A stretch of DNA of 37,386 nt from Candidatus Cloacimonadota bacterium (GTDB lineage Bacteria; Cloacimonadota; Cloacimonadia; Cloacimonadales; Cloacimonadaceae), in contig JAKPXC010000120.1 of assembly GCA_029567705.1 (NCBI GenBank), forward strand, positions 1 through 37,386. The letters are read 5' to 3'. Below the pieces are notes generated by a model. That model did not search any database. It was not told where the DNA came from and saw nothing but the letters and a program-made list of their open reading frames with translations. A program made the translations under genes and the position numbers. Of the stretch, positions 1 through 37,386 are shown in pieces. Position 1 is the first letter of the stretch. Each line of letters opens with the position of its first letter.

Positions 1-142
1 CGCAGAAGATGGGGATTGCTGTAGTAGATCATAAAACAGAGGGAAAGAGGGAAAGAGATAAGTTGTTTTTGAACAAGGAGTAAAGGAGGAAGGAGAGGTT
101 AGAAGAGGTTAGGAGAGGGCACAATTGGGCTACGCTGTCGCT

Positions 143-188
143 ACCACTTCACCATTTCACCACTTCACCACTTCACCACTCCACCACT
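143..188. repeat. 9-bp tandem repeat array downstream of dxr
   Basis: About five imperfect copies of CACCACTTC (GTGGTGAAG on the minus strand) run up to and into the dxr stop codon. The period is a multiple of three. The rest of 1-186 is purine-rich low-complexity DNA with short repeats (AGGTTAGAAG, AAAGAGGG) and a GCTACGCTGTCGCTACC motif at about 130-146; no gene is visible there. A similar 9-mer array lies at 22248-22317 beyond the mocA 3' end. Confidence 0.8.
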
Positions 189-1341
189 ATCTTCCGCTTA
201 ATACCTCACGGTACACCCTCGTATTGCAGTTCACGATCTCTTCCAGATCGGGGCAGGGCGTATTGGGATAGGCCTCCACAGTTCTGCGTACAAGCTCATG
301 GATCTGCGGGAAGGAAATCTTGCGCTCCAGAAAGAGCCGCAGAGCTGCTTCATTGGCAGCATTTAGCACCGTGGGCAGAATTCCACCCTCCAAGGCAACT
401 TCTCTGCCCAGATAGTAGAGAGGATACCGCTCCTCTTCAATCTCCCGGAAGCTCAGGCTGCCAAGCTTCAGAAGGTCTGTCGTCACCAAGGTGGAGGGTA
501 AACGCTGTGGATAACTGAGGGCATATAGTATAGGCAGGCTCATATCCGGAGAACTCATTTGAGCCAGGAGAGAGCCATCGATGAACTCCACCAGAGAGTG
601 GATAATGGATTGCGGATGGATCACAGCCGCTATCTGAGAATAAGGCAGGTCAAAGAGCCAATGCGCTTCCATTACCTCCAGAGCTTTGTTGAACATCGTG
701 GCAGAATCCAGAGTAACTTTAGCGCCCATATCCCAATTGGGATGCTTGAGAGCTTGTTCCACCTTGATCCCGGTGAAGTTTTCCAGAGGCAGATCCCGGA
801 AGCTTCCACCCGAAGCGGTGATGTGCAGCTTCCTGATCTCAGAGCTGGGATGAGTGCCTATGGCCTGGAAGATCGCACTGTGTTCGCTATCCACAGGAAG
901 AATGGGAAGGCTTTTACTCTTGGCCAGAGGAGCCAGCAGATGTCCAGCCATCACCAGGGATTCTTTATTGGCCAGTGCCAGAGGCCTCCCGGAGGAGATG
1001 ATGCTGAAGCTGGACTTCAGCCCCGCAGAACCCGTGATCGCATTGAGGGCGATGTCATAGGGCAGGTCTTGCAAGAGATGCAACAGTTCCTGCTCTCCAA
1101 AGTATAGCTTGATCTCGCCGGCTTCCTGTCTGATCCGCGCTTGCAGAGCTTTATCCTCTATGCCTGTGAGACAAAGCATGGAGCAGCCAAACTCCGAGGC
1201 CAAGCCCAAGAGCTTCTGCCAATCCTGGTGAGCCGTCATCAGAGCTAGGGAATAATACTGGCTCTGCTCTTTCAGAACCCGGAGCGTGGAAGTCCCGATC
1301 GAACCGGTGGCTCCCAGCAGGGCAAGGACTTTCCTTACCAT
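187..1341 (-). CDS. dxr: 1-deoxy-D-xylulose 5-phosphate reductoisomerase (Dxr)
   Basis: NADPH- and metal-dependent cytosolic enzyme that converts 1-deoxy-D-xylulose 5-phosphate to 2-C-methyl-D-erythritol 4-phosphate, the second step of the MEP isoprenoid pathway. At 384 aa it has the normal family length. The N-terminal GATGSIG dinucleotide-binding motif is at residues 9-15, ALANKESLV is in the middle, and the metal/substrate motif VDSEHSAIFQ follows near residue 150. The start ATG overlaps the last codons of the upstream outer-membrane protein gene by 7 bp, so the two are probably co-transcribed. No clear Shine-Dalgarno sequence precedes it, which fits translational coupling. Identification is secure. 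Confidence 0.97.
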   Translation of the reverse strand: MVRKVLALLGATGSIGTSTLRVLKEQSQYYSLALMTAHQDWQKLLGLASEFGCSMLCLTGIEDKALQARIRQEAGEIKLYFGEQELLHLLQDLPYDIALNAITGSAGLKSSFSIISSGRPLALANKESLVMAGHLLAPLAKSKSLPILPVDSEHSAIFQAIGTHPSSEIRKLHITASGGSFRDLPLENFTGIKVEQALKHPNWDMGAKVTLDSATMFNKALEVMEAHWLFDLPYSQIAAVIHPQSIIHSLVEFIDGSLLAQMSSPDMSLPILYALSYPQRLPSTLVTTDLLKLGSLSFREIEEERYPLYYLGREVALEGGILPTVLNAANEAALRLFLERKISFPQIHELVRRTVEAYPNTPCPDLEEIVNCNTRVYREVLSGR

Positions 1342-2408
1342 GTGTAGCTTAGTGAAATCTTTTGAGTGGAGCCAAGGCCGTCCGGTGAACCGGCTTTGAA
1401 CGCATAGTTGAGCCCCAAAGTCTGATAATTGATACCCAAACCGGCAGTGATGGCATCGACGTCATAACCTGCCATGATGGCAAGGGAATAGGTGGGATAG
1501 AAGCGGATTCCGGCATGCAGATCGGCACTGAAGGGTCCGGCTTCGATACTGCTCTCCTCGCTTCTGTCATCGGCGAAGATCTGGCTGCGCAGGGCAATAT
1601 CGACCCGCTTGTTCTTTTCAACTCCCCCGAACAGGATGCTGTAAGAAGCCTCGAGATCAAGATTAGGCAAGACATTCTCGTAAGTGCCATTTTCCCAAAG
1701 CACCTGGCTGCTGAAGAAATCCCGCAGATTGGCACCTAAGGCGAAAGCTCTACTCATATATAGAAAGCCAATATCCGCACCAAAGGCATAGCCACTGTGC
1801 TCTGCCAGAGAGCGATAAGCCAGCTTGGGAGCGATGCCTAAAGAGGTCCTGGTACCCAAGCTTCGACCGATAGCACCATATACAATCACATCGTTATTAC
1901 CAATGGTCTTCCAGATTTCGGGACGGTTATCATTAGAGAGACTATCAGTGGGGTCTTCGAGCTGAGTGAGCTTGATATCGTTGATGGAGAGATGATTCAC
2001 AATAATTGAGAAGAGAGAACTGGGTTGTCTGGTAGTTATGACCCCATCTTCATCCGGTAGCAGGGCAACTCTGTCGCCATTATCATCAAGGACATAGATT
2101 GGTTCATTCCCCAGATATCTTAGGTTATATCCCCACTTTCCCAGAATGATGCTTGCCTGATTCTGCCTTAGTAGCCCCTCAAAATGCTCACTATACATCA
2201 GCTCAGCACCTCGCAAGTCTCTCTGGGACAAGAGCGCAGGATTCCACCAGCCGGCTGCCATTGACGATGCATTGGTCAGCCCGGTTCCGCCCATAGCCTG
2301 GTTGGCCACTCCGGGAGCAATTTGGAAGATATCTCCGGCATAGGTGGCGGAGAACAGCGGCAGGCAGAGAGCTGCCAGAAGAATTGGTAGAATGTGTCTT
2401 TGTTTCAT
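1335..2408 (-). CDS. PorV/PorQ-like outer-membrane beta-barrel protein
   Basis: A 357-aa protein with a Sec signal peptide (basic start, hydrophobic core to about residue 22, cleavage likely after TYA). The mature N-terminus reads APGVANQAMGGTG followed by ASSMAAGWWNPAL, the hallmark of the PorV/PorQ (UPF0164/FadL-like) family found in FCB bacteria. The rest alternates amphipathic strands and ends SLSYTW, with a C-terminal aromatic as expected for a barrel. Family members include T9SS accessory proteins, which fits the T9SS tails encoded elsewhere in the window, but this protein's own function is not known. A purine-rich AGGAAAG lies upstream of ATG 2408. It is followed directly by dxr with an overlap. 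Confidence 0.8.
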   Translation of the reverse strand: MKQRHILPILLAALCLPLFSATYAGDIFQIAPGVANQAMGGTGLTNASSMAAGWWNPALLSQRDLRGAELMYSEHFEGLLRQNQASIILGKWGYNLRYLGNEPIYVLDDNGDRVALLPDEDGVITTRQPSSLFSIIVNHLSINDIKLTQLEDPTDSLSNDNRPEIWKTIGNNDVIVYGAIGRSLGTRTSLGIAPKLAYRSLAEHSGYAFGADIGFLYMSRAFALGANLRDFFSSQVLWENGTYENVLPNLDLEASYSILFGGVEKNKRVDIALRSQIFADDRSEESSIEAGPFSADLHAGIRFYPTYSLAIMAGYDVDAITAGLGINYQTLGLNYAFKAGSPDGLGSTQKISLSYTW

Positions 2409-2469
2409 AAGCTTTCTTTCCTGTAGATATAATAGGGGATGGATCCGCCGGTGGCAAAGAAAGAAAAAA

Positions 2470-2545
2470 TGGTGGGCCCAGAGGGAGTCGAACCCCCGAC
2501 CATCCGGTTATGAGCCGGAAGCTCTACCAACTGAGCTATAGGCCC
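2470..2545 (-). tRNA. tRNA with CAU anticodon (elongator Met or Ile2)
   Basis: On the minus strand a complete cloverleaf can be folded: acceptor GGGCCTA/TGGGCCC (one G-T pair), D-arm with AGCTCAGTTGGTAGAGC, anticodon stem CCGG/CCGG around CTCATAA, and a T-arm with GTTCGACTC. The body is 2473-2545 (73 nt). CCA is encoded at 2470-2472 and is followed by a T-run that can act as terminator. The D-loop is that of an elongator, not initiator fMet. Whether C34 is lysidinylated (Ile2) or the tRNA is Met cannot be decided by eye. Confidence 0.95.
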
Positions 2546-2564
2546 GCATAAGTACAGTTCGTTC

Positions 2565-2593
2565 CTTAAAATCAAAACCCTCTTTTCTGTCAA
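2565..2593 (-). promoter_or_regulatory. Sigma70-type promoter of the tRNA gene
   Basis: Read on the minus strand: TTGACA (2588-2593), a 17-bp spacer, then TTTAAG (2565-2570), about 20 bp upstream of the tRNA 5' end. The perfect -35 box and correct spacing make this the best promoter in the window and a template for judging the others. Confidence 0.7.
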
Positions 2594-2606
2594 GCAAAAC
2601 GGCATT

Positions 2607-3503
2607 CTAGCCTTCTTTGGCTGAGCTTTTCTTGTGAGTGAGGAAAAAGGGCAACCCCACCAACCCGGGAATGAGATCCTGAAAGATAAAAAGACCCAGC
2701 GTAGCAGTCACTGCCTGCTTGGCTGTAACTCCGGCGTCTTCCAGAAAATGCACCGCAAAGCCTTCTCTGAGTCCCAATCCGGAAATAGTGATGGGAATGG
2801 TATCCGAGAACTGCACCAGAGACATCCTCAGAACCGTCTGTGGAAAGCTTATCTTTAGCATCAGGCTCAGGAGCAACCAATACTGCAGCATGGTGAGCAG
2901 ATTGGTGCAAATCTGGATCAGCAGCATCCAGGGAAGGTCACGTCTGTAGCCCTCTCTCACCTCACTGAAAGCGGGATGATACCGCACCGGAATCCAGAGC
3001 AGCAGCGGGAAAATGGCAATAAAACCCAATAGCAGAATACGCAGTTCCACCGCCCAATCCAGATAGTAATAGCTGGCACCCAGGGCAGCAAAGAGAAAGA
3101 CTGCCCAGGTCTGAGCAGCACGTTCTGAAGTCACTGCCACTGCTGTGGCGGTCTTGGAACTGTTTTTAATGAAGAAGACTTTGCCAAAGGTGCCGTGTCC
3201 GCCGGGTAGCAGAAACCTGAGGAAGTTACCGATCAGGTAACTGCATTGGATATCTCGGCGTTTGGCTATAAAACCGGGATTCATCTGCAAAGCCAGCCAC
3301 CAGTTCTGATACTGCAGATAATGCCTTAATAGTGAGATCACAAGGATCAACGCCGCCAGCGCAGGAGGGATGGCAGCGATGCCTTCCAGCACGTCTGAGA
3401 GGTTGATCTTGCGAAAGACCAGCCAAGTGATCACCACGCTCAGGATCAGCTTCAGGGCATAGCCCAACCGTTTGAGCAGAACCGAGCCCGGTTTAATCGC
3501 CAT
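2607..3503 (-). CDS. Lysylphosphatidylglycerol synthase TM-region (UPF0104) family membrane protein
   Basis: A 298-aa integral inner-membrane protein with about seven to eight hydrophobic segments (for example residues 14-28, 43-59 and 125-172). The central NFLRFLLPGGHGTFGKVFFI and the late SGLGLREGFAVHFL are typical of the UPF0104/flippase-like domain (PF03706 family). There is no soluble aminoacyl-transferase domain, so it is not a full MprF. The family is associated with lipid or glycolipid handling in the membrane, but the substrate here is unknown. The start ATG lies inside the 3' end of the malic enzyme gene (11-bp overlap), so it is probably translated from the same mRNA. The tRNA gene follows it in the same orientation. 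Confidence 0.82.
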   Translation of the reverse strand: MAIKPGSVLLKRLGYALKLILSVVITWLVFRKINLSDVLEGIAAIPPALAALILVISLLRHYLQYQNWWLALQMNPGFIAKRRDIQCSYLIGNFLRFLLPGGHGTFGKVFFIKNSSKTATAVAVTSERAAQTWAVFLFAALGASYYYLDWAVELRILLLGFIAIFPLLLWIPVRYHPAFSEVREGYRRDLPWMLLIQICTNLLTMLQYWLLLSLMLKISFPQTVLRMSLVQFSDTIPITISGLGLREGFAVHFLEDAGVTAKQAVTATLGLFIFQDLIPGLVGLPFFLTHKKSSAKEG

Positions 3504-4950
3504 AGAGTGCCAAAGTCTGTTTCAAAGCTTTCTCCAAAAGAGCTTCGGGGGGTGCCTGAATATAACCATCCTCCATCATCTTGTGACACAAGCTTCGGGA
3601 GGCGGTGATATCATGAGACGCCAGAGAATAGACCTCATCATAGCTAAGAGTAAGACGGGCAACTCCATCCTCGATGGCTTGCATGGCCACGTCTGCTGCC
3701 TCACGGGCAAAGACTTCCGCCTCGTCCATGGTGGGAATAATGCTCTCGGGATGAATACCCCGGGCTTCGGCGAAAGCCGCCAGACTACGGGCAGCACGAA
3801 TGGCCATTTTATCGGTGATCTTGCGGGCACGCACCAGCAGCGCTCCTTTGAGGATGCCGGGGAAGCCACAAGAGTTATTGATCTGATTTGGGAAGTCTCC
3901 CCTGCCGGTAGCAACAATATATGCTCCGGCAGCCTTGGCGTCGTAAGGATAGATCTCGGGAACGGGATTGGCACAGGTGAAAACTATGGATTTGGGGCTC
4001 ATCAGCTTGATCCAGGCCGGCTTGATGGTGTCCGGTCCGGGAGTGGAAAGCGCTATCAGGATATCCGATCCCTGCATGGCTTCTTCCATGGTGTTCAAAC
4101 ACTTGGGGTTAGTCTTGCGTGCCAGTTCCCACTGCTTGAATTTACTTGGAGAGTTCTCCAGATCATCACGTTTGGGATGCAGTGCGCCCTTGCTGTCAAA
4201 CATCACCAGACGTTCCGGATTGAGCCCGCTCTGCAGAAGGAAGGAAGCGATGGTGGTATTGGATGCTCCGGCTCCATAAAGCACTACGCGGCATTCTTCG
4301 ATCTTGCGATCAGTAAGCTTGAGAGCGTTGATCACGCCTGCCAGAGTAACGGAGGCCGTGCCCTGTGCATCATCGTGCCAGACAGGGATATTGCAGTGCT
4401 CACGGAGTTCATCCAGCACCTTATAACAATTTGGCTGAGAGATATCCTCCAGATTCACAGCTCCCACAGAGGGCTCCAGCATTTTCACAAACTCTATCAG
4501 GCGATCCGGATCGGGCTTGCCGTCTTTATCGCGGTTATTCACACAAAGCGCCATGGCGTCAAAACCGCCCAGATACTTCATCAGCATGGCTTTACCTTCC
4601 ATCACGCCCAGTCCACCGGCTGGCCCGCAATCACCATCTCCCAGCACTCTGGTGCTGTCTGAAACCACAGCCACCAGATTGGCACGGTTGGAAAGATCAA
4701 AGCTGCGGTCATAATTATCTCGGATGGTGGTGGAAACGCTGGAAACGCCGGGGGTGTACCACACATTGAACCAGTTAAAACCCCAAATCCCTGCCTTGGG
4801 CAGGCTTTGCATCTTGCCCCGGTAGTTCTCGTGCATCATTAGTGAAACTTGTTTTAGGAAATAAGTTTGTGCGGCGGCAATCTGTCCGGCTGGGAAGAGC
4901 TGGCCAAAAACCTCCCGAAGATTGCTGAGATCGAGCTTGAGATCGTGCAT
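3493..4950 (-). CDS. NAD(P)-dependent malic enzyme (oxaloacetate-decarboxylating)
   Basis: A 485-aa cytosolic enzyme that converts malate to pyruvate plus CO2 with reduction of NAD(P). The N-terminal malic domain has VWYTPGVSSVS and SDSTRVLGDGDCGPAGGLGVMEGK. The metal-binding region carries NLEDISQPN and VWHDDAQGTASVTL. The Rossmann domain has the VVLYGAGASNTTIASFLL loop, and INNSCGFPGILKG lies in the C-terminal half. It lacks the phosphotransacetylase extension of the long MaeB type. An AGGAG lies 9 bp upstream of ATG 4950. The gene is divergent from the radical SAM gene and overlaps the following UPF0104 gene. Cofactor preference (NAD or NADP) cannot be told by eye. Confidence 0.95.
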   Translation of the reverse strand: MHDLKLDLSNLREVFGQLFPAGQIAAAQTYFLKQVSLMMHENYRGKMQSLPKAGIWGFNWFNVWYTPGVSSVSTTIRDNYDRSFDLSNRANLVAVVSDSTRVLGDGDCGPAGGLGVMEGKAMLMKYLGGFDAMALCVNNRDKDGKPDPDRLIEFVKMLEPSVGAVNLEDISQPNCYKVLDELREHCNIPVWHDDAQGTASVTLAGVINALKLTDRKIEECRVVLYGAGASNTTIASFLLQSGLNPERLVMFDSKGALHPKRDDLENSPSKFKQWELARKTNPKCLNTMEEAMQGSDILIALSTPGPDTIKPAWIKLMSPKSIVFTCANPVPEIYPYDAKAAGAYIVATGRGDFPNQINNSCGFPGILKGALLVRARKITDKMAIRAARSLAAFAEARGIHPESIIPTMDEAEVFAREAADVAMQAIEDGVARLTLSYDEVYSLASHDITASRSLCHKMMEDGYIQAPPEALLEKALKQTLALYGD

Positions 4951-5025
4951 CGTTTTCTACTCCTGCTACTTATGTGGCTGCCCGGAGGCAATTCCTTTGT
5001 AGAAACCCTTAAACATCAGAGGATA

Positions 5026-5059
5026 TCTTGTCAAGGTTCAAGTGCCAAGCTTGACAAGA
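5026..5059. promoter_or_regulatory. Inverted repeat in the malic enzyme / radical SAM divergent region
   Basis: TCTTGTCAAG (5026-5035) and CTTGACAAGA (5050-5059) form a perfect 10-bp inverted repeat with a 14-bp spacer, in the 135-bp gap between the divergent starts. Each arm contains a TTGACA in opposite orientation, so the repeat may combine two -35 boxes with an operator. No convincing -10 box was found at normal spacing on either side, so the role is a guess. Confidence 0.35.
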
Positions 5060-5085
5060 GAAGGCTCCTCCCGGAGGCTGAGCTC

Positions 5086-6456
5086 ATGAAGAAGATACTG
5101 ATGCATGCCATTAACAGCTCCTGGTCGCACAGTTGCCCCTCACTCTACTATCTGGGCAGCGTGATCCGTGATTTGCCATATTCCGTGACTCACAGCTCTT
5201 CCACTCTGAAGGACGATCCTCTGGATACTCTGGAGGAGTTGGTGAAGCAAGCGCCGGATATCCTCTGCCTGCCGGTATACATCTGGAACCGCAGATATTT
5301 AGAGCCGCTACTCAGGCCTATGCTCAGCTTGCTGCCTGGGTGCACCCTTGTGCTGGGAGGCCCGGAAGCAACTCAGCTTGAGCTAGCTGCTCTTAGAGAG
5401 GAGTTTAGCTCAGGCAGACTGATCCGGATCACGGGTCCGGGAGAACTGAGTTTCCGCAGACTGGCAGAAGCAGGTTTTGTTTCAGCAGAGCCGGAGATCA
5501 GCGGAGAAAACTATCCTCTGAGCGAGCTGCCCTTCCCATACACAGAGGAAGAACTGCAGACCATGGAAGGGAAGCTGATCTATTACGAAACCAGCCGGGG
5601 CTGTCCCTACGGCTGCATCTATTGCCTTTCCGCCACGGACAAAAGGGCAGAGAAACGTTTTGAGCTCAGTCGTCCGGAAGAGCTTGCCAAGCTGAAGCAA
5701 GAGCTGGATCTGCTGCTGAGTGCCAAGCCGCGGACTCTGAAGTTTGTGGATCGCAGTTTCAATACAGATAAAGACTTGGCTCACATCGTCTGGCAGCATA
5801 TCCTGCAATATCCGGAGGCTCCGGTCTGCCATTTTGAAATCTATCCTGATCTGATCACCGAGGAGGACATCAGGTTGCTGGCTCAAGCTCCGGCAGGCCT
5901 CTTCCGCTTTGAGATCGGGATTCAGAGCACCAATCCAGCCACTCTGAAGAATTCTGGCCGAAGCATGAACTGGCCACGAGCCAAAGAGATACTTCTCAGG
6001 CTGCGAAGGGATACGGAAGTGCTCTGCCACTGCGATCTGCTGATTGGCCTACCCGGAGAAAACTACTCCTCCATCTTGAATTCCATCGATGAAGAGATGG
6101 ACATCTTGCCGCATGAACTGCAACTGGGTACGCTTAAGATTTTGTCCGATACACCCATGCACAAGCTGGCCGGCAAGCTGGGTTATCTGTGGCAGCAGGA
6201 ACCTCCATACAGAGTTCTGGCCTCAGATGCTCTCTCCTTCTCAGAGGTCTGTCGGCTGGATCACCTAGCTCACATCATCAATCTCTACTGGAACAAAGGT
6301 GAGGAGCGGGAACTCTGGCGGGAAGCCCTGAAGCAACGCAAATCCTCGGAGCTTTTTACCGCTTTGATGAACTACCATCTGGAGCATGGCATCCAATTCC
6401 ACTCTGTGGCCGCTAAACGCAGGCAGGAAGTGCTGAGAGCAATGCTGGGGCAGTGA
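5086..6456 (+). CDS. B12-binding domain radical SAM protein (DUF4080 type)
   Basis: A 456-aa protein from ATG 5086. An upstream in-frame extension back to 4867 is rejected because GGAGG sits 8 bp before ATG 5086 and because the extension would overlap the malic enzyme gene. Residues ~1-130 form a cobalamin-binding-like Rossmann domain (MKKILMHAINSSWSHSCPSL, later LVLGGPEA). The radical SAM core follows with TSRGCPYGCIYCLSATDK, the CxxxCxxC cluster motif, and LLIGLPGE and FEIGIQS strands further on. The C-terminal part matches the DUF4080 style. The substrate is unknown. The last codons run straight into a 7-bp repeat whose first TGA is the stop codon. Confidence 0.85.
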   Translation: MKKILMHAINSSWSHSCPSLYYLGSVIRDLPYSVTHSSSTLKDDPLDTLEELVKQAPDILCLPVYIWNRRYLEPLLRPMLSLLPGCTLVLGGPEATQLELAALREEFSSGRLIRITGPGELSFRRLAEAGFVSAEPEISGENYPLSELPFPYTEEELQTMEGKLIYYETSRGCPYGCIYCLSATDKRAEKRFELSRPEELAKLKQELDLLLSAKPRTLKFVDRSFNTDKDLAHIVWQHILQYPEAPVCHFEIYPDLITEEDIRLLAQAPAGLFRFEIGIQSTNPATLKNSGRSMNWPRAKEILLRLRRDTEVLCHCDLLIGLPGENYSSILNSIDEEMDILPHELQLGTLKILSDTPMHKLAGKLGYLWQQEPPYRVLASDALSFSEVCRLDHLAHIINLYWNKGEERELWREALKQRKSSELFTALMNYHLEHGIQFHSVAAKRRQEVLRAMLGQ

Positions 6457-6502
6457 ACAGTGATCAGTGAACAGACAGTGACCAGTGACGAGTAACAAGT
6501 GA
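6451..6502 (+). repeat. 7-bp stop-codon repeat at the radical SAM gene end
   Basis: CAGTGAACAGTGATCAGTGA is followed by a degenerate continuation. TGA or TAA occurs at 6454 (the gene's own stop), 6461, 6468, 6479, 6486, 6493 and 6500. A 7-nt step moves the stop by one frame each time, so all three frames are closed within 17 nt. A GC-rich GCTGCGCTGTGCTGC segment follows at about 6509. Confidence 0.85.
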
Positions 6503-6535
6503 CGAGTGCTGCGCTGTGCTGCTTCGCTTCTTGGG

Positions 6536-6834
6536 CTGCCAAATCACCCCAAAACCTCACTTCGTCGGCTTTGAGGACCCCGATAAACTCCGATTTGGCA
6601 GAAACCCTTCCAGAGTCTACTATTATACCCAAGATTTGTAAAGCTCTGGGACATTCCGAGAGAGGCCTCAGGCCTCTGTGGCGACGAGGCGTCTCCACCC
6701 CAGTGTAGTCGTGAACCTTAACTAACAAGAGGCGGAGCGGTTAGCCCCGCAGAAGAGCAAGATCATAGCGAGGGTTGGCGTATCGTAGCTTTCCGAAGCT
6801 ACGTCGCTTCATTCCGGAGGATCAGAATCCTCCG
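6536..6834. repeat. Cluster of inverted repeats between convergent genes
   Basis: This gene-free stretch holds several palindromes: CTGCCAAATC (6536-6545) with GATTTGGCAG (6592-6601); AGAGGCC-tca-GGCCTCT around 6662-6678; GTGGcGACG-agg-CGTCtCCAC at about 6678-6698; CGTAGCTT-tccg-AAGCTACG (6784-6803); and CGGAGGAT-caga-ATCCTCCG (6815-6834). The last two are separated by about 11 nt, the same layout as the paired-hairpin family B seen at 20131 and 36223, with different stem sequences. No reading frame here resembles a protein. Confidence 0.7.
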
Positions 6835-6871
6835 TTACGGGAAATTCTCAGTTCATTCCTAATGGGTTGCC

Positions 6872-6948
6872 GAGTCTTCACCGAGTCTTGGCCGACTCTT
6901 CCCGAGCAAAGTGTTCGGGAAGAGTCCTGCAAGACTCGGTGAAGAGTC
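6872..6948. repeat. Hairpin repeat family A, copy 1
   Basis: Two 34-nt arms (6872-6905 and 6915-6948) pair with four mismatches around the 9-nt loop GCAAAGTGT. The flanks are GGTTGCC on the left and CGGGAGAAA on the right, as in copy 2. Compared with copy 2, the stem base pair in ACCGAG/CTCGGT has changed on both arms (ACCGTG/CACGGT), a compensatory change. The short reading frame running through it is an artefact of the repeat. Confidence 0.9.
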
Positions 6949-6991
6949 CGGGAGAAACCGGGAGGAAACCAGGAGCGGCACCTAGCTCTGA

Positions 6992-7012
6992 TCACTGTTC
7001 ACTGACCTGTCA
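6992..7012 (-). repeat. Stop-codon repeat at the end of the membrane-anchored protein gene
   Basis: On the minus strand the gene ends CGAGTGACAGGTCAGTGAACAG with TGA at 7012-7010 (its own stop), 7001-6999 and 6994-6992. This is the same AGTGAAC/AGTGATC repeat found at 6451-6502, now in the opposite orientation and again starting at the stop codon of the convergent gene. Confidence 0.75.
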
Positions 7013-7669
7013 CTCGTACACCTTATCACCTATCTGCAGGCGGGTCAGATAGATAATCTCACAGGCGCCATTGCCGTCATCGGTGCGGGTGAGGCTGCTG
7101 TTCCAGTTTGTCATCACCTGTCCCTCACGCAAAGCCGTCACATAGACCAGATAGCCATCCAGTTTTACCACATTGCCTTTTCTGGCTTTCCGCAGAGCTT
7201 TGCGCAGATTGGGAGTGGAGGGGATGAGATGATTATTGGAGACATGCCGGTTGATATAGGCGGGATCGAGAGCTTCTTTCGTTCTGTAAAGGCAGAAACG
7301 CACCACCTGCCTGAATTTGATCTTGTCCAGCAGGTGATTGACGGAGCCCCAGACCAAAGCGTAGTCCATGGGCGAAAGCCAATTCATGGGGCCACCGAAA
7401 TAGCTGCGTTTACTCACTAAAGTGGCTGTTATGCTGTAGGATGCTTTGGGAGTGAAGAGAAACTTCACCTTCCCACGCTGCATGGGAGGCAGAACCACGG
7501 AATCTGCCGATGTCTGGAGGGGATCAGGATAGAAATCCAATGCTTCCGAATCTACAGTACTGCGGGGAGCCGTGAGTTCATTATAGATCACGTAGATTCC
7601 AATCACGGCCATCACCCCCAAAACCAGCAGGATCACCAGATCGGAGCGCTTATTGCGATAGGGGTTCAT
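7010..7669 (-). CDS. Conserved membrane-anchored protein of unknown function
   Basis: A 219-aa protein with one N-terminal membrane anchor (residues ~9-30, preceded by NPYRNKRSD) and an otherwise extracytoplasmic, soluble body. Conserved-looking stretches are SPMDYALVWGSV, SNNHLIPSTPNLRKAL, VKLDGYLVYV and SSLTRTDDGNGACEIIYL. I recognise this pattern from unnamed bacterial proteins but know no function. ATG 7669 overlaps the HAD phosphatase stop in ATGA and is preceded by GGAGG, so it is the last gene of the kbl-rsmI-HAD operon. There are no obvious catalytic motifs. Confidence 0.75.
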   Translation of the reverse strand: MNPYRNKRSDLVILLVLGVMAVIGIYVIYNELTAPRSTVDSEALDFYPDPLQTSADSVVLPPMQRGKVKFLFTPKASYSITATLVSKRSYFGGPMNWLSPMDYALVWGSVNHLLDKIKFRQVVRFCLYRTKEALDPAYINRHVSNNHLIPSTPNLRKALRKARKGNVVKLDGYLVYVTALREGQVMTNWNSSLTRTDDGNGACEIIYLTRLQIGDKVYE

Positions 7670-8301
7670 CCCATATCCTCCAGTATCTCCAGAATCTGCT
7701 CCGGCCTGTCTGCCAGAAAGTCCGGATTGTAGCGCTCCAGCAAGCGCTGAGGATGGAAGCCCCAGGTCACGGAGATCACTTTGATCCCACAGGCTTTGGC
7801 AGCTTCAATATCCCGGCTCTCGTCTCCGATATAGATCAGACTGGCAGGATCCAGCTTGTGTTTGCGGATTTGCCGCCTGATTCTGTCCTGCTTGTCCAGA
7901 ACTCCGGATGTGCCCTCTATCCAATCAAAATAGTGAAGCTTGTGCCGATCCAGAAACTGCACCACATTGTTTCTGGAATTGGAACTGAGCAGTGCCATGC
8001 CGATCCTGTTTTCCCTCAAGCTCCTGAGCATGGCGAAAATGCCGGGATAGGGCTCCAGCTCATGCACCCGTTTCTTGTAAACCTTCAGAACTCTGCCGAT
8101 GATAAAGGGTATTTTGTAGAGAGGAATCCCGGCCAGTCGGATCACGGAAGCCGCACTCATATTGCGGATCACCATAAAATCCTCTTCACTGATGTGCTCT
8201 ATGCCATAATCCGGAGCCAGTTGATTCATGATCTGATAGAGCAGATCGATGGAATTGGCGATAGTGCCGTCAAAATCGAAGAGCAGATAAGGCTTTTTCA
8301 T
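7666..8301 (-). CDS. HAD-superfamily phosphatase (phosphoglycolate phosphatase-like)
   Basis: A 211-aa cytosolic hydrolase. All HAD motifs are visible: motif I DFDGTIANS near the N-terminus (nucleophile Asp), motif II with LLSSNS, the lysine in SGVLDKQDRI, and motif IV YIGDESRDIEAAKACG. The helical cap lies between motifs I and II, as in the Gph/PpaX subgroup. I chose ATG 8301 over an ATG 30 bp upstream because it has GAGGAAGG before it and overlaps the rsmI stop in the classic ATGA arrangement. The substrate cannot be told. It sits between rsmI and a membrane-anchored protein gene in one operon. Confidence 0.88.
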   Translation of the reverse strand: MKKPYLLFDFDGTIANSIDLLYQIMNQLAPDYGIEHISEEDFMVIRNMSAASVIRLAGIPLYKIPFIIGRVLKVYKKRVHELEPYPGIFAMLRSLRENRIGMALLSSNSRNNVVQFLDRHKLHYFDWIEGTSGVLDKQDRIRRQIRKHKLDPASLIYIGDESRDIEAAKACGIKVISVTWGFHPQRLLERYNPDFLADRPEQILEILEDMG

Positions 8302-9128
8302 GCCTTCCTCTTCTTGAAGCTCAGCAGGCACTGATAGATTTGGTTGCGGGGATAGCTACCGCTCAGTTCGGTCTGAATCTCGGAAGGCTTCTTGCCGGCT
8401 TTCAGCAGGGAAAGCACTTCCCGGCGGAGTTCGGCGGGATCGGGCTCCGAGGCTGCTGCCCCTTCCAGGAGAACCACGAATTCACCTTTTTCGGTTACAG
8501 ACCAATCCTTCAGCAAGCTCTCCAGATCGCTTCTGGTGTATTCCTCGTAGATTTTGCAGAGCTCCCGTGCCAGTACCACCCGTCTGTTTCCCAGTGTCTT
8601 ATGAAGCTCGGTAAGGGTCTTCTCCAGACGGTGCGGAGCCTCATAAAAGATCAGAGTCTCAGGATAGGTGGAAAGCCTTTGGAGCAGAAGACGCCGCTCT
8701 TTGGCCTGTGTGGGCAGGAAGCCGATGAAGCAGAAACTGCGGGAAGATAAGCCTGAAGCCGTGAGCGCTGGAACAAAGGCCGTGGCACCCGGCAAAGCGA
8801 TCACAGGAATCTCTGCGGTAGTGGCGGCTTGAACGATGAATTCTGAGGGGTCGGAGATTCCCGGGCTGCCTGCATCGGAAATAATGGCAATATCGCTGCC
8901 GGTCTTCAGGATGTCCAGAAGCTCCGGGAGGCGTTGTTTTTCGCTGAACTTGTGATAGCTGATCAGCTTGGGTGGTTGGATATCAAAATGCTGCAGCAAG
9001 CGCCGCGCTGAGCGGGTATCCTCAGCGGCAATCAGGGCGACAGACTTCAGAACTTCCACAGCTCTGTAGGTCATATCGCCCAAATTACCGATAGGCGTGG
9101 GAACCAGATATACTGTCCCGCTCTTCAT
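8298..9128 (-). CDS. rsmI: 16S rRNA (cytidine1402-2'-O)-methyltransferase (RsmI)
   Basis: A 276-aa SAM-dependent methyltransferase of the tetrapyrrole-methylase fold that 2'-O-methylates C1402 in the 16S rRNA P-site region. Diagnostic motifs are VPTPIGNLGDMTYRA at the N-terminus, AEDTRSARRLL, ISDAGSPGISDP and VIALPGATA, then FIGFLP and IFYEAPHRL. The length is normal. The C-terminal ~50 residues after FVVLLEG are a helix-turn-helix-like extension common in the family. It follows kbl with a gap of about 10 bp and is coupled to the next gene by ATGA. Confidence 0.96.
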   Translation of the reverse strand: MKSGTVYLVPTPIGNLGDMTYRAVEVLKSVALIAAEDTRSARRLLQHFDIQPPKLISYHKFSEKQRLPELLDILKTGSDIAIISDAGSPGISDPSEFIVQAATTAEIPVIALPGATAFVPALTASGLSSRSFCFIGFLPTQAKERRLLLQRLSTYPETLIFYEAPHRLEKTLTELHKTLGNRRVVLARELCKIYEEYTRSDLESLLKDWSVTEKGEFVVLLEGAAASEPDPAELRREVLSLLKAGKKPSEIQTELSGSYPRNQIYQCLLSFKKRKA

Positions 9129-9138
9129 AGCGTTTGTG

Positions 9139-10329
9139 TTATTTCAGGAGACCCAGTTCCTTACCGGCTTTTACAAAGGAAGCCACTGCCTTATCCAGAT
9201 GATAGAGGGAATGAGCGGCAGAAAGCTGAACGCGGATTCTGGCCTTGCCCAGAGCCACCACGGGATAGGTGAAGCCGATCACGTAGATGCCTTCCTGCAG
9301 AAGGCGATCCGCCATCTTAACGGCCAGAGGCTCGTCGTAGATCATCACAGGGACAATGGCGGTGTTGCCGGGAACGATGTCAAAACCGGCTTCTTCCATG
9401 GCTTTGCGGAAGTAATTGGCATTGGCCACCACCTGATTGCGCAGACTGGTGGAAGCGGTGAGTAGCTCCAAAACCTTGATCACACCGGCAGCAACCGGCG
9501 GGGCAATGGTATTTGAAAAGAGATAGGGACGGGAGCGTTGGCGCATGAATTCAATGATCTCGCGGCGTCCGGAAAGGCAGCCCCCGGAGGCACCGCCCAA
9601 AGCTTTACCGAATGTGGTACTGATAATATCAACTCTGCCCTGCACACCGCAATGTTCGCTGGTGCCGCGTCCGGTCTCTCCAATGTAGCCGGTGGCATGG
9701 GAATCATCCACCATTACCAGAGCGTCATACTTATCTGCCAGGTCGCAGATCTCAGGAAGCTTGGCTATATCGCCGTCCATGGAGAAAACGCCATCGGTCA
9801 CGATAAGGCGGAATTTAGCTTGGGCGGATTGCTTGAGTGCCTCTTCCAATTCATTCATATTGGCATGGGAATAGCGGTAGCGTTGAGCCTTGCAGAGCCG
9901 CACTCCGTCGATGATGGAAGCATGATTGAGGGCATCGGAGATGATGGCGGAGTCTTCACCCAAAATCGGTTCGAAGATGCCGCCATTGGCATCAAAACAG
10001 GAGGAATAGAGGATGGTATCCTCAGTTCCCAGAAATTCGGAGACCTTCTGCTCCAGGTTCTTGTGCAGTTCCTGAGTTCCACAGATGAACCGCACGGAAG
10101 CCAGGCCGTAACCCCAGCTTTCCATGGCAGCCTGAGCTGCCTTGATCACCTCGGGATTGTTCCCCAGGCCAAGGTAGTTGTTGGCACAAAAGTTTAAGAC
10201 TTTGGAGCCATCCGCCAAGGTGATCTCGGCACCCTGAGCAGAGGCCAGAATGCGCTCTGTCTTGTAAGTTCCGGCAGCTTTGATGGAATCCAATTGAGTC
10301 TGGATCTCCTGATAGAAGCGTTTTGACAT
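9139..10329 (-). CDS. kbl: Glycine C-acetyltransferase (2-amino-3-ketobutyrate CoA ligase)
   Basis: A 396-aa PLP enzyme of the alpha-oxoamine synthase family that converts 2-amino-3-oxobutanoate plus CoA to glycine plus acetyl-CoA, normally paired with threonine dehydrogenase in threonine breakdown. Motifs are NFCANNYLGLGN, RFICGTQELH, the PLP-ring stack region DALNHASIIDG, VMVDDSHATGYIG, and the Schiff-base lysine in TTFGKALGGASGG. The start is ATG 10329 (MSKRFYQEIQ), with AGAGG 7 bp upstream; the in-frame ATG further out at 10392 lacks a ribosome site and gives a non-homologous 21-aa tail. No tdh is visible nearby. Confidence 0.94.
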   Translation of the reverse strand: MSKRFYQEIQTQLDSIKAAGTYKTERILASAQGAEITLADGSKVLNFCANNYLGLGNNPEVIKAAQAAMESWGYGLASVRFICGTQELHKNLEQKVSEFLGTEDTILYSSCFDANGGIFEPILGEDSAIISDALNHASIIDGVRLCKAQRYRYSHANMNELEEALKQSAQAKFRLIVTDGVFSMDGDIAKLPEICDLADKYDALVMVDDSHATGYIGETGRGTSEHCGVQGRVDIISTTFGKALGGASGGCLSGRREIIEFMRQRSRPYLFSNTIAPPVAAGVIKVLELLTASTSLRNQVVANANYFRKAMEEAGFDIVPGNTAIVPVMIYDEPLAVKMADRLLQEGIYVIGFTYPVVALGKARIRVQLSAAHSLYHLDKAVASFVKAGKELGLLK

Positions 10330-10549
10330 TGCAAACCTCTTATATGATTGTTTTCTATCTGGCAAAGTCTCTGCAAGTGAGCTTTCTGTCAATAAAAAGC
10401 TGTGTAATCAGTTCCAGTGGTACACGCTCACACGTTGATCCGGAGTGGCTCCGATACTATGTGATACTTGTCCTGCATTTGTGTTTAATCACTACCTAAG
10501 AAGAATGAGCGTTGATCTGCTGACTCTCCGGTGTATTTGCAAACAAAGT

Positions 10550-10588
10550 GAGCTTCGCTAAGGCCAGGATGTGACAGTTGCGAAGCTC
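10550..10588. other. Inverted repeat downstream of the giant repeat-protein gene
   Basis: GAGCTTCGC (10550-10558) and GCGAAGCTC (10580-10588) are perfect 9-bp arms with a 21-nt loop, about 20 bp beyond the stop of the minus-strand gene ending at 10610. It could be a terminator, but the T-tract after it is broken (ACTTTGTTTG). The remaining ~220 bp between the kbl start and this repeat hold only a small ATCCGGAG-tgg-CTCCGAT hairpin at about 10438-10455. Confidence 0.45.
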
Positions 10589-10609
10589 TTCTTATATCTT
10601 ACAGCACAA

Positions 10610-13600
10610 TCATTTTTTCTGGTGAAACCCGCCATCTCTCTGCTCAATTTTCGCAGGCATGGTCGAACAGGCCACCACTCGGAAGAATTTCCGGGTTTCT
10701 TCCCCAGTGTAACTATAGCTTAGTTCCGTTGCAGCCACTGTAGCTAGCAGGAACCAGGACGAAAGAGATGAGGGATCGTCTGAGCAGTACACCATGTAAG
10801 ACTGAGCATTATCCACGGCAGTCCAACTAATCAGAGGACTCCCATCATGCACGGAAACTGAAGTAAGGGGAGTTGCCAGAGTTTCAATAATATCCGCATA
10901 ATGTAACACTATTTGCCATGTTCCATTCACCACATAACCATAGTATGTGGTTGAAGCAGATTCATTTCCCCAGATCCTGAAGCAGTGTAACTCAAAACTG
11001 ACATCCCCACTCAGTCCGTTGGCCAAAGTCAAGCTTTCCCGATAGTAAGTATTAGTTCCATTATGGTCTCCAACTCCGCTATATAATTGAGATTCAGTGA
11101 TATCGTTATTACTGCAAAGCAGGAAGGATCTCTGTTCGCTCAGCCAGCTTCCACCACCGGTTGACATCTGATAAAGCAGATCCATCCCCACAATCTTCTT
11201 TCCTTCAGGTACCGAGACCGAGAGCAACCCAGACTCCAGAGCCCGGTCGGAAATGGATGGGGAGGTATTATAGGTGGTGGGGATGTTTCCAAGACTGTAA
11301 GTGATGATTACTCCGTCATCAGGCAGAGTAAGGAAAGTTTGTGGGCCTGACCAATCGCTTACTCCTCCGGTAGAAATCCGGGAACGGACATACCAACTAT
11401 AGGCAGAGCCCTCATCTAATCCATCCAGAGTATGAGAATTGGAGTTGAGGTTTTCGATCAAAGTTCCTTCACTTACGGGATCAAAGCCCACCTGGCCATA
11501 TATCAGATCCCATGCACTGGAGGCAGGCACACAATTCTCGCTCCAGCTCAGATCCACAGAATCGTAATCGATATTGGAAGCAGTTAATCCTGTAGGTGAG
11601 TGATCTGTGAAGCTTACTGCTAGTTGCCAGCTTCCGTTTTCCACCCAAGCTAGGTCATTGGAGGATTCCTCTGTACGAAAAGCATGAAGTTCAAAATCGA
11701 CCGTCCCGCTCAAGCCGTAGGCGATGGTTAATCCCCGCCGGTTATAATGATAGCTGCCTGACGAATACCCTTCTCCGGCAGTTACCTGAGTCTCAGTTAC
11801 ACAATTTGTGCAGCAAAGCAAGAAAGAACGCTGTTCACTTATCCATGCCGGAGAGGTAGATACCATCGTATATTTCAGGGCAAGCTTATCTATCATTTTG
11901 CCGGCAGGCACAGTTATTGACATCAGACCGGGCGATATCGCTCTGGCTGAGAGCCCAACCTCTCCAGATATCAAGGTTGTGGGAATGTTACCACCAGTAT
12001 ATGTGTATGTATCATCTCCAAAGGTCGTAACAAATGTACGTGGTCCCGCCCAATTACTATATCCAAGTTCAGCCTTATTTGCCCGGACATACCAGCTATA
12101 CTCTGTTTCTTCCTGCAAACCTGTTAGAAGATAAGGGCAAGTATCGATGTTACTGATCAAGGTTCCTTGCGTTTCGGGGTTAAAGCCTGCACACCCGTAT
12201 ATGATGTCCCATGAGGTAGCCTGAGGGTAACAATTATCTCTCCAGCTTAACTCCACAGAATTGTTCCCGATGCTATCTTCTGATAAATCCAGGGGTGTCT
12301 CGATAAAGAGACGATCATCCAGGATAATCATCAGTTGCCAGGTTCCATTTGAGACTATTTGTCGCTCATCCAAATAACTGGCACTCCAAACACTGCGGAA
12401 AGCATGGAGCTCAAAATCCACTACTCCGCTAAGTCCATCTGCTATCGAAAGCCTCTTGCGGTGATAATTATGAACTCCTGATTCATCCCCAGATCCTTGA
12501 TATACTTGGTCTTCTGTAACGCCATTAGTTGCGCAGAGCAGGAATGAGCGCTGGTGCCTCTTACGCATTGGTGAAATGGAATTTATTGAATAGCTGAGCT
12601 CAACGCCAGCAATCTGTTTGCCTTCGGGAATTGTAACTGATAACAGTCCCGGGGCTGGAGATCTGCTGCCGGTGGTAATATCGGATTGATAGAAGCTTAA
12701 GATATCTCCCAGGCTGTAAACCAAGGTTATAGAGTGTTCCGGGGGAGTTGAAATTGTGCGTGGCCCCGCCCATTCACTAACGCCAAGATCTGCCTTATTG
12801 GCACGAACATACCAGTTGTAGTCAGTATAGTCTGCTAAACCGGTGAGCTGATAGGGGCAGGTGCTTACATTACAGATCAAGGTTCCTTCAGTTTCGGGAT
12901 CAAAACCTGCCGGACCGTAGATGATGTCCCACATCGTAGCATTAGGATAGCAGATATCGTTCCAGTTCAACTCCGCTGAATCGTATTCGATGCTATTTTC
13001 CGTTAAATCTATCGGGATGTCGAGAGCGGGCCCTCCCTCCAAGTAGATAATTAGCTGCCAGCTTCCGTTTACAACATATTGATAATCTGTATTTGAAATC
13101 GAACCGGTGCCCGTCGTCAAGATCCTAAGTGCATGGAGCTCAAAACCCACTTCTCCGCTCAGCCCATTCGCAATTGAAAGACCTGTCCGGTTATAATTAT
13201 AGACTCCGGATCCCATCCCGAATCCGCTGTAAACTTGAGCTTCGGTTACGCCATTAGTCGCGCAGAGCATGAATGACCTCTGCTCATCCATCCAACGTCC
13301 ATTATTGGTTGACATGGAATAGCTTAGATCTACAGATACAATATGCATATTATCCGGGATAGTAACCGATAGAATCCCCGGTTCTATGGCTCGATCGGCA
13401 AGAGTGGGGGTATGATAATAAGTACTGGGTATGTCTCCAAAGTTATAAGTTAGGACTATAACACCTTCCGGGAGAGTCGAAAAGGTGTGCGGTCCAGTCC
13501 AATCACTAACTCCAATACCCGCTTTATTGGCCCTCACATACCAGCTATACTCCGCATATACCTGCAAATCCGAGAGCAGATAGGGACGGGTGTTGATGCT

Positions 13601-15724
13601 GCTAATCATTGTCCCTTCCGTTTCGGGATCAAAACCCACCTGGCCATAGATCATGTCCCACATCGTGGCCTCAGGATAGCATCTATCTGTCCAACTCAAT
13701 TCTGCTGAGTTAGTTCCAATATTCACCTCTGCAAGCCCTATTGGGGCTTTCAGTACCGGACGGTCGGCCAAGGCTATGATTAGCTGCCAGGTCTTATTTA
13801 CCACAAATTGATAGTCCGGGTTTGTGCCGCTGCCCCCCTCGGTTCTGAAGGCATGCAGTTCAAAATCTACCTCTCCTGTAAGTTCATTGGCAATTTGGAG
13901 CCCATCTCTGCTGTAGTTATAAATGCCCTCCCCACCACTGCCACACCATAGCTGATCTTCACTGACGCCATTGGTGCTGCAAAGCAGGAAAGACTTCTGT
14001 TCACTCATCAGAGCACCATTGTTTGTGGACATGGAATAGCGAATTCTAACTGAGGATATTTCTTTATTCTCCGGGATGGTTGCCCTCATCAGTCCTGGTT
14101 GCTCTGCCCTGATTACGGGAGAGGATCCAAGATTGTAGGAAGTGGGAATATCGTTGCCCGAATGAATGAATACTATCTCATTAGCAGCAAGGCTGCTAAT
14201 CGTCAGTGGTCCAGTCCAAGCGCTCACTCCGGCACTGCCTGCATTTGCCCGGATATAACAATGATATTCGCTCATTTCACTCAATCCGCTTAGTATGAAG
14301 GGGCGGGAAACAGTGCTGACCAGCGTTCCTTCCGTTGCGGGATCAAAACCCTGATGACCATACAGGATATCCCAATTGCTCACAGGGGGGAAGCAGTTTT
14401 CTTCCCAATCTATCCCAGCCGAAACAGTGCCTACATCAACCAGATGCAAATCTGTGGGGTTGTTTATCTCCATATAATGGATGGTCAGAGCGAAGGATCC
14501 GTCTTCTACAAAGTTATAGTCTGCATTCGAACCAGAACCACCACTGGTTCGGAAGGCATGCAGCTGGAATTCCACAAGTCCAGTGAGCCCGCTGGCAAGA
14601 GTTAATCCAGTTCTATTATAACTGCACCTGCCTTCAGGAATGGCTGCCGATCCAGAATAAACTTCTGCTTCTGAGGTCTCATTGGTGCTGCACAGCAAGA
14701 ATGATCTCTGATCCATGATGCTGCTCCCACTGCGCGCAATCATAGCATATTCAAGATCCACCCAATCGATAACTTTACCTTCAGGTATCACCACTAGGAT
14801 GGTACTATAATCCAATGCCCTGCTGGAAGTGGTGGGGGTTGAATCAAACGTTGAGGGCACTTCGCCAGAATAGCAAACTGCATAATCACCGTTCTCCACC
14901 AATGTTCTAAAGCTACAGGGATCGGACCATGCTCCGAATTCTCCTTCTGGCAGAATCTGTCGCACATAGCAGAAGTACTCGGTAAAAGGTTGTAAGCCAG
15001 TAAGACAGTATTCAGTACTTGCAATATCTGACACAAGATTACCTTGACTATTCGGATCAAAGTCTGCCTCATCCCATTTTAGTTCCCAGCCCAGAGAGGT
15101 CTCCGGTCCTGACCAGGATAGATTAACTGAATTGAGGTCTATCCCATAGCAATCCAGGAACAAGGTACTCATGTCGGTGGGCATTGGCTCTGTATGGATC
15201 GTTATCGTCCAGGAATCTCCATCCACATAGTTATAGGTTGCGTCTGAGCCTGTGCCACCACTGGATCGGAAGGCATGCAGCTCAAATATCACTTCTCCAA
15301 ACAGCCTATTGGCAATATCCAACCCCATCCTGCTGTATTGATATGTACCGGGAGCAGTTCCGGATCCGCAGAAAATCTGCCGCTCAGTTCTTTGACTGGA
15401 AACACAGTAGAGGAAGGACTGCTGTTCTGCCATGGTGCTGGGCCCAACTGCAGTCATGGAGTATTGAAGATCAATTGAGGAGATGATTTCCATGTGGGGA
15501 ACGATGACCGACATCACACCAGGCTCCAATGCCCGGCTGGTGATGGTGGGTTGATTGTATAATGTGCTAGAAATATCTCCACCCTCATAAACGAAACTTG
15601 TGGTAGTTGCGCCCAGAATCGAACCATAAAAGATAAAGAGAAGCAACATAAATCCATAGGCAAACCGACCACGAAAAGTGTGCAGAAGAAAACTGAACAG
15701 GTGTTCGAAATAATGACATAACAT
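10610..15724 (-). CDS. Giant secreted/surface protein with seven bipartite repeats including Fn3 modules
   Basis: About 1,704 aa from ATG 15724 (GGGGA 7 bp upstream). An in-frame ATG at 15781 and another at 15649 are alternatives. A hydrophobic signal segment (MLLLFIFYGSILGA) follows RGRFAYGF. The mature protein has seven tandem units of ~237 aa, starting near 15590, 14880, 14170, 13460, 12725, 12005 and 11300. Each has a first half with GDIPSTY, EQRSFLLC(S/A)TN, YNYNRTGL, ANGLSGEVDFELHAFR and a W-x-L-x-I strand, then an Fn3-like half with ELSW, WDIIYGxxGFDPETEGTLIS, YSWYVRAN and WxGPxTF. A final Fn3-like domain ends the protein; there is no YPNPF-type T9SS tail. It is probably an adhesin or surface-layer component; the function is unknown. 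Confidence 0.8.
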   Translation of the reverse strand: MLCHYFEHLFSFLLHTFRGRFAYGFMLLLFIFYGSILGATTTSFVYEGGDISSTLYNQPTITSRALEPGVMSVIVPHMEIISSIDLQYSMTAVGPSTMAEQQSFLYCVSSQRTERQIFCGSGTAPGTYQYSRMGLDIANRLFGEVIFELHAFRSSGGTGSDATYNYVDGDSWTITIHTEPMPTDMSTLFLDCYGIDLNSVNLSWSGPETSLGWELKWDEADFDPNSQGNLVSDIASTEYCLTGLQPFTEYFCYVRQILPEGEFGAWSDPCSFRTLVENGDYAVCYSGEVPSTFDSTPTTSSRALDYSTILVVIPEGKVIDWVDLEYAMIARSGSSIMDQRSFLLCSTNETSEAEVYSGSAAIPEGRCSYNRTGLTLASGLTGLVEFQLHAFRTSGGSGSNADYNFVEDGSFALTIHYMEINNPTDLHLVDVGTVSAGIDWEENCFPPVSNWDILYGHQGFDPATEGTLVSTVSRPFILSGLSEMSEYHCYIRANAGSAGVSAWTGPLTISSLAANEIVFIHSGNDIPTSYNLGSSPVIRAEQPGLMRATIPENKEISSVRIRYSMSTNNGALMSEQKSFLLCSTNGVSEDQLWCGSGGEGIYNYSRDGLQIANELTGEVDFELHAFRTEGGSGTNPDYQFVVNKTWQLIIALADRPVLKAPIGLAEVNIGTNSAELSWTDRCYPEATMWDMIYGQVGFDPETEGTMISSINTRPYLLSDLQVYAEYSWYVRANKAGIGVSDWTGPHTFSTLPEGVIVLTYNFGDIPSTYYHTPTLADRAIEPGILSVTIPDNMHIVSVDLSYSMSTNNGRWMDEQRSFMLCATNGVTEAQVYSGFGMGSGVYNYNRTGLSIANGLSGEVGFELHALRILTTGTGSISNTDYQYVVNGSWQLIIYLEGGPALDIPIDLTENSIEYDSAELNWNDICYPNATMWDIIYGPAGFDPETEGTLICNVSTCPYQLTGLADYTDYNWYVRANKADLGVSEWAGPRTISTPPEHSITLVYSLGDILSFYQSDITTGSRSPAPGLLSVTIPEGKQIAGVELSYSINSISPMRKRHQRSFLLCATNGVTEDQVYQGSGDESGVHNYHRKRLSIADGLSGVVDFELHAFRSVWSASYLDERQIVSNGTWQLMIILDDRLFIETPLDLSEDSIGNNSVELSWRDNCYPQATSWDIIYGCAGFNPETQGTLISNIDTCPYLLTGLQEETEYSWYVRANKAELGYSNWAGPRTFVTTFGDDTYTYTGGNIPTTLISGEVGLSARAISPGLMSITVPAGKMIDKLALKYTMVSTSPAWISEQRSFLLCCTNCVTETQVTAGEGYSSGSYHYNRRGLTIAYGLSGTVDFELHAFRTEESSNDLAWVENGSWQLAVSFTDHSPTGLTASNIDYDSVDLSWSENCVPASSAWDLIYGQVGFDPVSEGTLIENLNSNSHTLDGLDEGSAYSWYVRSRISTGGVSDWSGPQTFLTLPDDGVIITYSLGNIPTTYNTSPSISDRALESGLLSVSVPEGKKIVGMDLLYQMSTGGGSWLSEQRSFLLCSNNDITESQLYSGVGDHNGTNTYYRESLTLANGLSGDVSFELHCFRIWGNESASTTYYGYVVNGTWQIVLHYADIIETLATPLTSVSVHDGSPLISWTAVDNAQSYMVYCSDDPSSLSSWFLLATVAATELSYSYTGEETRKFFRVVACSTMPAKIEQRDGGFHQKK

Positions 15725-15861
15725 ACTATAATCCCCGCAAAATAGATAATTCTGGCGATATGAATTGTTTATGGAGTTCATCGTCGAGGCACAGAAAAGA
15801 TCGATTCAGAAATTAAGTCAATCAAAATCGTCCAGCATTCCTTAGGCTCAAGTTGGTTGCC

Positions 15862-15938
15862 GAGTCTTCACCGTGTCTTGCAGGACTCTTCCCGAACACT
15901 TTGCTCGGGAAGAGTCCTGCAAGACACGGTGAAGACTC
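15862..15938. repeat. Hairpin repeat family A, copy 2 (perfect stem)
   Basis: Arms 15862-15895 and 15905-15938 are perfect 34-bp inverted repeats around the loop ACACTTTGC, the exact reverse complement of the copy 1 loop, although the outer flanks (GGTTGCC left, CGGGAGAAA right) match copy 1 in orientation. It lies in the 343-bp gap between two minus-strand surface-protein genes, where nothing else gene-like was seen. Confidence 0.9.
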
Positions 15939-16067
15939 CGGGAGAAACGGGGAAGATATTAGCTGATAGGCGTAGTAATATCGGCTCGTGGGCACTGGGT
16001 AACGATGGCAGGAACACATCTGTGTGCCAGTTTCCATGGGCTCTGGACAAGTATTCTGCGCTCTGTC

Positions 16068-19000
16068 TTATCTATTCCGCCGGGAGAGATCCTCGCTTAT
16101 CACCTGATAGAACGCTTTGGGTTCCAAGGCAGCACCAATATCCCAATAGTCCGGATTGGCTGAACTGCCCAGTAGGCCGTAGTATCCATCGGGCGTGGAT
16201 GCTTTATAGACATAGTAGTTGTCTGCTCCTGGAACTGCATCCCAGACAAGATGCAGGTCACTCCCGGACACACTGAGATTGAAGCTCTTGGGAGCTCTGG
16301 GACGGGCACTGCTATCCGTGAAGAATCTTGCAAGGGGACTGAAGGTGTTCTGCCCGGTGGAATCGGTAGCCTTAACCACCCAGTAATACAGCGTTCCCGG
16401 TTGGCAGAATTCGCTCCAGGCACTGTTTTCGTAGGTAACGATACTATCCGGATCGGAAAAGGCGGCAGTGATATCTTTGTAAACAGTGTAAGTCACCAGA
16501 TCTCCGGGATCGGGATCAAGAGCTATCTGCCACTGGAGCAGGGGACTGGTCAAGAGCACTGTTTCATCTTGAGTGGGGACAAGTGTGCTAAAGGGAGCCG
16601 GGTATTCCGGAACTGAGACGCTGAACATCAGGTAGCTCTCGTAACAGGCGGTGGTTTGCCCCTGAGTATCGGTGGCGCTTACCCGCCAATAGTAGCTCTG
16701 ATCGTCACTCAGGTTTCCCGCTGGCAGATGGAACACGGTGGCGGTCAGGCCGGTAAAGCTGATCACTCCGCTTAAGAAGCCGGAATTGGGGCAGAGCTCC
16801 AGGCTGTAGGAAACGATGTCTCCGGGGCTGGGATCGATGGCTTCCTGCCAATCCAGAATTGGGCTTTGGGTATCAACCTGTTCCGCCATAGCCGGGCTGA
16901 GCAGATGGAATCTGCCGGGGGCATCGCCGATATCTGTGGTTCTCCAGGGGGTATAGTCCACAAACGAGGAGACGCCGTCTCCTATCCGAAGCGTGGGCCC
17001 GGCCTCGTCTCCCCACCAGTTGTACTCGGCACTCAGAGAGATCGTGGAAGTGTTGTTCACTCCCATCAAGCTGTTTCCGGTGATGGAATTGGCATCTGCC
17101 AGGGAACCCCCAATCAGGGGATTGGCATTGTTGTAACAATACACTCCCGTTTGATTGGACTGGATGTAGTTTCTGATGATCTGGGGATGGGAATTTGCCC
17201 CCCTCAGCTTGATCCCATAGGTTCCATAACGTAGAATGCAGCTTTCGATGCCGATAATATTACTGTTATTAAAAAAGGCATTCCCAAGGTCTCCGGCGTA
17301 TTGAACGATGCAGTTTCTCAGCCAGGAATTTGTTTCAATATAGGGATTGAAGGTGATTCCATCCCATCCGCCCATCGTTCCGGAAATCGCACTGAAGGTA
17401 GCGCCATCGGCCTGAAGCCCTCCCTGCAGCGTAGGACTTGAGGCAGTGCCTACAGTTAGCCCCGTCCCTGTGTTGAAGAGAAGCACCAGTCCTGAATTGA
17501 TCTGCAGAATGGGGGTTGAGGCTGCATAGATGGAGATATCTCCGGTCACCTCAACCGGGACGCTGGGATTGTCCCAAACGGAGTTGATTGTTATAGTTCC
17601 TCCACTGATGAGGATGCGGTCCGGATTGTTTCCCGAGAAATAGTTGCCCACTCCACTCACCACATCGAAGGCCGGAGCATTGGTTTTAACAGGGTAGGAA
17701 CCGTTGTTTAAAAAGCTGCAGTTGTTTATCACCGGCCGAGCGGTATTACTGGCCACAATTCCTCCACCCGGGTTGTTTCTGAAAGTACAGCTCTGAAAGC
17801 TGGGAGAAGATCCCGTCACATAGACAGCAGAGTTTTGACTGCTTTGCTGAAGATACTCGAAGATGCAATCACTCAGGACGCAGCTTTCACTCACCAGATA
17901 TGGCTGAAACACCAGCCCCTGGGGGATGGCGTCCTCGCTGCTGCGGGTAAAGGTAACTCCATCGGCTGCCAGAGATCCCCTTAAAGTGGGAGAACTGCTT
18001 GATCCTATGTTTATCACCATAGCATCGGGCATCATAATAATCACACCTGGTTGGAGAGCCAGATGCGGCAGGCTGTCACCGTAGATATTTATGGTTCCTG
18101 TTAGGAGATAAGGCACTCCGGCATTTCGCCAGGTGCCGGATGTGGTGATGGTTTCGGCGCGCACCTCAATGCGATCGATGCTATTGCCGGTGAAGTAGTT
18201 ATTTGCACCCAGGATGCGGAGAGAATTTGCCCCGATGGACAAAGGATAGGCCCCACAAGAGAATATCACATTTCCAGAAAGCGAAACCAGGCAGTTCGGA
18301 TTCATGTATATTCCATCACCGGCGCAGTTATAGATTGTGCAACCTGTGATTGTTCCATTTGTGCAGTTACATCCGATGGCGGCAGCAGAATTGAACCCGG
18401 CATCTTTGATGATGCAGGCAGACAGAACGCTGGAACCTCCGTAGATATTGAAGATCAATCCCGTCCAATACCCAGCGTTGGCTTCTTCTCCCCTGAAAGT
18501 GACTCCAGTGGCATGCAAGGTGCCGGTTAAGGTCGGAGAAGTGGTGCTGCCTATGGCGAAATTTACACCTTGGGCAAATTCGATTACCGTGCCATATGGT
18601 ATTATCATTTCCGGGTAGCCACTGCCATAGAAGTATGAGTTTGATGAGATCAAGAGCGGAACGGACTGTTTGGTCCAGGTGGTGGGGACTGTTATTCCTC
18701 CGCCTCGGCAGTATATGCTGTTAGTGGTGTTGTTCAGATAGCTGTTGCCACTTCTCAGCCTGAATACGTCTCCGATAGATATATTGACGGCATTGGCGTT
18801 GTTGCTGATGGTTGTATTTGCAATACTGCAACTTGCTCCATTACCAAGGTTGATGCCGTAAGTATCATTCTGGGTGATAGTGCATCCGTTTATCTCGGTA
18901 AAAATGTTGCAATGCAGATACACGGCGCTATTAGCTCCTGCAGATACCTCGCTGATAATGCAATTGCTCAAGCTTGAGGCTTGCGTGTAGGACTGGAAAG

Positions 19001-19886
19001 CTATACCATTCCAGCCGGCATCAGAATCCACTGCGGTGAAAGTGGCACCAGAGGCTTGCAGTGATCCCGTGATTGAGGGGGATGAATTGGAGCCCACCAA
19101 TAGAGCTTTTCCCACTCTGAAGAAAACGGATACTCCGGCTTCTATCCTCAAGGGGTCAGATTGGTTCTGAACAATCACGTTGCTTATGGGTTCAAACGGG
19201 ATGCCCTTGTCTGTCCAAGTGCAGCCTTCCGTTAAAGTGATGCTTTTTAGCAGGATGCGATTCGGCTGGTTGTTTAGATAAGTATTACCATCTCCAATCT
19301 GAGAAACATAAGCAGGACTCCAGACCAACGGATAATCTCCATTATTCTCGAAGCTGCAATTTTGAATAGTTGCGCTGGTGGTGGTGCTGGTGTGATACAA
19401 TCCACTGGAGGCTGAGTAGCGAAATGTACAGTGGTTGAATTGCGGATTCCCCTTGATTACATCGAACAAGCCATTTCCTGAACCGCCATACTCAAAGATC
19501 GCATGGTTGAAGACAACGCTATCAGGCAGAGCATAGTTATTGCTGCAGATAGTAGCCCAGTATCCCGGGACCGGACTCTCACTATTTGCGGTAAAGATCA
19601 CAGGACTTTCGGCGGTGCCATTTACCACTATTCCCCCGAAGTTTGTGCCTGAACTGGTATGTCCAATCCCCAGACTATATCCGGCATCGAATCTCACCTG
19701 AACTCCCGGTTCTATGGTCAGAATGGGGGAACTGGCTCCATAGATCGTTATGTTGGCTGAGATGATGTAGGGTGAGCCGGCAAGGGTCCAAGTGGTGGAG
19801 CTGGTGATATTGGTATTTATGATAGTTCCTTCCAGCACTCCGCACACAGCCATATAAAGAATAACAAGCAAGAGAACATGTTTCAT
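16068..19886 (-). CDS. Secreted right-handed beta-helix protein with C-terminal Fn3-like domains
   Basis: A 1,272-aa protein with a signal peptide (MKHVLLLVILYMAVCGVLEG) and GGAG 5 bp upstream of ATG 19886. Five tandem units of roughly 185-200 aa each begin TW-x-x-x-(G/S)-VP, continue SSPTLxGSLxAxGxTF and then carry short turns of the parallel beta-helix type (NCIIxxxG, ITGCTIYNC, NPGGGIVASN), as in NosD/PbH1 proteins. After NYWWGDEAGPT the C-terminal third has three beta-sandwich domains (LLSPAMAEQVDTQSPILDW; LVPTQDETVLLTSPLLQW; FNLSVSGSDLHLVWDAVPG). No catalytic motif of pectate lyases was recognised. Like its neighbour it ends in an Fn3-like domain, not a T9SS tail. It is presumably cell-surface or extracellular and may bind or act on polysaccharide. 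Confidence 0.83.
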   Translation of the reverse strand: MKHVLLLVILYMAVCGVLEGTIINTNITSSTTWTLAGSPYIISANITIYGASSPILTIEPGVQVRFDAGYSLGIGHTSSGTNFGGIVVNGTAESPVIFTANSESPVPGYWATICSNNYALPDSVVFNHAIFEYGGSGNGLFDVIKGNPQFNHCTFRYSASSGLYHTSTTTSATIQNCSFENNGDYPLVWSPAYVSQIGDGNTYLNNQPNRILLKSITLTEGCTWTDKGIPFEPISNVIVQNQSDPLRIEAGVSVFFRVGKALLVGSNSSPSITGSLQASGATFTAVDSDAGWNGIAFQSYTQASSLSNCIISEVSAGANSAVYLHCNIFTEINGCTITQNDTYGINLGNGASCSIANTTISNNANAVNISIGDVFRLRSGNSYLNNTTNSIYCRGGGITVPTTWTKQSVPLLISSNSYFYGSGYPEMIIPYGTVIEFAQGVNFAIGSTTSPTLTGTLHATGVTFRGEEANAGYWTGLIFNIYGGSSVLSACIIKDAGFNSAAAIGCNCTNGTITGCTIYNCAGDGIYMNPNCLVSLSGNVIFSCGAYPLSIGANSLRILGANNYFTGNSIDRIEVRAETITTSGTWRNAGVPYLLTGTINIYGDSLPHLALQPGVIIMMPDAMVINIGSSSSPTLRGSLAADGVTFTRSSEDAIPQGLVFQPYLVSESCVLSDCIFEYLQQSSQNSAVYVTGSSPSFQSCTFRNNPGGGIVASNTARPVINNCSFLNNGSYPVKTNAPAFDVVSGVGNYFSGNNPDRILISGGTITINSVWDNPSVPVEVTGDISIYAASTPILQINSGLVLLFNTGTGLTVGTASSPTLQGGLQADGATFSAISGTMGGWDGITFNPYIETNSWLRNCIVQYAGDLGNAFFNNSNIIGIESCILRYGTYGIKLRGANSHPQIIRNYIQSNQTGVYCYNNANPLIGGSLADANSITGNSLMGVNNTSTISLSAEYNWWGDEAGPTLRIGDGVSSFVDYTPWRTTDIGDAPGRFHLLSPAMAEQVDTQSPILDWQEAIDPSPGDIVSYSLELCPNSGFLSGVISFTGLTATVFHLPAGNLSDDQSYYWRVSATDTQGQTTACYESYLMFSVSVPEYPAPFSTLVPTQDETVLLTSPLLQWQIALDPDPGDLVTYTVYKDITAAFSDPDSIVTYENSAWSEFCQPGTLYYWVVKATDSTGQNTFSPLARFFTDSSARPRAPKSFNLSVSGSDLHLVWDAVPGADNYYVYKASTPDGYYGLLGSSANPDYWDIGAALEPKAFYQVISEDLSRRNR

Positions 19887-20130
19887 AAGGTCTCCTTTGG
19901 CTAAACAGCCGATACTTTGTATTTCTCACTAATCAATTGCCATGCGGTCATTTCTGAGAAATCAATGAGTATCATTCAAGTGATTTATCTGCCAAAATCA
20001 AGCTGACGTGAGGAGGATTGTGGAGCAGTTTCCACCATTAATTCACAGACCTATATTCTGACAAGAGAAGCCGGGCTATCTGAACACATAGCTTCGTGTT
20101 GTTGTTTATAATATTGTGTAGCTCGCGATA

Positions 20131-20179
20131 CGGTGTTTAAAACCATCGCCTCTAGTCTGAAAACCCAATGAAATGGGTT
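20131..20179 (+). repeat. Paired-hairpin repeat family B, copy 1
   Basis: Hairpin 1 CGGTGTTT-AAAACCATCG (20131-20148), a linker ending TAGTCTGA, then hairpin 2 AACCCA-atgaaa-TGGGTT (20162-20179). The same order, linker and stem motifs occur at 36223-36272, and inverted at 36019-36069. It is in the ~546-bp gap between the beta-helix and VCBS protein genes, where I see no gene. Confidence 0.75.
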
Positions 20180-20267
20180 GAAGCTCTACATTCTGAATAT
20201 CGTGAAGGTGTTGCAGAAGCGCATTGCTAGTGAATCGTCAAGGCTCGATTGTCGATTTGTTACTGGG

Positions 20268-20289
20268 CTGCCAAACTTCGATATGGCAG
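20268..20289. repeat. CTGCCA/TGGCAG inverted repeat
   Basis: CTGCCA (20268-20273) and TGGCAG (20284-20289) are preceded by GGG, as in the larger GGGCTGCCAAATC...GATTTGGCAG repeat at 6536-6601. It looks like a shortened relative of that element. Confidence 0.5.
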
Positions 20290-20310
20290 ATACTTCTACG
20301 TGTTATTAAA

Positions 20311-20350
20311 AGCGTCCTTCGGCCGCTGAGGCAATTCGGAGATTACCACC
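20311..20350 (+). repeat. Dispersed repeat D, left copy
   Basis: AGCGTCCTTCGGCCGCTGAG followed by GCAATTCGGAGATTACCACC. It matches the reverse complement of 35941-35980 at about 35 of 40 positions. It carries a small internal palindrome (GGCAAT...ATTGCC in the right copy). Downstream to 20433 nothing gene-like is visible. Confidence 0.8.
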
Positions 20351-20433
20351 CCAAAACTTGACGTGTCACTAGGGTCTAATTTATCACTCCATCAGAGACT
20401 ATTGAATAACTGTATTGAAAGTGTAATCTGCTC

Positions 20434-21870
20434 CTACCTCATAAGAATCAGCTTGGATCTACAGATCGATCCTCCGCTTTCCAATCTCAGGAAATAGATC
20501 CCCGGGGCCTGTTCCCGCCCATTATCGTCTCTGCCATCCCAACTGAGCTGGTGAGTTCCTTCTGTCCGATGTTCATGTAACAGGCTGCGAATCAACTGCC
20601 CTCGCAGATTATAGATTCCCAGCTTTGTCTCTCCTGTAGTAGATAAACGCAAGTCCAAAGTGGTACTCTGCCGGAAAGGATTGGGATAAGCCGCAATCAT
20701 TGGAGCAGGGCTTGGCGTTATGACGGGATCCTCATTTGCCACGACCGGATTATCTGAGAAGTTGCCCATGCCATCATTGTAATATACTCTGATCCGAGCT
20801 CCCCCTTGCTCCCAAACCAAGATAAAATCAAGAAAACCGTTGTTATCCACATCTACATAATCGAAACCAGACCAATCCTCGTAAATGGGGAAATTGGGCA
20901 TACTGACAGGAAGGAAATAGAACAGGTCGAAAGGGAAATCGAAACCAGATGGATTATAAGGTGAGACATAGGCGTAATTGACTACATCCAAGTATTGATC
21001 GTTGGTAACATCCCTTAATAATACCCCGTCCATATCCCGGTAATCATAATAGACGTTATTATGAGCCTGATAGTTATAATTGCCGGTATTCTCAAAAATG
21101 CATACACGGGAGTATGTGCTGCCGTCACAATAGGAGGTGAAGATATCCAAATCTCCATCATGATCCAAATCCTCAGTTTCTACAGATCTGAAAGACCCAT
21201 AATAGGGCAATATAAGAAAAGGACTGACAAGATCGGGGTATTTATAAACACATAATCCTTCAGAGCTAGATAGTAGCAATTCATCAAATCCATCAGAATC
21301 CATGTCCCTAAATCCTCCCCAACCTCCTCCGGCTAACGTTTCACCAGTTGCAGTAAAAGATACTCCACTATTGTTCTGAACCAGATAATACACGCCATCG
21401 TCCCATAAAAGAATATCGGTATAATCATCTCCATTCCAATCTCCATAGTGAACCAGATATGAAGTCTCGTGGGGAGTGGGAGGTACATCGATATAAACAT
21501 CTTCATCAAAGACGCCGTTGTTATTTATATGTATACGTTGTGTAACCTGTATATTCCCCAAGCTATCGGTTAGAGCTACAAAGCCATCAATGTCAGTCCA
21601 GCCATCATTGTTAAAATCATACAGTCTCTGTGTAAAGGATTTTTTCTTCCCGCCTGGTAGCGTTATAGGATTGCTGTAAGTACCATCTCCATTATTGAGC
21701 AATATGCGCACATAGTAGTTCAGTGTTACCACTACCAAATCTACATATCCATCCCTATCAAGATCATCAGAGTAAACACCTTTGGGCATAGAACCGCCGA
21801 TGTTTATTTCATAGCAAAAGACTGAAGATACCAGTAGTAATAGTAGTACTAGTAACAATGAAATCTTCAT
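20434..21870 (-). CDS. VCBS/FG-GAP repeat protein with type IX secretion sorting domain
   Basis: 478 aa from ATG 21870, which has GGAG 6 bp upstream and starts a clean signal peptide (MKISLLLVLLLLLVSSVFC); the upstream in-frame ATG at 21975 would bury that signal. About seven calcium-binding loops of the FG-GAP/VCBS type follow: DLDRDGYVD, DFNNDGWTD, DWNGDDYTD, DMDSDGFDE, DLDHDGDLD, DVTNDQYLD and DVDNNGFLD, implying a beta-propeller. The last ~80 residues form a T9SS type A sorting domain: AYPNPFRQSTTLDLRL, LGIYNLRGQLI, SWDGRDDNG and APGIYFLRL, ending KLILMR. It is predicted to be exported across the outer membrane and anchored or released. The ligand is unknown. Confidence 0.87.
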   Translation of the reverse strand: MKISLLLVLLLLLVSSVFCYEINIGGSMPKGVYSDDLDRDGYVDLVVVTLNYYVRILLNNGDGTYSNPITLPGGKKKSFTQRLYDFNNDGWTDIDGFVALTDSLGNIQVTQRIHINNNGVFDEDVYIDVPPTPHETSYLVHYGDWNGDDYTDILLWDDGVYYLVQNNSGVSFTATGETLAGGGWGGFRDMDSDGFDELLLSSSEGLCVYKYPDLVSPFLILPYYGSFRSVETEDLDHDGDLDIFTSYCDGSTYSRVCIFENTGNYNYQAHNNVYYDYRDMDGVLLRDVTNDQYLDVVNYAYVSPYNPSGFDFPFDLFYFLPVSMPNFPIYEDWSGFDYVDVDNNGFLDFILVWEQGGARIRVYYNDGMGNFSDNPVVANEDPVITPSPAPMIAAYPNPFRQSTTLDLRLSTTGETKLGIYNLRGQLIRSLLHEHRTEGTHQLSWDGRDDNGREQAPGIYFLRLESGGSICRSKLILMR

Positions 21871-21973
21871 GGTTAGCTCCTTGCATCCGATGAATAGAAG
21901 ATATCTTTTGATTAATCCCTGATTGGTCTCTGTTATCTGCATGCAATCAAAGTAATTCACACATCCTTTTTTC

Positions 21974-22001
21974 AATCTAATAGATATCCATAATTTGTCA
22001 A
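21974..22001 (-). promoter_or_regulatory. Candidate sigma70 promoter of the VCBS protein gene
   Basis: Minus strand: TTGACA (21996-22001), a 16-bp spacer, then TAGATT (21974-21979), which would give a leader of about 100 nt before ATG 21870. The perfect -35 and the spacing support it; the -10 matches 4 of 6. Confidence 0.5.
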
Positions 22002-22136
22002 TTGTTTAGTTACTTCCCACAGGAATGTATTGGCTGGATACAACAGCCGCACTGCAAATGTGGTGTATCAGCCGAAGGGTTGAGTGAAGAAGTCTGGCTA
22101 TCCAAACCTATGATAGATGTTCCTTTATGATTCTGA

Positions 22137-22250
22137 GGAAAAGATTCCACAGAAAAGTGTCCAGTTTTTTGGGAAAGTGTCCACGTATAAAAGGTGAGGG
22201 GAGAGTTTCTCTCATAGTTCTTTCAAACAGTGTATAGAGTGTTAATAGTG
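22137..22250 (+). repeat. Dispersed repeat C, left copy (inverted relative to 35611-35723)
   Basis: It begins GGAAAAGATTCCACA, carries two GTGTCCA motifs about 21 bp apart, the second followed by CGTATAAA, and ends TTCTTTCAAACAGTGTATAG plus AGTGTTAATAGTG. The reverse complement of 35611-35723 has the same landmarks in the same order and spacing, with roughly three quarters identity by eye. The region between this repeat and the VCBS promoter shows no gene. Confidence 0.85.
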
Positions 22251-22350
22251 ATGAAGTGATGAAGTGATGAAGTGATGGAGTGATGGAGTGATGAAGTGGT
22301 GGAGTGATGGAGTGGAGAAGCGAGTCAGAATAACTTCTAACTTCTAACTC
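22248..22350. repeat. 9-bp array plus short 7-bp repeat beyond mocA
   Basis: 22248-22317 is about eight copies of GTGATGRAG with small variants (GGTGGAGTG). 22331-22350 is a 7-bp repeat (GTTAGAA on the minus strand) giving TAG at 22344 and 22337. The mocA stop is at 22367, so both follow the 3' end of the catabolic operon. Confidence 0.75.
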
Positions 22351-22366
22351 TCCGTGATGGGGTGGA

Positions 22367-22924
22367 TCAATCCCCCGGATGGTTGATATTGCGCAGGATG
22401 CCGGGATCGTCCAGCTCGAGATTGAGGATATCGAGTCCTGAGTGGTGGATGAGAGCGGCCAAGCCTGGCTGCGGCAATTCCAGATGCCAATCCTGAGAAG
22501 CGGGTATGATGATGGGATGCCCGCTTCTGCCTTGATAGGCGGGACGGATAATCGCAGCGGGATGAGCTGCTGAAGCCTTGGCCAGTGCTTGGAGAGTGGA
22601 GGCACGCACGTAAGGAAAATCTACCGGGAAGATCAGGTAATGGCTGCAATCGGGGTTTTCCTGAAAGCCCAGGCGCAAGCTGGAAAGCATGTCCGGCGTA
22701 TCACGATCCAGCACCGGGCAGAGCCTTTCCAGTCCTGCTTCCCGGCAAGTCTTCAGAATGCGTTCCAAAAAGCTTTCACCCGTCTCCAGCAAGGCTGCCG
22801 CTTTGGGCTTACCATAGCGGATACCCTTGCCGGAGGCGGGAATAATTACACAGAGATCAGGCCAGATGGTTGAATTCCTCGATGGCTTTATCGAGTTCTT
22901 CGACTGTCTCTTCAAAGATCTCAT
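22367..22924 (-). CDS. mocA: Molybdenum cofactor cytidylyltransferase-like protein (MocA family)
   Basis: 185 aa in the longest form. The NTP-transferase fold is seen in CVIIPASGKGIRYGKPKA (the LAAGxSxRxGxxK-type nucleotide-binding motif), LIFPVDFPYVRASTLQAL, and PAYQGRSGHPIIIP, the GHP motif of MocA/MobA relatives. The family transfers CMP to Mo-molybdopterin to make the dinucleotide cofactor that molybdenum hydroxylases need, which fits the hydroxylase genes upstream in this operon. The start is uncertain: ATG 22924 gives a 68-bp overlap with the previous gene and a basic 23-residue tail not expected in the family, with no Shine-Dalgarno. TTG 22915 or a non-standard start nearer 22860 are alternatives. 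It is the last gene of the operon. Confidence 0.8.
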   Translation of the reverse strand: MRSLKRQSKNSIKPSRNSTIWPDLCVIIPASGKGIRYGKPKAAALLETGESFLERILKTCREAGLERLCPVLDRDTPDMLSSLRLGFQENPDCSHYLIFPVDFPYVRASTLQALAKASAAHPAAIIRPAYQGRSGHPIIIPASQDWHLELPQPGLAALIHHSGLDILNLELDDPGILRNINHPGD

Positions 22925-24305
22925 GCCAATACTCGGGTTCCCACTGAGCCAGGATTTCTTCGTAGGTCTTGCCTTGCTGTTCCACCCAAGTGTAATACTT
23001 CAGGTTGTGAACTCGCTTGCGGTCTCGGTAGTTAAGCTCCTGGAAGTTGTCGTAGCTTTGAGCCAACAGACAGGCTTCATAATCACGCATTGCCTGATCG
23101 CGTTGATAGGCTCCACGGGCTGCCTGCATCTCTTCCAGACGGGAAGTATACATTCCGGCTGAATCTGTGAAGCAGGTGAAGATCACATCGTTCTCATCCA
23201 ACTCGAAGTATTTGGCTTGTTTGATGGCAGAGAGCAGATTGCCGATGGATGATATACCCAGAAGCTCAAGCTGTTCAACAATTTCTGCGGATATGCCCTG
23301 CGAAGCCAGGAATTCCTTGCCAGCCGGCTCGTTGAAGAGCCTCAGGCTACGCATGCAATCTTCATCCCGGATGGCGGCAACGGCATCGGTATTTCGCACG
23401 TTGTGCACCCAGGGAACGTGTTTATCGCCAATGCCTTCAATACGATGTCCACCAAAGCCGTTCATCAGCAAAGTGGGGCATTCATAGGCTTCACTGGCGG
23501 TTACGATCAGTTTGGGATAGTACTTGCGCAAGAAATCTCCTGCGGCGATGGTGCCGGCACTGCCCGTGGCAGAGACGTAACCTTGAAAGCGGGTCTTATC
23601 AGTCTTGATCCGGTTGTATATTTCCAGGATGGCATTTCCGGTTATATGGTAGTGCCAGAGGGGATTCCCAAACTCATCAAACTGGTTCAGGATCAGGTAA
23701 TGAGGATCCGGACGCAGCTCGGCGCACTTGTCGTAAATCTCTTTTACGTTGGATTCACAACCGGGTGTGGCGATCACTTCGGCACCGATGCTTTCCAGCC
23801 AGGAAAAGCGTTCCGCACTCATCTCTTCGGGCAGGATGGCAACAGCGTGACAGGCCAAAAGAGCGCAGTCAAAGGCCCCACCCCGGCAGTAATTACCGGT
23901 GGAGGGCCAGACGGCTTTGTGATAATCCGGATCAAACTCACCCGAAACCAAGCGGGGAGCCAAACAGCCATAGGCAGCGCCAACTTTGTGAGCGCCGGTG
24001 GGGAAGTATTTGCCCACCAAGCCGATGATGCGGGCTTTTACACCGGTGATGGCCGAGGGGATCTCCAGGTAGTTCACGTCTCCAAAGAGACCTGTTTTGA
24101 TGTCGTTCTTCCAGTTGATTCGGAAGAGATTCAGGGGATTGATGTCCCACAGTCCGATAGGCTGGAGTTCCTGCTTAATATCTGCAGGAATGAGAGTGGG
24201 ATCCTTCATCTGCGCAAAAGTGGGCAGGATGATGCCGTGTTCTTTGCAACGGCGGGCGTTCTTGAGAGCAATCTCAGGATTGTAACTGGGCATTATTTTA
24301 GACAT
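22857..24305 (-). CDS. Large PLP-dependent fold-type II enzyme (lyase/cysteine-synthase-like)
   Basis: 482 aa. Fold-type II PLP landmarks are present: lysine K107 in FPTGAHKVGAAYG, the asparagine-loop-like STGNYCRGGAF (135-145), the phosphate-binding glycine loop SATGSAGTIAAG (245-256) and a late TDSAGMYTSR. It is about 80 residues longer than YgeX (diaminopropionate ammonia-lyase), with a C-terminal helical tail rich in E, W and Y, and the motifs differ, so I do not call it YgeX. Position in a ygeW/ygeY/ssnA operon suggests it removes ammonia from, or substitutes on, a small amino acid such as 2,3-diaminopropionate; that is inference. GGAG sits upstream of ATG 24305. The 165 bp upstream hold only an AGTAAAAG repeat. 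Confidence 0.78.
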   Translation of the reverse strand: MSKIMPSYNPEIALKNARRCKEHGIILPTFAQMKDPTLIPADIKQELQPIGLWDINPLNLFRINWKNDIKTGLFGDVNYLEIPSAITGVKARIIGLVGKYFPTGAHKVGAAYGCLAPRLVSGEFDPDYHKAVWPSTGNYCRGGAFDCALLACHAVAILPEEMSAERFSWLESIGAEVIATPGCESNVKEIYDKCAELRPDPHYLILNQFDEFGNPLWHYHITGNAILEIYNRIKTDKTRFQGYVSATGSAGTIAAGDFLRKYYPKLIVTASEAYECPTLLMNGFGGHRIEGIGDKHVPWVHNVRNTDAVAAIRDEDCMRSLRLFNEPAGKEFLASQGISAEIVEQLELLGISSIGNLLSAIKQAKYFELDENDVIFTCFTDSAGMYTSRLEEMQAARGAYQRDQAMRDYEACLLAQSYDNFQELNYRDRKRVHNLKYYTWVEQQGKTYEEILAQWEPEYWHEIFEETVEELDKAIEEFNHLA

Positions 24306-24470
24306 TTATTCTCCATCGTGTAGTTTATTTTTGTTAAAACAGAGTAAAAGAGTAAAAGAGGAGGGTAAGTCCTTTTTTACCTTTTACGAAAGTGTTGTCT
24401 GAGCTGTAAATGGCAGAGGAGTGACTTTGTTCTGTAACCATTGGGCATCTTCACCTGCTGGGATGAAGCA

Positions 24471-24857
24471 TCACTTTCTGATTGGGAAAAGACGCTTGAT
24501 ACCATCTTTTAACGAAGGGACATTGAAGTTGATCAAGAGACCGGTTGGCATCCCAGACAGAGTTAAATAACTGATCAATTGAGCCTCAAATACATGGTTC
24601 AGATCAAGTACCGACTTTAGTTCAACTATGACCAGGTTTTCTACAATCAAGTCTGCCCGTAGTCCTGCATCCAGAAGCTGTCCTTTATATACAAGCGGAA
24701 TCTGTTTTTCCCGTTCATACATCAATCCTCTGATGTCCAACTCCTTGCAGAAGCTTTGCAGATATATCTTCTCCAACAGACCTGGCCCCATGGTTTTGTG
24801 TACTTCAATGGCTGCACCAATGATCTTCTGGCAAAGTGAATCTAGGTTTTCTTCCAT
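24471..24857 (-). CDS. GxxExxY protein (PD-(D/E)XK nuclease-like fold)
   Basis: 128 aa. It has the name-giving motif exactly (GLLEKIY, residues 26-32), then IPLVYKG, LRADLIVENLVIVELKS with the D/E-x-K-like pattern, and QLISYLTLSGMPTGLLINFN near the end, all typical of the GxxExxY family (PF13366). The family is predicted to have a nuclease-like fold; its role is not established. It lies between two catabolic genes in the same orientation but has no link to their chemistry, and it is bordered upstream by a dispersed non-coding motif (24901-24936), so it is probably an insertion into the operon. Confidence 0.9.
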   Translation of the reverse strand: MEENLDSLCQKIIGAAIEVHKTMGPGLLEKIYLQSFCKELDIRGLMYEREKQIPLVYKGQLLDAGLRADLIVENLVIVELKSVLDLNHVFEAQLISYLTLSGMPTGLLINFNVPSLKDGIKRLFPIRK

Positions 24858-24900
24858 TCGTTTCTCTTATACTCTTTTCCTCTGTTTTAATTTTAATCTT

Positions 24901-24936
24901 TCTCTGCTTTTCTCTGTGTCCTCTGTGGTAAAAAAC
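24901..24936 (-). repeat. Dispersed 'accacagaggacac' motif, copy 1
   Basis: Minus strand reads TTTTTTACCACAGAGGACAC then AGAGAAAAGCAGAGA, starting right after the ygeW stop codon. A near-identical copy occurs on the plus strand at 35769-35807. It is between ygeW and the GxxExxY gene. Confidence 0.75.
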
Positions 24937-24937
24937 T

Positions 24938-26110
24938 TTACTCCTTGTAGAAAGAAGAAAGCTTGGCGGCTGGTTCTTTGATCTTGCTATTGAAGATCAT
25001 AGAGGCGATAACAAAAGGTTTGAACCCGGCTTCCTGATAGGTATGCAGGCGGTAGCGTTCGAAGACGGAGGCCGCCACTTCTCCCTGTTTACAGGAGACT
25101 CCGGAGATATCTGCTGGGAGGCAGTGTTCATAGAGTGCGTTGCCATTCCTGGTGAGCGCCATCATCGCTTCGGTGCATTCCCAATCCATGTGGCTGGCGT
25201 TCTGGGCCAGGCAGGCCTGTTCCAGGTCTTTCAAAGCTTGCTTTTCCCCGGCACGTAGTAGGCGGGTGCGTTCCTGCATCACAGCCATGGGTGCCCAGCT
25301 TTTGGGATAGACGATATCGGCACCATCAAAGGCATCCTTCATATCGTGTGTGACGCGGAAGCTGCCACCACTTGCATGGGCAAAATCTCCGGCTGATACC
25401 AGGGTCTCGGGCAGTAGGTCATAGCCTTCCGGATGCGCCAGCACCACTTCCATGCCAAAGCGGGTCATGAGATTTATCACTCCCTGCGGCACGGATAGGG
25501 GCTTGCCATAGGAGGGCGAATAAGCCCAGCTCATGGCGATTTTCTTGCCTCTGAGGTTTTCCAGGCCTCCAAAGTAATCCTTCAGCTTGAGCAGATCTGC
25601 CAGGCTTTGGGTGGGATGATCCAGGTCGCACTGCAGGTTTACCAGAGTTGGACGCTGCGCCAGCACTCCTTCCCGGAAGGATTCGCTCACAGCTTCGGCC
25701 ACTTCAACCATATAAGAATGGCCTTCGCCCGGATACATATCGTCCCGGATGCCTATGGCTTCGGTGAGGAAGCTGATCATGGCTGCGGTTTCACGGACAG
25801 TTTCGCCGTGCGCAACCTGGCTTTTCACTTCGTCCAGTTCGGATAAAGCCAAACCCAAGGCATTTACGGCAGAGGCATAACTGAAGCGGGTGCGGGTGCT
25901 GTTGTCCCGAAAGATGGCGATGCCCAGGCCGCTATCGAAGATCTTGAAGGGTTTCTTCTGACGATGCAGTTCCTGCATGATCTCGGCCACCAGCATCACG
26001 GATTTGAGGTTGTCCGTGCTGTTTTCCCAGGTGAGCAGGAAATCCTTGCCATATAGATCGGACTTGAGCTGAGCCAGTTCGCTCAGCAGTTGTTTGATCT
26101 TGTCGTTCAT
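24938..26110 (-). CDS. ygeW: Knotted carbamoyltransferase YgeW
   Basis: 390 aa, close to the usual length. The carbamoyl-phosphate-binding motif FRDNSTRTRFSY (STRTR at 71-75) and the catalytic HPTQ (165-168, in DLDHPTQSLADLLKL) are intact, and the C-terminal half holds AMSWAYSPSYGKPLSVPQG and EHCLPADI. The family is related to aspartate/ornithine transcarbamylase with a deep trefoil knot; its proposed substrate in purine/ureide catabolism is a ureido compound such as 2,3-diureidopropionate, releasing carbamoyl phosphate for ATP formation. It follows the [2Fe-2S] subunit gene after ~100 bp with no visible gene. Confidence 0.95.
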   Translation of the reverse strand: MNDKIKQLLSELAQLKSDLYGKDFLLTWENSTDNLKSVMLVAEIMQELHRQKKPFKIFDSGLGIAIFRDNSTRTRFSYASAVNALGLALSELDEVKSQVAHGETVRETAAMISFLTEAIGIRDDMYPGEGHSYMVEVAEAVSESFREGVLAQRPTLVNLQCDLDHPTQSLADLLKLKDYFGGLENLRGKKIAMSWAYSPSYGKPLSVPQGVINLMTRFGMEVVLAHPEGYDLLPETLVSAGDFAHASGGSFRVTHDMKDAFDGADIVYPKSWAPMAVMQERTRLLRAGEKQALKDLEQACLAQNASHMDWECTEAMMALTRNGNALYEHCLPADISGVSCKQGEVAASVFERYRLHTYQEAGFKPFVIASMIFNSKIKEPAAKLSSFYKE

Positions 26111-26212
26111 ATTCTTACCTCGTTGTAATAATTCTCTTTATTTGGGCTACCATGAAGTAGATAACAGACTTTTCAGTTTGCCATCCACCAGATAATGGAT
26201 TTGTTTTGGAAA

Positions 26213-26698
26213 CTACCTGCTAACTTGCTTCTCGGCCCGCATTACTGAGGCCGCTTGTTCAACAGCATCGATGATTTGTTGATAACCGGTGCAACGGCAG
26301 AGATTGGCGTTGATGGCTTTGCGGATCTGTTCCCGGCTGGGAGCCAGATTCTTATGAAGCAGGGCATAAGCAGAGAGCACCATGCCGGGGGTGCAGAAGC
26401 CACACTGAATGGCACCGCAATCGATAAAAGCCTGCTGGATGGGATGGAGCTTGCCATCCTGACTTTGCATGCCTTCAATGGTGATAAGCTTCTTACCCAG
26501 AGCGTCTTTGAGCTTCAGTTTACAACTGCGTACGGCCTGCATATCCATCAGGATGGTACAGGTGCCGCAAACGCCGATATCGCAGCCGATCTTGGTGCCG
26601 GTGAGGCTCAAATCTTCCCGGAGCCAGTGCACCAGGCTCTTCTCCAGCAGTTCCTCGGGGATTTCATGGATCTTGTCGTTAACTGTGATCTGCATCAT
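26213..26698 (-). CDS. Molybdenum hydroxylase [2Fe-2S] subunit (XdhC/CoxS type)
   Basis: 161 aa, the standard length for the small iron-sulfur subunit. The ferredoxin-type cluster is held by C39, C44, C47 and C59 (CDIGVCGTC...C). The second, helical-domain cluster is held by C97, C100, C132 and C134 (CGFC and CRC, in IQCGFCTPGM and NLCRCTGY). It passes electrons from the molybdenum site of the next-upstream gene's product. ATG 26698 overlaps the large-subunit stop in ATGA (4 bp), so the two are translationally coupled. No FAD subunit is next to it. Confidence 0.95.
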   Translation of the reverse strand: MMQITVNDKIHEIPEELLEKSLVHWLREDLSLTGTKIGCDIGVCGTCTILMDMQAVRSCKLKLKDALGKKLITIEGMQSQDGKLHPIQQAFIDCGAIQCGFCTPGMVLSAYALLHKNLAPSREQIRKAINANLCRCTGYQQIIDAVEQAASVMRAEKQVSR

Positions 26699-28914
26699 TT
26701 TATCCTCAGCGGTTGGTCTTTGTAACGGATGCCGGTGGCATGATAGATGGCATTGGCAATTGCCGGAGCCATGATTTCATTGGTAGGTTCCCCCACTCCC
26801 TTGGCTCCGGAGGGTGTCTGTTTATCCGGATGCTCGATCAGGATAGCGGTCATTTCCGGTAGATCAACGGCACGTGCCAGTTTATAGGTGTGCAGATTGG
26901 TGGGACGCACCAGACCGTTTTCCACTGGCAGATCTTCAAAGAGGGCATATCCTGCACCCATGGCCATACCGCCATAGAACTGACCCTTTACCAGTTCAGG
27001 ATTGATGGCTTTACCCACGTCGTGAGCTGCCACCATATTGAGCAAAGTTACCTTCTTGGTCTTGGGGTTCATCTTGAGCTCCACGGCCTGGCAGGCATAG
27101 ACCCAGGTGAAATAGGCGTTACCCTGTCCAGTTTCCTCATCCCAGCTAACCCGGGGAGCTTGAAAGACCCCAAAGGCATAGGGATAAATCTGTTTGCTGA
27201 AGCAGAGTCTGATGGCCTCTTCCCAGCTCATGAGCAGTTTGCCGGAGGCATCCAGCACTTGGGAATTCTCCAGCTTGATCTCCGGCACTTCCAAGGCTTC
27301 TGCGATGATCTTCCTGAGCAATTCCGCAGCTTTAACAACAGCTCCCCCTCCCAGCAGAGTTCCCCGGGAAGCCACTGTGGTACCGCCATCGGGGATATTG
27401 GAGGTGGAGGGCAGCCGGTAGCGGATCAGTTCCTTGGGAATGCCCAGGTGTTCGCTGGCAATCAGGATCATGGCGGTTTCGGAGCCCTGGCCGTTTTCGT
27501 GAACTCCTGTCTCAATCAGTACAGAGCCATCCGGCTGAACGTTGATGATGGCAGAATTGAAGTCCACTCCCTCAGCACCGAGACTCATCCCCCGGTAGCT
27601 GATGGCGAAGCCGATGCCATACCATTCTTCGGCTATGGGATTGCCAAAGCTGCAGAGCTTGCGCTTCTTCTCATAGTTAATTTCTTTGAGAACGGTATCC
27701 ATGGCCTGAGAGAGAGAAACCACGTGGGTATCCAGCTTCTGGCCTGTGATTGTAGTGTCATCCTGCTTGAGCATATTGATGCGGCGCATGGCCACTTCAT
27801 CTATGCCCAGCTTCTCACCGGCCATTTCGATAAGCTGCTCGATGGCGAAATTCACCTGAGGGGAACCAAAGCCCCGCATGGCTCCACTGAAAGGATTATT
27901 GGTATATACCCCAAAGACATCACAATGAACATTGGGAACCCTGTAGCTGCCACAGCACTGCACGGTGGAACGCCAGGTGACCCAGGGAGTAACAGAGCAG
28001 TAAGCTCCCCCATCGGCTACCATGCGCACTTTCACAAATTCTATCTTGCCGCTATTCTTCAAGCCCATCCTGTACTGCATTTTGTAAGGATGGCGTTTAT
28101 AGCTCTCCCGCATACTCATTTCACGGCTGTAGGTAAGCTTTACCGGACGCTTCAGCAGCCAGGCACAGAGTGCAGCTCGGGCACAGACCAGCGCGGCAGT
28201 ATCGTCCTTGCCGCCAAAGCCGCCACCCATAGGCACCGTCTTCACTTCCACTTCACAAAGCTTCACGCCCAGAGTGGAAGCCACAAAGCGCCGGGTGGAG
28301 AAAGGATGTTGCATTGAACCGATCACTTCCATCACCCCATCCGGACGAAGATGACACAAGGCAGCTTCAGGCTCCATATAGGCGTGTTCGATCCGGCCGG
28401 TGGTGAAGGTCTCTTCCAGAATCAGGTCGGAATGCTCTTCTCCTTTTTGGATATCTCCGGTGCGGACGTGATGTATATTGCAGATGTTTGAGCCATGTTC
28501 CGGATTGATCAGAGGAGCGTTCTCCTGTAGGGCTTCTTCCGGATCAAGCAGGGCAGGACGCATCTCCAGTTCCACTCTCACCAGTGATGCTGCCTTCAGA
28601 GCCAGCTCCCGGCTTTCTGCAACGACCAGAGCCAGGACGTCTCCTGTGCTTCGTACTGTCTTATGCGCCAGCGTGGGGTAATCTTTGATGATCTGGCCTA
28701 ACTTGATCGTGCCGGGTATATCTCCAGCAGTAAAGACTGCCACCACACCCGGCAGCGCTAGAGCGTCCGCCGCATCTATCTTCAGAATGCGTGCAGAGGC
28801 GCAATTGGGATAAACCGGTGCTGCATGCAGCATTCCAGGCATCGTGTAATCATCGGTGTACTTGGCGATACCGGTTACCTTGGCAAGAGCATCGTTGCGA
28901 AAAACTTTGTTCAT
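26695..28914 (-). CDS. Molybdopterin-binding subunit of a xanthine dehydrogenase-family hydroxylase
   Basis: 739 aa, the right length for a stand-alone large subunit. It has the N-terminal a/b hammerhead domain (KVTGIAKYTDDYTMPGMLHA) and then the molybdopterin domains with GGGFGGKDD, the active-site regions RIEHAYMEPEAALC, FSGAMRGFGSPQ (substrate Arg), ASRGTLLGGGA and GAKGVGEPTNEI (catalytic Glu). All residues expected of a purine-type hydroxylase are present; the FGGK motif ends in D where E is commoner. It likely oxidises a purine or a related heterocycle; specificity is not readable. Its ATG overlaps the lipoprotein stop and its own stop overlaps the small-subunit start, both in ATGA. Confidence 0.93.
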   Translation of the reverse strand: MNKVFRNDALAKVTGIAKYTDDYTMPGMLHAAPVYPNCASARILKIDAADALALPGVVAVFTAGDIPGTIKLGQIIKDYPTLAHKTVRSTGDVLALVVAESRELALKAASLVRVELEMRPALLDPEEALQENAPLINPEHGSNICNIHHVRTGDIQKGEEHSDLILEETFTTGRIEHAYMEPEAALCHLRPDGVMEVIGSMQHPFSTRRFVASTLGVKLCEVEVKTVPMGGGFGGKDDTAALVCARAALCAWLLKRPVKLTYSREMSMRESYKRHPYKMQYRMGLKNSGKIEFVKVRMVADGGAYCSVTPWVTWRSTVQCCGSYRVPNVHCDVFGVYTNNPFSGAMRGFGSPQVNFAIEQLIEMAGEKLGIDEVAMRRINMLKQDDTTITGQKLDTHVVSLSQAMDTVLKEINYEKKRKLCSFGNPIAEEWYGIGFAISYRGMSLGAEGVDFNSAIINVQPDGSVLIETGVHENGQGSETAMILIASEHLGIPKELIRYRLPSTSNIPDGGTTVASRGTLLGGGAVVKAAELLRKIIAEALEVPEIKLENSQVLDASGKLLMSWEEAIRLCFSKQIYPYAFGVFQAPRVSWDEETGQGNAYFTWVYACQAVELKMNPKTKKVTLLNMVAAHDVGKAINPELVKGQFYGGMAMGAGYALFEDLPVENGLVRPTNLHTYKLARAVDLPEMTAILIEHPDKQTPSGAKGVGEPTNEIMAPAIANAIYHATGIRYKDQPLRIK

Positions 28915-29681
28915 CTAAACTCCAGTCCCACTCCAAAAGTGAGAGTGGGTTGAATGTGATAATCTCCCTCTTTAACAGGGTAGTAGAATATACCTAGCTC
29001 CGGAGCGGTGATCGTGACTATGCCAAACTTGAAGCTGGGAGAGGCAACCAGCCCTGCAAGATAACTCTCGTAAGTCTCCCAATTACTGTTTCCACCTGCT
29101 CTGCGATACAAGAATCTATTATAGGCGATCTTGGGACAAAGTGTGATTGCGAAGACGTCTTCCCTGCGGTATGTGATTAAAAGGGGAAGCTCCCCACCTA
29201 GCACCTTGTAAAGCATTCTATACTCACTGGTACCTCCGGGATTGGTTTCCATGCCATCCTCACCACTGTTATAATAGATGGAGGGCATAATTGCAAAGCG
29301 GAATTTCTCTACCGGTTGGTTTAAAGCGTATTTCAAGCTTAGTCTGCCATTGTTCATGGGGCTGGATAAGTTTGAGCTAAAGGACAGTTCAGCATGATCC
29401 AAAAGCCCGTAGTTGAGCTTAAGTCCGGGAGTTGATGCTGTTCCATCGCTTTCCTGGGGATCTGGATTGTCGGGATCGTTCAGGTAGTCCGAGAACATGC
29501 TGTGAATCATCAGAGCGCTAGTGGTATATCCCGTTATCCGGATTTTACCCTGAGGCAAGGTCTCGGCTGTTTCCAGCATGCTGCTGTCGATGGTGGCACA
29601 GGCCCCTAGGAAGAGCAAAAGAGACAAAAGCAACAGCTCAAGCAAACGCCTGCTTTGCAAAAGAAGCCTGAATTCAAACAT
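28911..29681 (-). CDS. Predicted outer-membrane lipoprotein inside the catabolic operon
   Basis: 256 aa from ATG 29681 (AAGGAG 8 bp upstream; ATG overlaps the hydantoinase stop as TAATG). An in-frame GTG two codons earlier is less likely. A basic n-region and long leucine-rich stretch end in LGAC (C28), a lipobox; Ala at +2 favours outer-membrane targeting. The rest is strand-rich with alternating aromatic/glycine patterns (LKLNYGLLDHAELSFSSNL, FAIMPSIYYNSGEDG) and ends FGVGLEFR, like a small lipid-anchored beta-barrel. I recognise no family. The 4-bp ATGA overlap with the hydroxylase large subunit makes it part of the operon. A link to substrate uptake is only inference. Confidence 0.78.
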   Translation of the reverse strand: MFEFRLLLQSRRLLELLLLSLLLFLGACATIDSSMLETAETLPQGKIRITGYTTSALMIHSMFSDYLNDPDNPDPQESDGTASTPGLKLNYGLLDHAELSFSSNLSSPMNNGRLSLKYALNQPVEKFRFAIMPSIYYNSGEDGMETNPGGTSEYRMLYKVLGGELPLLITYRREDVFAITLCPKIAYNRFLYRRAGGNSNWETYESYLAGLVASPSFKFGIVTITAPELGIFYYPVKEGDYHIQPTLTFGVGLEFR

Positions 29682-30661
29682 TAGCACATCTCCTTGTCAT
29701 ATTGGTTCATCAATCTTGCGGGCGTGAGGGAAACCAAAGAGATCAGACTATCCAAGCTAATCTTTCCGGTCTTCACCAAGCCGTCATATAAGCTGTCCCA
29801 AAGGCATCCCAAGCCGGCGATCCCACAGGGAACACGTTCGGGCACATCCTTGTAGCGGTCTTTATCCTCCAAACTGAAAGCACAGTGATCGGTGGCGATG
29901 ATATCAAAGCAGCCATCCTGCAGGAGTTCCACCAGTTCCCCCCTGGATTTCTCACTGCGGAAGGGAGGCGAGCAGATCCAGCGATGCGCATCTTTACCGG
30001 TTAAGCGCTCCTCATTGCAGAGCAGATAATGCGGGGCAGTCTCACAGGTGATGAAGGGATTGTGATTCCGGGCTTCGTGGATAAGGAGGGCGGAACGGGG
30101 CGAGGAAACGTGGACAATATGCACCGGATAGAGATGCTTGATGGCCAGGTCCAGCACCTTTTCCACTGCCTTGTTTTCGGCAATCTCTGGACGCCTGAGG
30201 CAGTGATCGTGGGGGCTATGGAAGGGATTTTTGCCAGAGTATTCCTCAATTGTCTCATTATCCTCACAATGCACCAGCATCCTGGGTTTTAGATCACTCA
30301 GTTCCAGCATCCAGCGTTCAAGCTCTTCATAAGACCTATACAATCCGGCAGCTTTGTAAGTAGTATAAAACTTCAGATCCGTATCCGGAGCAAGGATTTG
30401 ACGCAGCTCTTCAATGCCGGTCTGTAACGGAGTGAGATGCCAGAAGACCTTACCGGCAAAGTTCGCCGCTGCATCCTGTCTCATACTCTGCAGCTTGGTG
30501 GCCAGGCTGTGTTCCGCTTCTTCGGTTACAAAAGCTCCAATTCCGGCCAAACCCGGTACCCGGTTCAAATCCGCAAAGCCATCCCGAAGCTGATATCCGG
30601 CTATCCTCTCTCCCACATGCACATGAAAGTCATGTAGGGCAGCATTCCGATGCTGTTGCAT
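29681..30661 (-). CDS. Short hydantoinase/dihydroorotase-like amidohydrolase
   Basis: 326 aa from ATG 30661 with GGGAG 10 bp upstream; a TTG codon precedes it. The full set of cyclic-amidohydrolase metal ligands is visible: H13 and H15 (DFHVHVG), the lysine expected to be carboxylated K97 (DLKFYTTY), H131 (VHCEDNE), H184 (HIVHVSS) and D258 (ATDHCAF). ETAPHYL lies between the last two. It starts right at the barrel, so the N-terminal and most of the C-terminal beta-sandwich of the usual ~460-aa hydantoinases are missing. It corresponds in position to hyuA of the ygeW-type clusters and would open or close a cyclic ureide. Substrate unknown. Confidence 0.87.
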   Translation of the reverse strand: MQQHRNAALHDFHVHVGERIAGYQLRDGFADLNRVPGLAGIGAFVTEEAEHSLATKLQSMRQDAAANFAGKVFWHLTPLQTGIEELRQILAPDTDLKFYTTYKAAGLYRSYEELERWMLELSDLKPRMLVHCEDNETIEEYSGKNPFHSPHDHCLRRPEIAENKAVEKVLDLAIKHLYPVHIVHVSSPRSALLIHEARNHNPFITCETAPHYLLCNEERLTGKDAHRWICSPPFRSEKSRGELVELLQDGCFDIIATDHCAFSLEDKDRYKDVPERVPCGIAGLGCLWDSLYDGLVKTGKISLDSLISLVSLTPARLMNQYDKEMC

Positions 30662-30738
30662 CAAAGCACCGCTCCCTTAAGCAAAAGAAAGCTGTATGGC
30701 GAAGTCCGGGTTACAGAGCATTTTATCACAATCATATT

Positions 30739-31926
30739 CTATACCTTGAAGCTGGAGATATCCTTCAGTCCATGCCCGGTGATGAGCAGCACAACCTGTT
30801 CTTCTGGCTTGATTATGCCTTGTTCCAAAGCCGCTTCCAGCCCAGCCAGCGTTGCTGCCGAGGAAGGTTCGGCAAAGATTCCACACTGAGCAGCCAGCTT
30901 GATCTGAGCTTCCGAGATTGCTTCATCACTCACCCGGATGGCTGCTCCATTGGTTTCTTTCAGAGTTCGCACAGCCCAATGCGCATTGGAGGGAGTCTTC
31001 ACGGAGATGGAATCCGCCACGGTCTGCGGCTTTAGCGCATCCCGGTAAACCCCGCTTTCCCAGTAGGAACTAATGGCATCGGAGCTTTCCGCCTGCACGG
31101 CTAAGAGCCGGGGAAGCTTCTCGATCAGCCCAGTACGCTTCAGATCAGCAAAAGCTTTATGTATCCCTGCTAAAATTACTCCATCACCCACAGGTACAAT
31201 AATCCAATCCGGCACCTTGAAGCCGTTTTGCCAAAAGATCTCCAGCCCAGAGCTCTTCTTGCCCTCGATGGTGAGGGGATGATAGGCAGTATTGCGGTTC
31301 AGGCAGCCTTCAGCCACACTGTATTCCAGAGCAGCCTTGAAAGCATCGTCATAAGTGCCATCCACGGCATGCAGTTCTGCTCCATGAGCCTTAATCTGGG
31401 TAAGCTTGGCTGCGGGTGCCGAAGCCGGAGCAAAGATCACCGCCTGTATCCCGCAGGAAGCGCAGAGAGCCGCCAGAGACGATGCTGCATTCCCCGTTGA
31501 AGCGCAGGCGATCTTGGAAATGCCCAGACGCCGCGCTTCTGCCACCATCATCACAGAAGCTCTATCCTTGAAGGAACCGCTGGGAAGCAGGCTGTCATTC
31601 TTGATCCAGAGATTCCTCAGTTCCGGGAGTAGTCTCCGCACCGGGAAGAAAGGCGTCTCGCCCACCGGCAGAGGCGGGAAGTGCCGGCTTTCCAGCACGG
31701 TGAAACGCTGTACGAAATCCTTCAGAGACAAATTCCGGTAGTCTGCAAAATCCAGCTCCTGCGCCAGGGCAGGATAATCCAGATAGGCCTCCAGCACTCC
31801 CGGCAGAGGCATTCCGGGCTTGTAATCTATACTGCAGGTGGGGCAGAGATAGGTCACCTCATCCCGCTGGTATTTCCTGCCGCAGCTTGTGCATTGCCAG
31901 TGACTAAAATGCAGGCGTCGTTTCAT
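30739..31926 (-). CDS. Threonine synthase-like PLP enzyme with zinc ribbon
   Basis: 395 aa. An N-terminal zinc ribbon (C12, C15, C28, C31) is followed by the fold-type II PLP core: Schiff-base lysine K120 in LPSGSFKDRASVMM, ACASTGNAASSLAALCASCG, and the glycine loop VPVGDGVILAG. The architecture matches the threonine-synthase family. Position between ygeY and the hydantoinase, away from any threonine-biosynthesis gene, suggests recruitment for catabolism, for example beta-elimination on a diamino acid; this is inference. There is no strong ribosome site; only 6 bp separate it from the ygeY stop, so it may be coupled. Confidence 0.85.
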   Translation of the reverse strand: MKRRLHFSHWQCTSCGRKYQRDEVTYLCPTCSIDYKPGMPLPGVLEAYLDYPALAQELDFADYRNLSLKDFVQRFTVLESRHFPPLPVGETPFFPVRRLLPELRNLWIKNDSLLPSGSFKDRASVMMVAEARRLGISKIACASTGNAASSLAALCASCGIQAVIFAPASAPAAKLTQIKAHGAELHAVDGTYDDAFKAALEYSVAEGCLNRNTAYHPLTIEGKKSSGLEIFWQNGFKVPDWIIVPVGDGVILAGIHKAFADLKRTGLIEKLPRLLAVQAESSDAISSYWESGVYRDALKPQTVADSISVKTPSNAHWAVRTLKETNGAAIRVSDEAISEAQIKLAAQCGIFAEPSSAATLAGLEAALEQGIIKPEEQVVLLITGHGLKDISSFKV

Positions 31927-31932
31927 ATAACT

Positions 31933-33126
31933 CTATAGTGAAAGCTGATAGATCAGCCCGGCATAAAAAGCTGCAGCACCGCTGAGATGCTCGATGGGGC
32001 AGGCTTCATTAGGAGCATGGGCATAGATTTCGTTGCCGGGTCCCAGGCCGATGCAAGGGATCTTGTGCATACCGGCGATGGCCACTCCATTGGTGCTAAA
32101 TGTCCATTTATCCACCAAAGCATCCTTGCCAAAGAGTTCTTTGTAAGCCTTGGCACCTGCCACCACTCCAAAGTGATCTTCCGGAGTTACCCAGGTGGGG
32201 AAATACTTCTCGGTGGGGTAGACCAAGCCAGTGAAAGCAGCTTCTTCATAGAGCGGAATCCTGATCTCGGCCTCGGATTGACCCGCCAACAGACAGGCTT
32301 CGCGCACTTCCGCCAAAGCAGATTCTTTGGTCTCACCCCAGGTGAGCCGACGATCCAGATGAATATAAGCACTATCCGGCACAGCACATTGGGAAGGCCC
32401 GGTGAAATAGACTTCCGTCACGCAGATGCTGCCTTTTCCCAGGAAGGGATCACTCATCAAGCGCTCGTGCAGCTTTTCTATCTCAAGAGCTATACGACTG
32501 ATTCTGTAGATCGCATTATCCCCGCGTTCGGGAGCAGAACCGTGGCAGGAAAGGCCTTTCACGTGCACTTCAATCTCCATGCGTCCACGGTGTCCCCGGT
32601 AGATATTCATATTTGTGGGCTCGGTGATCACCACCAATTCCGGCTTGATCTTCTCTTCTTGGATCAGGTACTGCCAACAGAGTCCATCACAATCCTCTTC
32701 CATCACCGTGCCGGTGAAATAGATGGTGAAGTCCTTTTCCAGGCCGAGTTCCTTGATGATGCGTCCGGCAGTCACCATGGAAGCCATTCCGCCTTCCTGG
32801 TCAACGCTTCCGCGTCCCCAAACCTTGCCATCTTTGAGATGTGCGTCAAAGGGATCGAAATCCCAAAGCGAGAGATCCCCGGGATAAACCGTATCGATAT
32901 GGGCATCAAAAGCAATCACGCGGGGACCGCTGCCGATGCGTCCGATCACGTTGCCCAGGCCATCAATTCTCACTTCGTCAAAGCCCTGCTTCTCCATCTC
33001 GGCTTTAATCCGGTAGATCACATCCTTTTCCTTGGTGGAAAAGGCGGGAATGCGGATCATATCCATCAGGAATTCGGCAGTTTCCTGCTCGTACTTCCTG
33101 CTAAGCTCATTAATCCTGTTTATCAT
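31933..33126 (-). CDS. ygeY: YgeY family selenium metabolism-linked hydrolase (M20 type)
   Basis: 397 aa. Dizinc M20 motifs are present: H76/D78 in FDAHIDTV, D109 in GRGSVDQEGG, and EED at 143-145, with the dimerisation domain beginning RGHRGRMEIEVHVKGLSCHGSAPERG and a late H in YAHAPNEACP. It cleaves an amide or ureide bond of a small substrate; in the ygeW/ygeX/ssnA clusters the exact substrate is not settled. AAGGAG lies 6 bp before ATG 33126, and the gene begins 9 bp after the ssnA stop, so the two are co-transcribed. Confidence 0.94.
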   Translation of the reverse strand: MINRINELSRKYEQETAEFLMDMIRIPAFSTKEKDVIYRIKAEMEKQGFDEVRIDGLGNVIGRIGSGPRVIAFDAHIDTVYPGDLSLWDFDPFDAHLKDGKVWGRGSVDQEGGMASMVTAGRIIKELGLEKDFTIYFTGTVMEEDCDGLCWQYLIQEEKIKPELVVITEPTNMNIYRGHRGRMEIEVHVKGLSCHGSAPERGDNAIYRISRIALEIEKLHERLMSDPFLGKGSICVTEVYFTGPSQCAVPDSAYIHLDRRLTWGETKESALAEVREACLLAGQSEAEIRIPLYEEAAFTGLVYPTEKYFPTWVTPEDHFGVVAGAKAYKELFGKDALVDKWTFSTNGVAIAGMHKIPCIGLGPGNEIYAHAPNEACPIEHLSGAAAFYAGLIYQLSL

Positions 33127-33135
33127 GATAACTCC

Positions 33136-34467
33136 TTATAATCTATCCCAAAGCTTTCCAGCCAGTTCTCGGCTTTTGGCTTTGATTTCTGCTTCATCGA
33201 TATCCAGCAGCAGTTCCCGGTTCCACATCAGAAAACGTCCTGCCACCATGGTGCTGTCCACAGCAGCCTGTGAAATGCCATAGATCACGTGACCCATCCA
33301 GGTCTCGGCATTAAGCGGTGTGTGCGGATCATAATCCACCAGGATGAGATCGGCAGCAGCGCCATTGACCAGACGTCCCAAAGGCATCTGCCAATACTTG
33401 GAAGCAATCGCCGGATTATTGAACAGTAGCGTGGAAGCCACTTCCATGAAGGCTGCGGTGGGATTGTTTTGCTTCAGATGCTGCGCCCACATGCCTACCC
33501 GGAGTTCTTCCAGCATATTCACCGTCATGGCGTCTGTCCCCAGGCCCACCATCACGCCTTTTTGGCTCATCTTCACCAGATCGGCAATACCCACGGCATT
33601 GTTCAAATTGCTTTGGGGATTGGTCACAATGGCTGCTCTGCGGGCTGCCACAATCTCCAGCTCGGAATCATCCAGATAAACTCCATGCGCCAGAATACTG
33701 TTAGAGTTGATCAAGCCAAAGCTATCCAGCCTCTGAACCACTCTTTTGCCATAATGCTCCAGATTATACTTCTCATCCGAATCTGCTTCCGCAGCATGGA
33801 TATGAGTGCCGCAATCCATCTCCTGCACCAGCGTGGAGATGGTTTCCAGGCTCTTATCGCTTAGCGTGAAGGCAGCATGCATGCCAAAGAGTCCCTTCAG
33901 GAAGGGATCGTTTTCTAGCTGGCAAGTCCTGATCCAATCTGCATTTTCAGCTATTCCCTCGGCAGTCTTGGCTTCGCCGTCCCGGTCTGAGACCTCATAG
34001 CAAAGGTTGGCCCGGAGCCCGGTTTCCTTCACGGCTTTGGCGATCTGCGAGAGAGAACCGGCAATGGAGAAGGGCGAAGCGTGATGATCTATGATCGTGG
34101 TGGTGCCTTTGCGGATAGCCGTCAGCAAAGAGACCAGCGCACTGATGTAATTATCTTCTTCCAGAAGCTTCTTATCCAAGCGCCACCAGAGGTTTTCCAG
34201 CACCTGATTGAAGTCCTTGGAGGGTGCCGCCTTGCCCAGTCCGGTTACCAAGCTGGAATAGAAATGGTGATGGGCATTGATCAAGCCAGGCATAATGATC
34301 TTGTCTGTGGCATCGATGCGCTCTGCCTGCAGCAGCGAGAATTCTGCTTCCGGTGCAATCTGCAGGATCTTGCCGTCGGCTATCAGAATTGCCTGATCAT
34401 GCAGCACCGGATTCTGAGGATCAAAGCTCAGGATCGTGCCGCCTCTGAGAATGTATGTGTTTTGCAT
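33136..34467 (-). CDS. ssnA: Amidohydrolase SsnA (chlorohydrolase/deaminase family)
   Basis: 443 aa from ATG 34467, matching the E. coli SsnA length; GGAG lies 6 bp upstream. A longer in-frame start at 34524 coincides with the -35 box and is rejected. Metal motifs are MPGLINAHHHFYSS, IDHHASPFS, GMHAAFTLS, THIHAAEAD, LAHGVYLDDSE and VGLGTDAMT, the last holding the catalytic Asp. SsnA acts as an amidohydrolase/deaminase in the purine and selenium-linked cluster; the true substrate is not known. It is the first gene of the operon and is divergent from the acetyltransferase gene. Confidence 0.94.
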   Translation of the reverse strand: MQNTYILRGGTILSFDPQNPVLHDQAILIADGKILQIAPEAEFSLLQAERIDATDKIIMPGLINAHHHFYSSLVTGLGKAAPSKDFNQVLENLWWRLDKKLLEEDNYISALVSLLTAIRKGTTTIIDHHASPFSIAGSLSQIAKAVKETGLRANLCYEVSDRDGEAKTAEGIAENADWIRTCQLENDPFLKGLFGMHAAFTLSDKSLETISTLVQEMDCGTHIHAAEADSDEKYNLEHYGKRVVQRLDSFGLINSNSILAHGVYLDDSELEIVAARRAAIVTNPQSNLNNAVGIADLVKMSQKGVMVGLGTDAMTVNMLEELRVGMWAQHLKQNNPTAAFMEVASTLLFNNPAIASKYWQMPLGRLVNGAAADLILVDYDPHTPLNAETWMGHVIYGISQAAVDSTMVAGRFLMWNRELLLDIDEAEIKAKSRELAGKLWDRL

Positions 34468-34496
34468 CTTAACTCCTTGTATATTGTGAACAAGCA

Positions 34497-34524
34497 ATTG
34501 TCTAAGCTTCTGTTTTTTTGTCAA
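34497..34524 (-). promoter_or_regulatory. Candidate promoter of the catabolic operon
   Basis: Minus strand: TTGACA (34519-34524), a 16-bp A-rich spacer, then GACAAT (34497-34502), 29 bp upstream of the ssnA start. It is the only perfect -35 box reading into the operon and would drive all eleven genes. No clear operator palindrome was seen in the 190-bp divergent region. A TTGACA at 34604-34609 points toward the acetyltransferase but lacks a -10 box. Confidence 0.5.
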
Positions 34525-34656
34525 TCCCTATTTGCCAAGATGATCGCTATTCTCAGGATTTATTACCCCCTGCACGGAATTTTACTAAATATCTGAAAAT
34601 CAGTTGACAGTATTTAAGCATCAGAAAGCCTTGCGAAACACAGGGAGACGATAATT

Positions 34657-35481
34657 ATGTTTAGAATCGATGATTGTATTATCAGGCTTTCCAGGCCGGA
34701 TGACAAAGCCGATCTCATGGATGTTGCCAAGACGATCTGGCAGGGATCGGACTATCTTCCTCAGATCATCGACCGTTGGATTAAGGAACGTTGGTTCTTC
34801 GTTGCCGAGTACAAGGGGAAAGTTATCGGCTGCATCAAGCTGAGCCAATTTCCAGACAAAGTGATCTGGATAGAAGGCCTGAGAGTTCACAGACGTTACC
34901 AGAGCAAGGGAGTGGGAACCCTTCTGAACGACTATATCATGCAGTTTTGCTATCGTCTCAAGGATAAGGATCCTGGACGTAGCTTTGAATTCTGCACCTA
35001 TTATAAGAATACGGAAAGCCTCCGGATGACCTCCAAGCTGGGCTTCAAGCCGGTGTGCTCCTTCTATAATCTTGATAGCAAGGGCAGTTTCAAGATGCGT
35101 GCTCCGGAGATTCTCGCGGATTACGATATGTCCATCTTTGGGCTGTATCCGGATTACATTCCCATCGGCTGGCAGATGGTGCACAATTGCGCCGAGAGCC
35201 TGGATTTTATCCGCAAGTATGCCACGGTATTCAGAAGCCCCCAATCTCTCTATCTGATTAACCGGACCGGCAGCAAATCCATTAGTTTCCTGCAGCCTCC
35301 GGTTACAGAAATGGAAGCTGAGCTGCCCTATTTACAATACTTCTTTGGGCACAGACGCAGCCTCTCCATCACCCTGCCCACCTCTTTGACCACCGAGCTT
35401 TACCGCCTGAAAGAATTGGGCTTTTGGTTCTGGGATCATGAAACAGAACCCGCGGAGAACATGCTGGTCAAGAAACTCTGA
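34657..35481 (+). CDS. GNAT-family N-acetyltransferase
   Basis: 274 aa. The N-terminal ~150 residues are a GNAT domain: IIRLSRPDDKADLMDVA, FVAEYKGKVIGCIKLSQFP, then the acetyl-CoA-binding motif IEGLRVHRRYQSKGVGTLL and YYKNTESLRMTSKLGF. The C-terminal ~120 residues (from MSIFGLYPDYIPIGWQ) are a second domain I cannot name. Target unknown. GGGAG lies 9 bp before ATG 34657. It is transcribed divergently from the purine-type operon and ends at a strong terminator, so it may be functionally linked, but nothing in the sequence proves this. Confidence 0.88.
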   Translation: MFRIDDCIIRLSRPDDKADLMDVAKTIWQGSDYLPQIIDRWIKERWFFVAEYKGKVIGCIKLSQFPDKVIWIEGLRVHRRYQSKGVGTLLNDYIMQFCYRLKDKDPGRSFEFCTYYKNTESLRMTSKLGFKPVCSFYNLDSKGSFKMRAPEILADYDMSIFGLYPDYIPIGWQMVHNCAESLDFIRKYATVFRSPQSLYLINRTGSKSISFLQPPVTEMEAELPYLQYFFGHRRSLSITLPTSLTTELYRLKELGFWFWDHETEPAENMLVKKL

Positions 35482-35542
35482 ACACCACAGCTAAATACAC
35501 CTTTGCACAGGTTTCCTTACTCATGGAAACTGTAATGAAGCC

Positions 35543-35597
35543 GCCGATAAGGCGATGATCCGGCCCTCCGGCCTTTTATCGCCTTATTGGCTTTTTT
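35543..35597 (+). terminator. Intrinsic terminator after the acetyltransferase gene
   Basis: A 14-bp stem GCCGATAAGGCGAT (35543-35556) with ATCGCCTTATTGGC (35578-35591), with a GC-rich inner CCGG region, is followed at once by TTTTTT (35592-35597). It is 62 bp past the stop codon. Confidence 0.85.
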
Positions 35598-35610
35598 GGG
35601 CTATTTCTCA

Positions 35611-35723
35611 CACTATCAACACTCTATACGCTGTTTGAAAGAACCACAGGGGAAAGCTCCCTCTACTATTTATACGTGGACAGTTTTGGGAATTTGTGGA
35701 CAGTTTTGTGTGGAATCTTTTCC
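35611..35723 (-). repeat. Dispersed repeat C, right copy (inverted)
   Basis: Reverse complement of this segment aligns along its whole length with 22137-22250: GGAAAAGATTCCACA, two CTGTCCAC motifs about 20 bp apart, the second followed by GTATAAA, then TTCTTTCAAACAGCGTATAG. The two copies face each other across the operon and the acetyltransferase gene. Repeated ~20-bp motifs near an end are reminiscent of transposase-binding sites, but no transposase is present. Confidence 0.85.
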
Positions 35724-35768
35724 GCAAGGAGCGTATCATGCTGCTGGGTTTACAATTACAGGAATGAA

Positions 35769-35807
35769 CTTTTTTTGTACCACAGAGGACACGGAGAAGA
35801 GCAGAGA
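35769..35807 (+). repeat. Dispersed 'accacagaggacac' motif, copy 2
   Basis: CTTTTTTTGTACCACAGAGG continues ACACGGAGAAGAGCAGAGA. It matches the motif beside the GxxExxY gene (24901-24936) in opposite orientation. No GxxExxY gene is present here. From here to 35940 no gene is seen. Confidence 0.75.
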
Positions 35808-35940
35808 GGAGTCATGGATGACATTCTAGATGGCACTCACGTAAGCCAAGAATCGTACCGGAGTCCCGGGACGGCATTTTAGATAGAAACCGTGTGGCCT
35901 ATGAGCCAAACCTGAGTCACCCAGGACGCTCCCAATTTGG

Positions 35941-35980
35941 TGTGGCAATCTCCGAATTGCCACAGCGGCTGAAGGACGCT
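35941..35980 (-). repeat. Dispersed repeat D, right copy (inverted)
   Basis: The reverse complement AGCGTCCTTCAGCCGCTGTG then GCAATTCGGAGATTGCCACA matches 20311-20350 with about five differences. The internal TGTGGCAAT...ATTGCCACA is a perfect small palindrome. Confidence 0.8.
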
Positions 35981-36018
35981 CCTGAACCATTCCCTGGAAA
36001 CATCAGCCCGTACCTGGC

Positions 36019-36115
36019 TAACTCATTTCAATGGGTTTTCCAGACGAAAGGCGGTGGTTTCAACCACCGTATATGGTTTCCACCATGCGAATTACATCAA
36101 CCCCTTTCAACGGGT
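36019..36115 (-). repeat. Paired-hairpin repeat family B, inverted copies 2 and 3
   Basis: AACTCAT-ttca-ATGGGTT (36019-36036), linker CCAGACGAAAG, CGGTGGTT-tc-AACCACCG (36052-36069), then ATGGT-ttcc-ACCAT (about 36073-36086) and AACCCC-tttcaa-CGGGTT (36098-36115) followed by TTCAGAC. Read on the minus strand, the first pair repeats the hairpin 1, linker, hairpin 2 order of copy 1 at 20131. Confidence 0.75.
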
Positions 36116-36129
36116 TTTCAGACTACGTA

Positions 36130-36180
36130 AGGAATTTATTCCGAACCTGGCGGATGAAGTTAAGCTCGGAATAAATTCCT
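36130..36180. repeat. 15-bp perfect inverted repeat
   Basis: AGGAATTTATTCCGA (36130-36144) and TCGGAATAAATTCCT (36166-36180) are perfect arms around a 21-nt loop, between two B-family elements. No partner elsewhere in the window was noticed. Confidence 0.85.
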
Positions 36181-36222
36181 CGCAGAGTCCATGGTAAATG
36201 ATTGATGGAAACTCGTATGAGT

Positions 36223-36272
36223 ACGGTGGTTGAAACCACCGTCTCTCGTCTGGAAATCCGATAGATCGGATT
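36223..36272 (+). repeat. Paired-hairpin repeat family B, copy 4
   Basis: ACGGTGGT-tgaa-ACCACCGT (36223-36242), linker CTCGTCTGGA, then AATCCGAT-ag-ATCGGATT (36255-36272). The second stem differs in sequence from copies 1-3 (AACCCA/TGGGTT) but still pairs perfectly, so structure is kept while sequence changes. Confidence 0.8.
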
Positions 36273-36318
36273 ACTGGAGTTTGGACATTAGCTACTGGTT
36301 TAAATCCAATAAGCTGCG

Positions 36319-36395
36319 GAGTGTTCACCGTGTCTTTGTCGACTCTTCCCGAACACTTTGCTCGGGAAGAGTCCTGCAAGAGTCGGTGAAGACTC
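36319..36395. repeat. Hairpin repeat family A, copy 3 (inverted)
   Basis: Arms 36319-36352 and 36362-36395 with loop ACACTTTGC; about seven mismatches. The outer flanks match copies 1 and 2 only when reverse-complemented (GCCGAGTCTTCACCG then appears on the left), so this copy is inserted in the opposite direction. It lies about 100 bp upstream of the pilin-like gene. Confidence 0.88.
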
Positions 36396-36435
36396 GGCGA
36401 GGAATGAGGAAGGCAGGATCTCCGAAAAGAAAGGA

Positions 36436-36463
36436 TTGACAAGCGCAGGCAAGTGAGTAAACT
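36436..36463 (+). promoter_or_regulatory. Candidate promoter of the pilin-like gene
   Basis: TTGACA (36436-36441), a 16-bp spacer, then TAAACT (36458-36463), about 30 bp before ATG 36494. The -10 matches 4 of 6 bases. It starts just past the A-family hairpin, so that hairpin may insulate the gene from upstream transcription. Confidence 0.5.
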
Positions 36464-36493
36464 GAGGAAAAGCAAGTTTGAAAGGAGCCGATT

Positions 36494-37015
36494 ATGACTG
36501 AAAAGGAAAAGAAGCCCATGTCCACCAAAGCCAAGCTGCGTCTGGCCTTGGTGATCATCATTATTCTGGGTATTGCTGCCCTGATTCTGATTCCCCGCTA
36601 CAACCAAATGCTGCGTGATAAGAGTGCCGCAGAAGGCAAAGCTGCTCTGGAAGCTCTTCGCTTGAGCGTGGATAATATGTGGAAATCCAATGGCACCATC
36701 AGCGGGATCACTCTGGATGCTGCGCTGGATGCTGCCGAGATCAGTCCCAAACTACGCGAAAAGTGGCAATTTGCCATCGCCTGGAAATCCACGGAAATCT
36801 ATACCACGGAGATGGTAAACAAGCTTCAGGATATGAATACAAATGATGCCGTCAACGTGAGTCCTTACCGTATGATAATGGTTGTGGCCAAAGCAGATAA
36901 CCGGCTTCGCGAAGGCAGCAAAATCTGGTTCATGGGCGATAACAACCAGTATCATGGCAATGGAATCGACGATAAGGTAGAACCGGATTGGAACATGATA
37001 TTTCCGAATCCGTGA
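36494..37015 (+). CDS. Pilin-like single-helix membrane protein
   Basis: 173 aa with AAGGAG 6 bp before the ATG. After a short lysine-rich start (MTEKEKKPMSTKAKLR) a hydrophobic helix (about residues 17-35, LALVIIIILGIAALILIPRY) continues as an amphipathic helix with SAAEGKAALEALRLSVDNMW. This is the layout of a type IV pilin or pseudopilin alpha-1, including the IPRY that usually ends the membrane part, but the prepilin cleavage motif (G-F-T-L-x-E) is absent. The C-terminal part contains WFMGDNNQYHGNGIDDKVEPDW. It may be a non-processed pilin-like protein or an unrelated single-pass protein. Confidence 0.65.
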   Translation: MTEKEKKPMSTKAKLRLALVIIIILGIAALILIPRYNQMLRDKSAAEGKAALEALRLSVDNMWKSNGTISGITLDAALDAAEISPKLREKWQFAIAWKSTEIYTTEMVNKLQDMNTNDAVNVSPYRMIMVVAKADNRLREGSKIWFMGDNNQYHGNGIDDKVEPDWNMIFPNP

Positions 37016-37020
37016 GGACG

Positions 37021-37047
37021 GTTAATAGTTAATGGTTAATGGTTAAT
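37021..37047 (+). repeat. GTTAATG 7-bp repeat after the pilin-like gene
   Basis: TAA occurs at 37023, 37030, 37037 and 37044, exactly 7 nt apart, starting 8 nt after the gene's TGA. All three frames meet a stop within 17 nt. It is followed by GCTGCGTTGCTGTCGCTGG, the same kind of tail seen after the repeats near 130 and 6509. Confidence 0.88.
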
Positions 37048-37069
37048 GCTGCGTTGCTGTCGCTGGTAA

Positions 37070-37130
37070 CTGATCACTGATCACTTCCCAGCGTCAGCAG
37101 CTCTTGTCACTAGTCACTAGTCACTTGTCA
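37070..37130 (-). repeat. AGTGACT 7-bp repeat at the end of the T9SS protein gene
   Basis: On the minus strand TGA is found at 37130 (the gene's own stop), 37123, 37116 and 37109, exactly 7 nt apart and in consecutive frames. A further AGTGATCAGTGATCAG stretch lies at about 37070-37086. Confidence 0.88.
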
Positions 37131-37386
37131 CTTAATAAGAACCATTCTCCTCGCAGGGGCTTGTGAACTGCGCAGCTTATAGAGATAGATGCCGGAGGCC
37201 AGGCTTTGTGGTGCTTGCCAGGAGAGGGATTGCTCTCCGCTCACTAAAGTAGTGGGAATGCTATCCACTTTCTGGCCTTTGCTGTTATAGATATCAATCC
37301 AATCTTCTCCGGTTTTATCTGAAGTGATAGTGAAGCCGGTGCTGCTGTGGAAGGGATTGGGATAATTGTTTCCCAGACGGATGGAT
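37128..37386 (-). CDS. C-terminal end of a T9SS-sorted secreted protein (partial)
   Basis: The gene runs off the right edge; 86 codons are visible. The translation reads SIRLGNNYPNPFHSSTGFTI, then IDIYNSKGQKVDSI, SLSWQAP and SLASGIYLYKLRSS, ending RRMVLIK. This is a type A T9SS C-terminal sorting domain: YPNPF motif, the (I/V)YNxxGQ strand, the SGIYxYxL strand and a short basic tail. The cargo domain lies outside the window. Its TGA stop is the first unit of a 7-bp TGA repeat. Confidence 0.9.
   Translation of the reverse strand, partial: SIRLGNNYPNPFHSSTGFTITSDKTGEDWIDIYNSKGQKVDSIPTTLVSGEQSLSWQAPQSLASGIYLYKLRSSQAPARRMVLIK

Follow-up and report, generated by a model that had tools for sequence, protein, structure and literature searches.

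A lipoprotein gene within a reductive uric-acid operon

The window, a stretch of 37,386 nucleotides from a Candidatus Cloacimonadota genome (G000), carries an operon on its minus strand with the gene order ssnA, ygeY, a threonine-synthase-like PLP enzyme, hyuA, a lipoprotein gene, xdhA, xdhC, ygeW, a GxxExxY/PDDEXK_3 gene, a PALP-fold enzyme and a MocA-like gene. The ssnA aminohydrolase (33136..34524; PRK07203/TIGR03314), the ygeY M20 hydrolase (31933..33126; PRK13004/TIGR03526) and the ygeW carbamoyltransferase (24938..26110; TIGR03316/PRK07200) all pass curated NCBIfam cut-offs at the equivalog or subfamily level; the model match to SsnA begins at residue 25, and the true start is probably inside the open reading frame. 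The threonine-synthase-like PLP-dependent enzyme (30739..31926) matches PF00291 and exceeds the cut-off of TIGR00260. A molybdenum hydroxylase of the XdhD/XdhA type is represented by an xdhA-like large subunit (26695..28914; MoCoBD_1/2 and Ald_Xan_dh_C) and an xdhC-like 2Fe-2S subunit (26213..26698; Fer2 and Fer2_2). The GxxExxY/PDDEXK_3 gene (24471..24857; PF13366, 6.7e-39) lies between ygeW and a second PLP-dependent enzyme (22857..24305; PF00291), which has the PALP fold, occupies the ygeX/dpaL position and carries no equivalog-level name. The MocA-like molybdenum cofactor nucleotidyltransferase (22367..22924) matches NF045665/TIGR03310 below cut-off.

The hyuA-like gene (29681..30661) encodes a cyclic amidohydrolase of the hydantoinase/dihydropyrimidinase type that scores below cut-off both for Amidohydro_1 and for its best match, the D-hydantoinase model TIGR02033. 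The protein is 73% identical to the copy in a genome of the same genus, HGW-Cloacimonetes-2 (G001). It is short at 326 aa; most relatives have about 320-370 aa, and those of G041, G006 and G060 have 430-440 aa. The short protein apparently lacks both ends, from which the small beta domain is built in hydantoinases. No ygfK gene was found in the cluster, and matches to TIGR03315 elsewhere in the genome are below cut-off (best 322.7 versus the required 835.3 bits).

By its gene content this operon is a reductive uric-acid cluster (ssnA-ygeY-PALP-hyuA-xdhA-xdhC-ygeW-PALP-mocA), of the kind characterized in E. coli and C. difficile (PMC12507026). That study mentions neither Cloacimonadota nor any outer-membrane protein. 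Like the E. coli cluster it describes, xdhD-ygfK-ssnA-hyuA-ygeW-ygeY-ygeX, the window's operon unites ssnA, a hyuA-like gene, ygeW, ygeY, a molybdenum hydroxylase and PLP enzymes; it differs by the added predicted barrel lipoprotein and GxxExxY gene, the missing ygfK, the short hyuA and the presence of two PLP enzymes. Related loci were gathered with XdhA as the query, the lipoprotein family alignment holding no sufficiently conserved stretch, and among named genomes the relatives recovered were Candidatus Cloacimonadota. The same gene order also occurs in several other phyla, there without the lipoprotein.

The lipoprotein gene (28911..29681, minus strand) encodes 256 aa between an ATG at 29681-29679 and a TGA at 28913-28911. 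The stop codon of the hyuA-like gene (TAA, 29683-29681) shares one base with this ATG in the sequence TAATG, and the TGA overlaps the start codon of xdhA (ATG, 28914-28912) as ATGA. Both overlaps, which an earlier note on this DNA had pointed out, are read directly. The N-terminus, MFEFRLLLQSRRLLELLLLSLLLFLGAC, contains a long hydrophobic stretch that by inspection ends in the lipobox L-G-A-C, which that note had likewise recognized (residues 25-28; 29598..29609, minus strand), with Ala at position +2. Lipidation is predicted at Cys28, as read from the translation and from the conserved Cys column of the family alignment, which holds this residue in all 25 members aligned. By the Lol rule known from E. 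coli, Ala (that is, a residue other than Asp) at +2 leads to release to the outer membrane; by this non-Asp rule, the sole basis for the location, we infer that the lipoprotein would reside in the outer membrane.

A homologue at the same junction in the related genome G002 is colinear, free of internal stops and 34% identical over residues 13-255. Because of this homologue and of 76 family matches with a conserved motif, we regard the open reading frame as a translated gene and not a chance reading frame; the barrel model described below is consistent with this. The GC content over the gene is slightly lower (0.48-0.49) than the 0.50-0.56 with which it was compared, a difference too small to argue for recent transfer. 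A promoter and terminator scan gave a result no better than shuffled sequence.

A dispersed and fast-evolving family

Scans of the lipoprotein and 25 family members against Pfam and NCBIfam returned nothing convincing, a PDB sequence search with the family profile returned nothing significant, and no paper on outer-membrane lipoproteins of Cloacimonadota turned up in the literature collection searched. A profile built from the 25 members and run against 125 genomes of the phylum found the family at 76 places in 42 genomes, nearly all of them in the family of the source genome (f1) and in one clade of another family (f9). Members share an N-terminal lipoprotein motif, with the pattern CA-x-x-D-x-S-x-x-E/D-T-A-x-P/T-L-x-x-G, and a beta-rich body, and many have C-terminal aromatic/aliphatic ends; a minority has an ordinary signal peptide or lacks a recognizable lipobox pattern. 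The G000 and G002 lipoproteins are only 34% identical, compared with 84% for XdhA, which leaves little conserved sequence for a possible ligand site. Judged from these sequences, the family is uncharacterized, fast-evolving and multi-copy, and is seen here in Cloacimonadota.

Only six of the genes, in five genomes, are located in the reductive uric-acid operon. Neighbors at the other 70 of the 76 places vary and include a MATE exporter with an aminotransferase (g3), giant secreted proteins (g6) and an M23 peptidase with an FRG-domain gene (f9). In the f9 loci (L250, L251, L252, L253, L257, L259 and L261) the member sits between the M23-peptidase and FRG-domain genes, beside the ribosomal rplM-rpsI-rpsB-tsf operon.

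Recurrent placement at the hyuA-xdhA junction

Both hyuA and xdhA could be read in 35 related operons of Cloacimonadota, and we examined the distribution of the gene in these. It is present between hyuA and xdhA in five (G000, G002, G010, G025 and G031) and absent from 30. In 29 of these 30 the gap between hyuA and xdhA is within 60 bases, and the remaining one (G041) holds a secreted S8 protease on the opposite strand (L108, 9221-11491). The operon of G001, from the same genus as the source genome, is among those without the lipoprotein gene. Two family members and a GIY-YIG gene occupy the junction in G010; there, the second, non-lipidated member (L085, 7031-7903) directly follows the lipidated one, and the GIY-YIG gene is upstream.

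Although the operon has eight junctions, family members are always found at this one, in the coding direction and closely coupled. In the XdhA tree the carriers fall into three separate lineages, {G000, G002}, {G010, G031} and {G025}, and well-supported branches force four changes. The family tree recovers the same three sets; the AU test rejects a common clade for the operon members (p=3.5e-5) and with it the idea that all operon copies were inherited from one ancestral operon copy. Read most simply, the pattern reflects three gains at one junction and one loss, in G001. An operon copy could in principle be the source of all other family copies.

The family also recurs near other molybdenum hydroxylases. 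In G025 and G036, an AllH-AllF-AllG-cyclase-Mo-hydroxylase-CoA transferase-amidase cluster is bordered by members of the family, three in all; AllFGH corresponds to the oxamate carbamoyltransferase of E. coli allantoin breakdown (PMC11326118). In these loci (L030, 1097-14382, in G025; L035, 833-13174, in G036), which encode AllH, AllF (FdrA), AllG, the cyclase, the Mo-hydroxylase, a type III CoA transferase and the amidase, family members stand at the head of the cluster in G025 and at its tail in G036. In three f9 genomes, a convergent Mo-hydroxylase cluster is found 2-3 kb away from a family gene. Altogether, 12 of the 76 family genes have a Mo-hydroxylase large subunit encoded no more than 8 kb away, versus about 1 expected. 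Grouping by synteny with the Mo-hydroxylase families excluded leaves about 4 independent locations versus ~0.5 expected (Poisson p about 0.001), in tests that are post hoc, having been chosen once the pattern was seen, and that use a rough background density.

Since 70 of the 76 places are outside the operon and 30 of the 35 junctions do without the gene, the lipoprotein is not a fixed part of the pathway. The earlier note's proposal of an operon-linked outer-membrane component thus loses that part and keeps three others, namely the lipoprotein, a barrel-compatible fold and the tight integration into the operon. Its author had seen homologues lying mainly outside such operons as speaking against the idea, and that is the distribution observed; the recurrent placement rescues the interpretation in part. 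The reading we lean toward, which we hold tentatively and put just short of an even chance, is an accessory outer-membrane barrel that is made with purine catabolism and has been recruited repeatedly.

The genes may instead encode dispersed barrel lipoproteins of the cell surface that serve the envelope in general, for instance in surface variation, avoidance of phages or predators, or adhesion. Copies would then have landed in an insertion-tolerant operon and be kept through its expression and not because of purines. We consider this a serious possibility, somewhat below even. It agrees with the many family places elsewhere, several of them beside MATE, ribosomal or surface-protein genes, with the fast divergence of the lipoprotein and with the loss in G001. 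The operon does tolerate insertions, because GxxExxY, GIY-YIG and S8-protease genes have also been taken up, the first of these at many junctions and the other two at hyuA-xdhA in G010 and G041. However, the three separate entries were all at one junction of eight, in the coding direction and closely coupled, and the family recurs at a second N-heterocycle/ureide cluster. The shared junction and the members at the Mo-hydroxylase/AllFGH cluster argue against plain coincidence.

Several other insertions were observed in urate operons. GxxExxY/PDDEXK_3 genes occupy many junctions (24471-24857, minus strand, in the window; L146, L151, L155, L160, L168 and L220), in Cloacimonadota and also in KSB1 and UBP2. 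In f1, 13-14 of 85 PDDEXK_3 matches are in or beside the urate operon, at several junctions, and in G000 as in G001 the operon copy is the only one found in the genome. S9 prolyl oligopeptidases lie within the cluster in UBP2 and Edwardsbacteria (L162, 8334-10529; L165, 4405-6507). In G037, from another family, a signal-peptide protein is encoded between ygeY and the PLP enzyme (L110, 11290-12213, minus strand), with a weak DUF3078 match of 24.4 bits against a cut-off of 25.

Predicted fold and transport context

The AlphaFold2 model of the lipoprotein, computed from an alignment of 4 sequences, has a pLDDT of 67, a pTM of 0.65 and 10-11 antiparallel strands arranged as a barrel of about 10, in keeping with the beta-rich body noticed earlier. 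The 11 matches that Foldseek returned from the PDB at E<=0.001 are without exception outer-membrane barrels (OmpT, Pla, OmpX, Ail and FapF), with TM scores of 0.31-0.54. Structure prediction for a barrel, which the earlier note had suggested as a check, therefore gave a fold compatible with the outer membrane, at a model confidence that is moderate (pLDDT 67, TM below 0.55). The lipoprotein is likely a small beta-barrel of about 10 strands, as far as the model can be trusted. OmpT/Pla, OpcA and OmpX/Ail, the best Foldseek matches, have a similar up-and-down topology in this prediction, at ~10% sequence identity. Unlike the lipoprotein, for which lipidation is predicted, these proteins are not known to have a lipid anchor. 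The model of the operon member from G025 (L220, clade B) is weak, with a pLDDT of 56 and no PDB match at E<=0.001; its nearest structures are outer-membrane barrels.

No match to PF00860, PF02133, PF02608, PF07662 or PF03502 was found in the source genome, a draft that is 91% complete; Xan_ur_permease, NCS1, Bmp and CNT-type transporters and Tsx are thus missing from what was found there. The lipoprotein itself does not match PF03502 (Tsx) either. Among f1 genomes, PF00860 is absent from 48 of 50 and PF02608 from 47 of 50. Relatives without the lipoprotein show the same lack of known purine transporters, so the protein is not what fills this gap and does not account for uptake on its own.

A stronger and narrower form of the preferred reading, close to what was originally proposed, makes the protein a substrate-specific purine/ureide channel, Tsx-like in function. 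The operon position, the barrel model and the lack of Tsx in the source genome would suit such a channel. Like Tsx, a nucleoside-specific outer-membrane channel, the protein would be an outer-membrane barrel serving purine compounds. The lipoprotein differs from Tsx in showing no sequence match, in bearing a lipobox and so being predicted as lipidated, in being encoded inside a catabolic operon and in having fewer predicted strands. Tsx and NanC have 12 strands, and small barrels of about 10 strands seldom form wide pores, so a substrate-specific pore is not favored. The gene is, moreover, dispensable in most species that have the operon, and we judge the channel improbable. A periplasm-facing beta-sandwich lipoprotein acting as a scaffold or binding protein is more doubtful still: the moderate model confidence and the weak clade-B model would allow it, but the significant matches of the window's lipoprotein are to outer-membrane barrels only, and beta-hairpin-like repeats and OMP-like C-termini run across the family.

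Discussion

According to the accessory-barrel reading, the lipoprotein would follow the Sec/Lsp/Lol route to the outer membrane and be embedded there as a barrel of about 10 strands. Through the TAATG and ATGA overlaps its translation would be coupled to that of the enzymes for reductive uric-acid breakdown, and it would presumably be co-expressed with them. It would then probably serve as an accessory surface part at which purines or ureides bind or cross the outer membrane, or by which the envelope is otherwise adapted to a purine diet. The family member taken into this position of the operon would differ from lineage to lineage, and some lineages would do without one. The apparent recurrent entry into the operon, about three times, hints at purine handling at the cell surface. 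We think it unlikely that this is an undescribed family of lipid-anchored small barrels, repeatedly recruited into purine/ureide operons, that imports substrate across the outer membrane in a genome with no recognized purine/nucleoside transporter.

Uptake of purines and urate at the outer membrane is poorly described outside enterobacteria, and the source genome combines a near-complete urate operon with no recognized purine transporter. If the family is a surface partner of this pathway, it would provide a handle on purine feeding by uncultured syntrophs. If it is not, the operon would be a clear case of unrelated small genes repeatedly inserted at conserved junctions.
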